A stretch of DNA of 64,000 nucleotides, from the NCBI GenBank assembly GCA_014138725.1, contig JACJID010000002.1:1192001-1256000 (forward strand), given 5' to 3'. Positions within the stretch are counted from its first letter, which is position 1. Each line of letters begins with the position of its first letter. Positions 1 through 64,000 of the stretch are shown in pieces. The position numbers and the translations under genes are program-made. The notes beneath the pieces are model-generated. The model made no database searches. It worked only from the letters and a program-made list of their open reading frames with translations, and was not told the origin of the DNA. The DNA comes from Kutzneria viridogrisea (GTDB taxonomy: Bacteria; Actinomycetota; Actinomycetes; Mycobacteriales; Pseudonocardiaceae).

Positions 1-183
1 CTCGGCGATCTGCTGCAGGGTCGCGTTCACGTCCGAGGTCAGCGTGGTGGTCATCGACTGCACCGAGATCGGGAAGTCGCTGCCGACGCCCACGGCGCCG
101 ACCTGCAACTGACGGGTCTTGCGCCGCTCACCCAGGACGGGGGGCGGCAACGCGGGCATCCCCAACATGACGCCGTCGGTCAT
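1..183 (-). CDS. ispG: 4-hydroxy-3-methylbut-2-enyl diphosphate synthase (IspG), N-terminal part
   Basis: Only the first 61 codons are in the window; the gene runs off the left edge. IspG is the iron-sulfur enzyme of the penultimate step of the MEP isoprenoid pathway. The visible part carries the family's N-terminal signature: an RRKTRQ stretch followed by VGVGSD and then [10 protein letters not shown], which lines the substrate site. The iron-sulfur cysteines lie in the missing C-terminal part. The ATG at 183 is the only sensible start. It is the last gene of a minus-strand run dxr, site-2 protease, ispG, the same order as in mycobacteria (Rv2870c to Rv2868c), so two MEP enzymes flank a protease. 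Confidence 0.9.
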
Positions 184-220
184 CAGAACTGCATCTCCTC
201 GCACGTGCTCACCCGAGCGG

Positions 221-1444
221 CTACTGACCGCTCAGTTGGATCGGGTTGACGATGTCGGCAGTGATGGTCAGCAACGTGATCGCGCCACCGACGAACACCA
301 ACACGTAGGTCAGCGGCAGCAGCTTCATGTAGTCCACCGGCGCACCGGCGGGCTTGCCACGCCACTTGCGGACCGCGTCCCGGGCCCGCTCGTACAGGTT
401 CACCGCGATGTGCCCGCCGTCCAGCGGCAGCAGCGGCAGCAGGTTGAACACCCCGACGAAGAAGTTCAGGTTGGCCAGCAGCAGCAGGAAGAACCACCAC
501 AGGCCCAGCTCGGCCGCCTGGCCGCCGATGATGCTGGCGCCGACCACGCTGACCGGGGCGTCCGCGTCACGGGGGGCACCGCCGATGGCCTTGATCAGCG
601 CGGGCACCTTCTCCGGGAAGCGCTTGAGGCCCTCCCAGACCGAGACGAACATCTGGCCGGTGAACCCGCTCGCGGCACCCACGGCCGCCACCGGCCCGTA
701 GTGGATCATGTTGGCGAAGGACAGGCCGAGCACGCCGACCTGCTGGGTCTTGTTGTCCGCGCCCACCTTGGCCTTCGGGTCCACGACCCTGGCCTGCTTG
801 ACCACGTCCACGGTCAGCGAGACCTGGCGGCCGTCGCGCTCGACCACGAGCGGCACCGGGCCCTGCCTGTCCTGGATCAGCTTCGTCGCGGCGGCGTAGT
901 TGGCCACCGCGGTGCCGTCCACGGACAGGATCACGTCACCGGCCTGCACGCCCGCGGCCTTGGCCGGGGCCGGGGCGCCGGGGGCGCACGGGTCGTACTG
1001 GAGGGTCTTGGCGTTCTGCGACTGGGCGCAGTCGTTGACCGCCTGCACGATCGGCGAACCGGTGCTGTTGGGCAGCCCGAGGGTGATCGCGGACAGGTAG
1101 AGCACCAGGAAGCCGACCATGAAGTGGGTGATCGAACCCGCGGACAGCACGACCACGCGCTTCCAGGTCTTCTGCTTGTAGAAGGCGCGCGGGGCGTCGG
1201 CCGGGTCCACCTCCTCCATGGCGGTCATGCCGGTGATCTCGCAGAAACCGCCCGCCGGGATGGCCTTGAGGCCGTACTCGGTCTCCCCCTTGCGGAAGGA
1301 CCAGATCTTCGGCCCGAACCCGATGAAGTAGCGGGTGACCTTCATGCCGAACGCCTTGGCGGTCAGCAGGTGGCCGAACTCGTGCAGGGCGATGGAGATG
1401 GCGATCCCCAGCGCGAACAGGAGGAAGCCCAAGACGAAGACCAC
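221..1444 (-). CDS. Site-2 intramembrane zinc metalloprotease, RseP/Rip1 family
   Basis: This 407-residue polytopic membrane protease has the S2P signatures: HEFGH at residues 21-25 in the first membrane segment, a PDZ domain at about 125-215 ([14 protein letters not shown]) and the LDGG motif at about 341-344 in a late membrane segment, which supplies the third zinc ligand. Family members cleave anti-sigma factors inside the membrane after a first extracytoplasmic cut; the mycobacterial orthologue Rip1 (Rv2869c) acts on several. The start is a GTG three bases after the dxr stop codon, so it is translated in the dxr operon. The membrane anti-sigma factor at 60983-61753 is a conceivable substrate, which is inference only. 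Confidence 0.93.
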
Positions 1445-1447
1445 GTG

Positions 1448-2689
1448 CTAGTCCCTTCCCGAACCGACCGCGGCGGAGACCAGTTCCCGCGCGCGCACGC
1501 GGGCCCAGTCCTCAGCGGCCAGCACCTCAGCCACATCGGAGGGCTCCCCACGCCAGTCATCGGCCTCGGTGAGCACCTGCTGCACAGTGTCCACTATCCG
1601 GGTGAAGGCCGTGTTGCCCTTCAGGAAGGCGTCCACGGCCTCCTCGTTGGCCGCGTTGTAGATGGCGGGCAGGCAACCGCCCACCGAACCGGCGTGCCTG
1701 GCCAGCTCCACAGCGGGGAAGTTCACGCTGTCCTGCGGCTCGAAGGTCCAGGTCACGGGACTGGCCCAGGTGCACGGTGCCGTGGCGGCGGGGATCCGGT
1801 CCGGCCAGCCCAGCGCCAGCGCGATGGGCAGCCGCATGTCCGGCGGGCTGGCCTGGGCCAGGGTGGAGCCGTCGGTGAACGTCACCATCGAGTGAATGAC
1901 GGACTGGGGGTGAACCACCACGTCGATCCGGTCGTACGGCACACCGAACAGCAGGTGCGCCTCGATCAGCTCCAGGCCCTTGTTCACCAGGGTGGCCGAG
2001 TTGATCGTGATGACGTTGCCCATCGCCCAGGTCGGGTGTGCCATGGCCTGCGCGACCGTAACCTCGGACAGTTCCTCGATGCGCCTGCCGCGGAACGGAC
2101 CGCCCGAAGCGGTCAGCACCAGCCGGTCGACCTCCTCGGCCCGTCCGCCGCGCAGGCACTGGGCCATCGCCGAGTGCTCGGAGTCCACCGGCACCAGCTG
2201 GCCGGGCTTGGCCGCCTTGAGCACCAGCGCCCCGCCCGCGACCAGGGACTCCTTGTTGGCCAGGGCCAGGCGCGAGCCGGTGGCCAGCGCGCGCAGCGTC
2301 GGCGCGAGGCCCTGCGAGCCGGGCAGGGCGTTGAGCACCACGTCGGCCGGGGTCGACTCGATCAGCTCCAGCACGGACCGCGGCCCGGCGAGGATCTTGG
2401 GCAGCGCGAACTCGCCCCGGTGGTAGCCGCGGCGCTGCGCCTCGGCGTACAGCGCCAGTTGCAGGTCCTCCACGGCGGTCGCCCTGGTGACGGCGACCAC
2501 CTCGACCTGGTGCTCCAGGGCCTGCGCGGCGAGCTGGGCGGGATCCGCGCCGCCCGCCGCGATGCCCGCGACCTGGAAGCGGTCCGGGTTGGCGGTGACG
2601 ACGTCGAGCGCCTGGGTGCCGATCGAGCCGGTCGAGCCGAGCACCAGGAGCCTGGCTGACGTGCCCGAAGGCGAGTGGGAGTGGTCCAT
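1448..2689 (-). CDS. dxr: 1-deoxy-D-xylulose 5-phosphate reductoisomerase
   Basis: Dxr catalyses the committed step of the MEP pathway, converting DXP to MEP with NADPH. The 413-residue product starts with MDHSHSPSG and shows the NADPH-binding GSTGSIGTQ at about residues 18-26, the [10 protein letters not shown] motif, and the metal and substrate-binding SEHSA and ASGGPF motifs in order. The ATG at 2689 fits the family's usual N-terminus; the frame stays open further upstream, but that extension overlaps the next gene and has no similarity I recognise. It heads the run dxr, site-2 protease, ispG. Confidence 0.95.
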
Positions 2690-2827
2690 CGCCTCCCATT
2701 GTCCCCGATGCCGGGGTGTGGCCGGGACCACGGGGGTTGATAACGACTTGGTAAAGCGAGCGTGACGACCAGAGCTGCGGGAAACTCTGTCGTAGAGCAA
2801 CATCACGACTCGGAAGGAGCGACACCG

Positions 2828-3094
2828 GTGGGCATCATCGCGTGGATCGTTCTCGGATTGATCGTCGGCGCCATCGCCAAGGCCATCATGCCTGGCAAGG
2901 ACGGTGGCGGCCTCATCATCACGATGCTGCTCGGCGTCGTCGGTGGCTTCGTCGGTGGCATCATCGGCAAGGCGCTGTTCGGCGTGGACATCGGCGGCTT
3001 CTTCGAGATCCGCACCTGGCTGCTGGCCATCCTCGGTGCGGTGATCGTCCTGGGTATCTACCGGCTGGTGACGGGACGCAAGTCCCACGCCTGA
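2828..3094 (+). CDS. GlsB/YeaQ/YmgE family small membrane stress protein
   Basis: This 88-residue protein consists almost entirely of three hydrophobic segments with glycine-rich packing motifs ([14 protein letters not shown] near the N-terminus, then [14 protein letters not shown]). This is the transglycosylase-associated (GlsB/YeaQ/YmgE) family, often stress-induced and of unclear biochemical role. The GTG at 2828 is preferred because GGAAGGAG lies at 2813-2820; an in-frame ATG 22 codons earlier would add a polar leader unlike the family. It is divergent from dxr and convergent with the M6 protease, with a strong hairpin between the two stop codons. Confidence 0.85.
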
Positions 3095-3103
3095 CCCTCA
3101 CAT

Positions 3104-3142
3104 GAGTGACGCCCGGAAGAATGATTCTTCCGGGCGTCACTC
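3104..3142. terminator. Bidirectional hairpin terminator
   Basis: A perfect inverted repeat with 19-bp arms (3104-3122 and 3124-3142) lies between the stop codon of the small membrane protein and the stop codon of the convergent M6 protease at 3157. There is no long T-run, as is common for actinobacterial terminators, and the symmetry suits termination from both sides. Confidence 0.85.
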
Positions 3143-3156
3143 AGTTCAGGGAAGGG

Positions 3157-5532
3157 TCAGTTCTTCTTGACCGGCGCAACCCTGATCTTCATCGAGGTCC
3201 CGTCCTGGGACACCACCTTGATGCCGGTGCCCGTGGCGGGCAGCTTCACCCCGGCGGTGGGCTGCTCGGCGTACCAGTAGGTCTTGGTGTCGTCGAACAG
3301 CGGGTTGGCGTTCTGGCCGCGCACGTAGCTGGCCTTGCCGTTGACGTGCAGGGTGAACGAGTCAGCCTTCTGCAGCGAGAAGGGCGCGTCGTAGCCGGAG
3401 ATGCGGGTCGGCCACGGCTTGCCCTCCAGGTTGTAGATCGGCTCCGGGTGCGCGTCGATCGGCAGGATCAGGCCCTCACCGGGGTGCGCGCTGGTGTTGT
3501 TGTCCGGCTGCGAGGTGTCCCAGTAGGACACCAGCAGGCCCGTCTCGTACGGGAAGTGTTCCACCCAGCGCGGCCGATCCGGGAACCCGAAGTTGTACGG
3601 ACCGGTCTGCATGTACTGGTCGTAGGACTGGTACGTGCGGTTGCTGGCCAGGTAGAAGTTGTCGAAGGACTGGGTCTCCGTGCCGGTGGTGGTCTTGAAG
3701 CCCTTCAGCGCCCAGCCGTTGGCGCCGTTCTCCGCGCCGTCGGTCAACAGGGGGGCGCCGTCGGCGGTCATCGTGATGTCGTCGGCGAAGAAGCCGTTGA
3801 GCGCCAGGCCGCCGTCGGTGCGGTAGCGGAACCGGAACTGCACCTTCTTGCCCGCGTAGGCGTCCAGCGGCAGGGCCATGTCCACCCAGGTGGCGCTGGC
3901 CCCGGTCAGCGCGGGTGCGCCGGAGGAGTCCTTGCCCAGCGGCTTGCCGCCGACGGTGCCGTCCAGGGTGGCCCAGTTGGCGCCGCCGTCGGTGGAGACC
4001 TGCGCGTAGAGGTAGTCGAAGTCCTCTTCGATGTCGTAGCGGGCCTTCAGGCTCACCTTGGCACTGGTCTTGCCGGTCAGGTCCAGCTCACGGGTCATCG
4101 TGGTGTCGAGGTTGTCGCCCTTGGTGGACCACCACTGGTTGGCCCCGGCGAACGGCGCCCCGTACTGGTAGGTCTTGACCTTGTCGGGCAGCACCACGAC
4201 CACGCCCTGCGCCTTGGCGCTGTTGTACTCGTGCGGGCCGAGCTCCAGCGTCTTGTCCTGGCCCGCGACCACGGTCTCGTAGTCCAGCCAGCCCAGCTGA
4301 AGCTTGTCCCAGGCATCCATGTCGTTGGGCCGCGCGCCGATCGGCTCGCCCGGCGCGGACACCCGCTGCTGGGCCATCAGCGACCACCAGTTCACGCCGT
4401 TGGCGCCGCCGCCGGAGGTGTCGTACTCGTCGGGCAGGCCCAGGTCGTGGCCGTACTCGTGGCAGAACACGCCGACGCCGCCGTTCTCCGGCTGCATGGT
4501 GTAGTCGCCGACCCAGATGCCGGTGTCACCGATCTGCGTGCCGCCCTGCTTGTTGTCGCCGGGGCCGCTGGTGGTGTTGCTGTACGCGAAGCCGCGGTGG
4601 CTCCAGACGGCGTCCTCTCCGTAGATCGGGTCACCGTCGGCCTGGTCGCCGCCCGCGTGCACGATCTGGAAGTGGTCGATGTAGCCGTCGGGCTCGTTGA
4701 AGTTGCCGTTGCCGTTGTAGTCGTTGCGGTCCCACTGGTCGAAGCTGGCCAGCTCGGCCTTGATGTCCTCAGTGGACCGGCCAGCCGCCTTCTGGTCGGC
4801 GTACCACTGGTTGACCGCGTCGCGCACCAGGTCGTACGAGTTGTTGCAGACGTTGCCCGCACACGGGTAGCCGTTGGACCGGCCGTAGCGCGCCTCGTTG
4901 TACTTGACCTTGACCCAGGTGGTCACCGTGCCGTCCACGGTGTACCGGCCCGATGACTGCTTGCTGTAGTAGTTCGCCAGCGAGTTCGCACCGGGCTTGG
5001 TGGAGAAGTACAGGTCCTGGAAGTGCTGCTGGTCGTAGTTGGCCTGCCAGATCGTGGAGTTGTCCTTGCCGGGGTCCGGCTTGGGGATCTGGTTGTGCAG
5101 CGGGCCGTCGAAGCGGACCGGGCCGGCCGTCTTCGGGTCGGTGTCCTTGTCCGGGTAGTTCGGGTCGCGCTGGTCGCCGAACTCGGCGAGCACCACGAAG
5201 ATCTTGTCCGTCCGCTCGCGGTTGAGCTCGACGTACTGGTCGACGTGGCTGGCCTTCTGCGCGGAGCCCTTGGCCGCGGGCTTCTGCCCGACCTTGACCA
5301 CGGTGCTGCCGTCACGCTTCTCCGTGGTGGCCTTGCCACTGAGCACGTCGGACAGCGCCTCCTGGCGCAGCGCACGCCGCTTGCTCTCCGGCGCGCTGGG
5401 CATGTCGTCCACCGCCACGCTGGACGGGCCCGCACCGGGAGCCGGGGTCGCCGACGCCGTCACGCCCAGGGGAACCAGGGCGGTCCCGGCCATGGCCAGG
5501 CAGGTCAGCCCGACGAGAAGTCTTCGATGCAC
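3157..5532 (-). CDS. Secreted M6-family (immune inhibitor A-like) metalloprotease
   Basis: This 791-residue precursor has a signal peptide (residues 1 to about 30, ending near TASATPAP), a propeptide region and an M6 catalytic domain. The zinc site HEYGHDLGLPDEYD is at about 357, an HExxHxxGxxD motif typical of the family. Behind it is a long beta-rich region with a jelly-roll segment as in immune inhibitor A. Family members are exported proteases that degrade host or environmental proteins. The GTG start at 5532 has GGAGGA seven bases upstream. It is probably monocistronic: its own upstream region has two palindromes and a hairpin terminator follows. The substrate cannot be told from sequence. 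Confidence 0.92.
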   Translation of the reverse strand: MHRRLLVGLTCLAMAGTALVPLGVTASATPAPGAGPSSVAVDDMPSAPESKRRALRQEALSDVLSGKATTEKRDGSTVVKVGQKPAAKGSAQKASHVDQYVELNRERTDKIFVVLAEFGDQRDPNYPDKDTDPKTAGPVRFDGPLHNQIPKPDPGKDNSTIWQANYDQQHFQDLYFSTKPGANSLANYYSKQSSGRYTVDGTVTTWVKVKYNEARYGRSNGYPCAGNVCNNSYDLVRDAVNQWYADQKAAGRSTEDIKAELASFDQWDRNDYNGNGNFNEPDGYIDHFQIVHAGGDQADGDPIYGEDAVWSHRGFAYSNTTSGPGDNKQGGTQIGDTGIWVGDYTMQPENGGVGVFCHEYGHDLGLPDEYDTSGGGANGVNWWSLMAQQRVSAPGEPIGARPNDMDAWDKLQLGWLDYETVVAGQDKTLELGPHEYNSAKAQGVVVVLPDKVKTYQYGAPFAGANQWWSTKGDNLDTTMTRELDLTGKTSAKVSLKARYDIEEDFDYLYAQVSTDGGANWATLDGTVGGKPLGKDSSGAPALTGASATWVDMALPLDAYAGKKVQFRFRYRTDGGLALNGFFADDITMTADGAPLLTDGAENGANGWALKGFKTTTGTETQSFDNFYLASNRTYQSYDQYMQTGPYNFGFPDRPRWVEHFPYETGLLVSYWDTSQPDNNTSAHPGEGLILPIDAHPEPIYNLEGKPWPTRISGYDAPFSLQKADSFTLHVNGKASYVRGQNANPLFDDTKTYWYAEQPTAGVKLPATGTGIKVVSQDGTSMKIRVAPVKKN

Positions 5533-5551
5533 GTGTGTCCTCCACCACCAA

Positions 5552-5586
5552 CGAGTGTCACTCGATTGGGGCGGAGGTTACGTAAC
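5552..5586. promoter_or_regulatory. Palindromic sites upstream of the M6 protease
   Basis: Two symmetric elements lie 20-55 bp upstream of the protease start. CGAGTGTCACTCG (5552-5564) has 6-bp arms around one base, and GTTACGTAAC (5577-5586) is a perfect 10-bp palindrome. They sit between the start codon and the AT-richer stretch at 5588-5612, which is the likely promoter on the minus strand. Their symmetry and place suggest operator sites; the regulator is unknown. Confidence 0.45.
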
Positions 5587-5631
5587 GCATTCAAAGATAG
5601 GAATACGACGAAAGTCGGGAACTCACACGGT

Positions 5632-6438
5632 TCACACCAGGTCGACGGAGCGTCCTGACCTGCGCGCCCGCCAACTGGCCGCGACCACACCGACCACCAG
5701 GAGCAGCGCGCTGGCAGCCACCAGACAGGTGGACAGCGCCACGATCTCCGGCGACACCCCGCGCTTGCTGGCCTGGCCGTAGACGAACACCGGCAAGGTG
5801 GTCGAACCGACGCCGGTCAGGTAGCTGGAGATGACCACGTCGTCGAAGGACAGCAGGAACGCGAAGGCCAGCCCGGCGACCACCGCGGGTGAGACCAGCG
5901 GCAGGGTCACCGTGCGGAAGGCGGTGAACGCACCGGCACCGAGATCGGCGGCGGCCTCCTCCAGCCTGCTGTCCATCCCGGCGAGCCGGGCGCGCACCAC
6001 GACCACGACGAAGCTCAGCGAGAAGGCCACGTGTGCCGCGAGCAGCGCGCCGAAGCCGAGCGGGATGCCCACGAGTTTCACGCAGAACGCCAGCATGCTC
6101 ACGCCCATCACGACCTCGGGCACCACCAGCGGCAGGCTCAGCAGCACTGTCCACGCCGAACGCCCGGGGAACGCACGGCGCAGGCCGAACGCCGCCAAGG
6201 TGCCGATCAGCGCGCTGACCACGGCGCTGGCCGCGGCGAGTCGCAGCGTGAGCTCCAGCGCCCCACCGACCTGGTCGTCGGCGGCCAGTTCGGCGTACCA
6301 CCGGGTGGAGAACCCGGTGATCCGGCTCAGCGAGCGCGAGTCGTTGAACGAGGCGACCGCCAGCCAGGCGATCGGGGCGTACAGGAAGGCGAAGACCAGC
6401 GCGGTCACCACGCCGAGTCCCCACGGCCGACGCTTCAC
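5632..6438 (-). CDS. potC: Polyamine-type ABC transporter permease (PotC-like)
   Basis: This 268-residue inner-membrane permease has about six transmembrane segments and the EAA loop that docks on the ATPase (EEAAADLGAGAFTAFRTV, about residues 160-180). Family placement with spermidine/putrescine transporters rests on the operon, which encodes ATPase, lipoprotein and two permeases in the order A-D-B-C. Its GTG start overlaps the potB stop by four bases, so the two are translationally coupled. It ends the operon. The true substrate could be another cationic compound. Confidence 0.88.
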   Translation of the reverse strand: MKRRPWGLGVVTALVFAFLYAPIAWLAVASFNDSRSLSRITGFSTRWYAELAADDQVGGALELTLRLAAASAVVSALIGTLAAFGLRRAFPGRSAWTVLLSLPLVVPEVVMGVSMLAFCVKLVGIPLGFGALLAAHVAFSLSFVVVVVRARLAGMDSRLEEAAADLGAGAFTAFRTVTLPLVSPAVVAGLAFAFLLSFDDVVISSYLTGVGSTTLPVFVYGQASKRGVSPEIVALSTCLVAASALLLVVGVVAASWRARRSGRSVDLV

Positions 6439-7292
6439 AGCACGTCCTCCCCACGGCGCCCGCGCAGCACCACCACGACGATCACCAGCACCAGCAGCAC
6501 CACGGCCATGGCCGAGCCCAGCGGCCAGTTGTTGCCACCGCGGAACTGGTCGTCGATGACGCTGCCGAAGGTGGACTGGTCCACCCCGCCGAGCAGCTTG
6601 GGCGTCACGAAGTCACCGGCCGAGGGCACCAGCACCAGCAGTGAGCCCGCCAGCACCCCGGGCGCGATGCCGGGCAGCACCACGCGGCGCAGCGTGGACA
6701 CCGGGCCGTGCCCCAGGTCGTAGGACGCCTCCACCAGGCGGTGGTCGAAGCGCTCGCAGGCCACGTAGAGCGGCAGGATCATGAACGGCAGGAAGCCGTA
6801 GGTCAGGCCGAGCACCACTGCGCCGTCGGTCAGCAGGAACCCGCCCTCACGGCCGAGCCCGATCCCCCCGAGCAGCTTGTTCACCAGGCCGTCGTCGTCC
6901 AGCAGGGTCTTCCAGGCGTAGATCCGCGCGAGGTAGCTGGACCAGAACGGCACCATGACCGCGGCGAGCAGGGCGTTGCGGTAGCGCCCGCCGTGCCGTG
7001 CGATGAACCAGGCCAGCGGCAGGCCGAGCACCAGACACGCCAGCGTAGTGCATATCGCATACGATATTGTCCGCACGAAGATCGGCAGGAAGTCCGGGTT
7101 GAGCGCGGTGAGGTAGGCCTGCGCGGTCCACGGCAGCACCACCTTGTCCAGCCCGGTGTCGCGGGTGGCGAAGCTGTACTCCACCACCAGGGCCACCGGC
7201 GCCAGGAAGAACAGTCCCAGCCAGGCTGCCGTCGGAGTGAGCAGCCCGGTGGCGACCAGCCACCTCGGCACCCGTCGACGAGGACCGCTCAC
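6435..7292 (-). CDS. potB: Polyamine-type ABC transporter permease (PotB-like)
   Basis: This 285-residue permease has about six transmembrane helices and an EAA loop (VEASYDLGHGPVSTLRRVVLP, near residue 190). It pairs with PotC to form the channel of a binding-protein-dependent importer. It overlaps potD by four bases at its start and potC by four at its end. The codons for residues near 72-82 (TISYAICTT) are a cluster of AT-rich, rarely used codons (two ATA, one TAT), very unlike the rest of the gene; the DNA there forms an inverted repeat at 7052-7067 that is described separately. Confidence 0.88.
   Translation of the reverse strand: MSGPRRRVPRWLVATGLLTPTAAWLGLFFLAPVALVVEYSFATRDTGLDKVVLPWTAQAYLTALNPDFLPIFVRTISYAICTTLACLVLGLPLAWFIARHGGRYRNALLAAVMVPFWSSYLARIYAWKTLLDDDGLVNKLLGGIGLGREGGFLLTDGAVVLGLTYGFLPFMILPLYVACERFDHRLVEASYDLGHGPVSTLRRVVLPGIAPGVLAGSLLVLVPSAGDFVTPKLLGGVDQSTFGSVIDDQFRGGNNWPLGSAMAVVLLVLVIVVVVLRGRRGEDVL
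7052..7067. promoter_or_regulatory. Operator-like inverted repeat inside potB
   Basis: ATATCG and CGATAT flank four bases. The core ATCGCATACGAT (7054-7065) is identical to a 12-mer upstream of the GH31 gene (14088-14099). It lies in an AT-rich island in otherwise GC-rich coding DNA and forces rare codons. A second AT-rich island containing GTATAC is in potD at 7593-7610. Function as a binding site is inference. Confidence 0.35.
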
Positions 7293-8440
7293 CCGGTCTT
7301 CACCTTGGTCCAGGCGTCGGCGTAGCGGGCCTCGACCTCCGGGCCCAGGTCCTTGGTGAACGGCAGCTTGGCCAGCACCGGGGCGGGCGGGTACACCAGC
7401 GGGTCGTCCAGCAGCGCCTTGTCGATCATGGGCTTGGCCGCGGCGTTGGGACTGCCGTAGCGGACCGCGTTGGACAGCTTGGCGCCGACCTCGGGTTGCA
7501 GGATGTAGTCGATGAACCTGTGCGCGTTGGCGGCGTGCGGCGCGTCCTTGGGCACGACGAGCAGGTCCACATAGGTCATGCCACCCTCAGAAGGTATACA
7601 ATATGCAATGTCCTCGCTGGACTGCCGCGCCTGGAACGCGTCCCCGGAGTACGCCTGGGCCAGCGGCACCTGCCCCGAGGTCAGCGGCTCGATCACGTCC
7701 GAGGTGATCTGACCGATCTTCTTCTTCAGCGCGACCAGGTACGCGGCGGCGTCGCTGATCTGCTTGGCGTCGGTGGTGTTCGGATCGTTCCCCAGCGCGA
7801 TCAGGCCCAGGCCCAGCGCGTCGCGGGCCTCGTCCAGGATCGTGCTGCGACCGCGCGCAGCGGCCAGGTCGAACGCGGAGAAGCCGGTGACCGAGTCCCC
7901 CAGCTGCTTGCGCGAGTAGGCCAGCCCGGTGGTGCCCCAGGCCCACGGCACCGAGTACTTGTTGCCCGGGTCGTAGTCCCCGTTGGCGAAGCGCGGGTCC
8001 AGGTTGCGCAGGTTCGGGATCAGCTCGTGGTCCAGCGGCTGCACCAGACCGGCCTTGGTGAACTTGCGCAGGAAGTTGTCGCTGGGCACCACCAGGTCGT
8101 AGCCGGCGGCGCCGGAGGAGACCTTGGCCGCCATCTCGTCGTTCGAGGAGAAGTTGTCGTAGGTGACCTTGATCCCGGTGGACTGCTCGAAACCCGGGAT
8201 GGTGTCCGGGGCGATGTAGTCGGTCCAGTTGTAGAAGTTCAGCTTCTTCTCGTCGACCTTGTTGACGGCCTTCGCCGCCGCGCCGCCGCCCTGCCCCGAG
8301 GAGGCGGGCCCGATGCCGCAGGCCGAGAGGCTGCCCGCGGCCGCGGCGAAGAAGACCATCGAGCGCATCATGCTGCGCCGGGTCACCCTCGGGCTGTCGA
8401 CGTCCCACAACCGGGCGATCCGCACCTCACGCCGTGCCAC
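7289..8440 (-). CDS. potD: Polyamine-type ABC transporter substrate-binding lipoprotein (PotD-like)
   Basis: This 383-residue extracytoplasmic binding protein starts with a twin-arginine-like leader (VTRRSMMRSM) that runs into a lipobox ending LSAC, so it is probably a Tat-exported lipoprotein. The mature part begins with KLNFYNWTDYIAPDTIPGFE, the hallmark of spermidine/putrescine binding proteins. The GTG at 8440 is chosen because GGAGGTG stands at ideal spacing and the codon follows the potA stop by one base; an earlier in-frame start at 8467 would overlap potA by 26 bases. It overlaps potB by four bases. Codons around 7593-7610 are unusually AT-rich. Confidence 0.9.
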   Translation of the reverse strand: MARREVRIARLWDVDSPRVTRRSMMRSMVFFAAAAGSLSACGIGPASSGQGGGAAAKAVNKVDEKKLNFYNWTDYIAPDTIPGFEQSTGIKVTYDNFSSNDEMAAKVSSGAAGYDLVVPSDNFLRKFTKAGLVQPLDHELIPNLRNLDPRFANGDYDPGNKYSVPWAWGTTGLAYSRKQLGDSVTGFSAFDLAAARGRSTILDEARDALGLGLIALGNDPNTTDAKQISDAAAYLVALKKKIGQITSDVIEPLTSGQVPLAQAYSGDAFQARQSSEDIAYCIPSEGGMTYVDLLVVPKDAPHAANAHRFIDYILQPEVGAKLSNAVRYGSPNAAAKPMIDKALLDDPLVYPPAPVLAKLPFTKDLGPEVEARYADAWTKVKTG

Positions 8441-8441
8441 C

Positions 8442-9605
8442 TCAGAGCACCTCCTTCTCGAAGACAACCGTGAAAGCCGGGTCCCAGGCCATCCGCACGG
8501 CCTGACCGGGTGCGCCCGCGTCGTCCACGCGGACCGCGTTCTGCACGAAGGCGACGAGCGTGTCCCCTCCGGGCACGTCCACCACGTACTGGGTGGAGAC
8601 GCCCGTGTAGACCACGTCGGCGACCGTGCCGTGCACCGAGCACCACCCGGTGGGCGGCTGCGTCGCCTCGTCGTAGAGGTGGATCTTCTCGGGGCGCACG
8701 GTCACCGAGACCGCCTCGCCGTGCCGCACGGCACGCCCCTCGGGCAGCGCCGCACGCAGCCGCTGGGCACCGGCGCCGTCCAGGTCGACCCAGCTGCCGT
8801 CCACACCGGACACGGTGGCGTCCAGGATGTTGGAGGTACCGATGAAACCCGCCACGAACCGGGTCGCCGGGCGCTCGTAGACCTCCTCGGGGTAGCCGAA
8901 CTGCTCCACGCGTCCCGCGTTCATCACCGCGATCCGGTGTGACAGGACCAGGGCCTCCTCCTGGTCGTGCGTGACGTAGAGGAAGGTCGTGCCGACCTCG
9001 CGCTGGATGCGCATCAGCTCGATCTGCATCTGCTTGCGCAGCTTCGCGTCCAGCGCGCCCAGCGGTTCGTCCAGCAGCAACAGCCGGGGCTGGGCCGCCA
9101 GCGCGCGGGCGATCGCCACGCGCTGCTGCTGGCCGCCGGAGAGCTGGGTGGGTCGGCGCTTGGCGAACTGCGAGAGCTGCACCAGCTCCAGGTGCTCGCC
9201 GACCCGCTTGCGCAGCTCGGCCCCGCGCACACGCTTGCGGCGCAGCCCGTAGGCGACGTTGTCCCAGACCGTCATGTGCGGGAACAGGGCGTAGGACTGG
9301 AACACCGTGTTGACGTCCCGCCGGTGCGGCGGCACACCCACCATGTCCACGCCGTCCAGCTCGATGCGACCGCTGTCCGGGTCGGCGAACCCGGCGATCA
9401 TCCTCAGCAGCGTGGTCTTGCCGCAGCCGGAAGGCCCGAGCACCGAGAAGAACTCCCCCTCGTGCACGTTCAGGTCGACCCCGGCCACCGCGACCTGGTC
9501 GGAGAAGCTCTTGGTGACCCCGTGCAGCCCGACCTCGACGGGTGCGTACAGGTCAGGGGTGTTCGCCTCAGCGGGGGTGAACCCCCTGGGCAGAGGTTCG
9601 GACAA
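8442..9605 (-). CDS. potA: Polyamine-type ABC transporter ATP-binding protein (PotA-like)
   Basis: This 387-residue ATPase is the first gene of the transporter operon. It has Walker [10 protein letters not shown] near residue 57, the signature LSGGQQQR near 155, Walker [13 protein letters not shown] near 175, the switch histidine in VTHDQEEAL, and a C-terminal TOBE-type regulatory domain (VRPEKIHL onward). The chosen start is TTG at 9605, with GGAGG about eight bases upstream; the frame is open 82 codons further back, but that part is low-complexity and would run into the divergent promoter region. It powers import through the PotB/PotC pair. Confidence 0.9.
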
Positions 9606-9814
9606 TCGGGGTTCCTCCGGGGCGGTGCGGCGCGGGCACGGCTCGGCCACCTGCGACGGGCGGGGGCGGTGGGTCAGGGTAGACGAGCGACTGCTCGCGG
9701 CGATAGCCGAAACACCTGGAGCGGTGCACGTCACGCCCGCCCTGGGCACCCGGAGCCGGGACCGGTGTGCGACGATGACCCGAGCAGTTGCCCCCGCACG
9801 GACCAGGAGAAGTC

Positions 9815-10078
9815 GTGGCGTCGTCCTCGGAGTTGGAGAAGCGTCCGGCACACGGCGTCGACCCGCACGACGAGCCGTCCGCCGAGTGGGGCTGGCACGG
9901 CCAGTTCCCCAAGGCCACCCGGATCGCCGGGCTGCTGACCGCGTTGGCGCTGCTCGGCATGCTGATCGGCAACCACCGCGGCCACATCGAGGACATCTAC
10001 CTCGTCGCGACCGCCGCGGTCATCGTGATCGCGCTGATCTGGGACCGGATCCGCAGCCGCACCTCCTGGCGGCGCTGA
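9815..10078 (+). CDS. DUF2631 membrane protein
   Basis: This 87-residue protein has a charged N-terminus with a tryptophan-containing motif (EWGWHGQFPKATR) followed by two hydrophobic segments and a basic tail (WDRIRSRTSWRR). It matches the actinobacterial DUF2631 family, which includes Rv2876 in the equivalent mycobacterial region. The GTG at 9815 has AGGAGA just upstream. The function is unknown. It is divergent from potA. Confidence 0.85.
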   Translation: MASSSELEKRPAHGVDPHDEPSAEWGWHGQFPKATRIAGLLTALALLGMLIGNHRGHIEDIYLVATAAVIVIALIWDRIRSRTSWRR

Positions 10079-10207
10079 CTCGCCCATCCGTTGGACTGCT
10101 CTTGCGCATGTGCGCATGGGTCAGTTCACTGTGGTCCATGGGCGTGACGTCGCTTGAGGCCTTCTGGCCGACCCGGCGCGTCCGCCTGTTCGACGAAGCC
10201 TGTCACT

Positions 10208-10244
10208 AGGCCACGCACACGCGCCTTTGGCGTGCGCGTGGCCT
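10208..10244. other. Imperfect stem-loop upstream of the carbonic anhydrase gene
   Basis: The sequence around 10208-10244 folds into a stem, GGCCACGC against GCGTGGCC with one mismatch further in and a short TTTGG loop. It lies 70-110 bp upstream of the carbonic anhydrase start. It could be the terminator of the DUF2631 transcript or part of a 5' leader. Confidence 0.5.
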
Positions 10245-10315
10245 TCCCGCGTCCGAACCCACCCGGTTCGCGCGGTCTCCCGGGTGGGTCTCCCCTCCTC
10301 GAGAAGGAAACAGGC

Positions 10316-10804
10316 ATGTCCGTCACCGATGAACTGCTGGCCAACAACGCCGCCTACGCCGAGAACTTCTCCGGCCCGCTGCCCCTGCCGCCCGCCAAGC
10401 ACGTGGCCGTCGTGGCGTGCATGGACGCGCGGCTCAACGTCTACGGCATCCTCGGTCTGAACGAGGGCGAGGCGCACGTCATCCGCAACGCGGGCGGCGT
10501 GGTCACCGAGGACGAGATCCGCTCACTGGCGATCAGCCAGCGGCTGCTGGGTACCAAGGAGATCATCCTCATCCACCACACCGACTGCGGCATGCTCACC
10601 TTCACCGATGACCAGTTCAAGGCGGGGATCCAGGAGGAGGTCGGTATCAAGCCGACCTGGTCCGCCGAGGCGTTCAGCGACCTGGACGCCGATGTGCGCC
10701 AGTCGATCGAGCGGATCAAGGCGAACCCGTTCGTGGTGCACAAGGACCAGATCCGCGGCTTCGTGTTCGACGTGGCCACCGGCAAGCTCAACGAGGTCGT
10801 CTGA
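10316..10804 (+). CDS. Beta-class carbonic anhydrase
   Basis: This 162-residue enzyme interconverts CO2 and bicarbonate in the cytoplasm. The zinc ligands are C35 (ACMDAR, with the Asp37/Arg39 dyad), H88 and C91 (HHTDCGM). Length and sequence are close to the mycobacterial beta-CA Rv1284, including the ending FVFDVATGKLNEV. The ATG at 10316 follows GAAGGAAA. It is convergent with the GH31 gene, with a hairpin between them. Bicarbonate supply to carboxylases is its likely role. Confidence 0.95.
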   Translation: MSVTDELLANNAAYAENFSGPLPLPPAKHVAVVACMDARLNVYGILGLNEGEAHVIRNAGGVVTEDEIRSLAISQRLLGTKEIILIHHTDCGMLTFTDDQFKAGIQEEVGIKPTWSAEAFSDLDADVRQSIERIKANPFVVHKDQIRGFVFDVATGKLNEVV

Positions 10805-10815
10805 GCTGTTGGAAC

Positions 10816-10857
10816 GGTCCGGGTGCCGCGCCCCACGGTGTGCACGGCACCCGGACC
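10816..10857. terminator. Bidirectional hairpin terminator
   Basis: Perfect 13-bp arms (10816-10828 and 10845-10857, beginning GGTCCGGGTG) enclose a 16-base loop between the stop codons of the carbonic anhydrase and the convergent GH31 gene at 10863. Confidence 0.8.
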
Positions 10858-10862
10858 GGGTC

Positions 10863-13800
10863 TTACTTCAGCGCGGCTGCGAACACGTGCATGCCGGCTG
10901 TGTCGGGCAGCGTGACCGCGGTGACCTGCTTGCCCGCGGTGAGCGGCACCTGGTTGGCGAACACCCGGTACTCCACGGTCGGATAGGCCGCGCCGGAGTG
11001 CGTGTTCTTGCCCAACGTGGTGGCCACCGTGGTCGCGCCGTACTTGGTGGGATCGGCGCAACACCAGTTCGGGAAGCCCAGGTCGGCCTGACTCGTACTG
11101 CCGTCCGCGTAGTGCACGAGGACCGTTCCCTTGCCCGCTGGCGCACCGGTGCCGACCAGCACGAGAGCTGAGCCGCCGCCGCTGAGCGCAATCGTTTGCC
11201 TGCTGGCGACCGCGTTGTCCGGTCGCCCTGCGGCCGAAGCGGGCCAGGTCAACGTGGCACCCAGTGCCACGAACTGCTTGCCCGGTACGAGACCCGCCTT
11301 GGCCAGCGCTTCCGCGCTGAAACTGCTGCCGCCTCCGTCCAGGTCACCGGCGTCCATGTGGGCGGCATCTGTCGTCCCGACGTTGCCGAACGCGGCCGCG
11401 AGGTTGGCGTACGGCAGCGTCACCTGTGCCGCAGCCGACGCGGTGAGCCCCCTGGCACGCGCCGAGTAGGTCACCGCGGCGTCCAGTTCGGCATTGCCCG
11501 GTGTGGCCCCGTTCGAGCTGAGCGAGAAGCTCACCTTGGTGGTCTGTCCGGGCATGAGCAGCCAGGGCGTCGCCGCCGAGGTGCGCGCGACCTGGAACCC
11601 CTGCGGGGCGTTCAACTGCACCGCGAGATCGCGCACGGGAATGCCGGTGTTGTTGGTGAAGCTCACCGTGGCAACGGCCGCGTTGCCCGGCGTGAGCATC
11701 TGCGGGGCGTCCACCGCCACGGACACGTTCTGGTCCTGCGGCAGCCAGCCGCCCACCGCACTGGTGCCGTCCAGCACGAGGTCGAGCTGCTTGTTCGCGG
11801 CCAGCGACGCGGTCTTCACGTGCACCACGCCACCTCGATCGGCGGCGTCGTACCACCAACCGGTCGCCGCGGCCTCGTACGCGGCCTTGCTCGTGTACCT
11901 GGTGAGTAGCGAGTCGCCAGCGCGCACCACGGCGGGGTTGGACCCGGTGTGCACGGTCAGCTCGTACCGGCGTTCGGTGGGCTTGCCGGCGTAGTCGCCC
12001 TTGCTCTGTCCGATGTGCACGGACACCGAACCGGGGCCGGACTTCGGTGCGTCCACGGTGAACGTCTGGGTTGCCTGCGCGCCGTTCTGGAACGCGCGCG
12101 TCACCCCGTCGTCCTCGGTGAGCGTGAAGCTGCCGTGGCGCTGCGGGTACACGTCCAGGTCCAGCACGCTCTTGTCCCTGGTCTGCCAGGACTTGGTGCC
12201 CTCAGCCCACATCGGCACCACAGCACCGCCACGTACGAACAGCGGCAGGGTGTCCAGCGGAGCCCGGTAGCCGTCCACTGTGGTCGGACCGGTGTAGGTG
12301 CGGCCGGTCCAGTAGTCGGTCCAGGTGCCCTCGGGCAGGTAGATGCCGTTGCGCACGGTGGTGTCGGAGTAGACCGGCGCGACGAGGAAGTCAGTACCCG
12401 AGAGGAATTCGTACTTCGCCTTGTCGCCCCACGTGTTCGGGTCGTTCGGGTACTCCAGCACCAGCGGGCGCACCTGGCCGACACCGGTCTGGTGGGCCTG
12501 CGCCGAGTAGCTGTAGGTGTAGGGCAGCAACCGCTCCTTGAGGTCCAGGTACTTGCGGTTGATCGAGGTGTACGGGTCCCCGTAGCGCCACGGCTGCTTG
12601 TCGCTGGACGCCCAGCCGTCCATGGTCATCGCGGCGGGCAGGAAGGTCTTCCACTGCAGGTCGCGCACGTAGGTCTGCGCGCTACCGCCGAAGATCCCGT
12701 CGATGTCGCCGGTGTTGTAGGCGATACCGGACAGCGTGGACGCGGCGTAGGTCGGGATCTGCCACTTGATGTAGTCGTAGGAACCGGACTGGTCTCCGCT
12801 CCACAACACCGCACAGCGCTGTGCACCGGCCCAGCTCACCGGCTGCCAGACGAAACCGCGTGCGTCACTGTTCTTCTCGATGCCCTGGTGCGCGGTGTCG
12901 CAGGCGTCCAGCGCGTGCTGGTAGCCATCACCGACCCAGGCGACGTCCAGCTTGCGGACCCGGACCCCGGCCTTGACCTCGGCGTCCTGGTTCGGCAGAC
13001 CGTTCTCGGTCCACAGCCCCAGCTGCATGCCGTCCTTGCGCAGACCGTCACCGACCTGCTGGAGGTTCTCGTAGCCGCAGCCATATCCGTCGTTGACCAA
13101 CATCCAGCCGTTGGGCATGTTGTTGGCCACGTAGCCGTCAGCGACCTTCAGCGCGTCGGTGGTGTGCCGCTCACCCCTGTTGGCGTTGTGCAGGTAGCAG
13201 TCCGAGTCGCCGGTCTCCAGACCGTAGATCGGCGGCATGAACGGCTTGCCGACCAGGTCGGTGTAGCGCGACACGACGTCCTTCAGCCCGTCGCCCACCA
13301 CGTAGACCGCGTCGAACCGGCGCTCCGACTCGGTGGTGCGCACCGGGTCGGTGAACGAGTAGTTGCCCGGCGCGAAGGTGTTGCGCAGCACGCCGTAGCC
13401 CGCGGTGGAGGCGTAGAACGGCTGCGAGTTGGGTGCGCCGCCGTCGTTCCAGTTGTCGTCGTTGAAGACCCGCACGGTCTGGTCGCGCAGGTTGAGCCGG
13501 CCGTTCTGCTCACCGGCACCGAAGAACTGCTCGGTGGCACCCCGTGCCAGGGTCTGCGTGGTGGCATCGGACGTCCAGGACAGCGGCTGGTTCTCCGCCC
13601 AGATGCGCTTGTTGTCGGCCCCGTCGTAGAGGGCGAAGGTGAGCGGGTGCTTGTACGCGCGCAGCGTCGCCTTCGCGGTGGAGAAGGCCCAGTAGGCGCC
13701 CTTGTCCACCCGCTTCGGGGTGACCGGCGCACCGGGGTTGACGATGATCTTGTTGCCGGCGGGGTCCTCGAACTTGCCCTCGGGGGCGAGCCAGACCCGC

Positions 13801-13991
13801 ACCGCCGAGGAGTTCGGGAAGCTGATCCTGACCTGCGCCGAGCCCGAGCTGAGCGTGGTCGTGGCGCCGTCAGTGCTGACGGAGCCGAGGTCGGTGAGGT
13901 GGCCGGGGGCGGCCGCATGCGCTGGTACCGGGTTCAGCCCGACTAAGCCGAGCGTGAGAACTCCGAGCAGGGACTGCGCAAGTCTGCTCAT
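10863..13991 (-). CDS. Secreted glycoside hydrolase family 31 enzyme with C-terminal accessory domains
   Basis: This 1042-residue exported protein begins with a signal peptide ending AHAAAPG. It has a GH31 N-terminal beta-sandwich and a (beta/alpha)8 barrel with the probable nucleophile Asp in KLDVAWVGDG (about 349) and acid/base Asp in LWSGDQSGS (about 399). The proximal C-terminal sheet (GTWTDYWTGRTY, then PLFVRGGAVVPMW) is also present. After about residue 740 come an NEW3-type domain (VSFTNNTGIPVRDLAVQL) and a C-terminal beta-sandwich ending FAAALK, which is probably sugar-binding. GH31 enzymes act on alpha-linked glucosides or xylosides; the exact substrate is not predictable. The ATG at 13991 gives a proper signal peptide. 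Operator-like repeats lie about 100 bp upstream. Confidence 0.9.
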   Translation of the reverse strand: MSRLAQSLLGVLTLGLVGLNPVPAHAAAPGHLTDLGSVSTDGATTTLSSGSAQVRISFPNSSAVRVWLAPEGKFEDPAGNKIIVNPGAPVTPKRVDKGAYWAFSTAKATLRAYKHPLTFALYDGADNKRIWAENQPLSWTSDATTQTLARGATEQFFGAGEQNGRLNLRDQTVRVFNDDNWNDGGAPNSQPFYASTAGYGVLRNTFAPGNYSFTDPVRTTESERRFDAVYVVGDGLKDVVSRYTDLVGKPFMPPIYGLETGDSDCYLHNANRGERHTTDALKVADGYVANNMPNGWMLVNDGYGCGYENLQQVGDGLRKDGMQLGLWTENGLPNQDAEVKAGVRVRKLDVAWVGDGYQHALDACDTAHQGIEKNSDARGFVWQPVSWAGAQRCAVLWSGDQSGSYDYIKWQIPTYAASTLSGIAYNTGDIDGIFGGSAQTYVRDLQWKTFLPAAMTMDGWASSDKQPWRYGDPYTSINRKYLDLKERLLPYTYSYSAQAHQTGVGQVRPLVLEYPNDPNTWGDKAKYEFLSGTDFLVAPVYSDTTVRNGIYLPEGTWTDYWTGRTYTGPTTVDGYRAPLDTLPLFVRGGAVVPMWAEGTKSWQTRDKSVLDLDVYPQRHGSFTLTEDDGVTRAFQNGAQATQTFTVDAPKSGPGSVSVHIGQSKGDYAGKPTERRYELTVHTGSNPAVVRAGDSLLTRYTSKAAYEAAATGWWYDAADRGGVVHVKTASLAANKQLDLVLDGTSAVGGWLPQDQNVSVAVDAPQMLTPGNAAVATVSFTNNTGIPVRDLAVQLNAPQGFQVARTSAATPWLLMPGQTTKVSFSLSSNGATPGNAELDAAVTYSARARGLTASAAAQVTLPYANLAAAFGNVGTTDAAHMDAGDLDGGGSSFSAEALAKAGLVPGKQFVALGATLTWPASAAGRPDNAVASRQTIALSGGGSALVLVGTGAPAGKGTVLVHYADGSTSQADLGFPNWCCADPTKYGATTVATTLGKNTHSGAAYPTVEYRVFANQVPLTAGKQVTAVTLPDTAGMHVFAAALK

Positions 13992-14087
13992 TTGATGCGC
14001 CCTTCGTGCATGAATGAACACGACGGCTCTGTATAACGCAGACTTCAAGCACCGGCCACCCCTCGTTCGTCGGGAGCCGTTCAGTGC

Positions 14088-14112
14088 ATCGCATACGATC
14101 TGCACGTATACG
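14088..14112. promoter_or_regulatory. Operator-like double site upstream of the GH31 gene
   Basis: ATCGCATACGAT (14088-14099) and the palindrome CGTATACG (14105-14112) have centres 15 bp apart, about 100 bp upstream of the GH31 start. The second fits the T-N-GT...AC-N-A pattern known for FadR-type GntR regulators. The first 12-mer recurs exactly inside potB (7054-7065). Assignment to a GntR-family protein is inference. Confidence 0.5.
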
Positions 14113-14125
14113 ATGTGCGATCCTG

Positions 14126-14482
14126 CTAGGGCAGTACGGTGCGCACCGACTCCGCGGACCGTCCCACGACCGTCCGGCCGTCATCAGCGGTGATGATCGG
14201 GCGCTGGATCAGCACCGGATTGGCCGCCAGCACCACGACCCACCGAGCACGGTCGGCGGCAGTGCGCGACCAGGACTCCAGCCCGAGTTCCGCGGCGACC
14301 GGCTCGCCGAGGCGGGTGATGTCCCACGGCTGGAGTTCCAACCGGTCCAGCACCTCGTCGAGCTCCCGCACCGTGGGCGGATCCTCCAGGTAGCGCCGCA
14401 CCGTGTAGCTGACGCCAGCCTCGTCCAACATGGACAGTGCGGACCCGCACTTGGAACACGCGGGGTTGACCCAGATCTCCAT
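14126..14482 (-). CDS. ArsC/Spx-family thioredoxin-fold protein (arsenate reductase-like)
   Basis: This 118-residue protein begins MEIWVNPACSKC, giving the catalytic Cys9 and a second Cys12, and has the family's LIQRPI arginine motif near residue 95. The fold is that of ArsC/YffB/Spx. No other arsenic genes are nearby, so a true arsenate role is uncertain; a thiol-based oxidoreductase or regulator is equally possible. It lies four bases after the rlmN stop codon and is probably co-transcribed. The ATG at 14482 is preferred over an upstream in-frame start that would overlap rlmN. Confidence 0.85.
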   Translation of the reverse strand: MEIWVNPACSKCGSALSMLDEAGVSYTVRRYLEDPPTVRELDEVLDRLELQPWDITRLGEPVAAELGLESWSRTAADRARWVVVLAANPVLIQRPIITADDGRTVVGRSAESVRTVLP

Positions 14483-14486
14483 CGAC

Positions 14487-15593
14487 TCAGCCCTCAGCTG
14501 CGAGCTGCCCGCAGGCAGCGGCGATCTCCTGGCCACGGGTGTCGCGCACGGTGCACGCCACGCCCTGCTCGTTGACCCGGCGCACGAACTCGCGCTCCAC
14601 CGGCTTGGGACTGGCGTCCCACTTGCTGCCCGGGGTCGGGTTCAGCGGGATCACGTTGACGTGCGCGAACTGGCCCAGGTGCTTGCGCAGTAGCTTGCCA
14701 AGCAGGTCGGCTCGCCAAGGCTGGTCGTTCACGTCGCGGATCAGTGCGTACTCGATCGACACGCGCCGACCGGTCTTGTCGGCGTAACCACGCGCGGCGT
14801 CGAGCACCTCGGAGACCTTCCACCGGGTGTTGACCGGCACCAGGGTGTCGCGCAGTTCGTCGTCCGGGGTGTGCAGCGACACCGCGAGCCGGACCTGGAG
14901 GTTCTCCTCGGTCAGCTTGCGGATCGCGGGCACCAGGCCGACCGTGGACACGGTGACGGATCGCTGGGAGATGCCCAGGCCGTCCGGTGACGGATCGCAG
15001 ATGCGGTGCACCGCGGCGAGCACCCGCTTGTAGTTGGCGAGCGGTTCCCCCATGCCCATGAACACGATGTTGGACAACCGTCCCGGCCCACCGGGCAACT
15101 CGCCGTCACGCATGGCGGCGGCCGCGGAGCGGACCTGGTCGACGATCTCCGCCGTGGACAGGTTGCGCTGCAACCCGCCCTGGCCGGTGGCGCAGAACGG
15201 GCAGGCCATGCCGCACCCAGCCTGACTGGAGATGCACAGCGTCGCCCGGTCCGGGTAGCGCATCAGCACACTCTCCAGCAGCGTGCCGTCGTGCGCGCGC
15301 CACAGGGTCTTGCGGGTTGTGCCCTCGTCGCACTCCAGCTGACGCACCGGCGTGAGCAGGTCCGGCAGCAGTTCACCGACGAGCCGGTCCCGCGTGGCGG
15401 CCGGGATGTCGGTCATCGCGCTCGGGTCGGCGGTCAGCCGGGCGAAGTAGTGGTTGGACAGCTGCTTCGCACGGAACGACTTCTCCCCCAGTTCGACGAC
15501 GGCCTGCGCGCGCTCCTGCGCGGACAGGTCGGCGAGGTGCCGGGGCGGCATGCCGCGACGGGGGGCTTCGAACACCAGGGGGAGAGATTTCAT
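14487..15593 (-). CDS. rlmN: 23S rRNA (adenine2503-C2)/tRNA methyltransferase RlmN
   Basis: This 368-residue radical-SAM enzyme methylates A2503 of 23S rRNA and A37 of some tRNAs. The cluster-binding CxxxCxxC ([10 protein letters not shown]) is at about 124-131, the [11 protein letters not shown] motif follows, and the conserved cysteine near the C-terminus ([11 protein letters not shown]) forms the methyl-carrying intermediate. It matches Rv2880c of the syntenic mycobacterial block. The ArsC-like gene follows immediately; the PadR regulator is divergent. Confidence 0.95.
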
Positions 15594-15650
15594 AGCGCCG
15601 ACCAGTGTCCCACACCAAATGCACTGTGACTCACGTCACTACATCGGCCG

Positions 15651-15679
15651 TTGTATCGCGATACATCAGCGATATATCG
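15651..15679. promoter_or_regulatory. Tandem PadR-type operators
   Basis: TGTATCGCGATACA (15652-15665) is a perfect 14-bp palindrome. With its flanks it reads TTGT-N8-ACAT, one base from the classical PadR box ATGT-N8-ACAT. A second palindrome, CGATATATCG (15670-15679), has its centre 16 bp further on. Both lie 40-67 bp upstream of the padR start and within the divergent rlmN/padR promoter region, which suggests autorepression. Confidence 0.7.
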
Positions 15680-15718
15680 TTAGCTCGTACCGAACGAACA
15701 ACCACGGAGGACAGACAC

Positions 15719-16408
15719 ATGCGTCACCACACTCATCACAGGCACGGGCACGGGCACGCCAGGTTCGACCGCACAGGCGGCTTCGAAGGCCAGTTCCCGC
15801 ACCACGTTCCCCAACCGCCGGAGTTCCCGAGGCCGCAAATGCCCGGCATGCCCTTCGCCGCAGGCGGCCCATGGCCGGGTGCGCTCGGCGCGATGGCCGG
15901 GTTCGGCCGGGGCATGCGCGGCGGTCGTCGCGGCGGCATGCGGCGGCAGCGGCGCGGCAACGTCCGCGCGGCGGTGCTGGCCCTGCTGGCCGAGCGCCCG
16001 ATGCACGGCTACGAGATGATCCAGGAACTCGCGGAGCGCACCGGCGGGTTGTGGAAGCCCAGCCCCGGCTCGGTCTACCCGACCCTGCAGTTGCTCGCCG
16101 ACGAGGGCCTGATCACCGCGAGCGAGGACGGCGGCAAGCGCCTGTTCACGCTCACCGAACTGGGCACCGAGGAGGCGACCAAGCAGGCCGCCGCCAAGCC
16201 CTGGGAGGACATGGCGGGCGAGCCCGACCAGGACGCCCTCCAGCTGCACTCCGCGCTCACCCAGCTGTTCATGGCGGTGGACCAGATCACGCAGGCGGGC
16301 ACCGAAGACCAGAAGGCCCGCGCGGTCGAGGCGGTCAACGAGGCCAAGCGCAAGATCTACGGCCTGCTCGCCGAGGACACCTCCGATGTCGACGACGAGG
16401 AGGAGTGA
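15719..16408 (+). CDS. PadR-family transcriptional regulator with His/Gly-rich N-terminus
   Basis: This 229-residue protein has an unusual head: residues 1-20 are rich in histidine (HHTHHRHGHGH), and a Pro/Met/Gly/Arg-rich stretch runs to about 80. The PadR winged helix follows (VRAAVLALLAERPMHGYEMIQELAERTGG, then GSVYPTLQLLADEGLI), and the C-terminal helices for dimerisation end in an acidic tail. PadR proteins are repressors that respond to small molecules. The ATG at 15719 has GGAGG ten bases upstream. Two palindromes just upstream suggest autoregulation. The His-rich head could bind metal, which is speculation. A hairpin follows the stop. Confidence 0.9.
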   Translation: MRHHTHHRHGHGHARFDRTGGFEGQFPHHVPQPPEFPRPQMPGMPFAAGGPWPGALGAMAGFGRGMRGGRRGGMRRQRRGNVRAAVLALLAERPMHGYEMIQELAERTGGLWKPSPGSVYPTLQLLADEGLITASEDGGKRLFTLTELGTEEATKQAAAKPWEDMAGEPDQDALQLHSALTQLFMAVDQITQAGTEDQKARAVEAVNEAKRKIYGLLAEDTSDVDDEEE

Positions 16409-16414
16409 CCCGAA

Positions 16415-16451
16415 GTGAGTGCTGCCCTTCCACGCGGAGGGCAGCACTCAC
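16415..16451. terminator. Bidirectional hairpin terminator
   Basis: Perfect 14-bp arms (16415-16428 and 16438-16451) flank a nine-base loop between padR and the convergent methyltransferase. The right arm contains the stop codon of the methyltransferase (16448-16450), so the hairpin overlaps coding sequence. Confidence 0.8.
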
Positions 16452-17209
16452 GGCAGGATCAGGCCGGTTGGCTTGCGCCGCAGGTGCAGCCGGTAGGCGA
16501 CTGGGAACTCCGTGCCGGAGGTCTGCGCGATGGCGCGATCAGCGACGGCTTGGGAGAACTCGATGCGCAGCACCGATTCCAGATCGGCCCGCTGCTGGAA
16601 GCGCCACACGGTGTCGACCGAGGTGCGGCTGAAGCCCTGATCGGCGAAGAACCGTTCCACGGCGGCAGGTTCGTAGCCGGGGACGTCAGCGCACAGCCAA
16701 GGCCCGTACGGCGGCCTCGCCCCGTCCAGGTCGATGATCGCCAGCGTGCCACCGGGCCGCAGCACGCGATCCGCCTCGACGAGTCCCGGCTCGCACCCGG
16801 GTCCGAAGAAGTAAGCAGTCCTCGCATGAACCAGGTCCACACTGGCATCGGGTAGTGGCAACCGCTGCGCCGGGCCTTCCAGGACGCGCACGTTCGAAGT
16901 GCCGCGGACCCGGACCTTGGCCCGGGCCACCAGCGGTGGGTGCGGTTCGACCCCGGTCACGCTCGCGGCATCGGATGCGAACACCGGCAGGTGAAATCCA
17001 TCACCACAGCCGACGTCGAGTACGTCGAGCCCGGACCAATCGCACTTCGCGCGCAACACGCGCCACAACTCGCCAGTGCTGTCCTGCGCCCGGTTCTCCA
17101 CCTCGTAGAGCTCGGGCCACTGCCAGATGTTCGGACTGGGAAGCACGTGCACACCGGTCAGTCTCGTCCTCACCCGAGCGGCCAACGCGGGCACCCACCC
17201 CATTCCCAT
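16448..17209 (-). CDS. Class I SAM-dependent methyltransferase
   Basis: This protein of about 253 residues has the glycine-rich SAM motif VLDVGCGDGFH at about 63-73, an acidic residue at the end of the next strand (TGVEPHPP) and a motif II region (LPDASVDLVHARTAYFF), in Methyltransf_11 style. The substrate is unknown. The ATG at 17209 has no good ribosome binding site; GTG codons at residues 13 and 20 are alternatives, so the first 20 residues are uncertain. It is divergent from the VOC gene and convergent with padR. Confidence 0.8.
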   Translation of the reverse strand: MGMGWVPALAARVRTRLTGVHVLPSPNIWQWPELYEVENRAQDSTGELWRVLRAKCDWSGLDVLDVGCGDGFHLPVFASDAASVTGVEPHPPLVARAKVRVRGTSNVRVLEGPAQRLPLPDASVDLVHARTAYFFGPGCEPGLVEADRVLRPGGTLAIIDLDGARPPYGPWLCADVPGYEPAAVERFFADQGFSRTSVDTVWRFQQRADLESVLRIEFSQAVADRAIAQTSGTEFPVAYRLHLRRKPTGLILP

Positions 17210-17306
17210 TCGTCAAGACAACCACGTGGCCGCTTGTATTGGGGGTGATGGTGAGCGGACCATTGGTAACAGTGAGTAGGGCGCAGGTCACGGTGAGGAG
17301 ACGCCC

Positions 17307-18098
17307 ATGACTTTTACCCCAGGTCTCCTGCCAGGAAGTCCGTGCTGGGTCGACCTGACCAGTCCCGATCCGAATGCGAGCCGTGAGTTCTACGCGAACC
17401 TGTTCGGCTGGCACTACGAGGTGGACCGCAACGGGTACGGGGTCGCGCTGGCGGGCGCGAACCCGGTGGCCGGAATCGGTCCCGGACGCGAAGCGGCCTG
17501 GATGCTGCACCTTGCAATTCGCAACCCGTGGATCGCGGTGGAACGAGTCGGTCAGCACGGCGGGAAAGTGCTGCGCGGGCCGATCGGCGGGCAGCAGGTG
17601 GTGGCCGCCGACCCGAGCGGGGCGAGGATCGCGTTGAGCATCCCGTCACCGGGTCGGCGGTTCACCACGGGAATTCCGGGCTCATTCGAATGGGCCGATC
17701 TCAACACGCGCGACGGGCAGGTCGCCGACAAGTTCTTCCACGGCCTGTTCCACTACGAGCAGGGCCAGGTCGGCGACGGGGTGGAGTTGGACTACACGAT
17801 CTGGTGGCAACACGGCACGGCAGTGCTCGGGCGGTACCGGATGGACTCGGACTTCCCAGCATCGACCCCGCCGCACTGGATGGTGTTCTTCCGCGTGCTC
17901 GACGAGTTGAGCACCGACCAGACCGCGGAGCGCGCCGTGCAGTGGGGCGGGGCGGTGACTGTGGACCCGTTCGACTCGGCGTACGGGCGGGTCGCGGTGC
18001 TGGAGGACCCGATGGGCGCGAGCTTCTCGGTGATCGCTCCCGCGCAGGACGACGAGGACGACTACGGCGCCGCCAACGACGACCCGTACGACGACTGA
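17307..18098 (+). CDS. Two-domain VOC (glyoxalase/bleomycin resistance-like) protein
   Basis: This 263-residue protein has two VOC repeats: GSPCWVDLTSPDPNASREFY at about residue 10 and GSFEWADLNTRDGQVADKFF at about 127. Each ends with a glyoxalase-type strand (AADPSGARIAL, LEDPMGASFSVI). The layout resembles the actinobacterial antigen CFP32 (Rv0577) group. Members act in metal-dependent small-molecule chemistry or binding; the function here is unknown. The C-terminus is acidic (DDEDDYGAANDDPYDD). GAGGAG precedes the ATG. Its stop codon directly abuts the stop of convergent cdsA. Confidence 0.85.
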   Translation: MTFTPGLLPGSPCWVDLTSPDPNASREFYANLFGWHYEVDRNGYGVALAGANPVAGIGPGREAAWMLHLAIRNPWIAVERVGQHGGKVLRGPIGGQQVVAADPSGARIALSIPSPGRRFTTGIPGSFEWADLNTRDGQVADKFFHGLFHYEQGQVGDGVELDYTIWWQHGTAVLGRYRMDSDFPASTPPHWMVFFRVLDELSTDQTAERAVQWGGAVTVDPFDSAYGRVAVLEDPMGASFSVIAPAQDDEDDYGAANDDPYDD

Positions 18099-18995
18099 TC
18101 AGCCGGCGACGGGCACGAACAGGCGCAGCAACAGCCAGGCGACCACGGCGGAGGGCAGCAGCGAGTCCATGCGGTCCATCAGGCCGCCATGCCCGGGCAG
18201 CAGGTTGCCCATGTCCTTGATGCCCAGGTCCCGCTTGATCAACGACTCGACCAGGTCACCGACCGTGGAGGTGATCACCAGCGCGCCGCCGAACAGCACG
18301 CCCTGCCACCACTGGCCGTGCAGCAGCAGGGTCACCGAGAGCGCGCCGCCGACCATGCCGGTGAGCATCGAACCGGCGAAGCCCTCCCAGGACTTCTTCG
18401 GGCTGATGACCGGGGCCATCGGGTGCTTGCCGAAGAGCACACCGGCCGCATAGCCGCCGGTGTCCGAGCAGACCACGCCGATCAGGAAGCACAGCACCCG
18501 GTACATGCCGTCCTCCGGCACGACCAGCATGGAGGCGAACGAGGCGAACAGCGGCACGTAGGCCGCCACGAAGATCGAACTGGTGACGTCGCGCACGTAG
18601 CCGGAGACGCCACCGCCGAACCGCCAGACCAGGCAGGCCAGGATGGTCACCACGAAGGCCGCCATCAGGCCGACCCGTTCGAAAGGCCAGGACAGCCACA
18701 CCATGGCCTGGCCGCCAACGAGCACCGGGACCAGCGCGACCTGGATGCCCGCACCCCTGCGCAGCGCCCCGGTCAGCTCCACCGTGGACACCGCGACGGC
18801 GATGGCCACGATGGCGACGAACAGCTTCGGCACGGTGAGCAGGCAGGTCAGGATCACCGCGCCGAGAGCGACACCGACCGCGATGGCGGCCCAGAGGTTG
18901 CGCCCCGCCCGGGAGCTGGGCGGGGGTGCGGTGTCCGCACCCGGTCCGTCCGAAGAGGAACCGGGCGCGTCCTGCCGCCCGCCGGTGGTGGTCAC
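18099..18995 (-). CDS. cdsA: Phosphatidate cytidylyltransferase
   Basis: This 298-residue membrane enzyme makes CDP-diacylglycerol from phosphatidate and CTP, the branch point of phospholipid synthesis. It has about eight hydrophobic segments, SPKKSWEGFAGS near 188 and the CDP-synthase signature GDLVESLIKRDLGIKDMG followed by GHGGLMDRMDS near 240-275. The first 30 residues are a polar disordered tail, as in actinobacterial homologues. It starts with GTG downstream of frr and is the Rv2881c counterpart. Confidence 0.95.
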   Translation of the reverse strand: MTTTGGRQDAPGSSSDGPGADTAPPPSSRAGRNLWAAIAVGVALGAVILTCLLTVPKLFVAIVAIAVAVSTVELTGALRRGAGIQVALVPVLVGGQAMVWLSWPFERVGLMAAFVVTILACLVWRFGGGVSGYVRDVTSSIFVAAYVPLFASFASMLVVPEDGMYRVLCFLIGVVCSDTGGYAAGVLFGKHPMAPVISPKKSWEGFAGSMLTGMVGGALSVTLLLHGQWWQGVLFGGALVITSTVGDLVESLIKRDLGIKDMGNLLPGHGGLMDRMDSLLPSAVVAWLLLRLFVPVAG

Positions 18996-19025
18996 GACTG
19001 TCGAACTTCCCTCGCAGGACGGGGC

Positions 19026-19583
19026 TCAGACCTCGAGCAACTCGGCTTCCTTGTGCTTGACCAGAGCCTCGACCTGGCCGACGTACTTGTCTGTCAGCGC
19101 CTGCAGCTCCTTCTCCGCGCGGGCCACGTCGTCCTCGCCAGCCTCGCCGTCCTTGGCGATGCGGTCGAGCTCGTCCTTGGCCTTGCGGCGGATGTTGCGC
19201 ACCGAGACCTTGGCGTCCTCGCCCTTGCCCTTGGCCACCTTGACCATGTCGCGGCGGCGCTCCTCGGACAGCGCGGGGATCACCACTCGGATGATCGTGC
19301 CGTCGTTGCTCGGGTTCAGGCCCAGGTCCGACTCGCGGATGGCCTTCTCGATCTCCTTGAGCTGGCTGGTGTCGTACGGCTTGATGATCACCATCCGGGC
19401 CTCCGGAATGGTGATGCCCGCCAGCTGGTTGATCGGCGTCGGGGAGCCGTAGTAGTCGACATTGATGCCCTGGAACATGGTGGCGTTCGCCCGGCCAGTA
19501 CGCACCGAGGCGAGGTGGTCCTTGGCCACCGACACCGCGGATTCCATCTTTTCCTCGGCGTCGAGGAGGGTCTCGTCGATCAC
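19026..19583 (-). CDS. frr: Ribosome recycling factor
   Basis: This 185-residue protein has the standard length and sequence: an N-terminal [17 protein letters not shown], the [10 protein letters not shown] motif, the domain II strand region with [11 protein letters not shown], and the C-terminal helix ([22 protein letters not shown]). Together with EF-G it splits post-termination ribosomes. The GTG start at 19583 has AAGGAG eight bases upstream. It lies between pyrH and cdsA, an order conserved in actinobacteria. Confidence 0.97.
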
Positions 19584-19640
19584 GGCTGCTCCTTATCGAT
19601 GCTTCGCTCGGGTGCGGATGTCCCGCACAAGCACGGCGCG

Positions 19641-19652
19641 AGCAGATCTGCT
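19641..19652. other. 12-bp palindrome between pyrH and frr
   Basis: AGCAGATCTGCT is a perfect palindrome in the 115-bp gap between the pyrH stop and the frr start. It may be part of a processing or termination structure, or an operator; nothing further supports a role. Confidence 0.3.
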
Positions 19653-19698
19653 GCGTCCTGCCGGGCAGTGCTCCCTGAGGATGTCCACCATCCCAGTG

Positions 19699-20454
19699 TC
19701 AGGCCGACGGCCTGTCGTCAGGGGTGCTCACCACGGTGCCGATCTTCTCACCGCGCACCGCACGGGCGATGTTGCCCTCGGTCAGCAGGTTGAACACGAT
19801 GATCGGCATGTTGTTGTCCATGCAGAGGCTGAACGCCGTCGAGTCGGCGACCTCGAGCCCGCGCTCCAGCACCTCGCGGTGGCTGATGTTGTCGAACATC
19901 GTGGCGTTGGGCTCACGGCGCGGGTCCGCGTCGTAGACCCCGTCCACGGCCTTGGCCATCAGCACCACGTCGCAGCCGATCTCCAGCGCGCGCTGCGCGG
20001 CCGCGGTGTCGGTGGAGAAGTAGGGCATGCCCACCCCGGCCGCGAAGATCACCACGCGGCCCTTCTCCAGGTGGCGCTCGGCGCGGCGCGGGATGTACGG
20101 CTCGGCGACCTGGCCCATCGTGATCGCGGACTGCACGCGGGTGTTGATGCCCTGCTTCTCCAGGAAGTCCTGGAGCGCGAGGCAGTTCATGACGGTGCCA
20201 AGCATGGCCATGTAGTCGGCGCGGTCGCGATCCATGCCGCGCTGGCTGAGCTCGGCGCCGCGGAAGTAGTTGCCGCCGCCGATGACCACCGCGATCTGGG
20301 CGCCCGAGCGGACCACGTCGGCGATCTGCCTGGCGACCGCGTGCACCACGTCGGGGTCCAGCCCGACCCTGCCGCCGCCGAACATCTCACCGCCGAGCTT
20401 GAGCAGCACCCTGCGGTACCCGACGCGGACGGCTTTGTCCTCAACCACCGACAT
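19699..20454 (-). CDS. pyrH: UMP kinase
   Basis: This 251-residue amino-acid-kinase-fold enzyme phosphorylates UMP to UDP. The nucleotide-binding [12 protein letters not shown] is near the N-terminus. [18 protein letters not shown] and the C-terminal [19 protein letters not shown] motif are typical of bacterial UMP kinases, which are hexamers regulated by GTP and UTP. The ATG at 20454 follows GAGGAGG. It is conserved next to frr and tsf. Confidence 0.97.
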
Positions 20455-20495
20455 GTGTGAACCTCCTCGTCACGAACCGATCCGAACGTGCGAAA

Positions 20496-20539
20496 GCGGG
20501 GTCGCCCGCCGTGCGGGTTGTCCGCACCGGCGACCCCGC
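20496..20539 (-). terminator. Hairpin between tsf and pyrH
   Basis: GCGGGGTCGCC (20496-20506) pairs perfectly with 20529-20539, and an inner GTGCGG/CCGCAC stem extends the fold. It lies between the tsf stop (20557) and the pyrH start (20454) and probably ends or attenuates the rpsB-tsf transcript. Confidence 0.75.
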
Positions 20540-20556
20540 CCACACCAGGATCAGCC

Positions 20557-21366
20557 TCAGCCGACCTCGAACCGGACGAAACGGGTGACGGTGACACCGG
20601 CCGCTTCGAGCAGGGCCTTGACGGTCTTCTTGGAGTCCTGCACGGAGGCCTGCTCCAGCAGCACGACGTCCTTGAAGAAGCCGTTGACCCGGCCCTCGAC
20701 GATCTTGGGGAGGGCGGCCTCGGGCTTGCCCTCGGTGCGCGCGGTCTCCTCGGCGATGCGGCGCTCGTTGGCCACCAGGTCGGCGGGCACGTCCTCGCGG
20801 GTCAGGTAGCTCGCCTTGAGCGCGGCGACCTGCATGCCCACGGCGCGGGCGGCGTCGGCGTCGTCGCCGGTGTACTCGACCAGCACGCCCACGGCCGGCG
20901 GCAGGTCGGCGGAGCGGCGGTGCAGGTAGACGTTGGTCTGACCGTCGAAGGCGGCGATCTTGGCCAGCTCCAGCTTCTCACCGATCTTGGCGGAGAGGGC
21001 CTGCACGGCGTCGGCCACGGTGCCGTCGGTCAGCTTGGCCGCGGCCAGCGCCTCGATGTCGGTGGCACCGGACTCCTTGGCGGCGACAACGATCTTGTTG
21101 GCCAGCTCCTGGAACTCCTCGTTCTTGGCCACGAAGTCGGTCTCGCACTGGAGCTCGATCATGACGCCACCATCCGCGGCGACCAGGCCGTTGGCAGTGG
21201 CGCGGTCGGCACGCTTGCCGACGTCCTTGGCGCCCTTGATGCGCAGGATCTCGACGGCCTTGTCGAAGTCGCCGTCGGACTCGTCCAGGGCCTTCTTGCA
21301 GTCCATCATGCCGGAGCCGGTGAGCTCGCGGAGCCTCTTGACGTCGGCGGTGGTGTAGTTCGCCAT
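20557..21366 (-). CDS. tsf: Elongation factor Ts
   Basis: This 269-residue factor is the guanine-nucleotide exchange factor for EF-Tu. The N-terminal UBA-like region ([25 protein letters not shown]) and the core [10 protein letters not shown] motif are clear. It has the short actinobacterial length rather than the longer proteobacterial form. It follows rpsB with a strong hairpin in between. Confidence 0.97.
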
Positions 21367-21447
21367 CGTGCCTTTTCCGTTTCCTTCGGATCGATGCTCG
21401 ACCCAGTGAGCAGGTCTACGTCAGTACTCGCGGGGTAGTACTCGGCC

Positions 21448-21492
21448 GCGTTCCGCGTCCGGCACCGTCAGTCGGCGCCGGACGCGGAACGC
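21448..21492 (-). terminator. Hairpin between rpsB and tsf
   Basis: Perfect 16-bp arms (21448-21463 and 21477-21492, GCGTTCCGCG...) with a 13-base loop lie seven bases after the rpsB stop codon. The position between rpsB and tsf suggests an attenuator that lowers tsf expression relative to S2, as is known for rpsB-tsf operons elsewhere. Confidence 0.8.
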
Positions 21493-21499
21493 GGGCGGA

Positions 21500-22333
21500 T
21501 CACGCCTGGGTCGGCTCGGCCGAGCCACCCTCGGTGGCGGCAGGCGCGGCGGCGGCGCCGACCAGCAACTCCTGCTCCCACTCGGCCAGCGGCTCCTCGG
21601 CGGCGACGGCCTTGTCCTCGGCGGCGCCGTCCTTGCCGCGGGCGCCGGAGCGGGCGATCAGACCGGCGGCGGCGGCCTCGGCCACGACCTTGGTCAGCAG
21701 CGCGGCGGAGCGGATGGCGTCGTCGTTGCCCGGGATCGGGTAGTCGACCTCGTCCGGGTCGCAGTTGGTGTCCAGGATGGCCACGACCGGGATGTTCAGC
21801 TTGCGAGCCTCGCCGACGGCGATGTGCTCCTTCTTGGTGTCCACGATCCACACGGCGCTGGGCACCTTGGACATGTCGCGAATACCGCCGAGGGTCTTCT
21901 CGAGCTTGTCCTTCTCACGGGTGAGCATCAGGATCTCCTTCTTGGTGAGACCCTGGAAGCCACCGGTCTGCTCCATCGACTCCAGCTCCTTGAGGCGCTG
22001 GAGGCGCTTGTGCACGGTGGTGAAGTTGGTGAGCATGCCGCCCAGCCAGCGCTGGTTGACGAAGGGCATCCCGACGCGAAGCGCCTCCTGGGCGATCGCC
22101 TCCTGAGCCTGCTTCTTGGTGCCCACGAACAGGATGGAACCGCCGTGCGCGACGGTCTCCCGCACGAACTCGTAGGCCCTGTCGATGTAGGTCAGGGTCT
22201 GCTGCAGGTCGATGATGTAGATGCCGTTGCGCTCGGTGAAGATGAAGCGCTTCATCTTCGGGTTCCAGCGCCGGGTCTGGTGCCCGAAGTGCACGCCGCT
22301 GTCGAGCAGCTGCTTCATGGTGACGACGGCCAT
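21500..22333 (-). CDS. rpsB: 30S ribosomal protein S2
   Basis: This 277-residue protein begins [27 protein letters not shown], the standard S2 N-terminus, which fixes the ATG at 22333. The body carries [11 protein letters not shown] and [14 protein letters not shown]. The C-terminal part (from about 235) is an Ala/Glu-rich tail as in other actinobacteria. The frame is open far upstream, but that region has no coding character. Confidence 0.97.
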
Positions 22334-22688
22334 GGCCGGTTGCACCTCTTGGTGTCGTGCGCGCCGGGGTGGCGCGCGGTTTCGGTTGACGCACGAGTCG
22401 GGTGACCCGATGCCCTGGTGCCCAGCCACCGCCCGAACTCGCCGGCACCGACCGAGTGAACGGGTCGGGCCTGGTGAGACCGCCAGGCGGCGTCCCTCCG
22501 AGGAGGGGTCTGCTGTGGCACGCGAAGTCGCCCCGCGAACACACGGGCCGCGGGTCAAGTGTACGCCCGACCCCCGGCAATTCCCGAATCGGGACCCCAC
22601 CGGCCCCCAGTTGTCCACAGGCGGCCAGTTGTCCACATGTCGATCACTGCCCATGGCCCCGCCGACTCCATCCGGCGAGGCTGGGGTC
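22334..22688. other. Divergent intergenic region between rpsB and the M23 gene
   Basis: These 355 bp should contain the rpsB promoter and 5' leader on the minus strand and the start region of the M23 gene on the plus strand. No clear -35/-10 pair stands out. Two TTGTCCACA sites (22611-22619 and 22629-22637) are the only distinct motifs; they are listed separately. Confidence 0.6.
22611..22637 (+). promoter_or_regulatory. Pair of DnaA-box-like sites
   Basis: TTGTCCACA occurs at 22611-22619 and again at 22629-22637 in the same orientation, 18 bp apart. This nine-mer is the preferred DnaA box of high-GC actinobacteria. There is no AT-rich unwinding region or dnaA/dnaN gene here, so an origin is unlikely; DnaA-dependent regulation or titration is possible. 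Confidence 0.6.
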
Positions 22689-23186
22689 GTGACTCGTCTC
22701 CTCGCCCTGCTGGCCGTCCTCCTGGCACTGGCCCCGCACCTGGCAACACCCCTCGCCAGTGCGGCGGCCCCGGCCCGGTTCGGCTGGCCGTTGGCGGCCC
22801 CGCACCCGGTGCTGCGCCGGTTCGAACCGCCCCGAGGCCCGTTCGGCCCCGGCCACCGCGGTGTGGACCTGGGCGGCACCGAGGACGAGGCCGTACTGGC
22901 AGCCGGGGACGGGGTGGTGCTCTACGCGGGGCTGGTCGCCGACCGGCCGGTGGTGTCGATCGTGCACCTCGGTGGGCTGCGCACCACGTACGAACCGGTG
23001 AGTCCGCTGGTCAACGCGGGTGAACGGGTCGGCAGGGGCCAACTGGTGGGCCGATTACGGCCTGGGCACGGGGGCTGTGCCACGGCTTGCCTGCACTGGG
23101 GTGTGCGGCGCGGCGAGGAGTACCTCGACCCACTGCGCCTGGTGGCGACCGGTGGCGTGCGACTGCTGCCCTGGCAGGACCGCTGA
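22689..23186 (+). CDS. Secreted M23-family peptidase-like protein
   Basis: This 165-residue exported protein has a signal peptide (about 1-27, ending LASAAAPA) followed by an LytM/M23 domain. The HxxxD motif ([10 protein letters not shown]56 and D60) and the final HxH-like region, here CLHWGVRRG, are present. The second metal histidine of HxH appears reduced to one His, so activity is uncertain. Full peptidases cut peptidoglycan cross-links; degenerate members act as activators. The GTG at 22689 has GAGG upstream. It corresponds in position to Rv2891 and is convergent with the sigma factor. Confidence 0.85.
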
Positions 23187-23240
23187 GCCTCGGCGACGGA
23201 GAGCGGCAGGGCGCCGCCGCGGCACTGGGTGCCGGTCAGC

Positions 23241-24227
23241 TCAGAGTTCGGACTGCTCGGCCAGCTTCGTGCGCAGCCGCAGCACGGCCCGGGTGTGCAG
23301 CTGGCAGACGCGGGACTCGGTGACCCCGAGGACCTTGCCGATCTCGGCCAGGGTGAGGTTCTCGAAGTAGTACAGGGTCACCACGATGCGGTCCCGCTCC
23401 GCGAGCTGGGCGATCGCGTCGGCGAGCTGGCGGCGGCTGTCCTGGTCGACCAGGCTGGCGACCGGGTCCTCGGCGTAGTCGTCGGGCAGCGTCTCGGCCA
23501 GCGAGGCGGTGCCCCGGCCAGCGGCGATCAGCTCGTCCAGCGCGACCACACTGGTCAGCTGGAGCTGCGCGTACAGGTCGCGCAGTTCGCCGAGCCCGAT
23601 GGACAGCTCGGAGGCCAGTTCGGTGTCGGTCGGGGTGCGCTGCAGGCGTGCGCCCAGCCGTTCGAGGGCCCGCTCCACGTCGCGCGCTCTGCTCCGCACC
23701 GACCTCGGCACCCAGTCCTGGGAACGCAGGTCGTCCAGGATGGCGCCACGGATGCGCTGCATCGCGTAGGTCTCGAACTTCAGACCGCGCTCGGGCTCGA
23801 ACTTCTCGATGGCGTCAACCAGCCCGAAGATGCCGGACTGAATCAGGTCCGCGACGTCGACGTGCGCGGGCAGGCCGGTACCCACCCGACCGGCCACGTA
23901 CTTGACCAGCGGGGCGTAGTGCAGCACGAGCCGGTCGCGCACCGCGTGGTCACGGCTCTGCCCGTAGCCACGCCACAGCGCGACGATGCCGGCTTCGACG
24001 TCGTCGGCCGTGCGCTGATCACCTGGGAGGACCCCGTTGGGCTGGCCCACGCCGTACGCACCGTTGACCGGTGCCGCGGTGGGGCCTGCACCGTTGCCCG
24101 CGTCCTGGGTGGCGGCCCGGTCGCCGTCGACACGCGCGGCACGCGTCTCCGGAGAGGGCACAGCGGGCACGGTCGCCGTACGGGAACCTCCCCCGGCAGC
24201 ATCAGGAACGGGGGTGGGTTCGGTCAT
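23241..24227 (-). CDS. whiG: RNA polymerase sigma factor, FliA/WhiG family
   Basis: This 328-residue sigma factor has a disordered N-terminus of about 80 residues and then region 2 ([41 protein letters not shown]), region 3 and region 4 with the helix-turn-helix [21 protein letters not shown]. In Streptomyces WhiG triggers aerial hyphae to sporulate; in motile bacteria the FliA orthologue drives flagellar genes. No flagellar genes are in the window. Its start overlaps the end of xerC by 26 bases, so the two are probably co-transcribed. Mycobacteria lack a WhiG gene here. Confidence 0.9.
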
Positions 24228-25191
24228 GGATCGCCTTAAGCCGTTCGACGGTGACGTGTGTGTAGAGCTGCGTGGTGGCGAGCGTAGCGTGACCGAGCAG
24301 CTCTTGGACGGTCCGCAGATCCGCTCCTCCTTCGAGTAGGTGGGTGGCGGCGGAATGCCTTAGTCCGTGCGGTCCCATGTCTACTGCTCCAGGCACCGCA
24401 CCAACAGCCTCGTGCACCACCCGCCGAGCGGTGCGCTGATCAAGTCGGCCGCCGCGTGCGCCGAGCAGCACCGCTTCCGGGGAACCGGGCCTGACCAGCG
24501 CAGACCGGCCTTCGTCGAGCCAGCGGGACAGGGCCTTCTCGGCCGGTACGCCGAAGGGAACAGTGCGCTGCCTGCCCCCTTTTCCGAGCACACGAATCAC
24601 TCGGGCGGAGTAGTCGATGTCCGGTAGGTCGAGCGCACACAACTCCGACACGCGAATCCCTGTCGCGTACAACAACTCCACCAGCGCCTGATCACGCAGA
24701 GCGATCGGATCGCCCTCGGCGGCCCCCGACTCCGCGGCGCGCATCAGCGTGTCGGCCTGGTCCTGGCGGAGCACCCCGGGCAGCACGCGGTGTGGGCGGG
24801 GCGCCATCAGCATGGGCCCCGGGTCGGCGGGCAGGTAGCCGCGCCGGGTGGCCCACGCGGTGAAAGTCCTGGCGGCCGCAGCCCTGCGCGCCAGCGTGGT
24901 CCGGCTCGCACCGGCGGTCCGCAGCTGGGCGAGCCACGAGCGCAGCGCCGTGAGGTCCAGTGCCGTCAGCTCCACCTGGAGCGGCTGGTCATCGTCCTCG
25001 GCCACGGGCTCGGCCATGTGTGCGAGCAGGGACAACACGTCCGACAGGTAGGCGCGGACGGTGTGCGCCGACAGGTCACGCTCAAGGCTGAGGTGACGCT
25101 CGTACTCGGCGAGCGCGGCGGTGACCGGGGCGGGCAGCCGCTCCCTGAGCCGGAGCAGTACCCGCCCGCGCGGTCTTCCGGGCGGCGGCAT
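24202..25191 (-). CDS. xerC: Tyrosine recombinase XerC
   Basis: This 329-residue site-specific recombinase resolves chromosome dimers at dif together with XerD. The N-terminal SAM-like domain includes [23 protein letters not shown]. The catalytic set is visible: R in [13 protein letters not shown] in [19 protein letters not shown], and H with the nucleophile Tyr in [15 protein letters not shown]. The first 15 residues are uncertain because the ATG at 25191 lacks a good ribosome binding site and a GTG ten codons later is possible. It matches Rv2894c. Confidence 0.93.
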
Positions 25192-25224
25192 AGGGACACA
25201 CGGTGCGCCCCTCCCGGTTCATGG

Positions 25225-26385
25225 TCAAGCTCCGCCACACCGCGAGCTGGAGCTTGTGCCCATTCGTCCCAGTGCCGCGCACCACCCCGTGTCCTTGCGG
25301 ACCGCGAGCCCGGCCAGTTCGAGCTGGGGCAACGCGGCGCGGACCCGGTCCAGGGGCACTCCCGACTCGACGGAGACTTGGTCGGGGCTCAGCCCAAGCC
25401 CCGTGCTCAGCGCCTCGTGCACCCTCAGCACGACAGGGTCCAGGCCGTCGGTGGGTCGCTGCGGTCCCGGCTCACGTGGGGCCAGGTCCGTACCGATGCG
25501 GCCGATCGCCTCCACGACCTCGTCCACCGAGCAGACCGGCGCGGCCACCCCGCTGCGGAGCAGGTCGTGGCACCCGACGGACATCGCCGAGGTGATCGGC
25601 CCGGGCACGGCCATCACCGGCTTGCCGAGGGAGTGCGCAGTGGACGCCGTGTTGCGCGCGCCGCTGCGCCGACCGGCCTCCACCACCACGGTGCCCGCGC
25701 CGAGGGCCGCGATCAGCCGGTTGCGGACCAGGAACCGGTGCCGGGCCGGGGGCGTTCCCGGCGGGTACTCGCTGACCACCGCGCCGTGTTCGGCGATCCG
25801 TTGCAGCAGGTCCGTGTGGCGCACCGGGTAACCCACGTCCACACCGCACCCGAGCACGGCCAAGGTGGTCCACCCAGCTGCGAGCGCCCCGCGGTGCGCG
25901 GCACCGTCCACCCCGTACGCGGCACCGGACACGACAGCCACCTGCCGCTCCGCCAGACCGAAGCCGAACTCGTTGGCGACGTGGTCCCCGTAGCCGGTGG
26001 CCGCTCGCGCCCCGACCACGGCCACCGCTCGGTCGACGAGTTCGTTCAGCGGCATGGATCCCTTGAACCACAAGGCAATCGGCTCCACCATGCCGGGTAC
26101 TCCGCGAGTGCGGGCGGCCCGCAGCGACAGCAGTTGCCAGCCGGGCCAGTCGGGGTCCTCCGGGGTCAGCAGCCGTGCTCCCCGGGCATCCGCGCGGGCC
26201 AGGTCCTGCTCCGCGAGGTCGAGGTGGCACCGGGCAGCGGTCTCCTCGGCAACGGCGCCGCGCCGGACCAGCTCCGCGGCCCGGACCGGCCCCTCCTCGT
26301 TGATCAGGGCGACCAGGGACGGTGCGGGTGGTTCGGCAACTCGCAGCAGGTAGGCGCGTGCCAGGCGAACCGGGTCGGTCTTCAT
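25225..26385 (-). CDS. dprA: DNA-processing protein DprA
   Basis: This 386-residue protein loads RecA on incoming single-stranded DNA in transformable bacteria. The Rossmann-like core has VVGARAATGYG, VSGAAYGVDGAAHRGAL, LGCGVDVGYP and SEYPPGTPPARHRFLVRNRLIA, and a C-terminal winged-helix (DLA-like) region follows. The ATG at 26385 has GGAGGG upstream and overlaps the comM stop by four bases. No competence pilus genes are in the window, so its role in a non-competent actinobacterium is unclear, though it is conserved there (Rv2896c). Confidence 0.92.
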   Translation of the reverse strand: MKTDPVRLARAYLLRVAEPPAPSLVALINEEGPVRAAELVRRGAVAEETAARCHLDLAEQDLARADARGARLLTPEDPDWPGWQLLSLRAARTRGVPGMVEPIALWFKGSMPLNELVDRAVAVVGARAATGYGDHVANEFGFGLAERQVAVVSGAAYGVDGAAHRGALAAGWTTLAVLGCGVDVGYPVRHTDLLQRIAEHGAVVSEYPPGTPPARHRFLVRNRLIAALGAGTVVVEAGRRSGARNTASTAHSLGKPVMAVPGPITSAMSVGCHDLLRSGVAAPVCSVDEVVEAIGRIGTDLAPREPGPQRPTDGLDPVVLRVHEALSTGLGLSPDQVSVESGVPLDRVRAALPQLELAGLAVRKDTGWCAALGRMGTSSSSRCGGA

Positions 26386-27893
26386 GCGGCCCTCCGGTCG
26401 CGGAATTCGAGGGCGGCGGCGACGTGCTCGGCAGTCGGCCGGTCGTCGCCGTCGAGATCGGCGAGGGTCCAGGCGACCCGCAGGCAACGGTCCGCGCCGC
26501 GGGCGCTGAGGATGCCGGTGGACAGGCCGCGGTCGAGCACCGCTGTCACCTTGCGCGGTAGCCGGAAGTCCCTGCGCAGCACCGGACCTGGCGCTTCGGC
26601 GTTGGTACGCCAGCCCCGCTCGGACCAGCGCTCGGCGGCACGGCCACGGGCCGCGGCCACGCGCTGGCTGACCACGTCCGTGCTCTCCGGCGGGGTCGCG
26701 TCGGCGGCGGACATGGCGGTGATCGGGCGCATCCTGGCGCGCAGGTCGATGCGGTCCAGCAGTGGACCGGACAGCCTGCCGAAGTAGCGCCGCCGTTCCA
26801 CGGGTGAGCAGGTGCAGTCCACGTCCCTGGGTGGTGCGCAGGGACACGGGTTGGTGGCCAGGACGAGTTGGAACCGGGCCGGGTAGCGGGCCACGCCGTC
26901 CCGACGGGCGAGCCGGATCTCCCCCTCCTCGATGGCGGTCCGCAGGGCTTCGAGGTGGTGGGCGCGATACTCACAAGCCTCGTCGAGGAACAGCACGCCG
27001 CGGTGTGCCTTGCTGATGGCGCCTGGCCGGGCAGTGCCGGACCCGCCGCCGACCAGCGCCGCCACGGAAGCGGAGTGGTGTGGGGCGACGAACGGCGGCA
27101 CGGTGACCAGTGGGGCCTCCGGGGCGAGCAGGCCCGCGATGGAGTGGATGGCGGTGACCTCCAGCGCCTCCCGAGTGGACAGTGCGGGCAGCAGGCCGAC
27201 CAGCCGCTCGGCGAGCATCGTCTTGCCGGTGCCCGGCGGGCCGACCAGCAGGAGGTGGTGGCCACCGGCGGCGGCGACCTCCAGCGCCCACCGGGCCTCC
27301 GGCTGTCCGATCACGTCGGCGAGGTCGGGCACGTCAGGGGACGGGACGGCACTGGCTGGTTCGGGGTCCACCAGTGCCGTCTCGTCTCCCCTCAACCAGG
27401 CCAGCACGTCGGCCAGCCTGCCGGCGCCTCGGGACCGCATGCCGTCCACGAGCGCCGCTTCGGGCAGGGCCTCGATCGGGACCACTGCCCTGGTGAGCCC
27501 GGCCCTGCGTGCGGCGAGCAGGCCGGGCAGCACGCCGCGCACCGGCCGCAGCCGGCCGTCCAGCGCGAGTTCACCGATCAACACGGTGCCGCCGAGCTCG
27601 GCCTGCGGCACCTCACCTGCCCCGGCGAGCACGGCGCAGGCCAGGCTCAGGTCGTAACCGGAACCGCCCTTGGGCAGGTCGGCGGGCGACATGGCCAGGG
27701 TGACCTGCTGGTCGGGCCAGGTGACCCCGCTGTTGCGCACGGCGGCACGCACCCGGTCCTTGGCCTCCAGCAGGGCCGCGTCGGGCAGGCCGACCAGCTG
27801 CACCTTGGGCTTGCCGGTGCCGACGTCGGCCTCCACCTCCACCGCCATGCCGTCCACACCGGACAGGGCGACCGCCCAGGACCTGGCCAGCAT
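26382..27893 (-). CDS. comM: YifB/ComM-family Mg-chelatase-like AAA+ ATPase
   Basis: This 503-residue protein has the N-terminal Lon-protease-like fold of ComM (MLARSWAVALSGVDGMAVEVEADV) and a Mg-chelatase AAA+ module with Walker A GPPGTGKTM near 220 and Walker B VLFLDEACE. A CSPVERRRYFGRLSGPLLDRIDL segment and a C-terminal helical domain follow. ComM is a hexameric helicase that promotes branch migration in transformation. The ATG at 27893 overlaps the yraN stop by one base and dprA by four. The trio yraN-comM-dprA is conserved (Rv2898c to Rv2896c). Confidence 0.92.
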   Translation of the reverse strand: MLARSWAVALSGVDGMAVEVEADVGTGKPKVQLVGLPDAALLEAKDRVRAAVRNSGVTWPDQQVTLAMSPADLPKGGSGYDLSLACAVLAGAGEVPQAELGGTVLIGELALDGRLRPVRGVLPGLLAARRAGLTRAVVPIEALPEAALVDGMRSRGAGRLADVLAWLRGDETALVDPEPASAVPSPDVPDLADVIGQPEARWALEVAAAGGHHLLLVGPPGTGKTMLAERLVGLLPALSTREALEVTAIHSIAGLLAPEAPLVTVPPFVAPHHSASVAALVGGGSGTARPGAISKAHRGVLFLDEACEYRAHHLEALRTAIEEGEIRLARRDGVARYPARFQLVLATNPCPCAPPRDVDCTCSPVERRRYFGRLSGPLLDRIDLRARMRPITAMSAADATPPESTDVVSQRVAAARGRAAERWSERGWRTNAEAPGPVLRRDFRLPRKVTAVLDRGLSTGILSARGADRCLRVAWTLADLDGDDRPTAEHVAAALEFRDRRAA

Positions 27894-28255
27894 CAGAACG
27901 CACCCCGCAGGTGCTCGAGCCTGGCCGGGCCATGCCCCGGCCAGCGGACGGAGATGACGTCGTACCGGGTCTCGCACCAGCCGACCTTGTGCTCGCACAG
28001 CCACAGGTTGGTCAGTCGCCGGATCCTGGCCTGTTTGGCCGGGGTCACCGCCTCCGGTGGCGAGCCGTGCGAATCGCTGGAGCGGGTCTTGACCTCGCAC
28101 ACCACCAGGCGGGTGCCGTCGGTGGCAACGATGTCCAGCTCACCGTCACGACAGCGCCAGTTGCGGGAGAGCAGGACCAGGCCCTGGCCCTCCAGGAACA
28201 TCGCGGCCAGGTCCTCGCCCAGCCTGCCCAGTTCTGCCGTTGCGCACTGGCTCAC
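27893..28255 (-). CDS. YraN family (UPF0102) putative endonuclease
   Basis: This 120-residue protein has the restriction-endonuclease-like fold motif: D41 in GELDIVA and E54-x-K56 in VVCEVKTR. The GTG at 28255 is chosen because GGAGGGGAG lies upstream and it gives the usual family length; an in-frame start 32 codons earlier would add unrelated sequence. It is the first gene of yraN-comM-dprA. The substrate is unknown; a role in DNA uptake or recombination is inferred from linkage. Confidence 0.9.
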   Translation of the reverse strand: MSQCATAELGRLGEDLAAMFLEGQGLVLLSRNWRCRDGELDIVATDGTRLVVCEVKTRSSDSHGSPPEAVTPAKQARIRRLTNLWLCEHKVGWCETRYDVISVRWPGHGPARLEHLRGAF

Positions 28256-28342
28256 TGCGGACTCCCCTCCCTCGGTGGCGCACGTCGCTGTGCATCCACC
28301 GTGCGACGGGCGGGGCTGGGCGGGAAGCCCGGGATCGGGAAC

Positions 28343-28370
28343 TGTGGACAAGTGGTGGGGCTGTGGACAA
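28343..28370 (-). promoter_or_regulatory. Second pair of DnaA-box-like sites
   Basis: TGTGGACAA at 28343-28351 and 28362-28370 reads TTGTCCACA on the minus strand. The two sites are 19 bp apart and lie about 90 bp upstream of yraN. They form the same kind of pair as at 22611-22637, in the opposite orientation, 5.7 kb away. Confidence 0.6.
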
Positions 28371-28457
28371 GTCGGGCTTGGCGGGCTCGTGCGAGGCCCG
28401 GTTGTCGGTGGGCGGTGCTAGCTTGTCCGGCCGCCGTTCGTGGCCCGGGAACGACTC

Positions 28458-28483
28458 AGGCCCGGCGGAGCTCCGCCGGGCCT
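28458..28483 (-). terminator. Hairpin terminator after the DUF2469 gene
   Basis: A perfect 26-bp palindrome (AGGCCCGGCGGAG and its complement) starts 22 bases beyond the DUF2469 stop codon. It separates the rnhB-DUF2469 transcript from yraN. Confidence 0.75.
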
Positions 28484-28505
28484 GCACTCGTGCACGAGCC
28501 TCCGC

Positions 28506-28847
28506 TCAGGTCGCCGGGCCACCGCCCGCGCCGAACGGACCGTCCTCGGGCAGCCGCAGGTCGGGCTTGTCCAGCTCCTCCACGTTGACGTCCTTGAACG
28601 TGATCACCCTGACGTTCTTGACGAACCGCGCGGGGCGGTACATGTCCCACACCCAGGCGTCGGACATGCGCACCTCGAAGTAGACCTCGCCCTCGGCGTT
28701 GCGCACCTGCACGTCGACCGCGTTGGCCAGGTAGAACCGGCGCTCGGTCTCGACCACGAAGGAGAACTGGCCGACGATGTCGCGGTACTCCTTGTAGAGC
28801 TGCAGCTCCATCTCGGTCTCGTACTTCTCGAGATCTTCCGCGCTCAT
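28506..28847 (-). CDS. DUF2469 protein
   Basis: This 113-residue cytoplasmic protein begins [20 protein letters not shown] and contains [17 protein letters not shown] and [16 protein letters not shown], the very conserved core of DUF2469. The family is almost confined to actinobacteria (Rv2901c) and always lies beside rnhB; its function is unknown. The ATG overlaps the rnhB stop codon, so translation is coupled. A palindromic terminator follows. Confidence 0.92.
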
Positions 28848-29632
28848 CGGATCCGCGTCCCTCCCCGTCGTGTGCCCACTGCCCCCACCTCGGGGGATGC
28901 CCCATTCTGGACTACCGCCGCGGGGGCACTGGCACGAGCCACCCCCCTGCGGCCAACCGGCCTCGGCGGCACCATGCCGTGCAGCCTCGCCGCGGCCACC
29001 ACGTTGCTGTAGGACCAGCGGTGGTCGGCGCTCGGACCGTGCTCGCGCAGCGCCGCCGTGTGGTCGGCCGTGGAGTAGCCCTTGTGCACGTCGAAGCCGT
29101 AACAAGGCAGGTCGGCGTGCAGTTGTTTCATGATCCGGTCCCTGGTGACCTTGGCCAGCACGGAGGCCGCGGCCACGCAGGCCACGGCCTGGTCGCCCTT
29201 GATCACGGGCACGCTCGGCGCGGTCAGCCCGGGTACCGGGAAGCCGTCGACCAGCACGTAGCCGGGATTGCTCGCGAGCAGGGCGACCGCGCGGCGCATG
29301 CCCTCGATGTTGGCCACGTGCACGCCGATCTCGTCGACCTCGGCGGCGGGCACGACGACCACGGCGTGGTCCTGCGCGCGGGCGAGTAACAGCTCGTACA
29401 TGCGCTCCCTGGCCGCCTCGGTGAGCAGCTTGGAGTCGGTCAGCCCGTCGAACCGGCGGGCGTCGCCGGGCCGCAGCACGCAGGAGGCCACCACCAGGGG
29501 CCCGGCGCAGGCCCCGCGCCCGGCCTCGTCGACCCCGGCGACCGGGCCGAGCCCGCGCCGGTCCAGCGCGGACTGCAGCGCCCAGTTGCCGCTACTGCCC
29601 CGGATCACCGCCCTCGGCGGGCGCAATGCCAC
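28844..29632 (-). CDS. rnhB: Ribonuclease HII
   Basis: This 262-residue enzyme nicks RNA-DNA hybrids at misincorporated ribonucleotides. The DEDD residues are visible: D35 and E36 in [14 protein letters not shown], an Asp in LTDSKLL and an Asp in the ADHRWSYS region. The C-terminal tail of about 40 residues is basic and low-complexity. The start is placed at the GTG at 29632, 17 bases after the lepB stop with AGGG upstream; a GTG nine codons later is possible. It overlaps the DUF2469 start by four bases. Confidence 0.93.
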
Positions 29633-29649
29633 CGCGGTCCCTGACCTGC

Positions 29650-30615
29650 TCAGGGCTTCTCCCCGGTCGTGAACGCGTTGCGGATCCCCCTGCGCACCCG
29701 TCGGCCGATCCACAGCACGGGGAAGGCCGCGACGATCCCGCCGCCAAGCGGCAGCCCGGCCTGCCAGGCGGGTGCGCCCAGCGCGGCGGCCTGGGCCTGC
29801 GGGTCCTCGGTGCGGACCAGGCCCCAGCGGGTGGGCGGCAGCACGATGAACCGCGCCTTGCCGATCACGTTGTTCACCGGCACCGCGCCCGCGAGCAGAT
29901 CGCCCTTGCCCTGCAGGCGGGAGTCGTCGGAGTTGTTGCGGTTGTCCCCCATCACCCAGAGCTTGCCGTCGGGCACCTTGACCGGTCCGAAGGGCATCTG
30001 CGTCGGGGGCATGTCCGGCCGCCAGAAGATGTACGGCTCGTTGAGCGGCTTGCCGTCCACCACGACCCGGTTGTTGTCGCAGCACTGCACGGTCTGCCCG
30101 CCGACGGCGACCACGCGCTTGATCAGGTCGTACTCGTCCGGGGCGGCGAGCCCGATCACCGAGAGGCCGTCCTGGATGGTGTGCAGGACCGGGTTGTCCG
30201 AGCGCGCCACCTGGAACTCGCTGCGGTCCCAGTTGTCGGGGGCCTTGAAGACGATGACGTCGCCGGGCGCGGGCTTGGTGAAGTTGTAGCTGAGCTTGTC
30301 CACCAGCACGCGGTCGTCGGTGCACCCGTCGCAGCCGATGAGCGTCTGCTCCATCGACTCCGAGGGAATCACGTACACGCGCGCGAGGAATGTCTGGATG
30401 AGGAAGGTCAGCACCAGCGCGGTCACGATGAGAATCGGAAGTTCCTTCCAGAACGACCGTTTCTTCTCCGGCTTGCGCCGCCTGCTCGTGTGCGCGGTCT
30501 TGGCCTCGTCCAGGGGTCGGGTGCCCGAACCACCCTGCTCAGCACCGGAACTGGGCGTTGGCTCCTCAGGATCGGGGCTGTTCGAGGGTGTCTGCGAAGG
30601 CACGACGTCAGTCAC
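29650..30615 (-). CDS. lepB: Signal peptidase I (first of two)
   Basis: This 321-residue membrane protease cleaves signal peptides. It has a cytoplasmic disordered N-terminus of about 55 residues, one transmembrane segment (about 60-77), nucleophile S87 in PSESMEQTL and the general base K166 in KRVVAVGG. A second hydrophobic segment near the C-terminus ([16 protein letters not shown]) anchors the other end. It is closely similar to the upstream lepB, including the segment [14 protein letters not shown]. Mycobacteria have one gene at this site (Rv2903c). Confidence 0.93.
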
Positions 30616-30683
30616 GGCGCCAGATTACGCTAGCAAGCTCAGGGGTGACGCACAGCAATCCGTACAGTCCCCTGCACGGGTAG

Positions 30684-31586
30684 TCAGGGCCGCTGTTGAC
30701 GCTGGTCCAACAGGGCGGAACGGGTCCGCCGGACCGCCCAGACCACGGGCACCGCCAGCGCCACGCCGCCGGTCAGCGGCAGGCCCTGCTGCCAGGCCGG
30801 GGCGCCCATGGCGACCACCTGCGGGTCCTGGGCGTGCACGACGCCCCAGCGGCTGGGCGGCAGCACGATCACCCGGGCCTTGCCGATCACGTCGTCCACG
30901 CCGATGGTGCCGTTGACCCCGCCACCGCCCTGGAAGCGCGAGTCCTCGGAGTTGTTGCGGCTGTCGCCCATCACCCACAGGCGCCCCTCGGGCACCTTCA
31001 CCGGGGCGAAGGAGCGCTGCTGCTCGCCGCGACCGGGGAACCAGTAGATGTACGGCTCGGTGAGCGGCTTGCCGTCCACCACGACCCGGTTGTTGTCGCA
31101 GCACTGCACGGTCTGCCCACCGACGGCGATGACCCGCTTGACGAAGTCGCGCTCGTCCGGCGGGGCGAGGCCGAACATGGAGGCCACGCTCTGCACGGCG
31201 TTGACCACCGGGTTGTCCGAGCGCTGCGAGCTGAAGTCGTTGTGCGTCCAGGCGGGCGGGCCGCGGAAGACCACGACGTCGCCGGGCGCCGGGTTGGTGA
31301 AGCGGTAGGTCAGCTTGTCGACCAGGATCCGGTCGTTCTGGCAGCCGTCACAGCCGTGCAGGGTCTGCTCCATCGATCCCGAGGGGATGACGTACACCCT
31401 GGCCAGGAAGGACTGGATCAGAACGGTGAGGACGAGGGCCGTGACGACCAGCACGACGAGCTCGCGGAAGAAGGAGCCCTTGGGCTTCTTCCGATGCGCA
31501 TGTCGGCCCTTCTTGGCGCCCTTGGGCACCTCGAAGGGCCGACGTGTCTGCTCGTCCTGGTTGTCCCCGGACTCCTGGGAGGTCAC
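30684..31586 (-). CDS. lepB: Signal peptidase I (second of two)
   Basis: This 300-residue paralogue shares the same layout: a basic cytoplasmic N-terminus (KKGRHAHRKKPKG), a transmembrane segment at about 43-60, S71 in PSGSMEQTL, K150 in KRVIAVGG and a C-terminal hydrophobic segment. It and the next lepB form a tandem duplication between rplS and rnhB. Two or more signal peptidases with partly different substrate ranges are known in Streptomyces. It starts with GTG 30 bases after the rplS stop, so it is likely in the same transcript. Confidence 0.93.
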   Translation of the reverse strand: MTSQESGDNQDEQTRRPFEVPKGAKKGRHAHRKKPKGSFFRELVVLVVTALVLTVLIQSFLARVYVIPSGSMEQTLHGCDGCQNDRILVDKLTYRFTNPAPGDVVVFRGPPAWTHNDFSSQRSDNPVVNAVQSVASMFGLAPPDERDFVKRVIAVGGQTVQCCDNNRVVVDGKPLTEPYIYWFPGRGEQQRSFAPVKVPEGRLWVMGDSRNNSEDSRFQGGGGVNGTIGVDDVIGKARVIVLPPSRWGVVHAQDPQVVAMGAPAWQQGLPLTGGVALAVPVVWAVRRTRSALLDQRQQRP

Positions 31587-31616
31587 GGGGCAGGACCGCG
31601 ATCTGGGGAAAGTGCG

Positions 31617-31976
31617 TCAGGCCGGGGTGACGGCGTCGCGCTTCTCCTTGATCTTGGCGGCCTTGCCGCGCAGGTCGCGCAGGTAGTACAGCTTGGCGCG
31701 GCGCACGTCACCGCGGGTCACGCGCTCGATCTTGGCGATGTTCGGCGTGTGCACCGGGAAGGTGCGCTCCACGCCGACGCCGAAGGAGACCTTGCGCACG
31801 GTGAAGGTCTCGCGCACGCCGCCGCCGTGGCGACGGATCACGACGCCCTGGAACACCTGGACCCGCTCGCGGGAGCCCTCGATGACGCGGACGTGGACCT
31901 TCAGGGTGTCGCCCGGACGGAAGTCCGGGATGTCGGAACGCAGCGACTGGGCGTCCAGAGCGTCCAGGGTGTTCAT
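31617..31976 (-). CDS. rplS: 50S ribosomal protein L19
   Basis: This 119-residue protein begins [29 protein letters not shown] and has the L19 core [35 protein letters not shown]. It lies at the 30S-50S interface. The ATG at 31976 gives the standard length and has GAGGACG upstream. The 206-bp gap to trmD may hold its own promoter or leader, but I could not pick out a defined structure. Confidence 0.97.
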
Positions 31977-32182
31977 CGGTGGTCCGTCCTCGTCCTTCGA
32001 GTGTCTTCGGTACTTCCCCGCGGCTACCCTCTCCACCGCGCAGTGGGGTGCGAGGGCGAAGCCGTCCTGGGGTTTGCCAGACCTCCACGGGTGACGGTCC
32101 GGCGCGCGTCGACCACTGTGGCCGACTGCAGCAACCTGTCCAGTGTGCCAGACGGGCCGTTGCCGACCCAAATCGGGTGTGC

Positions 32183-32944
32183 TCAGGACTGGTCCGCGCG
32201 CAGTGCCTCGAGCACCGCGCGGTCCCGCTTGTCGAACTGTTCGGCGGGCAGCGCCGCGAGCAGGTCGGGACGCCGCGCCAAGGTGCGCTCCAGCGCCTGG
32301 TCACGGCGCCAGCGCGCGATCGCGGCGTGGTTGCCCGAGCGCAGCACGTCCGGCACGGCCAGTCCGCGCCACAGCTCCGGCCGGGTGTAGCTGGGGCCTT
32401 CCAGCAGGCCGTCGGAGAACGAGTCCTGCTCGGCGGAGGCCGGGTTGCCCAGCACGCCGGGCAGCAGCCGGGCCACGGCCTCGACCACGACCAGCACGGC
32501 GACCTCGCCGCCAACCAGCACGTAGTCCCCGATGGACACCTCGTCGACCACCATGCGGGTCGCGGCGTCGTCCACCACGCGCTGGTCGATGCCCTCGTAC
32601 CGCCCGCAGGCGAAGGCCAGCCACGGCTCGGCGGCCAGCTCCCTGGCCACGGCCTGCGTGAACGGCCGCCCCGCCGGGGTGGGCACCACCAGCCTGGGCA
32701 GCCTGCCCTCGGCGTCGGGCGCGCACACGGCGTCCAGGGCCTCGCCCCAGACCTGCGGCTTCATCACCATGCCGGGGCCACCGCCGTACGGGCTGTCGTC
32801 CACGGCGCGGTGCACGTCGTGCGCGAACTCACGCAGGTCGTGCACGTCCACGCTGATCAGGCCCTTGTCCACGGCCTTGCCCAGCAGCGCGGCGCGCAGC
32901 GGCTCCAGGTACTCCGGGAAGATGGTTAGGACGTCAATCCGCAT
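32183..32944 (-). CDS. trmD: tRNA (guanine37-N1)-methyltransferase
   Basis: This 253-residue SPOUT enzyme methylates G37 of tRNAs to keep reading frame. The trefoil-knot motifs are present: [25 protein letters not shown] and [13 protein letters not shown], then the C-terminal helical domain ([19 protein letters not shown]). It overlaps rimM by 11 bases and matches Rv2906c. This is the usual ribosome maturation cluster rpsP-khpA-rimM-trmD. Confidence 0.97.
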
Positions 32945-33476
32945 GGGCCTCGTCCAGCAGACCCTCCGGCGGGTCGATCACGACCCGGCCGCCCGCCACG
33001 TCCACCGTCGGCACGATCTCGCGCACGAAGGGCACCAGCAGCTCGCCGCCGCCCTCGCGGCGCACCGCCAGCAGCTCGCCACCGGGCCCGTGCAGGACCT
33101 CGATGACCTCGCCGACCCGGTCCCCGTCGGCGGTGAGCACCGCGAGCCCTTCGAGCTCGTGGTCGTAGAACTCGTCCGGGTCCTCCGTCGGCGCCAACTC
33201 GGCGGCGTCGACCAGCAGCAGCAGGCCACGCTGGGCCTCCGCGGCGTCCCTGCCGACCACCCCGTCGAAGACCACCAGCAGCCGCCCGGCGTGCGGCCGG
33301 GCGGCTGCGATGGTGACGGTGCCGGTCACGCCCTCGCGCGACCTGGTCAGCAGGACGGCGCCCGGTGCGAACCGCTCCTCGGGGGAGTCGGTCCGCACGT
33401 CCACGACGAGTTCGCCGCGGATGCCGTGCGGCTTGACCACACGTCCGACCACGCGGACGTCAGGACCGGGTGTCAA
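32934..33476 (-). CDS. rimM: Ribosome maturation factor RimM
   Basis: This 180-residue factor binds S19 and helps mature the 30S head. The N-terminal [22 protein letters not shown] and a C-terminal PRC-barrel ([21 protein letters not shown], then [11 protein letters not shown]) define the family. The start is TTG at 33476, whose bases overlap the khpA stop codon, and it overlaps trmD at its end, so all four genes are translationally linked. Confidence 0.95.
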
Positions 33477-33712
33477 CGGTCGGTGTCCACCACGTCGACC
33501 CGCACGCCGCGACCGCCGATACCGGCCATCACGGTGCGCAGCGCGGTCGCGGTGCGGCCACCACGTCCGATCACCTTGCCCAGGTCGTCGGGGTGGACGT
33601 GCACCTCGAGGGTGCGTCCCCGGCGAGTGGTGACGAGGGTGACACGGACGTCGTCCGGGTGGTCGACGATGCCGCGGACGAGGTGCTCAAGTGCGTCCGC
33701 AAGCAGGCTCAC
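33473..33712 (-). CDS. khpA: KH-domain RNA-binding protein (KhpA family)
   Basis: This 79-residue single KH-domain protein has the GxxG loop in [16 protein letters not shown]. KhpA pairs with the Jag/KhpB protein as an RNA chaperone in other Gram-positive bacteria. It starts with a GTG that overlaps the rpsP stop codon and overlaps rimM. It is the counterpart of Rv2908c. Confidence 0.93.
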
Positions 33713-34176
33713 GCCGACTCGCCCTCAGCCTTCTCCTCGGCCTTGGCCTCGTCCTTGGCCGGAGCCTCGTCCTTGGCGTCGGCCTTCTTGGCGGACTTCT
33801 TCTTCGGGGTGGTGGCGTCCACGGTGGGCTCCTCGCCCGCCGCGGCCAGCGCCGCGTTGAACAGAGCCTGCTTGTCGGGCTTGGGCTCGCGGTGCTTCAG
33901 CGTGCCCTCGGCGCCCGGCAGGCCCTTGAACTTCTGCCAGTCACCGGTGATCTCCAGCAGGCGCTGCACCGGCTCGGTCGGCTGCGCGCCGACACCCAGC
34001 CAGTACTGGGCGCGCTCGGTGTCGACCTCGATGAAGCTGGGCTCCTCGAGCGGGTGGTACTTGCCGATCGTCTCGATCGCCTTGCCACTGCGACGGACGC
34101 GCGAGTCGGCGACGATGATCCGGTACTGCGGCTGGCGGATCTTGCCGAGACGCTGCAGCTTGATCTTGACGGCCAC
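33709..34176 (-). CDS. rpsP: 30S ribosomal protein S16
   Basis: This 155-residue protein begins [26 protein letters not shown] and is followed by [18 protein letters not shown], the S16 core (about 80 residues). It carries an extra C-terminal tail rich in Lys, Ala, Glu and Asp ([10 protein letters not shown] onward), as in many actinobacteria. The start is GTG at 34176. It is the first gene of rpsP-khpA-rimM-trmD. Confidence 0.97.
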
Positions 34177-34393
34177 GGGTCGTGGTACTCCTCAGGCTCT
34201 CGTGCTCCGGGTGAGCTGGCCGAACCCGAGTGGGGACACACCGGGCCGAAGCTCTGGTTTCAGGACGCCACGGCACAGCGAGAGGGACCGGCAATGGCGG
34301 ACAGCCGACAATTGTGCCAGACGCGCCCCACCCACGGCCAATCACCCACCCCGCCCCCGCGTCTTCGCGCCGGTCTCTGGACCGCGGGCCCAC

Positions 34394-34420
34394 GATGATC
34401 ACATCTGTCCAGTGATCATC
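34394..34420. other. Inverted repeat GATGATCAC upstream of rpsP
   Basis: Nine-base arms at 34394-34402 and 34412-34420 flank nine bases. It lies about 220 bp upstream of the rpsP start, an AT-richer patch in CG-rich DNA, so an operator or a factor-independent terminator for antisense transcription is possible. Confidence 0.4.
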
Positions 34421-34673
34421 ATGGGACAAGGGAAGAGACCGGACCAGAGCGAAGACGCCGCGATCCGGAGGAGCGCCAAGAGCGAAGCGGGCACAGCCGT
34501 CCCCAGCCGACGCCCAAACCCGCTCGCGTCGCCGCATCAGTCCAGCGGGCGACGCGAGCACCCCGCCAACACACCACACCGCAAGCGCCGACACACCGAA
34601 CCCGAACGTCCAACACGCGGCGCACGAAGCGCCGACACGCGGCCCCGGAACGTCCGACACGCGCAGCCAACCC

Positions 34674-34722
34674 GGGACTCGCGCTCCCCAGAGCGGGACT
34701 CACGCCCCTGTGAACGGGACTC
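34674..34722. repeat. 21-bp-pitch GGGACTC repeat array C (three units)
   Basis: The core GGGACTC starts at 34674, 34695 and 34716, exactly 21 bp apart, each preceded by CC, GC or AC and followed by variable bases. The last core ends six bases before the stop codon of the CPBP gene (34729-34731). The 22 bases at 34680-34701 are identical to the reverse complement of 54770-54791 in array B. Confidence 0.8.
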
Positions 34723-34728
34723 GTCCGT

Positions 34729-35499
34729 TCAGGTCCAGATGCCCAGCGACATGAGGAGGATTCCCACGCCGGGCACGAAGTTGTTGATCTGGTGGGCGAT
34801 GATGCTGGCGGGCAGCCTGCCGGTGACCAGCCGGGCCCAGCCGATCGGTATGGCGATGACCAGCAGCAACAGGGTGCGCTGGGGCTCCAGGTGGCCCACG
34901 GCGAAGATCGCGGTGCTGAGCACGAGCGCGGCCCAGCGGCTCCAGCGCAGCCGCTCGATGGCGCCCCACAGCAGGCCGCGGTAGAGCAGTTCCTCACAGA
35001 CCGGGCCGAGCAGCCAGGTGTAGAGGAACATCACCACGGCCACCGACACGGGCAGCCGCTGGGCGCCGACCACCGAGCTCAGCGCCGAGGAGGCGTTGTC
35101 CTGGCCGACCAGCTTGGCCCAGATGACCACGGCCACGCAGGTCACGGCGAGCCCGGCGAACCCCAGCTTGAAACCGACCCGCACGTCCTGCCAGCTCCAG
35201 CGCAGGCCCAGGTCGAGCACCGGCCCGTTGCCGCGCAGCACGGTGGCGAGCACGGCGACGCCGGTGGCCAGCAGCACGGGCAGCACGGTGGCCAGGACGA
35301 CGACCAGTTGCGGGATGGGTTCGGTGGCGGCGATGGGGCCCGCGGCAGCGGAGATGAACACCGCGGTGAGCACCAGTACGACCTGGGCGAGCACGAAGGC
35401 GCCGAACCCCCAGCGGTGGGTCCGCACGGCGGGCGCCTGGCTCGACAGGTCGACGACCTCCTCCTGGCTGGGTGTGCCAGGTGGGTCGGGCGGGTTCAC
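34729..35499 (-). CDS. CPBP-family intramembrane metalloprotease
   Basis: This 256-residue membrane protein has about seven hydrophobic segments. The CPBP (Abi/Rce1-like) motifs are visible: EELLYRG near 168, the second motif histidine in FAVGHLEP and the third in HQINNF. Bacterial members are proposed proteases or immunity proteins; the substrate is unknown. The GTG at 35499 has GGAGG six bases upstream. It follows a paralogous CPBP gene by 46 bases, and the pair probably arose by duplication. Confidence 0.87.
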   Translation of the reverse strand: MNPPDPPGTPSQEEVVDLSSQAPAVRTHRWGFGAFVLAQVVLVLTAVFISAAAGPIAATEPIPQLVVVLATVLPVLLATGVAVLATVLRGNGPVLDLGLRWSWQDVRVGFKLGFAGLAVTCVAVVIWAKLVGQDNASSALSSVVGAQRLPVSVAVVMFLYTWLLGPVCEELLYRGLLWGAIERLRWSRWAALVLSTAIFAVGHLEPQRTLLLLVIAIPIGWARLVTGRLPASIIAHQINNFVPGVGILLMSLGIWT

Positions 35500-35545
35500 A
35501 GGCGCCTCCGCGTGTCGGTAGACCTCACGACTGTAGTGGGCTGGC

Positions 35546-36226
35546 TCAGGCGACGAGCAGCAAAGCGAGCGCTGGCAGCAAGTTGTTGGCGGCGTGCGCG
35601 ACGATGCTGGCGCCGATGCCACCGGTGAGCAGCCTGGCCGCCCCGATGGCCAGCCCCTGGGCGAACAGCGAGAGCAGGCGGGGCGGGTCCAGGTGCAGGA
35701 AGGCGAACACCAGCGCGGTGAACACGAGCACGATCCCGCGCGGTACACCGTAGCCCGCCAGCGCACCCCACAGTGCCCCGCGCACCAACAACTCCTCGGT
35801 GATCGGGGCGCCCACGACGAGGAAGACCCCGTAGGACAGGGTCCACACGGAGAAGCCTCCCGTGGGGATCTGCGGCGACACGGGGTGCAGCACGTGGGTC
35901 ACCGCGAGGGAGAGCACCACGCCTACCACCACCGACACGGCGCCGCAGACCACGCCGACGCCCATGCCCCTGACGGTGGGCAGCAGGCCGAAGTCGGCGC
36001 GCGGCCCGGTGCCGCGCAGCAGCGAGCCGATCACCGGCGCGGCGCCGAGCAACAGGTTGGCCGACAGCGGGAGCAGCAGCAGCGGGCCGGAGTGCGTGTC
36101 CCCGGCGGGCACCAGTGCGGCGATCAGCAGTGAGACGAGGTAGTAGCTGCCGAAGCCGATCAGGAAGACCGGCAGTCCCCACCGCAGGTCGGGACGCGCG
36201 GGTGCGACCAGCTGTTCACCGTCCAC
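35546..36226 (-). CDS. CPBP-family intramembrane metalloprotease
   Basis: This 226-residue membrane paralogue of the next gene has EELLVRGALWG near 145, FAFLHLDPPR and HAANNLLP, so all three CPBP motifs are kept. The GTG at 36226 has GGAGGG upstream. It begins 20 bases beyond the amidohydrolase stop codon's far side on the same strand, so the order in the transcript is ffh, amidohydrolase, CPBP, CPBP. Its function is unknown. Confidence 0.87.
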   Translation of the reverse strand: MDGEQLVAPARPDLRWGLPVFLIGFGSYYLVSLLIAALVPAGDTHSGPLLLLPLSANLLLGAAPVIGSLLRGTGPRADFGLLPTVRGMGVGVVCGAVSVVVGVVLSLAVTHVLHPVSPQIPTGGFSVWTLSYGVFLVVGAPITEELLVRGALWGALAGYGVPRGIVLVFTALVFAFLHLDPPRLLSLFAQGLAIGAARLLTGGIGASIVAHAANNLLPALALLLVA

Positions 36227-36246
36227 CGGTCGCTCCCTCCACGTCC

Positions 36247-37320
36247 TCAGCCGACCACCCGGCCCCTCAACATGATCATCGACGGGCCACGCAGCACGTC
36301 AAGATCCTTCCGTGGGTCGGCCTGGAAGACCAGCAGGTCAGCGGGTGATCCTTCGCCGAGTCCGGACCAGCCCAGCCACTCGCGGGCGGCCCAGCTGCCC
36401 GCGCCCAGCGCCTGCTCACGGGTCATGCCCGCCTCGTGCAGGGCGACGATCTCGTCGATCAGCCTGCCGTGCCGGATGCCGCCGCCCGCGTCGGTGCCCG
36501 CGTAGACCGGGATGCCCGCCTCGATGGCCATGCCCACGGTCTGCCGCACGCGGGCGTGCAGCTCGCGCATGTGCGTGGCGTAGCGCGGGAACTTGCTCGC
36601 CGAGTCCGCGATGGACGGGAAGTTCTCGATGTTGATCAGCGTGGGCACCAGCGCGGTGCCCCGGCGGGCCATCTCGGCGATGGTGTCCTCGGTCAGCCCG
36701 GTGCCGTGCTCGATGCAGTCGATGCCCGCGGCCAGCAGGCCGGGCAGCGCCTCCTCGCTGAACACGTGCGCGGTGACCTTGGCCCCCGCCTCGTGCGCCA
36801 CCCGGATCGCCTCGACCAGCACCTCGTCCGGCCACAGCGGGGACAGGTCCCCGGTCTCCCGGTCGATCCAGTCCCCGACCAGCTTGACCCAGCCGTCCCC
36901 GTACGCGGCCTGCTCGGCGACCATCGCGGGCAGCTGGGCCGGGTCCGCCACGTCGATGCCGAGCCCGCGGATGTACCGCTTGGGCCGCACCAGGTGGCGG
37001 CCCGCGCGCACGATCCTGGGCAGGTCCAGGCGTTCCTGCAACGGCCGGGTGTCGATCGGCGAGCCGCAGTCGCGGATCAGCAGCGTGCCCGCGTCCCGGT
37101 CGGTGATCGCCTGTTCCACGGCCACGTCCAGCTCGACGGGGCCCTCCGGGCCGATGCCCACGTGGCAGTGCGCGTCGACCAGGCCCGGCACCAGGTAGCC
37201 GCCGTCCACGACGGTCTGCGCCCCGGGCACCGGTACCTCGCGGATGCGCCCGTTGACCACCCACAGGTCGCGCTGCACGCCCTCGGGCAGGACGACACCG
37301 CGCAGGTGCAGGCCGGTCAC
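36247..37320 (-). CDS. Metal-dependent amidohydrolase
   Basis: This 357-residue enzyme has an N-terminal composite beta-domain and a TIM barrel with H51 and H53 (DAHCHVG), a histidine in KVTAHVFSEEAL, IEHGTGLTE and the catalytic Asp in YAGTDAGGG. It belongs to the imidazolonepropionase/prolidase-like subgroup; the substrate is unknown. Its GTG start overlaps the ffh stop by four bases, a linkage conserved in mycobacteria (Rv2915c-Rv2916c). Confidence 0.88.
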   Translation of the reverse strand: MTGLHLRGVVLPEGVQRDLWVVNGRIREVPVPGAQTVVDGGYLVPGLVDAHCHVGIGPEGPVELDVAVEQAITDRDAGTLLIRDCGSPIDTRPLQERLDLPRIVRAGRHLVRPKRYIRGLGIDVADPAQLPAMVAEQAAYGDGWVKLVGDWIDRETGDLSPLWPDEVLVEAIRVAHEAGAKVTAHVFSEEALPGLLAAGIDCIEHGTGLTEDTIAEMARRGTALVPTLINIENFPSIADSASKFPRYATHMRELHARVRQTVGMAIEAGIPVYAGTDAGGGIRHGRLIDEIVALHEAGMTREQALGAGSWAAREWLGWSGLGEGSPADLLVFQADPRKDLDVLRGPSMIMLRGRVVG

Positions 37321-38903
37321 TTCTTCTTCTTGTCGTTCTTGCCGAAGTTCAGCTTCGACGGGTCGAACCCGGGCGGCAGCTGGTCCAGGCCGGCCAGTCC
37401 GGGCGGCAGCTCACCGAGGCCGCCGGGCAGGTGCGAGATGTCGGGCATGCCACCGGGCATGCCACCGGGCATGCCACCCAGTCCACCGGGCAGCCCGGGG
37501 AAGCCCCCGCGCAGCTTCGGCGGGGTCGGGCCGCGTCCGCCCTTGCCCTTCTTGCCCTTCTTGCCCTTGCGGCTGCCGCCACCGCCCATGCCGGGCAGGC
37601 CGAAGCGACCGGCCATCTGCTTCATCATCTTGCGGGCGTCGAAGAACTTGGTGACCAGGTCGTTGACCTCGCTGACGGCCACACCCGAGCCGTTGGCGAT
37701 GCGCAGCCGCCGCGAGCCGTTGATGATCTTCGGGTCGGCCCGCTCCGCAGGGGTCATGCCGCGGATGATCGCCTGCAACCGGTCCAGGCGCTTCTCGTCG
37801 AAGTTGGCCAGCTGGTCCTTCATCTGGCCCGCGCCGGGCAGCATGCCGATCAGGTTCGCGAGCGGACCCATCTTGCGCACCGCGAGCATCTGCTCCAGGA
37901 AGTCCTCGAGCGTCAGCTCCCCGGTGCCCAGCTTGGCCGCGGTCTGCTGGGCCTTCTCCTGGTCGAAGTGCTGCTCGGCCTGCTCGATCAGGGTGAGCAG
38001 GTCACCCATGCCCAGGATGCGGCTGGCCATCCGGTCGGGGTGGAAGACGTCGAAGTCCTCCAGCTTCTCCCCGTTGGAGGCGAACAGGATGGGCTGGCCG
38101 GTGACCTCGCGCACGCTCAGCGCGGCACCACCGCGGGCGTCGCCGTCGAGCTTGGTCAGCACCACGCCGGTGAAGCCAACGCCGTCGCGGAAGGCCTCGG
38201 CGGTGGTCACCGCGTCCTGACCGATCATGGCGTCGACCACGAACAGGACCTCGTCGGGCCGCACGGCGTCGCGGATGTCCGCGGCCTGCCGCATCAGCTC
38301 CTCGTCGATGCCCAGGCGGCCCGCGGTGTCCACCACGACCACGTCGTGCTGGGCCCGCCTGGCCTCCTCGATCGCGGCCTTGGCCACGGCCACCGGGTCG
38401 CCGACCCCGTTGCCGGGCTCGGGCGCGAACACCGGCACGGCCACCCGTTCGCCGACCACCTGGAGCTGGGTCACCGCGTTGGGGCGCTGCAGGTCGCAGG
38501 CCACCAGCATGGGCGTGTGGCCCTGCTTCTTGAGCCAGCCGGACAGCTTGCCGGCGAGGGTGGTCTTACCGGCACCCTGCAGACCGGCGAGCATGATCAC
38601 CGTGGGCGGGGTCTTGGCCAGGTTGAGCCGTCGCGTCTCGCCGCCGAGGATGCCGATGAGCTCCTCGTTGACGATCTTGACGACCTGCTGGGCCGGGTTG
38701 AGCGCCCCGGAGACCTCGGCGCCCTTGGCACGTTGCTTGATGCCCGCGATGAAGGTCTTCACCACCGGCAGCGCGACATCGGCCTCCAGCAGGGCGATGC
38801 GGATCTCGCGGCAGGTCGAGTCGATGTCGGTGTCGGACAGCCGCCCCTTGCCGCGCAGGTTGGCCAGTACCGACGAGAGCCGATCGGAAAGGGTGTCGAA
38901 CAC
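37317..38903 (-). CDS. ffh: Signal recognition particle protein Ffh
   Basis: This 528-residue GTPase binds signal sequences and 4.5S RNA and delivers ribosomes to FtsY. The N domain (1-90) is followed by the G domain with GLQGAGKTT at 107-115, DTAGRLGIDEEL and TKLDGDARGG, then the methionine-rich M domain. A Gly/Pro/Met-rich C-terminal tail of about 70 residues includes three 12-bp DNA repeats (37446-37481). The usual RNA partner gene is not in the window. Confidence 0.96.
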   Translation of the reverse strand: MFDTLSDRLSSVLANLRGKGRLSDTDIDSTCREIRIALLEADVALPVVKTFIAGIKQRAKGAEVSGALNPAQQVVKIVNEELIGILGGETRRLNLAKTPPTVIMLAGLQGAGKTTLAGKLSGWLKKQGHTPMLVACDLQRPNAVTQLQVVGERVAVPVFAPEPGNGVGDPVAVAKAAIEEARRAQHDVVVVDTAGRLGIDEELMRQAADIRDAVRPDEVLFVVDAMIGQDAVTTAEAFRDGVGFTGVVLTKLDGDARGGAALSVREVTGQPILFASNGEKLEDFDVFHPDRMASRILGMGDLLTLIEQAEQHFDQEKAQQTAAKLGTGELTLEDFLEQMLAVRKMGPLANLIGMLPGAGQMKDQLANFDEKRLDRLQAIIRGMTPAERADPKIINGSRRLRIANGSGVAVSEVNDLVTKFFDARKMMKQMAGRFGLPGMGGGGSRKGKKGKKGKGGRGPTPPKLRGGFPGLPGGLGGMPGGMPGGMPDISHLPGGLGELPPGLAGLDQLPPGFDPSKLNFGKNDKKKK

Positions 38904-38927
38904 GGTGCCGCCAGACCTCGCAACTAG

Positions 38928-39512
38928 TCAGTGGGTTACCCACGAGGGTAGCTGTGCTGGCACGGCCACGTCTGCGGGTGGTGCCAAGTGCAGCCGGTCG
39001 GCGCCCTGCCGGGACAGCAGGCGGGCGCTGCGCCAGCCCCTGGGCACCCGGCCGGCGAGCAGGGCGGCGCGCACCCGTTGGGCCCTGCGCACGTGGCGGG
39101 CGAAGGAGCGCGGGCGGACCGTGCGGCCGCGCTGGTGCTGACCGGCCAGTGCCTGCTCGGGGCTGACGTCCAGCCAGAGCATGCGCACCGGCCGCCTGGT
39201 CAGGAAGCCGACGAGGGCCAGCAGCGCTCGGGTCGTGGCACGGGTGGAGGGCTCGTGCACCACAACGGGGCCACGGGTCAGGGCCGCGTGGCGCACGATC
39301 CTGGCGCGGTGCCAGGCGTGCACCAGCGGCCGGTACCAGCGGTACGGGGTGCGCGCGGGCAGCAGGGAGCGGAGCCGGTGCCGGACCTGGTCGGAGTCCA
39401 GCACCGGCACGGGATCGACCTCGACGCGGCGCAGCAGGGTGGACTTACCGGCGCCGGGCAGGCCGCACACCACGAGCAGATCGCGGTGGTCGAGCCGGAT
39501 CGCAGTGGTCAT
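38928..39512 (-). CDS. P-loop kinase-like ATPase
   Basis: This 194-residue protein has Walker A GLPGAGKST at 17-25 and an AAA_33/zeta-toxin-like kinase layout with LDSDQVRHRLRSLL and a conserved LWLDVSPEQALAGQ segment. It resembles small ATP-dependent kinases of unknown substrate. It lies between ffh and glnD, where mycobacteria have an unrelated gene. No antitoxin-like partner is adjacent, so a zeta-type toxin role is not supported. Confidence 0.75.
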   Translation of the reverse strand: MTTAIRLDHRDLLVVCGLPGAGKSTLLRRVEVDPVPVLDSDQVRHRLRSLLPARTPYRWYRPLVHAWHRARIVRHAALTRGPVVVHEPSTRATTRALLALVGFLTRRPVRMLWLDVSPEQALAGQHQRGRTVRPRSFARHVRRAQRVRAALLAGRVPRGWRSARLLSRQGADRLHLAPPADVAVPAQLPSWVTH

Positions 39513-39562
39513 GCGGGCTCAACGAACGACCCGCCGGTAAACGTTCCTTTAACCGGAACTTC

Positions 39563-41929
39563 TCAGGTTCCGCGGGCGGCGGCCAGCACGGCGCGTTCGA
39601 TCAACCGCCTGCGGCCCAGGTCGAAGGGGTCCCCCTCGGTGGCGGACAGGCAGAACGAGTCGACCACCGTGCTGCCCAGCGTGGCCACCTTGGCCCAGCG
39701 CACGTCCAGCCCGCTGCCCTCCAGCGCGGCGGCGACCCGGTGCAGCAGCCCGATCCGGTCGGCGGCACGCAACTCCAGCACGACCGCGCCGGAGGCCTCG
39801 TCGTCGAACCACAGCACGCGCGGCGGCGGCGCGTCGGTGGGCGGCCCGCCGTAGTCCCGCTCCTTGGCGGTCAGCTTCTCGCCCAGGGCGAGCCCGCCGT
39901 CGATGGCGCGGGTCAGCTGCTCGCGGATCAGCCCGGCGTCGGGCAGGGAACCGAACCGCGGCGACACGCTGAACACGTCGACCGCCACCCCGGAGTGGCT
40001 GCGCAGCGCGGCGGAGTGCACCTCCAGCGAGTTCAGTGCGAGCACGCCCGCCGCGCGGGAGAGCAGGCCGGGCCGGTCGGGGGCGATCACCGTGACGGTG
40101 GCGGTCTGCCCCTCCTCGGTGATCAGCACGTCGGGACGGCCCGAGTTCGCCACGGCGTGCGCACGGGACTGCTGCTCCACGTCCAGCGGCTCGGGACGCG
40201 GGGACGGCTCCCCCGCCATCGCCTTGCGGCAGCGGCGGACCAGGTCGGCGATCAGCCCGGCCTTCCAGTCCGTCCACACTCCCGGGCCGGTGGCCAGCGA
40301 GTCGGCCTCCGCCAGGGCGTGCAGCAGTTCCAGCAGCACCGGGTCGCCGCCGAGGGTCTCCACGACCCGGTTCACGGTGGCCGGGTCCTCCACGTCGCGG
40401 CGGGTCGCGGTGTGCGGCAACAACAAGTGGTGCCGCACGGCCGCGGTGAGCAGCTCAACGTCGTTGGGCCACAGGCCGATGCGCTCGCCGATCTGGGTGG
40501 CCAGCGCGGCCCCGACCTCGGAGTGGTCGGCGTCCCGGCCCTTGCCGATGTCGTGCAGCAAAGCCGCCAGCAGCAACAGGTCCGGCCGCGACACGGTGGT
40601 GGTCAACCGCGCCGCCTGCGCGGTGGCCTGCACCAGGTGCCGGTCCACCGTCCAGGTGTGCGCGAGGTCGCGCGGGGGCAGGTCGCGCACGGCGCCCCAC
40701 TCCGGGAAGAGCCTGCCCCACAACCCGGTGCGGTCCAACGCCTCCACGACGTCGACCAGACCAGGCCCGGTGCCGAGCATGCCGAGCAGTTCCTCGCGGG
40801 CCTGTCTCGGCCACGGCTTGCGCAGTTCCGGTGCGGCGTCGGCGAGCCGGGTCAGCGTGCCCGCGGCGATGGGGCTGTTCGTGCGGGCCGCGGCGCCCGC
40901 GACACGCAGCAGCAGACCCGGGTCCCGGCTGGGGATCGCCTCCCGCGCGAGGGCGACCTCGTTGCCGTGCAACACAACCCCGTCGTCCAGCGGGCGGCGG
41001 GCCGGTCCCCTGCGCAGCGCGGCACGGCCGAAGGAGGTCAGCCCGCGCCGCGGTGCCGCGGCCCGCGCCGAGCGCAGCGCCACGTCCACGGCGTACACCA
41101 CGGTGCGGCCCGCCGAGGACAGCGCCCTGGCCAGGCCGAACCGGTCGCCCATCGCCAGCGCGGTGGCCACCTCGTCGCCCTCCTGGGCCTGCAACACGTC
41201 CCGGCCGCGACCACTGGCCCTGCGCAGTTCGGTGCGCACGTCCAGCAGCAGGGCGTGCGCCTCGGCCACGTCCCCGCCCGGACGGTCGATCACCTGCGCG
41301 ACCGCCAGCGCGTCGAGCAGTTGCAGGTCGCGCAGGCCGCCACGGCCGTGCTTGAGGTCGGGCTCCACCCGGTGGGCCACCTCGCCCGACATCATCCACC
41401 GGCGCTTGGCCGAGTCGGTGAGCTCCTCAAGGCGGTCCCGGATGCCTGAGCGCCACGCCTGTCGCGCCGAGCTGATCAGCCGCTCGGCGACCTCCGGGTC
41501 ACCGGCGAGCTGCCTGGCCTCCAGCAGTCCCAGTGCCACCCGCAGGTCGCTGCCCGCCACCCGCAGGGCCTCACCCACCGTGCGCACCGAGTGGTCCAGC
41601 CCGATTCCGGAGTTCCACAGCGGGTACCAGAGCCGTTCGGCGACGGCGTCGATGTCCTTGCGCCCGTTGTGCACCAGGACCAGGTCCAGGTCCGAGGCGG
41701 GCACGAGTTCGCGGCGGCCCAGCGCGCCGACCGCCAGCAGTGCGACCCCGCTGCCCGGCCCGCCGACCCCCGAGTTGCCCGCGTGCGCGGCGAGCCAGAA
41801 CTCGTGCAGGTCCACCAGGGCCTCACGCAGTGCTTCCGCCGGCAGCCTGCGGTGACCCGGTGCGGGCTTGAGCAACAAGTCCCTGGCCCGCACCAGGTCG
41901 TCCGCAGTGACGGCCCCCAGATCCGTCAT
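39563..41929 (-). CDS. glnD: PII protein nucleotidylyltransferase/deadenylylase GlnD
   Basis: This 788-residue bifunctional enzyme modifies GlnK according to glutamine level. In order it has a nucleotidyltransferase domain (GALGRRELVPASDLDL at about 68-83), an HD domain (LLHDIGKGRDADHSE) and two C-terminal ACT domains (VIAPDRPGLLSRAAGVLAL, LRAADRIGLLHRVAAAL). In Streptomyces and Corynebacterium it adenylylates Tyr51 of GlnK. It follows glnK by ten bases in the amtB-glnK-glnD operon and starts ATG with GGAG upstream. Confidence 0.95.
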   Translation of the reverse strand: MTDLGAVTADDLVRARDLLLKPAPGHRRLPAEALREALVDLHEFWLAAHAGNSGVGGPGSGVALLAVGALGRRELVPASDLDLVLVHNGRKDIDAVAERLWYPLWNSGIGLDHSVRTVGEALRVAGSDLRVALGLLEARQLAGDPEVAERLISSARQAWRSGIRDRLEELTDSAKRRWMMSGEVAHRVEPDLKHGRGGLRDLQLLDALAVAQVIDRPGGDVAEAHALLLDVRTELRRASGRGRDVLQAQEGDEVATALAMGDRFGLARALSSAGRTVVYAVDVALRSARAAAPRRGLTSFGRAALRRGPARRPLDDGVVLHGNEVALAREAIPSRDPGLLLRVAGAAARTNSPIAAGTLTRLADAAPELRKPWPRQAREELLGMLGTGPGLVDVVEALDRTGLWGRLFPEWGAVRDLPPRDLAHTWTVDRHLVQATAQAARLTTTVSRPDLLLLAALLHDIGKGRDADHSEVGAALATQIGERIGLWPNDVELLTAAVRHHLLLPHTATRRDVEDPATVNRVVETLGGDPVLLELLHALAEADSLATGPGVWTDWKAGLIADLVRRCRKAMAGEPSPRPEPLDVEQQSRAHAVANSGRPDVLITEEGQTATVTVIAPDRPGLLSRAAGVLALNSLEVHSAALRSHSGVAVDVFSVSPRFGSLPDAGLIREQLTRAIDGGLALGEKLTAKERDYGGPPTDAPPPRVLWFDDEASGAVVLELRAADRIGLLHRVAAALEGSGLDVRWAKVATLGSTVVDSFCLSATEGDPFDLGRRRLIERAVLAAARGT

Positions 41930-41939
41930 CGCGACTCCT

Positions 41940-43615
<1,676 letters not shown>

Positions 43616-43665
43616 ATCGTCCTCCCGTGCGGGTACGGCGTTGCAGGGAAGAGTGGCCACCCGCT

Positions 43666-43735
43666 GTTTCACCGGCCCGCGTGCGAGGTTTCGCCCGCGT
43701 GAACTGTGCCGCCCCGAGTGTTACGAGCGAGTTTC
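43666..43735 (-). promoter_or_regulatory. GlnR-like binding region upstream of amtB
   Basis: Read on the minus strand, GAAAC (43731-43735) is followed 11 bp later by GTAAC (43720-43724). Further on come TTCAC (43699-43703), GAAAC (43688-43692) and another GAAAC 22 bp on (43666-43670). The known GlnR box is gTnAC-n6-GaAAC, repeated with 11-bp steps; four of the five words fit it. GlnR control of amtB-glnK-glnD is established in Streptomyces and mycobacteria. Confidence 0.7.
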
Positions 43736-43808
43736 CCGCCCGCCAGTCGAACCGGGCCGCTCACCCAGCGTCGCCGACCGGATCGCCCGAGCGAGTGCAC
43801 AACCCCGC

Positions 43809-43980
43809 GAGCCCCGCTCACAGGCGCGCGAGTCCCGCTCTGGCGGGAACGAGGTGCGGCGGCTGGGCGGGACTCGCGGGCACCAGAGCGGGACTCAGGG
43901 TCCTCAGGGCGGGACTCGGCTGCGGCTGGGCGGGACTCGGGGTCCCCAGAACGGGACTCGCGGGCACCAGGACGGGACTC
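43809..43980. repeat. 21-bp-pitch GGGACTC repeat array A
   Basis: Six exact GGGACTC cores start at 43869, 43890, 43911, 43932, 43953 and 43974, each 21 bp apart and preceded by RC. Upstream are two units in the opposite orientation at 43809 (GAGCCCC) and 43830 (GAGTCCC), also 21 bp apart. The units at 43869 and 43953 agree in 19 of 21 bases. A perfect 14-bp inverted repeat joins 43830-43843 with 43883-43896. The last core ends six bases before the stop codon of the symporter (43987-43989). Confidence 0.85.
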
Positions 43981-43986
43981 ACGGGG

Positions 43987-45468
43987 TCAGCGGGCGGCGA
44001 CCGGCTCGGGGGGCAGGCCGCGGACGGCTTCCTTGCGGCGGGTGGCCAGGGTCACCGCACCCAGCACGAGCAGGTTCACCAGCAGCGCGACCACGCCCAC
44101 GTTGAGGTCCTTGACGGGCTGGGGCAGGCCGGGGGCCAAGCCGCCCACGGTGACCCCGGTGAGGGTCAGCACGGCGACGACGGCGACCCCGGCGAGGATG
44201 CCGCAGGCGGCGCCGGAGGTGGTGACGAGCCTGCGCTTGGCGAGGCTGAGCAGCAGCGCGGGGAACAACTGGGTCACCAGCGAGTAGCCCATCAGCAGCA
44301 GGGACACGATCGTGTCGCCGCCGTTGAACGTGAAGTACAGGGCGATCAGGGCGACGACCGGCACGAGCGCCTTGGCCAGCAGCCCGGTCCGGGCCTCGCT
44401 GGTGGCCGGGCGCACCACCCGGTACAGGTTCTTGGCGAGCATCGTGGCGGAGCTCATCAGGATCAGCGAACCGGGCACCAGCGCGGTGAGCACCCCGGCA
44501 CCGCCGACCACGCCGACGAACCACGGGTCGAAGGTCTTGGTGGTGATGCGCAGCAGGGACAGGTCCCCGTCGCTGCCCTTGAGCCCGGGCACGACGAGCA
44601 CGGCGGTGAAGCCGACGAAGAACACGAAGAGCAGGATCAACTGGTACAGCGGCAGCACGATCGCGTTGCGGCGGAAGACCCGCTCGTCGCGGGCGGTGTA
44701 GGCGGCCGTGAAGGAGTGCGGCCACATGTAGAAGCCCATCGCCGACAGCAGCACGGTGGAGACGAACCAGGTCGGGCTCATGCCGCTGTCGGGCAGCGTG
44801 AGGAAACCGGGCTTGGCGGCCTCGACCGCGCGGAACATCGGTGCGATGCCGCCGAAGTAGTGCCAGGGCAGGTAGATGCCCAGTGCCAGCACGACAACCA
44901 GGATCAGCCCGTCCTTGAGCACCGAGGTCCAGGCCGAACCGTGCACCCCGGAGACCGTCACGTACACGGCGAGCACGAGCGTGCCGAGGATGATCGCCCA
45001 CGCGTACGGGATGGCCTGCCCGGACACCTCGGACACGATGATGCCCAGGCCCTTGAGCTGGAGCACCAGGTACGGCACCAGCGCCGCGACCCCGACTAGC
45101 GCGACCAGTGCGCCCAGCAGCGGGCTGTCGAACTTGGCGGCGAAGAAGTCGGACTGGGAGTGCAGCCCGCGGCGCTTGGCGAAGCGCCAGATCGCGGGCA
45201 GCAGCCAGTACGAGGCGGTGAAGGCGATCGAGCCGTAGCAGAGGATGTAGAAGGCGGGGCCGCCCTTGCCGTAGGCCCAGCCGGATCCGCCCAGGAAGGT
45301 GAACGTCGTGTAGATCTCGCCCGCCATGAGCAGGAACACGAATGCGCTGCCGAATCCGCGCCCGCCGACGGTCCACTGCTCCAGGTCCATGTCCCGGCCC
45401 CGCCTGGCGCGGATACCGAGCACCAGTGCGATCAGCACGAAGCCGAGGACGACCAGCAGCGCGGTCAC
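43987..45468 (-). CDS. Sodium:solute symporter, monocarboxylate-type (MctP-like)
   Basis: This 493-residue protein has about 13 transmembrane segments of the SSS family, with EQWTVGGRGFGSAFVFLLMAGE near the N-terminus and GFYMWPHSFTAAYTAR in the middle, a segment seen in MctP-type monocarboxylate carriers. It overlaps the preceding DUF3311 gene by four bases; this small-protein/SSS pair is a recurring module. Acetate, lactate or pyruvate uptake is plausible. A palindrome lies upstream of the pair and a repeat array directly follows the stop. Confidence 0.87.
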   Translation of the reverse strand: MTALLVVLGFVLIALVLGIRARRGRDMDLEQWTVGGRGFGSAFVFLLMAGEIYTTFTFLGGSGWAYGKGGPAFYILCYGSIAFTASYWLLPAIWRFAKRRGLHSQSDFFAAKFDSPLLGALVALVGVAALVPYLVLQLKGLGIIVSEVSGQAIPYAWAIILGTLVLAVYVTVSGVHGSAWTSVLKDGLILVVVLALGIYLPWHYFGGIAPMFRAVEAAKPGFLTLPDSGMSPTWFVSTVLLSAMGFYMWPHSFTAAYTARDERVFRRNAIVLPLYQLILLFVFFVGFTAVLVVPGLKGSDGDLSLLRITTKTFDPWFVGVVGGAGVLTALVPGSLILMSSATMLAKNLYRVVRPATSEARTGLLAKALVPVVALIALYFTFNGGDTIVSLLLMGYSLVTQLFPALLLSLAKRRLVTTSGAACGILAGVAVVAVLTLTGVTVGGLAPGLPQPVKDLNVGVVALLVNLLVLGAVTLATRRKEAVRGLPPEPVAAR

Positions 45469-45662
45469 TGGTTCTCCTCACGGTTGGCCGGATCGGACCA
45501 GTAGGTCACCGCCATCACCACCGAGGTGAGCACCACCCAGGTGACCAGCCAGAACAGGATGAACGGCAGGCCGAGCACCACCGGCTCGGACCGGTTGGCG
45601 AAGAAGATCCCGCCGAGCATTCCCACCGCGGGAATGGCCCCGGCCAGGTAGCGCAGTCTCAT
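45465..45662 (-). CDS. DUF3311 small membrane protein
   Basis: This 65-residue protein has two transmembrane segments (LAGAIPAVGMLGGIFFANR and PFILFWLVTWVVLTSVVMA) and a short polar tail. DUF3311 proteins are encoded directly ahead of SSS symporters and are presumed accessory subunits. The ATG at 45662 has AGGCGGG upstream and gives the family's usual length; an ATG 12 codons earlier is less likely. Confidence 0.85.
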   Translation of the reverse strand: MRLRYLAGAIPAVGMLGGIFFANRSEPVVLGLPFILFWLVTWVVLTSVVMAVTYWSDPANREENQ

Positions 45663-45689
45663 CCGCCCGCCTCTCGCACAACCCCCGAA

Positions 45690-45706
45690 ATTCCACATCG
45701 TGGAAT
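45690..45706. promoter_or_regulatory. Palindromic operator upstream of the DUF3311/symporter pair
   Basis: ATTCCAC and GTGGAAT flank three bases, a perfect 7-bp-arm inverted repeat 28-44 bp before the DUF3311 start. Similar TTCCA/TGGAA palindromes are bound by IclR-type regulators, which often control carboxylate uptake. That link is inference. Confidence 0.55.
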
Positions 45707-45803
45707 CCGGATACCGAGTTCTGCGAAAGTCAACGGCCCTGGCTGATACGTGTCAAGACCTGTCACACCACCAGTGCCCGCTGTTCACCATCGGGAAACC
45801 GGC

Positions 45804-47225
45804 TCAGCCCAGCAGCGCGTCCACGAAGGCGCCGGGCTCGAAGGGCGCCAGGTCGTCGGCGCCCTCGCCAAGGCCAACCAGCTTGACCGGCACGCCCAGT
45901 TCGCGCTGCACCTGGAAGACGATGCCGCCCTTGGCCGTGCCGTCCAGCTTGGTGAGCACGATGCCGGTCACGTCCACCACCTCGCCGAACACCCTGGCCT
46001 GGGTCAGCCCGTTCTGGCCGGTGGTGGCGTCGAGCACCAGCAGCACCTCGTCCACCTCGGCCTGCTTCTCCACCACCCGCTTGACCTTGCCCAGCTCGTC
46101 CATCAGGCCGGTCTTGGTGTGCAGCCGCCCCGCGGTGTCCACCAGCACGGCGTCCACCTTGGCCTCGACTCCCCGCTTGACGGCGTCGAACGCGACCGCG
46201 GCCGGATCGGCGCCCTCCTTGCCGCGCACGACCTCGGCGCCGACCCGCTCGGCCCAGGTGGCCAGCTGGTCGGCCGCAGCGGCACGGAACGTGTCGGCGG
46301 CACCCAGCAGCACGGTGCGCCCGTCGGCCACCAGCACGCGGGCCAGCTTGCCGGTGGTGGTGGTCTTGCCGGTGCCGTTCACGCCGACCACCAGCAGCAC
46401 GGCCGGGTTGCCGTTGTTGGGCAGGGCCCGCACCGACCGGGTCATCTCCGGGTGCAGGGACTCGATCAGCACCTCGCGCAGCAGGGCGCGGACCTCGGCG
46501 GCGCTGCGCACACCGCGGGAGACCAGCCGCTCGCGCAGCTTGTCCACGATCTCGGTGGTGGTGGCCGCGCCGATGTCGGCCATCAGCAGCGTGTCCTCGA
46601 TGTCGGTCCAGGAGTCCTCGTCCAGGTTGCCCGCGCCGAGCAGCCCGAGCAGGCCCTTGCCCAGGGTGGACTGCGAGCGGGACAGCTTGCCGCGCAGCCG
46701 CTCCAGGCGCCCCTCGGTGGGCTCGATCTCCGGCTCGACTGGCTGGGCCGGGACCGGGGTGGTCGGCGGCTCCACCGGCACCGGCTGGGCGGGCACGGGG
46801 GTCGTCGGCGGCTCCACCGGCACCGGCTGGGCGGGCACGGGGGTCGTCGGCGGCTCCACCGGCTGCGCGGGCACCGGGGTGGTCGGCGGCTCGACCCGCT
46901 CGGGCAGGTCGACGTCCACGATCGTGCGCCGCTCGGAGTCGCGCGGCACCGAGGCGTCGTCACCGACCCCGGGCTGGCCGTCGACCTCGGTGCGCTCGGC
47001 CACCGGGTGCTCGACCGGCGGTGGCGCCACGGCCGTGCCGCCCCCCGCGGCCAGGTCGAAGCCCTTGGCGGCCTGGTAGCCGCCGTCCTTGGGCCGCTGC
47101 TGCTCCTCGCGCTCGGTCAGGCTGATCCGCCGCTTGCGGGCGAGCACCAGCCCGACCACCAGCGCGACGGCCAACACGAGGAGGACGGCGACGCCGATCC
47201 AGATCAAGGCAGTGGACTCAAGCAC
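45804..47225 (-). CDS. ftsY: Signal recognition particle receptor FtsY
   Basis: This 473-residue SRP receptor has an N-terminal membrane anchor (STALIWIGVAVLLVLAVALVV). A low-complexity linker of about 110 residues contains four copies of a VEPPTTPVPAQPV unit. The NG GTPase domain follows, with GVNGTGKTT near 283, DTAGRLHTK and TKLDGTAKGG. The anchor is unusual compared with E. coli FtsY but typical for actinobacteria. The GTG at 47225 has GAGGATG upstream. It corresponds to Rv2921c next to smc. Confidence 0.95.
   Translation of the reverse strand: MLESTALIWIGVAVLLVLAVALVVGLVLARKRRISLTEREEQQRPKDGGYQAAKGFDLAAGGGTAVAPPPVEHPVAERTEVDGQPGVGDDASVPRDSERRTIVDVDLPERVEPPTTPVPAQPVEPPTTPVPAQPVPVEPPTTPVPAQPVPVEPPTTPVPAQPVEPEIEPTEGRLERLRGKLSRSQSTLGKGLLGLLGAGNLDEDSWTDIEDTLLMADIGAATTTEIVDKLRERLVSRGVRSAAEVRALLREVLIESLHPEMTRSVRALPNNGNPAVLLVVGVNGTGKTTTTGKLARVLVADGRTVLLGAADTFRAAAADQLATWAERVGAEVVRGKEGADPAAVAFDAVKRGVEAKVDAVLVDTAGRLHTKTGLMDELGKVKRVVEKQAEVDEVLLVLDATTGQNGLTQARVFGEVVDVTGIVLTKLDGTAKGGIVFQVQRELGVPVKLVGLGEGADDLAPFEPGAFVDALLG
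46741..46892. repeat. 45-bp tandem repeats in the ftsY linker
   Basis: A 15-codon unit (VEPPTTPVPAQPVPV) is present in two nearly identical full copies with two shorter flanking copies. The DNA copies are close to identical, so the tract is likely to vary in length between strains by slippage or unequal crossing-over. Confidence 0.8.
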
Positions 47226-47358
47226 CCGGTCATCCTCGCATCTGGCCACCCGGGGCTCACGCCGAGCACCGTCGACAACAAACGCGAAAGTCGGCGATTC
47301 GGTAAAAGTTCCACATCACATCTTGCGGCAGCCCTGCCAGTGGCATAGACCACATGCC

Positions 47359-48534
47359 GTGACACGCGTACTGGGTCTGATCTCCGGCACCTCGATGGAC
47401 GGCATCGACGTGGCCGCCGCCGACCTGCGGGTGAGCGGGGACGACGCGGTGGAACTGGTCCCGCTGGGCTCCACCGAGCTGCCGCTGCCACAGGGGCTGC
47501 GCGACCGGCTGCTGGCGGCGCTGCCACCGCGGCAGTGCACGGCCGCCGAGCTGTGCGAGCTGGACACCGGGGTCGGCCAGGCGTTCGCCGAGGCGGCCGT
47601 GCACGGCATCGCCCAGCTGGCCGGTGGCCGCGCCGACCTGATCTGCTCGCTCGGTCAGACGATCTACCACTGGGTGGAGGCGGGCCGCTGCCTTGGCACA
47701 CTGCAACTGGGCCAGCCCGCCTGGATCGCCGAGGCCACCGGCCGACCCGTGGTCGCCGACCTACGCGCCCGCGACGTGGCCGCTGGCGGGCACGGGGCAC
47801 CGCTGGTCGGCGCCCTGGACGCGATGTGGCTCAGCGAGCAGGCCCACCGCGACGGGCACCCGTGGATCGCGCTCAACCTCGGCGGCATCGCCAACATCAC
47901 GGTGGTGGCGCCCGGTTGCCCGCCGCTGGCCTACGACACCGGCCCGGCCAACGCCCTGCTGGACCTGGCCGCCCGCCGGGTCGGGCTGCACCGCGACGAC
48001 AACGGCGAGCTGGCCGTCACCGGCACGATCGACATCGCCCTGCTGGACCGGCTGCTGGCCGATCCGTACTACGCGGCGCCACCGCCCAAGTCCACCGGCA
48101 AGGAGCACTTCCACGGCGACTACCTGGCCGGTACCGAGTCGGTGTCCGTGCCGGACCTGCTCGCCACGCTGGTGGAGCTGACCGCGATCACCGTGGCGCA
48201 GGCCTGCCGCGCGCACGGGGCGCACCGCGTGGTCGCCTCCGGCGGCGGGGTGCGCAACCCGGTGCTGATGGCCGCGCTGAGCCGTCACCTGGCGCCCGCC
48301 GAACTGACCACCAGCGACAAGCTCGGGCTGCCCTCGGACGGCAAGGAGGCCTACCTCAGCGCACTACTGGGTTTCCTGACCTGGTGCGGGATCCCTGCCA
48401 ACGCGCCGAGCGCCACCGGGGCCAGTGGCCCCCGGCTGCTTGGCAGCATCACCCCCGGCCTGTTGTCGCTGCGGCTCCCGCCGCCGCGCACCCGGCCGGT
48501 CACCCGCCTGCGTGTTCTCGGTCAAGGGAGGTAG
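47359..48534 (+). CDS. anmK: Anhydro-N-acetylmuramic acid kinase
   Basis: This 391-residue kinase opens and phosphorylates 1,6-anhydro-MurNAc to MurNAc-6-phosphate in peptidoglycan recycling. It has the ASKHA-type phosphate-binding start VLGLISGTSMDGIDVA (4-19), LICSLGQTIYHWV, NLGGIANIT and SGGGVRNPVL. The GTG at 47359 has no ribosome binding site, but a TAGACC-like -10 sequence lies just before it, so a leaderless transcript is likely. The next gene, a symporter, starts two bases after its stop codon. Confidence 0.93.
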   Translation: MTRVLGLISGTSMDGIDVAAADLRVSGDDAVELVPLGSTELPLPQGLRDRLLAALPPRQCTAAELCELDTGVGQAFAEAAVHGIAQLAGGRADLICSLGQTIYHWVEAGRCLGTLQLGQPAWIAEATGRPVVADLRARDVAAGGHGAPLVGALDAMWLSEQAHRDGHPWIALNLGGIANITVVAPGCPPLAYDTGPANALLDLAARRVGLHRDDNGELAVTGTIDIALLDRLLADPYYAAPPPKSTGKEHFHGDYLAGTESVSVPDLLATLVELTAITVAQACRAHGAHRVVASGGGVRNPVLMAALSRHLAPAELTTSDKLGLPSDGKEAYLSALLGFLTWCGIPANAPSATGASGPRLLGSITPGLLSLRLPPPRTRPVTRLRVLGQGR

Positions 48535-48536
48535 CC

Positions 48537-50030
48537 GTGCACCCGGCTGACATCGCCATCATCGTGTTGTACCTGCTCGCGATGCCCGTCATCGGCCTGC
48601 TGCTGCGCGGCAAGCAGCGCACCGGCGCCGACTTCTTCGTCGGCGGCCGCAGCCTGCCCTGGTGGGCGGTGTGCCTGTCCGTGGTGGCCACCGAGACCTC
48701 CACGCTGACCGTGATCAGCACGCCGGGTCTGGTGTGGGGCAGCGGCTTCACGTACCTCCAGCTTGCGCTGGGCTACATCATCGGCCGCATCGTGGTGTCG
48801 CTGGTACTGCTGCCCCGGTACTTCAAGGGCAACTTCGTCACCGCCTACACCTTCCTGGGCAACAGGTTCGGCACCGCCTCGCAGGGCGTGGCCTCGCTGG
48901 CCTTCGTGGTCACCCGGTTGCTCGCCGAGGGCGTGCGGCTGTTCGCGGGCGCGATCCCGATCCAGGCGATCCTGTCCTCCTACGGCCTGCACACCGAGTA
49001 CTGGCACATCGTGCTCGGGCTGACCGTGCTCACCGTGATCTACACCTACGTCGGCGGGGTGCGCTCGGTGGTGTGGGTGGACGTGGTGCAGCTCGCGCTC
49101 TACCTCGGCGGCGCGATCGTGGCCGTGTTCGTGCTCAACAGCATGCTGCCCGAGGGCTGGATGTCCACCGCGGCCGCCGGTGGCCGGTACCAGTTCTTCG
49201 ACTTCGCCTCCAACATCGTCACCAGCCAGTACGCCTTCGTCACCGCGATCGTCGGCGGCGCGGTGTTCGCCATGGCCTCACACGGCTCGGACCAGGTGAT
49301 CGTGCAGCGGGTGCTGGCCACGAAGTCCTTGCGGGACGGGCAGAAGGCGTTGATCGGCAGCGGAATCCTCGTGTTCGTCCAATTTGGACTGTTCCTGCTC
49401 GTCGGCTCCGGGCTGTGGGTGCTCTACCACGGCGCCGCCCCGAAGTCCCTGGGCCTGACCAACACCGACGGGTTCTTCGCCAAGTTCGTCGTGGAGGACC
49501 TGCCCGTTGGCGTGGCCGGTCTGCTCATCGCGGGCATCCTCGCCTCCACCATGGGCGCGCTGGCCTCCGCGCTCAACGCGCTGTCCACCTCCACCGTCAC
49601 CGACCTGTACCGGATGTTCCGGCTCAAGCCGCTGGACGAGGGCGCCGCGCTGCGGTCGGGCCGGCTCTGGACCCTGGTGTGGGCCGCCGTGTTCGTGGTG
49701 TTCGCCTCGATGTTCTCCAGCACCACCGGGCCCGTGATCGAACTCGGGCTCGGCATCACGGGCTACACCTACGGCGCGCTGCTCGGCGCCTTCGCGCTGG
49801 GCCTGCTCGTGCGCAGGGCGAGCCAGGCCGACGCGGTGATCGCCTTCCTGGTGACGGTCGCCGTCATGGCGGTGGTCGTGTCGCTGAAGTTCACCGTGGG
49901 CGGCAAGCAGGTCGGTCTGGCGTTCCCCTGGTTCACCCTGCTCGGCGTGCTGATCACCCTGGTGGTCGGCGGCCTGCTCTCACTGCGCCACCGGACCCCG
50001 GCCGAGCCGGTGCTCGCCGAGGTGTCGTGA
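48537..50030 (+). CDS. Sodium:solute symporter linked to anmK
   Basis: This 497-residue protein has about 13 transmembrane segments of the SSS family: DFFVGGRSLPWWAVCLSVVATETSTLT near residue 35 and an ASHGSDQVIVQRVLATKS loop. GGGAGG precedes its GTG start, two bases after the anmK stop. Co-transcription suggests import of a cell-wall sugar such as anhydro-MurNAc or MurNAc; sialic-acid-like sugars are another option. It ends in VS with a stop codon inside a perfect inverted repeat shared with the convergent MFS gene. Confidence 0.87.
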   Translation: MHPADIAIIVLYLLAMPVIGLLLRGKQRTGADFFVGGRSLPWWAVCLSVVATETSTLTVISTPGLVWGSGFTYLQLALGYIIGRIVVSLVLLPRYFKGNFVTAYTFLGNRFGTASQGVASLAFVVTRLLAEGVRLFAGAIPIQAILSSYGLHTEYWHIVLGLTVLTVIYTYVGGVRSVVWVDVVQLALYLGGAIVAVFVLNSMLPEGWMSTAAAGGRYQFFDFASNIVTSQYAFVTAIVGGAVFAMASHGSDQVIVQRVLATKSLRDGQKALIGSGILVFVQFGLFLLVGSGLWVLYHGAAPKSLGLTNTDGFFAKFVVEDLPVGVAGLLIAGILASTMGALASALNALSTSTVTDLYRMFRLKPLDEGAALRSGRLWTLVWAAVFVVFASMFSSTTGPVIELGLGITGYTYGALLGAFALGLLVRRASQADAVIAFLVTVAVMAVVVSLKFTVGGKQVGLAFPWFTLLGVLITLVVGGLLSLRHRTPAEPVLAEVS

Positions 50031-50078
50031 AAGTGCCGTATGCGACATCTGATGTCGCATACGGCACTTTCACGACAC
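50022..50078. terminator. Perfect 28-bp inverted repeat containing two convergent stop codons
   Basis: Arms 50022-50049 and 50051-50078 are perfectly complementary around a single base. The symporter stop TGA (50028-50030) is in the left arm and the MFS stop, on the other strand, is in the right arm at 50070-50072. By symmetry both proteins end in the codons for Val-Ser-stop. It should terminate both transcripts. Confidence 0.9.
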
Positions 50079-51215
50079 GGGCACCCGGCCCCGGCTCGCC
50101 AGCCAGCCGAGCAGCACGGCGGCGCCCTGCACAGCGGCGACCAGGCCGATCACGGCTGAGGGCCCGCACACCGGCAGCAGCAGGCCGCCCGCCGCGGCGC
50201 CGAGCGCGGAGAAGCCGATCTTGAGGCTGGCGCCGGTGGTGCCGACCTGGCTGAGCAGGTGCTCGGGGGTGTACCGCTGGCGGGCGCCGAGCAGGGCGGG
50301 CAGTTCGGGGCCCAGGGTGAAGCCGGCGACCAGGGCGAGCACCAGCAGCACGGGCAGCGAACCGGCCAGGGCCCATCCGGTGAGGGCGAGCCCGTACAGG
50401 CCCGTGCACACGAGCACGGTCTGCCAGTGCGACTGGAGGCGGATCAGCGCCAGGTTGGTGGCCATGCAGCCGATCTCGAAGGCGGCGAGCACGAAGCCGG
50501 AGGCCGTGCCGCCCGCGCCGAGTTCGGCGGTGCGGACCGGCAGGGCCACGAGCAGCATGCCCACCGCGCCGAAGGACAGGGTGCTGGTCAGGGTGACGGC
50601 GCGCAGCCGCGGGGTGGCGACCATGTGCCGCAGCCCGGCCCGCACGTCCAGCCGGCCGACGGCCCCGCGGGCGGGCACCGACGGCACGGCGGCCAGCGCG
50701 AGCAGGCTCAGCGCCGCGGACACGGCGATGCCCAGCACGGCGGCGGCCGGGGAGAGGACCAGCGCGAGGGCGCTGGCCAGCGCCGGGCCGCCGAGCGCGG
50801 CCACGCTGAAGCTGATCGACTCGGTGGAGTTGGCCCGCGCCAACCGGTCCGGGGCGACCAGCAGGGTCATCAGCCCGGTGAAGCCACCGCTGGTCAGCGG
50901 CACGGTCACGCCCGCGACGGCGGCCACCAGCGGGGCGAGCCAGCCGGGTGCGGTGCCGACCACGGCGAGCAGGCCGAGCATGGTCGCGCCCAGCGCCACC
51001 TGGTTGCTGGCCAGCGCGGCCCTGCGGTGCCGGGACCGGTCCAGCCAGGCGCCCAGCAGCGGCCCGCTGGCCACCGAGGGGAACGCGTAGGCGGCCAGCG
51101 TGATCCCGGCCAGGGTCGGGTCCCCCGTCCTGGTCAGCACGAACAGCACGACCGCCGTGGCCACCATCTCGTCGCCGAGTCTGGCCAGGGTCGCTGCGAG
51201 GAAGTAGGCGCGCAC
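50070..51215 (-). CDS. MFS transporter
   Basis: This 381-residue protein has 11-12 transmembrane segments in two halves. It has the MFS loop motif GAWLDRSRHRRAAL after the second helix and resembles small drug or metabolite exporters of the actinobacterial EmrB-unrelated group. The substrate is unknown. AGGGGGA precedes the GTG start, ten bases after the diguanylate cyclase stop, so it is co-transcribed with the c-di-GMP genes. Confidence 0.85.
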   Translation of the reverse strand: MRAYFLAATLARLGDEMVATAVVLFVLTRTGDPTLAGITLAAYAFPSVASGPLLGAWLDRSRHRRAALASNQVALGATMLGLLAVVGTAPGWLAPLVAAVAGVTVPLTSGGFTGLMTLLVAPDRLARANSTESISFSVAALGGPALASALALVLSPAAAVLGIAVSAALSLLALAAVPSVPARGAVGRLDVRAGLRHMVATPRLRAVTLTSTLSFGAVGMLLVALPVRTAELGAGGTASGFVLAAFEIGCMATNLALIRLQSHWQTVLVCTGLYGLALTGWALAGSLPVLLVLALVAGFTLGPELPALLGARQRYTPEHLLSQVGTTGASLKIGFSALGAAAGGLLLPVCGPSAVIGLVAAVQGAAVLLGWLASRGRVPVS

Positions 51216-51225
51216 GGTCCCCCTG

Positions 51226-52524
51226 TCAGGCCGCGAGGCTCACGACCTTGTTCCGCCCGGTGTTCTTCGCCTTGTACAGCGCGGTGTCGGCGGTCAGCAA
51301 CAGCTTTTCCAGATCCCCGCCGCCGTGTGGGTACACCGCGACCCCGATCGATGCGGAGAGCGATTCGATGGTGGCGCGGCCGAGCTCGGTCGGTGCTTCG
51401 ACGGACAGGGTGGTGACCCGGTGCCGAATCCGTTCCGCGGTGGCCACCACGTCGGTTTCGCTGATTCCGGGAAGCAGCACGGAGAACTCCTCACCGCCGA
51501 ATCGGCCCACCGAGTCGTAATCGCGCACCTCGGCGCGGATCGCCGTGGCCACCGCGATCAGCACGGCGTCGCCCGCGAGGTGCCCGTAGGTGTCGTTGAC
51601 CCGCTTGAAATGGTCCAGGTCCACCATCAGCAGGCCGAAGGCGGAGTTGTCACGGCGGGCACGTCCCAATTCGGCGGCTGCCATGTTGTGCCAGGCCGCC
51701 GCGTTGAGCAGACCGGTCTTCTGGTCGGTCGCGGCGGCCAGTTCCAGGCCCCTGGCCAACACGGCCCGGTGCATCGCGAACAGCGGCATGAACACGAAGG
51801 CGACCAGGCACGGCTGGAACACGTAGGCCGCGGCCACCAGCCCGCCCAGGCACAGCGTGGCCAGTTCCAGGCCGTAGTCCCCGTCGACCGCGAACAGGAC
51901 CGAGGCCGTGGACCGGCCGGTCACCGCCCAACTGCCCAGCAGCGCCAGACCTGCGTTGACCAGCGCGAAGGCCAGCGCGGCACCGGCGAGGGCAGCACCG
52001 TTGCCCGACCGCTCGGCCCAGTCGTGGCTCAACCGCCCCGCGCCCGTGGCGCTCAGCACGGCCGAGGCCGCGTAGCAGGACAGCACGATCATCGAGGCGC
52101 TGAACACGACGCGGTGCAGCGGCCGGTGCACCATGCCCGACCAGATTCGCAGCCACAAATGCGTGTAAACGGTGACGGCCAGCGCCGCCGCCAACCAGGC
52201 GGGCAACAACAGGGCGCCCGCGAACGTCCACACCGAAGTGACGTTGACGTGCGGCACATCGCCGATCCAGCGGCGGACCCGTTCCACTCTGCGGGACAAC
52301 TCCGCCTGCACGAGGGCCAGTGTCAACAACACACCGAATGCGACCAGTTCGCTACCCGTGGCGACGGCATGGGCAAGAACAGGAACCGATAGCGCCACCG
52401 TCAGCGAGGTGACTCCGAAGAACGTGGCGACCACCGTCCTGGACGTGCCCCAGATGGCCCAACCATCCGTTCGTAGGGTTGACAAAATAGACTTCCCTGC
52501 GGTTGCCCGCTCCCCGGAAATCAT
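51226..52524 (-). CDS. Membrane-bound GGDEF diguanylate cyclase
   Basis: This 432-residue protein has about seven N-terminal hydrophobic segments (to about 260) and a GGDEF domain. The domain has the conserved start TDQKTGLLNAAAWH, MVDLDHFKRVNDTYGHLAGD and the active-site GGEEF near 340. The inhibitory RxxD site is not evident. It should make c-di-GMP, which blocks sporulation onset in Streptomyces through BldD. The ATG at 52524 lies after GGAGGGGG. It is paralogous to the next gene over its whole length and shares VQAELSRR and HVNxTSVW segments. Confidence 0.88.
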   Translation of the reverse strand: MISGERATAGKSILSTLRTDGWAIWGTSRTVVATFFGVTSLTVALSVPVLAHAVATGSELVAFGVLLTLALVQAELSRRVERVRRWIGDVPHVNVTSVWTFAGALLLPAWLAAALAVTVYTHLWLRIWSGMVHRPLHRVVFSASMIVLSCYAASAVLSATGAGRLSHDWAERSGNGAALAGAALAFALVNAGLALLGSWAVTGRSTASVLFAVDGDYGLELATLCLGGLVAAAYVFQPCLVAFVFMPLFAMHRAVLARGLELAAATDQKTGLLNAAAWHNMAAAELGRARRDNSAFGLLMVDLDHFKRVNDTYGHLAGDAVLIAVATAIRAEVRDYDSVGRFGGEEFSVLLPGISETDVVATAERIRHRVTTLSVEAPTELGRATIESLSASIGVAVYPHGGGDLEKLLLTADTALYKAKNTGRNKVVSLAA

Positions 52525-52585
52525 TTTGTGACAACCCCCTCCGCCGCCGACCGGCACACACTAACCGAGGGGATTGAGTGCGCAT

Positions 52586-53869
52586 TCAGATGCTCACCAC
52601 ACGGTCCCGGCCCGCGTTCTTCGCCCGGTACAGCGCGGCGTCCGCGGCCAGCAGCAGCCGCTCCAGGCTCTCCGCCGACCTCGGGTACACCGCCACCCCG
52701 ATCGACACCGACAGCCCGCGCACCTGCCGCTCCTGCTCCCCCGGCACCGGCACCGCGAGCGCCGACACGGTCTTGCGCAACCGCTCGGCGATCTCCAGCG
52801 CGGCGGGCTCGGCCACCTCGGGTAGCAGCACCGCGAACTCCTCGCCGCCGAACCGGCCCACCACGTCCTCGGCGCGGACCTCGGCCTGCAGCGCCTCGGC
52901 CACCGCGCGCAGCACCGCGTCGCCCGCGACGTGACCGTAGGTGTCGTTGACCCGCTTGAAGTGGTCCAGGTCCACCATCAGCACCGCGAAGGGCCGCCCC
53001 TGACGGCCCGCCTGCTCGCCGACCCGCTGCGCGGCGTCGTGCCAGGCGACGGCGTTGGCCAGCCCGGTCTTGTCATCGGTGGTCGCGGCCACCTCCAACT
53101 GCTTGACCAGCACGCTGCGGTGCAGCATCAGCAACGGCGGCAGGACCAGCAGCACCAGTGGCGGCTGGTACACCAGCGCGAGCGCGGTCAATCCACCGAG
53201 ACAGAGCGTGACAATTTCCAGTGCATTGTCACTGGCCGTGCCCAACAATTCGCGCGGCGACCGTTTGGCGGTATACAGGAATATTCCCGCACACACCAGC
53301 ACCGCACTGACCAATTCGAATGCGGCGGCCGAGGAAAACACGATGCCGACGGCGCGCGCCGCCGAGGGCGAACCCTCGTCGAGACCGCCGAGCCCGGTGA
53401 GCCGGAGCACGAGGGCTGCGGCGAAGCAGGACAGCAGCGCCCATGCCGTGCTGACCGCGACCCGGTGCAGCGGGCGGCTGCGCACGTGCCGCCACACGCG
53501 CAGCCACAGGTGCACGTAGAGCACCACCACCAGCAGAGATACCATGGCCGGGGTGAGCAGCACCGTCCCTGCCAGGCACCAGACGGAGGTCAGGTTGACG
53601 TGCATCTCCCCGGCCATCCAGCGGCGCATCCGCTCGATGCGGCGGGACAACTCCGCCTGCACGAGGCCGAGCACTGCGAGCACTGCGAACCAGCCGAAGT
53701 CCTTGGCAGCCGGTGGTTGGTGAACCAGGTCGAAAAACACGAGTGCGACAGCGGTGAACTCACAGAACGCCGCGTAGACCAACCAGCCCCGTGGCTGCGC
53801 CCACACATCCCAACGAGCGGCGCCGGCTTTCCTCCATAATGAGGCCGACATCATCTCCCACTGTTCCAC
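52586..53869 (-). CDS. Membrane-bound GGDEF diguanylate cyclase (paralogue)
   Basis: This protein of about 427 residues has the same seven-segment membrane sensor as its neighbour (GLVQAELSRRIERMRRWM, HVNLTSVWCLAGTVLL, VHLWLRVW) and a GGDEF domain with TDDKTGLANAVAWH, MVDLDHFKRVNDTYGHVAGD and GGEEF near 340. The start is unsure: GTG at 53869 or the ATG pair five and six codons later; neither has a good ribosome binding site. With the downstream copy and the MFS gene it forms a transcript of three. No EAL or HD-GYP partner is in the window. Confidence 0.85.
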   Translation of the reverse strand: MEQWEMMSASLWRKAGAARWDVWAQPRGWLVYAAFCEFTAVALVFFDLVHQPPAAKDFGWFAVLAVLGLVQAELSRRIERMRRWMAGEMHVNLTSVWCLAGTVLLTPAMVSLLVVVLYVHLWLRVWRHVRSRPLHRVAVSTAWALLSCFAAALVLRLTGLGGLDEGSPSAARAVGIVFSSAAAFELVSAVLVCAGIFLYTAKRSPRELLGTASDNALEIVTLCLGGLTALALVYQPPLVLLVLPPLLMLHRSVLVKQLEVAATTDDKTGLANAVAWHDAAQRVGEQAGRQGRPFAVLMVDLDHFKRVNDTYGHVAGDAVLRAVAEALQAEVRAEDVVGRFGGEEFAVLLPEVAEPAALEIAERLRKTVSALAVPVPGEQERQVRGLSVSIGVAVYPRSAESLERLLLAADAALYRAKNAGRDRVVSI

Positions 53870-54038
53870 TGGACGTAGTCACTGGTTCACGACGTGTCAG
53901 CGACAACAGTAGTTGGCCGACCCCGGCCGCACACCGAGGAGGCGAGTGATCGTGGCTACCCGCGAGGGCTGAACAAGAGCAGTGGGCGGTCGGCCGTTGT
54001 GTCCGACCGCCACCTCCGGACGGTCTAACCTGTGCGCC

Positions 54039-54758
54039 ATGACGCGCGTGATCGGCTCAGTGCGGCTGCCCGAACTGCCCGATGGCCGGGACCAGGTGCT
54101 GTGGCCACGACTGCTCGACCTCACCGAGGCACTGACGGTGCCGCACGTGCTCGTCGGCGGGCTCATGGTGTACCTGCACGGTGCCGTGGCGGGCAGGGCG
54201 AGGCCGCGGCCGGACCGTGAGATCGAGGTGCTCGCGGACCTGCGTTCCGCGAGCGCCGACCTGCCCGCCGTGCTCGGCGCGCTGGGCTACGAGCCCGACG
54301 AGGTGCGGCCGGGCCGCTACTCGCGCGGGGACGGCATCCCGGTGACCGTGCGCGCGCTGGAGCGGGTCAAGCCCAAGCCCCCGGCGCGCAAGGCGCCGCC
54401 GGTGCCGGTGGCCACCGTGCCGGGCGGCACGACCGTGCTGGCCGATCCCGTTGCCGTGCGGGCGGAGTACGGCCCGCGCGCCGCGCAACTGTTCCTGCCC
54501 GACCTGGCCAGGGCACTGTTCGCCACCGCCCGCGGCTACCTGGTGGACCACGAGCCACACCGGGTGGCCGACGTGGCGTACCTGGTGTCGCTGACCGAGG
54601 ACCCGGCGAAGGTGCTGGACGAGTTGGGCGCCAGCCGCTCGGCGGAGCGCTTCGAGTTCCTGGCCGAACTGGACGATCCGGCACACACTGCCTGGTTGGA
54701 CCTGGGAGCGCACGGCGAGTCCGCACACCGCACCTGGGAGCGCCTGCGCAGGGACTGA
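54039..54758 (+). CDS. Protein of unknown function, nucleotidyltransferase-like
   Basis: This 239-residue protein begins MTRVIGSVRLPELPDG. The segment VLVGGLMVYLHGAVAGRARPRPDREIEVLADLRS looks like the GG-x-A...HG...D-x-D region of MNT/AbiEii-type nucleotidyltransferases, but with the acidic pair reduced, so catalysis is doubtful. A second half (LFLPDLARALFATARGYLVDHE) fits a helical sensor-like domain. No ribosome binding site precedes the ATG, while TAACCT lies eight bases upstream, so it may be leaderless. It is divergent from the cyclase and convergent with smc across repeat array B. Confidence 0.65.
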   Translation: MTRVIGSVRLPELPDGRDQVLWPRLLDLTEALTVPHVLVGGLMVYLHGAVAGRARPRPDREIEVLADLRSASADLPAVLGALGYEPDEVRPGRYSRGDGIPVTVRALERVKPKPPARKAPPVPVATVPGGTTVLADPVAVRAEYGPRAAQLFLPDLARALFATARGYLVDHEPHRVADVAYLVSLTEDPAKVLDELGASRSAERFEFLAELDDPAHTAWLDLGAHGESAHRTWERLRRD

Positions 54759-54769
54759 CAGCCGACGCC

Positions 54770-55024
54770 GAGTCCCGCTCTGGGGAGCGCGAATCCCGTT
54801 CTGCGGACGCTGAGTCCCGCCCACCCGGTGAGCTGAGCCCTGCGCGGGTGAGGGAGCACGGGCGGTGAGCGGAGGTCACGCGCGGGAGAGCGGGATTCGC
54901 GTGCCGGTGGGCGGGACTCGGCTGCGGGAGAACGGGACTCAGCTGCGGCTGAGCGAGACTCGGCCGCAGCTGGACGGGACTCACATGCCGGTGGGCGGGA
55001 CTCGCGCGCGGGAGAGCGGGACTC
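54770..55024. repeat. 21-bp-pitch GGGACTC repeat array B
   Basis: Forward cores start at 54892 (GGGATTC), 54913, 54934, 54955 (GAGACTC), 54976, 54997 and 55018, all 21 bp apart; five are exact GGGACTC. Reverse units GAGTCCC, GAATCCC and GAGTCCC start at 54770, 54791 and 54812, also 21 bp apart. The 80 bp between the two sets hold only degenerate copies. The last core ends nine bases before the stop codon of smc (55034-55036). The segment 54770-54791 is the exact reverse complement of 34680-34701 in array C. Confidence 0.85.
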
Positions 55025-55033
55025 GCCGGTTGG

Positions 55034-58000
55034 TCAGGACTCGATCGGCCCAGCGGTCGGGTCCTCGGCCTCCGTGTTCGCCACCGGCTCGTCGGCGGCG
55101 GGCGGCGCGTCCGCCACTGGCGCGTCAGCCGGGGCCTCAGCAGCGGGCGACGCGGCAACCGGGTCGGCAGCGGGCGACTCACCAGCAGGCGACCCGCCAG
55201 CCGGGGCCACGGCAGCGGGCGGCGCGGGCTTGGGGGGCTTGGCACCGCGCAGGCGTTGGGAGATGACGTTGCTGATGCCGTCCCCGCGCATGCTCACCCC
55301 GTACAGCGCGTCGGCGATCTCCATCGTCGGCTTCTGGTGGGTGATGATCAGCAGCTGGGACCGCTCGCGCAGCTGCTCGAACAGGCTGATCAGCCGCCGC
55401 AGGTTGGTGTCGTCCAGCGCGGCCTCGACCTCGTCCATGACGTAGAACGGTGAGGGGCGGGCGCGGAAGATCGCCACCAGCATGGCGACGGCGGCCAGGG
55501 ACTTCTCGCCACCGGAGAGCAGGGACAGCCGCTTGACCTTCTTGCCGGGTGGGCGGGCCTCCAGCTCGATGCCGGTGGTCAGCATGTCCTCGGGGTCGGT
55601 CAGCGCGAGCTTGCCCTCGCCGCCGGGGAACAGGGTGGCGAACACGACCTCGAACTCCCGGGCCACGTCGTGGTAGGCCTCGGTGAACACCTCGAGGATC
55701 TTGTCGTCCACCTCCTTGACCACGGTGAGCAGGTCGCGGCGGGTGGTCTTGATGTCCTCCAGCTGGGTGGACAGGAACTTGTAGCGCTCCTCCAGCGCGG
55801 CGAACTCCTCCAGCGCGAGGGGGTTGACCTTGCCGAGCTGGGTGAGGTCGCGCTCGGCCCGCTTGAGCCGCCGGGCCTGCACGTCGCGCACGTAGGGCAT
55901 CGGCTGCGGCTCGGTGACGGCCTCGCCGTTCTCCTTGGCGGCCTCGTACTCGGCGAGCTCGGCGGGGGTCGGCGGCACGGGGACCTCGGGGCCGTACTCG
56001 GCGACCAGGTCCTCCAGACCGATGCCGAACTCCTCGCCGATCCTGGTCTCCAACTGCTCCAGCCGCAGCCGCTGCTCGGCGCGCAGCACCTCGTCGCGGT
56101 GCACGGCGTCGGTGAGCTTCTCCAGCTCACCGGCCAGCTCGCGGACCTGGCCGCGCACCTGGGCCAGCACGGTCTCACGCTCGGCACGCCGGGCCTGCGC
56201 GGCGTCCCGCTCGCTGGCGGCACGGCGCAGCGAGACCTCGATGCGCACCAGCGCGGTCTCACCCCCGGCGACCACGGCGTTGGCCACGGCCGCGGCGCGG
56301 GTCCGCGCGGCCAGTGCCCGCTCGGCGCGTTCGCGGGCGTCCCGCTCGGCCCGCGCGGCCCTGCGCAGCTGCTCGGCCTTGCCCTGTAGGGCACGCGCCC
56401 GCTCCTCGGCGGTGCGCAGGGACAGGCGCGCGTCCATCTCGGCCTGCCGCGCGGTGCCGAGCTGGGCGTTGATCTCGTCCCGCTCGCTGGTGTCGGGCTC
56501 CTCGTCGACGCTGGTCTCCTGGACGGCGAGCAGCCGCTCCTCCAGTTCGGCCAGCTTGCCGACGGCCTCCTCCCTGGCCTGCTCCAGCTTGCCGCGCTGC
56601 GCGCCGATGCGCTGCACCTCGGCCTCGGCGGAGCGCACGGCCTGGTTGAGCCGGTTCAGCCGCTCACCGGAGCGCGCGCGGCGCACCTTGGCCTCGTTGA
56701 GCTGCTCCTTGAGCTCGCCCACCTCGGCGCGGCGAGCCTCCTGCTCGGCACGGGCACCGGCCAGGGTCGCGCTGGCGTGCTCCAGCGCGCGCTCGGCGGC
56801 ACCGAGCTTGTCCTGGGCCTCGTCCACGGCGGCCTGCACCTCGATGGTGCTCTGCGCACGCCCCGAGCCGCCGATCGCCCAGTCGGCGCCCAGCACATCG
56901 CCCTCGCGGGTGGCCGCGCGCAGCCGATCGTCGGCGGCGACCAGGGCCTGCGCGGCCGTGAGGTCCGCCACCACGGCGACCCGGTCCAGGGCGCGTTCCA
57001 CGGCGGGGCGCAGCGGCTCAGGGGCCCGCACCAGGTCCACGGCCCAGCGCGCACCCGGCGGCAGCGCGGGCCAGCCCGAGCGGTCCAGCGTGCCGCCCGC
57101 ACCGCCGACGAGCACACCGGCTCTTCCGGAATCGGTGCTGCGCAACAGGTTCAGCGCGGCCACGGCGCCCGTGCCACCTGAGACGGCGATGGCGTCGGCC
57201 ACCGGGCCCAGCGCGGCGGCCAGCGCCACCTCGGCGCCCGGTTCGACGGTGAGCAGTGCGGCGACCGAGCCGAGCAGCCCCGGCAGCCGGTCGGCGGCGG
57301 CGAGCAGGGCGCCCGCCCCGTCCTTGCGGGTCAGGCCGAGGGACAGCGCGTCCACCCTGGCCTTCCAGGAGGAGATCTCCTTGTCCGCGGCCCGCTCCGC
57401 CTTGACCAGTTCCTCGACCCGGACCTTGGCGGCCCGCTCGGACTCCACGGCCAGCCGGTGCCGCTCGTCCAGGCCGACGTCGCCCTCGTCCTCGGTGCCG
57501 GTGACCTCCTGCTGCTCGGCCAGCTCGATGCGGGCGAGTTCGGCCCGCTCCTCGGCCTCGGCCAGCGAGGTGGACAGCCGCTCGATCTCCTCGGCGGTGG
57601 CGTTGTTCTTGCTGCGCAGCGCCTCCACCTGGCCGGTCAGCCTGGCCAGGCCCTCGCGCCGGTCGGCGATCATCCGCACGGCGGCCAGGTGCGCCTTCTC
57701 CGCGGCGGTGACCGCCCGCTCCAGCTCGGAGCGCTGCTCGGTGGTCTCCGCCAGCGCGATCCGGGCCTCGGTGACCGCCTCGGTCAGCTCGGCCTCGCGC
57801 TCGGCGGTCGCCTCGGCCTCGGCCTCCAGCTCCTCGGGGTCCCGGCCGCCCCGGTGCGCCTCGGGCGGCGCGGACAGGTGCCGGGCCCGCTCGGCGGCCA
57901 GCCGCACCGTGCCGCGCAGCCGCTCCTCCAGCGCCGACAGCCGGTACCAGGTCTCCTGGGCGCGGGCCAGCACCGGAGCGTCCTCGGCGACCAGCTGCTC

Positions 58001-58816
58001 CAGCTCGGTCTGCTTGGCGGTGCCGATCTGCAGGGCCTGCTCGACCTCGGCGCGGCGGGCGCGGGCCTTGGCCTCGTCGGCCTCGTCACGCTCCAGCTCG
58101 CCGCGCTGGGACACCAGGTCGTCGGCGAACAGGCGCAGCTTGGCGTCGCGCAGGTCGGCCTGCACGGCCTGGGCCTTGCGCGCGATCTCCGCCTGCTTGC
58201 CCAGCGGCTTGAGCTGGCGGCGCAGTTCGGCGGTCAGGTCGGTCAACCGGGTCAGGTTGGCCTGCATGGCGTCCAGCTTGCGGAGCGCCTTCTCCTTGCG
58301 CTTGCGGTGCTTGAGGACGCCAGCGGCCTCCTCGATGAAGGCCCTGCGCTCCTCGGGCTTGGACTCCAGGATGGCCGAGAGCTGGCCCTGCCCGACGATC
58401 ACGTGCATCTCGCGGCCGATGCCGGAGTCCGACAGCAGTTCCTGGATGTCCAGCAGGCGGCAGGAGTTGCCGTTGATCTCGTACTCGTTGGCGCCCTCGC
58501 GGAACATCCGACGGGTGATCGAGACCTCGGTGTAGTCGATGGGCAGCGCGCCGTCGGAGTTGTCGATGGTCAGCGTCACCTCGGCGCGGCCCAGCGGGGC
58601 GCGGCCCGCCGTACCGGCGAAGATGACGTCCTCCATCTTGCCGCCGCGCAGGTCCTTGGCGCCCTGCGTGCCCATCACCCAGCGCAGCGCGTCCAGCACG
58701 TTGGACTTGCCCGAGCCGTTCGGCCCCACCACGCAGGTGATGCCCGGCTCGAAGCGCAGCGTGGTGGCCGAGGCGAAGGACTTGAAGCCCTTCAGCGTCA
58801 GGCTCTTCAGGTGCAC
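55034..58816 (-). CDS. smc: Chromosome segregation protein SMC
   Basis: This 1260-residue condensin subunit has an ABC head split across a long antiparallel coiled coil. Walker A GPNGSGKSN is at 31-39, the hinge at about 500-680, the signature LLSGGEKSLAAV near 1100 and Walker B YVMDEVEAALDD near 1125. After about residue 1188 comes an extra tail of some 70 residues rich in Ala, Pro, Glu and Asp (PPKPAPP... to PIES), not part of the SMC fold. It starts with GTG at 58816 and corresponds to Rv2922c. It is divergent from the amidase. Confidence 0.95.
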   Translation of the reverse strand: MHLKSLTLKGFKSFASATTLRFEPGITCVVGPNGSGKSNVLDALRWVMGTQGAKDLRGGKMEDVIFAGTAGRAPLGRAEVTLTIDNSDGALPIDYTEVSITRRMFREGANEYEINGNSCRLLDIQELLSDSGIGREMHVIVGQGQLSAILESKPEERRAFIEEAAGVLKHRKRKEKALRKLDAMQANLTRLTDLTAELRRQLKPLGKQAEIARKAQAVQADLRDAKLRLFADDLVSQRGELERDEADEAKARARRAEVEQALQIGTAKQTELEQLVAEDAPVLARAQETWYRLSALEERLRGTVRLAAERARHLSAPPEAHRGGRDPEELEAEAEATAEREAELTEAVTEARIALAETTEQRSELERAVTAAEKAHLAAVRMIADRREGLARLTGQVEALRSKNNATAEEIERLSTSLAEAEERAELARIELAEQQEVTGTEDEGDVGLDERHRLAVESERAAKVRVEELVKAERAADKEISSWKARVDALSLGLTRKDGAGALLAAADRLPGLLGSVAALLTVEPGAEVALAAALGPVADAIAVSGGTGAVAALNLLRSTDSGRAGVLVGGAGGTLDRSGWPALPPGARWAVDLVRAPEPLRPAVERALDRVAVVADLTAAQALVAADDRLRAATREGDVLGADWAIGGSGRAQSTIEVQAAVDEAQDKLGAAERALEHASATLAGARAEQEARRAEVGELKEQLNEAKVRRARSGERLNRLNQAVRSAEAEVQRIGAQRGKLEQAREEAVGKLAELEERLLAVQETSVDEEPDTSERDEINAQLGTARQAEMDARLSLRTAEERARALQGKAEQLRRAARAERDARERAERALAARTRAAAVANAVVAGGETALVRIEVSLRRAASERDAAQARRAERETVLAQVRGQVRELAGELEKLTDAVHRDEVLRAEQRLRLEQLETRIGEEFGIGLEDLVAEYGPEVPVPPTPAELAEYEAAKENGEAVTEPQPMPYVRDVQARRLKRAERDLTQLGKVNPLALEEFAALEERYKFLSTQLEDIKTTRRDLLTVVKEVDDKILEVFTEAYHDVAREFEVVFATLFPGGEGKLALTDPEDMLTTGIELEARPPGKKVKRLSLLSGGEKSLAAVAMLVAIFRARPSPFYVMDEVEAALDDTNLRRLISLFEQLRERSQLLIITHQKPTMEIADALYGVSMRGDGISNVISQRLRGAKPPKPAPPAAVAPAGGSPAGESPAADPVAASPAAEAPADAPVADAPPAADEPVANTEAEDPTAGPIES

Positions 58817-59004
58817 GGTGCGCTGCCTTGTCGATAGGGAGGTGCGGGGCTTATCCGGGGGAGGATACCCGGAGGTCCGGTCAGGTCGTCGGAGGCCGAC
58901 CGCCCCGACCAGGCGATCTTGCCGCTCTCGTGGGAAACCAACACGTTAGCCCGATTGGCCGGTACCTGTTGACGAGTCGCGGAACGGGCCTGATCGTTGT
59001 GCCC

Positions 59005-60927
59005 ATGCCAAGATTGCACGCCGTCGCGGCCGGTGCGACCAGCCTGGTGCTGGCCCTGTCGGCGGCCGGTACGGCACCAGCAGCTACGTCCCCCTCCTAC
59101 GTGCAGGACCGCCAGCGCGCGTTCACCGCGGCGGCGGCCGAGTTCGGCGTCCCGGTCGACGTGCTGCTCGGCGTGTCGTACCTGGAATCCGAGTGGAACG
59201 GCAACTCCGGCGCACCCAGCGTAGCTGCCGGTTACGGGCCGATGCACCTGACCGACTTCGCCACCGCCTCGCGCGGCGGCACCGAGTTCGACGAGGGCCC
59301 CGGCGACCCCCGCGGCGACGAGTCCCGGCGCGCACTGCACCCGGCGGCGCCCCCGCCGCAGGTCCCGGCGGCGCAGTTGCAGACCCTGACGCGGGCGGCG
59401 GCCCTGCTGGGCATCGACCCGGCCAGGCTGCGCAGCGACCCCGCGCAGAACATCCGCGGCGGCGCGGCCCTGCTGGCGGACCACCAGCGCCAACTGGGGC
59501 TGACCGGCCAGGGCAGTGCCGGGTGGTACGGGGCGGTGGCGCGGTACAGCGGGGCCACCGACTCCGGGGCCGCGGGCGACTTCGCCACCGAGGTGTTCAG
59601 CACCATCCAGCAGGGTGCGGACCGGGTGACCGACGACGGGCAGCATGTGGCGCTGGCCGCCGAGCCCGGGCTCAAGCCGGACACGGCGCAGCTGGACCGG
59701 CTGGGGCTGGCCAGGCCGACCAGCAACGGGGTGGAGTGCCCGCACGGGCTGTCCTGCGAGTCGGTGCCCGCGCCCTACACCCAGTTCGGGCCCACCGCCG
59801 AGGACTACGGCAACCACGACACGGCGGACCGTCCGGCCGCCGGCAAGGTGGACTACATCGTCATCCACGACACCGAGGCGAGCTGGGACACCACACTCAA
59901 GCTGATCAACGACCCGAAGTACGTGAGCTGGAACTACACGATCCGCTCCAACGACGGGCACGTGGCGCAGCACGTGCTGGGCAAGGACGTGGCCTGGCAC
60001 GCGGGCAACTGGTACTTCAACGCGAAGTCGGTCGGGATCGAGCACGAGGGTTTCCTCGCGCAGGGCGGCTGGTACACCGAGGCGATGTACCGGTCCTCGG
60101 CGAAGCTGGTGCGCTACCTGGCCCAGCGCTACCAGATCCCCCTGGACCGCCAGCACATCCTCGGCCACGACAACGTTCCCGGCACCACACCGTCCACAGT
60201 GGCCGGTATGCACACCGACCCCGGCCCGCACTGGGACTGGGCGCACTACTTCGCGCTGATCGGCGCACCGTTGTTCCCGACGGGGCTGCCGTTCACCGGC
60301 ATGGTGACGATCAAGCCGGACTTCGCGGAGAACAAGCTGGTGTTCACCGGCTGCACCGCCAAGGGCGTGCCCTGCGACCCGCGCAGTTCCACCTCGGTGA
60401 TCCTGCACAGCCAGCCCAGTGACGACTCCCCGCTGCTGACCGACATCGGCCTGCACCCCGGCGGTGAGCCGCAGACCCTGGACGTCAACGACGTGGGCAG
60501 CCGTGCCGAGACCGGCCAGCAGTACGCCGTGGCCGAGCGGCGCGGGGACTGGACGGCGATCTGGTACCTGGGCCAGAAGGGCTGGTTCCACAGCGGGGAC
60601 GCCTTGTGGGCAACGGGATTCGTGGTGACGCCCAAGGACGGCAGGGCCAGCGTGCCGGTGTACGGGCGGGCCTACCCGGAGGCCGCGGCCTACCCGCCGG
60701 GGCAGACCCCGCAGGCGATCGTGCCGTTGCAGTACAGCCTCCCGGCCGGTCAGCGCTACGTGTACGGCGGGCAGGCCGCCGCCGAGTACCTGCCGACCGT
60801 GTGGGATCCCAGCGGCACCAAGAACACCCCGGTGCGCGGCAGGACCCGCTACTACGAGATCCAGTTCGGGCACCGCGTGGCGTTCGTCAACGCCGACGAC
60901 GTCCAACTGGTGCCCTCGTTCGTGTAG
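59005..60927 (+). CDS. Secreted N-acetylmuramoyl-L-alanine amidase with lysozyme-like N-domain
   Basis: This 640-residue exported protein has a signal peptide (to about 27), then a lysozyme-like segment (EFGVPVDVLLGVSYLESEWNG). The Amidase_2 domain (about 282-410) has YIVIHDTEAS, the HAGNWYFNAKSVGIEHEG motif and ILGHDNVPGTTPSTV, with zinc ligands H, H and D (TDPGPHWDW). The last 230 residues look like SH3-type repeats (MVTIKPDF onward). It should cut stem peptides from glycan. The start at ATG 59005 is preferred; the frame is open upstream. It is divergent from smc and convergent with the anti-sigma gene. Confidence 0.9.
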   Translation: MPRLHAVAAGATSLVLALSAAGTAPAATSPSYVQDRQRAFTAAAAEFGVPVDVLLGVSYLESEWNGNSGAPSVAAGYGPMHLTDFATASRGGTEFDEGPGDPRGDESRRALHPAAPPPQVPAAQLQTLTRAAALLGIDPARLRSDPAQNIRGGAALLADHQRQLGLTGQGSAGWYGAVARYSGATDSGAAGDFATEVFSTIQQGADRVTDDGQHVALAAEPGLKPDTAQLDRLGLARPTSNGVECPHGLSCESVPAPYTQFGPTAEDYGNHDTADRPAAGKVDYIVIHDTEASWDTTLKLINDPKYVSWNYTIRSNDGHVAQHVLGKDVAWHAGNWYFNAKSVGIEHEGFLAQGGWYTEAMYRSSAKLVRYLAQRYQIPLDRQHILGHDNVPGTTPSTVAGMHTDPGPHWDWAHYFALIGAPLFPTGLPFTGMVTIKPDFAENKLVFTGCTAKGVPCDPRSSTSVILHSQPSDDSPLLTDIGLHPGGEPQTLDVNDVGSRAETGQQYAVAERRGDWTAIWYLGQKGWFHSGDALWATGFVVTPKDGRASVPVYGRAYPEAAAYPPGQTPQAIVPLQYSLPAGQRYVYGGQAAAEYLPTVWDPSGTKNTPVRGRTRYYEIQFGHRVAFVNADDVQLVPSFV

Positions 60928-60940
60928 TTCACGCGCCACA

Positions 60941-60975
60941 GAGCGGGACTCGCCGGTTCTCGGCGGGTCCCGCTC
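60941..60975. terminator. Hairpin terminator made of the GGGACTC unit
   Basis: Arms 60941-60955 (GAGCGGGACTCGCCG) and 60961-60975 pair over 15 bp with one G-U-type mismatch and a five-base loop. It lies between the convergent amidase and anti-sigma genes. Its left arm contains the same GCGGGACTCGC word as arrays A-C. Confidence 0.8.
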
Positions 60976-60982
60976 GGCGTTG

Positions 60983-61753
60983 TCAGGCCTTCGGGCTCAG
61001 GTCGACCAGCAGCTTGTTGTCCGCGGTGACCACGTCCATCCGGTCGATGTCCTTGAGCGCGAACGAGGTGCTCGCGGGCACGTCGCCCTCGGTCTCCTGC
61101 CCGTTGCGCCACCACCCCGCGCTCTGGGTCTGCCCGTTCCTGTTGTGCACCACCAACTGGCATACCTGGTCCTTGGGCAGGTTGCGCATGGACAGCCGGA
61201 CCTCGGTGCCCCACAACTGGTTGGTCAGGTCGGCACTGGCCACGACCTTGGTCGTCGAGTCGGTGGCCTGCCAGGTCGCGGAGGGCTGCTGCGGCCCGGA
61301 CGGCCCGGCCAGCGACCGCTCCACCAGCACCGCGCTCACCGCCACCGCCGCGATGATGCCCGCCGCGGTGAAGGCGAACTGCCTGCGGCTGGTCCTGCGG
61401 TGCCTGCGCGGGGTCTGCGGGGAGGCGGGGGGCGAGGATGCCGGGGGGACCTGCGGTCGCACCGGGCTGCTGCGCTGCTGCTCGGGCACCATGTGGCGGG
61501 GCACGGACAGCGTGGTCTCGCGGGCTGCTCTCGCCCCGCGGCCCGGCGGTCCCGACGCGGTCGGGTCGTGTTCCAAGGTCGCCAGGTCGTCCAGGGAGAT
61601 CCGGCCGAGCAGCCCCGGCAGCGGGGCGAAGCGGACCAGTTCCTGTTGGCAGAACGGGCACCCGGTGAGGTGGCGCTCCATCGCGGACCGCTCACCGGGT
61701 TCCAGGGCGCCCAGCACGTAGACGCCAAGGGACACTGAATGTTGGCAGCTCAC
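60983..61753 (-). CDS. Membrane zinc-finger anti-sigma factor
   Basis: This 256-residue protein has an N-terminal zinc-binding anti-sigma domain with H28-x3-C32-x2-C35 (RHLTGCPFCQQ), a proline-rich linker, one transmembrane segment near 127-145 (FTAAGIIAAVAVSAVLV) and an extracytoplasmic beta-rich domain of RskA/DUF type (ADLTNQLWGTEVRLSMRNLPKD). Its GTG start overlaps the sigma-factor stop codon (GTGA). It should hold the ECF sigma at the membrane and release it when cleaved; the site-2 protease at 221-1444 is a candidate for that. Confidence 0.9.
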   Translation of the reverse strand: MSCQHSVSLGVYVLGALEPGERSAMERHLTGCPFCQQELVRFAPLPGLLGRISLDDLATLEHDPTASGPPGRGARAARETTLSVPRHMVPEQQRSSPVRPQVPPASSPPASPQTPRRHRRTSRRQFAFTAAGIIAAVAVSAVLVERSLAGPSGPQQPSATWQATDSTTKVVASADLTNQLWGTEVRLSMRNLPKDQVCQLVVHNRNGQTQSAGWWRNGQETEGDVPASTSFALKDIDRMDVVTADNKLLVDLSPKA

Positions 61754-62268
61754 AGCTCGGTCACCCCCCGCTCCTCCAATGCGCCCCGCAGTGCCCGCAG
61801 CGCGTAGAAGCAGCGCGACTTGACCGTGCCCGCGGGGACCCCGAGCACGGTGGCGGCCTCGGACACCGTCCGACGGCAGTAGTACAGCTCCACGATGACC
61901 TGGCGATGGTCGTGACTGAGCGAACGCATCGCCTCGGCTACCTGCCACGCCTGCAATACGTGATCCAGTTCGTCGGAGCCCGACGGGAGCTCATCGGTCT
62001 CCAACGGAACCTCCGGGGCTCTGGCCTCCTTGCGGCGGTGGCCGGAGATGATGAGGTTGCGCGCGACCGTGTACAGCCACGGGCCAGCCTGTTCGGGTTC
62101 CAGTGAGTCGGAGTGCCGCCACGCGCGCAGCAGCGTCTCCTGGACGATGTCCTCGGCGTACTGGTAGTCGCCGCGCACCGCCCTGAGCACGTACCCCAGC
62201 AACGGCCGCCGATAGCGGCCGTAGAGCTGTCGTGCCAGTTCGTCGCTACGCTTCGCGCTTTGACCCAC
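61750..62268 (-). CDS. ECF RNA polymerase sigma factor (SigL-like)
   Basis: This 172-residue ECF sigma factor has region 2 (GDYQYAEDIVQETLLRAWRH, then PWLYTVARNLIISGHRR) and region 4 (LYYCRRTVSEAATVLGVPAGTVKSR). It most resembles mycobacterial SigL and is paired with a zinc-finger anti-sigma factor that overlaps its end. Its GTG start at 62268 is 33 bases beyond acyP. The regulon is unknown; the nearby amidase and CAP genes are conceivable targets. Confidence 0.92.
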   Translation of the reverse strand: MGQSAKRSDELARQLYGRYRRPLLGYVLRAVRGDYQYAEDIVQETLLRAWRHSDSLEPEQAGPWLYTVARNLIISGHRRKEARAPEVPLETDELPSGSDELDHVLQAWQVAEAMRSLSHDHRQVIVELYYCRRTVSEAATVLGVPAGTVKSRCFYALRALRGALEERGVTEL

Positions 62269-62301
62269 GTCCCGCTACTACGGGGCCGGGCTCGGCGCGG
62301 T

Positions 62302-62604
62302 TCAACGCTCCACGAAACCCGTGGCGGACCCCTTCGCCTCGCCCCACAACTCGACCACCGCGTCCACCCTGCCGGGGGTCTGTCCCGAGCGCAGCGCGGC
62401 CAGCAGCCGTCGACAGTCCTGCTCGGTGCCCTCGGCGACCACCTCGACGCGGCCGTCGGGCAGGTTGCCCGCGCTGCCGGTCAGGCCGAGTTCCAGTGCG
62501 CGTGCCCGCGTCCACCAGCGGAAGCCCACTCCCTGCACCTGGCCGTGGACCCACGCGGTCAGCCGGACAGCACTGTTGTCATGCACGTGCCAATAGTCCC
62601 GCAC
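62302..62604 (-). CDS. acyP: Acylphosphatase
   Basis: This protein of about 100 residues hydrolyses acyl phosphates. It has the phosphate-binding [13 protein letters not shown] with the catalytic Arg and the catalytic Asn in [11 protein letters not shown]. The start is uncertain: GTG at 62604 or GTG six codons later. It corresponds to Rv2922A beside smc, but here the amidase and sigma genes stand between. Confidence 0.9.
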
Positions 62605-62668
62605 GAGCCCGTATTCGGGTCGTACGACCCCACCACAGACTCACCCGTTAGTGGTACGGTCCGGCGCC

Positions 62669-63412
62669 GTGAGTCCCCGACGCACACCATCCTCGACCGT
62701 CAGCGGAATGCTGGTCGGACTGACCCTGGGCGCGGTGGGCACCGCGGTCGCGTCCCTGGCAGTTGGCCCAACGGCGCTGGCCTCCGTCCTGCTCGGCGGT
62801 GCCGCGGCACCGGCGCCGAGCACCGGGCAGCAGGTCGGCGTGGCCATGGGGGCGCCCAGCACGGCGACTACCGACCGCCCGACCGAGCGTCCCACGAACG
62901 GGGGGCCAAGCCCGAGCGCGAGTACACCGACAGCGACGACGACCCCCGCCGCGACCAGCACCACCACCACTGCGGCGCCGCCCACCACGACGACGACCCA
63001 ACCGGTCAGCACGACGGTGCGGGCGCCGAGCACGAAGGCCACGGCGTCCGGCTCGGCCAGGGTGCTCGAACTGGTCAACCAGGCCAGGGCGAACGCGGGC
63101 TGCAAGGCGCTGCGCGAGGACAGCCGTCTGGACACGGCGGCGCAGAACCACAGCAGCGACATGTCCGATCACGACTACTTCTCGCACACCTCGCAGGACG
63201 GCAGGACCTTCGCCGACCGCGAGCGGCAGGCCGGGTACCCCAGCCCCGGTGGGGAGAACATCGCGCAGGGCTACCGGACCGCGGACGCGGTGATGGACGG
63301 CTGGATGCACTCCGAGGGCCACCGGCGCAACATCCTGGACTGCGGCTACGCGAGCATCGGCATCGGCATGGACAGCGACGGCTTCTACTGGACGCAGGAC
63401 TTCGGCCGGTAA
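62669..63412 (+). CDS. Secreted CAP-domain (SCP/PR1-like) protein
   Basis: This 247-residue protein has an N-terminal hydrophobic signal/anchor (SGMLVGLTLGAVGTAVASLAV), a Thr/Pro/Ala-rich linker (about 60-110) and a C-terminal CAP domain. The domain has VLELVNQARANAGCKALRED, HDYFSHTSQDGRTF, GGENIAQGYRT and GHRRNILDCGYASIGIGM, so the conserved His and Glu are kept. Bacterial CAP proteins are secreted with mostly unknown roles. The GTG at 62669 follows a TACGGT -10-like word, so a leaderless start is likely; an in-frame GTG at 62651 is possible. Confidence 0.87.
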   Translation: MSPRRTPSSTVSGMLVGLTLGAVGTAVASLAVGPTALASVLLGGAAAPAPSTGQQVGVAMGAPSTATTDRPTERPTNGGPSPSASTPTATTTPAATSTTTTAAPPTTTTTQPVSTTVRAPSTKATASGSARVLELVNQARANAGCKALREDSRLDTAAQNHSSDMSDHDYFSHTSQDGRTFADRERQAGYPSPGGENIAQGYRTADAVMDGWMHSEGHRRNILDCGYASIGIGMDSDGFYWTQDFGR

Positions 63413-63441
63413 GCACCGGCCCGACAGCGCGGGAGTCTGCC

Positions 63442-63942
63442 ATGGGTTACGGGAGGCATCGGGACTTCGTGTACCGCACGGTCAGGCCCGCCCGCAGATC
63501 GCGCGCGCCCTTCCGGATGTCGCCGCTCGCGGTGTTCGGCGTGTCCTGCGTGCTGGGGGTCAGCGTGTTCACGGTGATCGTCAGCGCGCTGATGCCCCAG
63601 CAGCCCCAGCAGGCGCCCCTGCCCGCTCCCGGCGTGCCTACCGCGATCGCGATCCCGGACAGCCCCTGGCCCACGGTGGTGACCACCAGCCCGGTGGACA
63701 GCCAGGCCCCGACGCCCACCAGTGCCGGGCAGCCCACGCCCGGCGGCGGCACGGTCGCGGCACCGCCCCCGGCCGCGGACCGTCCGGGGCAGCCCGGCCG
63801 CCCGACCGGCCCGAACCGGCCCGTACCGGCACCGGCGCCGCCACCCGCACCGGCTCCGACCACCACCAGCAAGGACTTCTTCACGCAGTGGTCGGACAGC
63901 GGCACGGCCTTCTGCAAGGCCATGCACGGCTGGTGTGGCTGA
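63442..63942 (+). CDS. Proline-rich membrane protein of unknown function
   Basis: This 166-residue protein starts with MGYGRHRDFVYRTVRPARRSR, has one transmembrane segment (about 29-49, LAVFGVSCVLGVSVFTVIVS), a long Pro/Ala/Thr-rich extracytoplasmic stretch (PVPAPAPPPAPAPTT), and a short C-terminal motif with two cysteines (GTAFCKAMHGWCG). I do not recognise a family. GGGAG precedes the ATG. It follows the CAP gene by 29 bases and may be co-transcribed. Confidence 0.7.
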   Translation: MGYGRHRDFVYRTVRPARRSRAPFRMSPLAVFGVSCVLGVSVFTVIVSALMPQQPQQAPLPAPGVPTAIAIPDSPWPTVVTTSPVDSQAPTPTSAGQPTPGGGTVAAPPPAADRPGQPGRPTGPNRPVPAPAPPPAPAPTTTSKDFFTQWSDSGTAFCKAMHGWCG

Positions 63943-64000
63943 AGGCACCATCACCGGATGGCATGACCCCCGACAGCAGCCCTTTACGAACCGCCGGGCA

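Follow-up and report, generated by a model that had tools for sequence, protein, structure and literature searches.

What holds a seven-base word in exact register behind the stop codon of a symporter gene is the question raised by positions 43801-43986 of the window, the whole 64,000-nucleotide stretch of Kutzneria viridogrisea DNA analysed here. The main arm of this element carries six exact GGGACTC cores on the plus strand, starting at 43869, 43890, 43911, 43932, 43953 and 43974, at a pitch of 21 bp with zero slips, exactly as the original prediction had described them. Among 200 dinucleotide-shuffled versions of the window, the longest 21-bp run had two cores, reached in 2 of 200, as against the observed run of six. 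The linkers were correctly described as variable, and their length at 43869-43980 is 14 nt, where 12-14 bases had been given. Of the two opposed units said to face this arm, also 21 bp apart, the register was confirmed and one core is exact (43830-43836, the single exact GGGACTC of the minus strand), whereas the outer one (43809-43815, GAGCCCC) has one mismatch. The perfect complementarity claimed between 43830-43843 and 43883-43896 holds over all 14 nt, and the outer arms, 43802-43843 and 43946-43987, reach 76% complementarity with linkers included. The element abuts the symporter stop codon beyond which it had been placed. Table 1 collects the coordinates.

Table 1. The element, its neighbouring genes and the further repeat sites of the window.
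Feature	Positions	Strand	Remarks
Whole lineage-specific insert	43801..43986	.	ends ACCCCGCGAG... and ...CTCACGGGG; borders +/- few bases; no counterpart in G019, G126
Opposed arm, two units, 21-bp pitch	43809..43836	-	43809-43815 one mismatch, 43830-43836 exact
Spacer separating both arms	43844..43868	.	
Main arm, six GGGACTC cores	43869..43980	+	
Terminus ACGGGG, from last core to symporter stop codon	43981..43986	.	
MctP-like monocarboxylate/solute symporter gene	43987..45468	-	stop codon abuts element; NCBIfam NF046076, E 2.5e-68
Ammonium transporter gene (amt), downstream	42275..43615	-	PF00909, E 2.4e-129
Second 21-bp family site, 3 units	34674..34722	+	6 bp off stop codon of Rce1-like (PF02517) gene
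Left arm of third site (3 units, of which 2 exact)	54770..54818	-	11 bp behind a + gene
Right arm of third site (7 units, of which 5 exact)	54892..55024	+	9 bp behind SMC gene stop codon
Second-family copy, 22-bp pitch, core GTGTCGG / CCGACAC	34603..34663	.	adjoins second site 34674..34722

The NF046076 score of the symporter lies under the curated cut-off of that family, and a profile search gave no Pfam match for it. The nearest named Amt relatives come from Lentzea (80%) and Kibdelosporangium (78%). The window holds ten 21-bp GGGACTC pairs, and the family has two more sites in it, at 34674-34722 and 54770-55024. A search with Rfam at gathering thresholds gave zero matches in the window, no sigma-70-type promoter was found at 43600-44010, and no similar DNA of plasmid origin was present among 72,556 plasmid records at E 0.01. 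In the long ORF 45804-47249 (-), which by eye resembles an FtsY-like GTPase with a proline-rich linker, there is a separate 42-bp tandem repeat at 46741-46863 (2.9 copies, 95% match).

A search of the complete genome for such pairs and for their clustering between genes had been suggested. The 10.25-Mb assembly (11 contigs) contains 1069 GGGACTC-N14-GGGACTC pairs (574 + 495), and the reversed-pattern control gave 0 over the whole genome. When gaps of 8-20 nt were allowed, the number of exact-core pairs rose only to 1107 (591 + 516), so that 96.6% of such neighbours stand at the 21-bp pitch. In the 464 kb around the window, taken unselected, the array call found 27, against zero once the sequence was reversed. 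The longest array noted in the genome has 24 units (C1:400693-401182) and contains a repeated 84-bp block. Equal frequency of the spaced words in coding or shuffled DNA, named beforehand as the observation that would speak against a real array, was checked in part and not found: all but one of the 27 arrays stand outside predicted genes, and shuffles of the window fail to reproduce the array.

The placement of these arrays relative to genes is uneven. By the gene calls of our own codon-score finder, a non-standard annotator run with no benchmark, 26 of the 27 arrays fall outside predicted genes, in DNA that is 87.6% predicted coding. The 19 gaps that hold them comprise 13 convergent, 6 codirectional and 0 divergent ones; occupancy is 13/36 for convergent gaps, 6/116 for -/- gaps, 0/53 for +/+ gaps and 0/57 for divergent gaps, and the excess in convergent gaps over all others (13/36 versus 6/226) has a Fisher p of 1e-8. 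A larger set of 864 kb, made of the unselected 464 kb and of 400 kb from array-listed places, mostly chosen for their arrays, gave 65 arrays, with 27 in convergent and 30 in codirectional gaps, 5 in divergent gaps and 3 inside predicted genes. On the mRNA strand relative to the nearest stop codon, these arrays read GAGTCCC in 41 cases and GGGACTC in 16 (binomial p 0.001, with arrays that share one gap not being independent). For 13 of 64 arrays, a facing stop codon lies 4-12 bp from the array end. The array terminus is unlike the internal linkers, with G at +10 in 77% versus 17%. The element at 43801-43986 is thus very probably one copy of a dispersed, non-coding repeat family of gene 3' ends.

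Other repeats were seen along the way. A second family, with a 22-bp pitch and the core GTGTCGG (CCGACAC), has 235 pairs in the same genome and 0 in five congeners; it often shares gaps with the 21-bp arrays, as at 34603-34663 and, outside the window, at window-relative 180032-180275 and 196746-196934, and by eye the two may be related in sequence. The listed places of both families are absent from about 0.84 Mb of one contig (G000:C1 ~463000-1300000) and present on both sides of it; a single 20-kb sample from this stretch (L141) has a GC content of 0.678 and loosely packed genes. A structured intergenic element of ~150 bp (CGCGTCTTCGCGCCGGTCTCTGGACCGC ... AAGGGAAGAGACCGG) also occurs in several copies, with one at ~34355-34490, which has no Rfam match in the window, and three in tandem in a gap at window-relative 142805-143582, outside the window.

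Comparison with related species, which had also been proposed, bears on the origin of the element. G019 and G126 belong to the same genus (glnD 88% and 86% identical) and keep the gene order at the locus, and their amt-symporter gaps measure 185 and 197 bp against 371 bp here. The alignment assigns the difference (~180 bp) to the element, immediately past the stop codon of the symporter gene. The extra block is therefore the element itself, without counterpart in the two congeners, which shows a gain as a block at 43801-43986, with loss in both congeners as the formal alternative. Other gaps agree with this: syntenic gaps with arrays in K. viridogrisea, six against G019 and five against G126, are longer by 5-568 bp, whereas those without arrays (93 and 97, respectively) have a median length difference of 0. 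Six congeners have 0-7 GGGACTC pairs at 21 bp each versus the 1069 found here, so arrays are no general feature of the genus.

The congeners do carry the family in a compact form, which shares its ends with the array copies. The pattern sought consisted of opposed ends 58-86 bp apart, CGAGTCCCGC ... GCGGGACTCG, and the copies listed are mostly 59-75 bp. It occurs 38 times in G019, 87 times in G126 (of which three were read), 13 times in G087, 19 in G142, 2 in G109, 0 in G057 and, by count alone, 29 times in K. viridogrisea; five genomes of other genera and the reversed control gave 0. Terminal inverted repeats are thus present in the compact copies, by the search pattern itself, and in the outer arms of 43801-43986. 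One G126 gap, in which an arm has two units at 21 bp and the opposite arm a single unit, is an intermediate form. Other long near-perfect palindromes were observed behind stop codons (GTGAGTGGCTCATGTGACC..., GGAAGGGGGCCTTCC... and CGTGAAGGTGGCTTTCACTGCG..., for example), in convergent gaps of G019 and G126 and in gaps of the K. viridogrisea genome at window-relative -134204 and 245767.

Beyond the genus, a GGGACTC pair is present in 53 of 200 genomes of the family and abundant in few. A looser pattern of three ACTCR words at 21 bp has matches in 93 of the 200, and at least 20 of them in 27 genomes from 11 genera, where reversed controls gave 0-27 matches (more than 10 in six genomes) and where arrays were actually read in part of the 27. 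In 245 genomes of the class outside the family, a stricter pattern of three ACTCGC words gave one match each in two. Related arrays do exist in other genera of the family: 20 array-chosen stretches from six genomes of three of them contain 30 arrays, of which 14 are convergent, 13 codirectional, 2 divergent and 1 at a stretch end, with 0 inside predicted genes. Their unit consensus differs, being roughly CGTaACTCGCGtG, GTGGgACTCGCg and gggggACTCGCG. Among 80 named Amt loci, arrays of at least three units stand only at that of Amycolatopsis sp. GM8 (L058). The family is lineage-specific and patchy in the genus, and its extent is beyond what the window alone could show.

A hint of function comes from what is constant and what varies within the arrays. 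To avoid reading the core back from its own search, the 164 register units of the 864 kb that lie between two exact cores were taken regardless of their own core; 137 of them are exact and 159 are within one mismatch. The information content is 1.6-1.9 bits per base across CGGGACTC and falls to ~1.3 in the two bases that follow, so that it is high throughout C-GGGACTC-R-C; a C at +12 is also informative. An A or T occupies position -5 in 95% of these units, in DNA of 70% GC. Linkers of different loci, in contrast, have an identity of 0.560 versus 0.554 expected from column composition, and a score of 22/28 is reached in 69 of 6080 comparisons of two linkers each, some of which may belong to one array. 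At such random-draw similarity, the linkers give no sign of ancestry shared between loci beyond the consensus. Indels between cores are rare. The argument needs linkers saturated with substitutions and almost without indels; at the usual ratio of the two, this would imply either constraint on core and pitch or exchange of units in register only. Arrays also bear marks of multi-unit duplication, with an identity of 0.71 at lag 4, or 0.64 when the 24-unit array is set aside. A core and a 21-bp spacing that are kept while the linkers change are hints, at the level of sequence, that core and pitch may be read by a putative protein, and they lend indirect weight to the binding platform named in the original prediction.

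On this basis, each 21-bp unit would be a C-GGGACTC-R-C site for a putative sequence-specific DNA-binding protein. The exact two-turn spacing would place the sites on one face of the helix and so allow cooperative binding, and a bound array placed past a stop codon and ahead of the following gene could act as a barrier, most simply as a roadblock that ends transcription. We infer this role of phased sites as a barrier tentatively, at a probability somewhat short of even, with the binding, the barrier and the protein itself all putative. The family count, the placement, the block gain, the core constraint, the kept pitch, the one-sided arrays and linkers without covariation support it. It is weakened by the strong fold of 43801-43986 and its arm complementarity, by covariation near the loop of compact copies, by near-perfect hairpins elsewhere (L212), by the few pairs in congeners, and by in-register unit exchange, which could also keep the pitch. 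A hairpin terminator and a selfish repeat are close rivals of this reading.

The first of these rivals, which we regard as possible and on the doubtful side, is that the element works in RNA as a hairpin terminator or 3'-end stabiliser, with the ends of the element pairing in the mRNA into a stem free of U-runs and the tandem units arising as by-products of arm growth. Its location, right after stop codons and within convergent gaps, is a known place of stem-loops, according to excerpts of PMC1590033 and PMC8355165. The mRNA strand of 43801-43986 folds from the stop codon on with its ends paired (-104 kcal/mol, z -5.7), four of the compact copies in congeners take up convergent gaps with near-perfect hairpins of -67 to -92 kcal/mol, and at L212 (G182) the whole 284-bp convergent gap is a single giant hairpin of seven units facing seven (-206 kcal/mol). 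Post-stop stems, compared to see whether arrays stand in for other hairpins, are slightly stronger with arrays, at borderline significance (median 9 in 25 genes with arrays versus 7 in 175 without, p 0.055). Against this, a scan of 43600-44010 for terminators with a T-run gave 0 terminator-like sites, a fixed 21-bp pitch is needless for an RNA stem, and 24 of 41 array gaps of the 864 kb are one-sided, in the sense that they lack any exact core of opposite orientation, a definition by which degenerate opposed arms can be missed; in 11 of the remaining gaps the cores face each other and in 6 they stand back to back. Linkers of opposed arms agree no more than chance predicts: in ten opposed array pairs, a set to which 43801-43986, with its one exact core on the left, does not belong, they match at 0.61 versus 0.63 at random.

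Pairing in the compact form is mixed. The set consisted of 40 of the 41 listed 73-nt copies, one of another inner type being left out, as were listed copies of 59, 68, 70-72, 74-75 and 84-86 nt. Over whole arms the paired fraction is 0.78 versus 0.80 for independent columns. Pairs 11-15 avoid pairing (0.56 versus 0.72, a value as low in 0 of 2000 shuffles). The five pairs adjacent to the loop, by contrast, exceed arms dealt anew (0.615 versus 0.508, a value as high in 19 of 2000). The compact palindromes therefore look mainly like two opposed half-sites, with some pairing near the loop kept or copied. A hairpin inside each linker (GCTC/GAGC) was rejected, as the paired fraction among 158 distinct linkers exceeds expectation by no more than 0.03, or falls short of it, in all 16 listed column pairs. 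Hairpin formation is available at 43801-43986 but is no constant of the family, so the structured 3' UTR that had been suggested fits the position behind stop codons and the strong fold here, but not the 24 of 41 gaps that are one-sided.

The second rival, rather unlikely in our judgement, is a selfish, non-autonomous repeat of MITE- or REP-like kind without host role, which inserts or is tolerated behind stop codons, is moved by a putative core-reading transposase and grows by slippage or unequal exchange. The block gain at the orthologous amt-symporter gap, the patchy occurrence in the genus, the 24-unit array with its repeated block and the distinct terminus are what such an element would leave, and a transposase binding site would equally explain the constrained core. 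Turnover points the same way. In G044 and G077, two strains with 95% protein identity, 7 of 8 syntenic array gaps are common, each way; the common gaps differ in length by at least 14 bp in 4 of 7, and most show two unit types in a similar order from the terminus inward (by eye). Where just one strain has an array, the gap is shorter in the other (127 versus 73 with flanks, and 182 versus 37), which shows array turnover between close strains. However, the Y1 transposase domain PF01797, the sole family sought, has 0 matches in the K. viridogrisea genome and one partial match across 18 genomes, with matches in 5 of 14 control genomes as positive control. An origin from REP/RAYT was rejected on that result. 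The random-draw similarity of linkers from different loci also means that most copies did not arise from one another by recent transposition, and that core and pitch would still be held by something; the selfish reading, through its transposase, likewise requires a core-reading protein. The relics of repeated hairpin duplication proposed earlier find a counterpart in the compact palindromes of congeners and in the multi-unit duplications of some arrays, but one core common to more than 1000 units genome-wide excludes a single local duplication event.

A wider form of the protein-binding reading would make the arrays a gene-end mark, in which phased tandem platforms with a word that drifts between lineages, a kept pitch and a kept ACTC heart are read by a putative co-evolving protein that blocks read-through or shapes chromosome organisation at gene 3' ends; in this full form we consider it distinctly unlikely. 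Two further explanations are contradicted by the data. Local regulation of the amt promoter, for instance by nitrogen-regulator boxes, would suit an array upstream of amt and is nevertheless highly improbable, given more than 1000 pairs genome-wide and congeners that keep amt and its near upstream region, partly alignable, without the array. Hardly any credence is left for a coding repeat of seven codons per 21 bp, since 26 of the 27 arrays fall outside the genes that the codon scores define; the ORFs spanning the array in all three plus-strand frames would suit it, but frames open in every phase are a feature of GC-rich DNA.

Small intergenic repeats are common in bacteria, and the element is filed among the interspersed ones; to our knowledge, none keeps an exact helical pitch over ~1000 cores with random-like linkers. 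BOX elements are built of boxA-boxB(n)-boxC modules with a repeatable middle module, and we know of no helical-pitch tandem units in BOX, RUP or SPRITE. In excerpts of PMC3049150 these pneumococcal repeats are dispersed, have extensive secondary structure and are judged parasitic; by description only, the likeness is that of a dispersed structured repeat. Excerpts of PMC2817692 and PMC3733652 describe REP/BIME elements as high-copy, intergenic, species-specific and located behind genes and in convergent gaps, with opposed copies that can form hairpins, GTAG REP ends that often supply stop codons, and reported protein binding. The 21-bp family is likewise high-copy, intergenic and behind genes, with opposed copies able to fold, and differs from what is described there in its fixed pitch and arrays of up to 24 units; in place of a short palindromic unit it has a directional 21-mer without pairing covariation in the 158 distinct linkers, and the cognate Y1/RAYT transposase is missing by the PF01797 search. 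Another parallel is the TAACTGA heptamer, which excerpts of PMC4679880 report as direct repeats at many intergenic loci, patchily, in Beggiatoaceae, Cyanobacteria and Bacteroidetes, absent from the shorter gaps of close relatives in some Bacteroidetes, with protein binding proposed. In both cases a single heptamer recurs as direct repeats across many places between genes, and some relatives with shorter gaps lack it there; the words differ, and TAACTGA stands, in its best-studied genome, mostly just upstream of start codons, with a proposed role in translation, whereas the 21-bp arrays stand behind stop codons. None of REP/BIME, BOX and TAACTGA is described with a two-turn pitch in these excerpts.

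The exclusion of REP, CRISPR and known terminators in the original prediction can be kept for the most part. REP/RAYT features are lacking as set out above; CRISPR repeats are at least 20 bp long with unrelated spacers, in contrast to a core of 7-10 bp and 14-nt linkers that follow a consensus; and the T-run of a canonical intrinsic terminator is absent from 43600-44010. The exception is the U-less hairpin, since terminators of hairpins or hairpin clusters lie mostly within 80 nt behind stop codons and poly-U trails are not necessary, according to excerpts of PMC8355165. This copy does have a stable hairpin soon after a stop codon, a trait not universal in a family with so many one-sided gaps, and the conserved word, the fixed pitch and the many one-sided arrays set it apart from what is described there. 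Among the literature matches listed, a scope that leaves most subscription journals outside, there was no report of such repeats in Pseudonocardiaceae, and a word search on repeats in passages of two genome papers of the family (PMC3469384, PMC4210621) found no mention of them.

Even if it is selfish, the repeat family is a clear case in which one kind of end serves both compact palindromes and phased arrays, and this in a genome that lacks the REP transposase domain. If a protein reads the arrays, a family of antibiotic producers would have a system acting at gene ends across the genome, and natural experiments on it are available in congeners, which have these ends in compact form but hardly any arrays, and in close strains with differences at common gaps.
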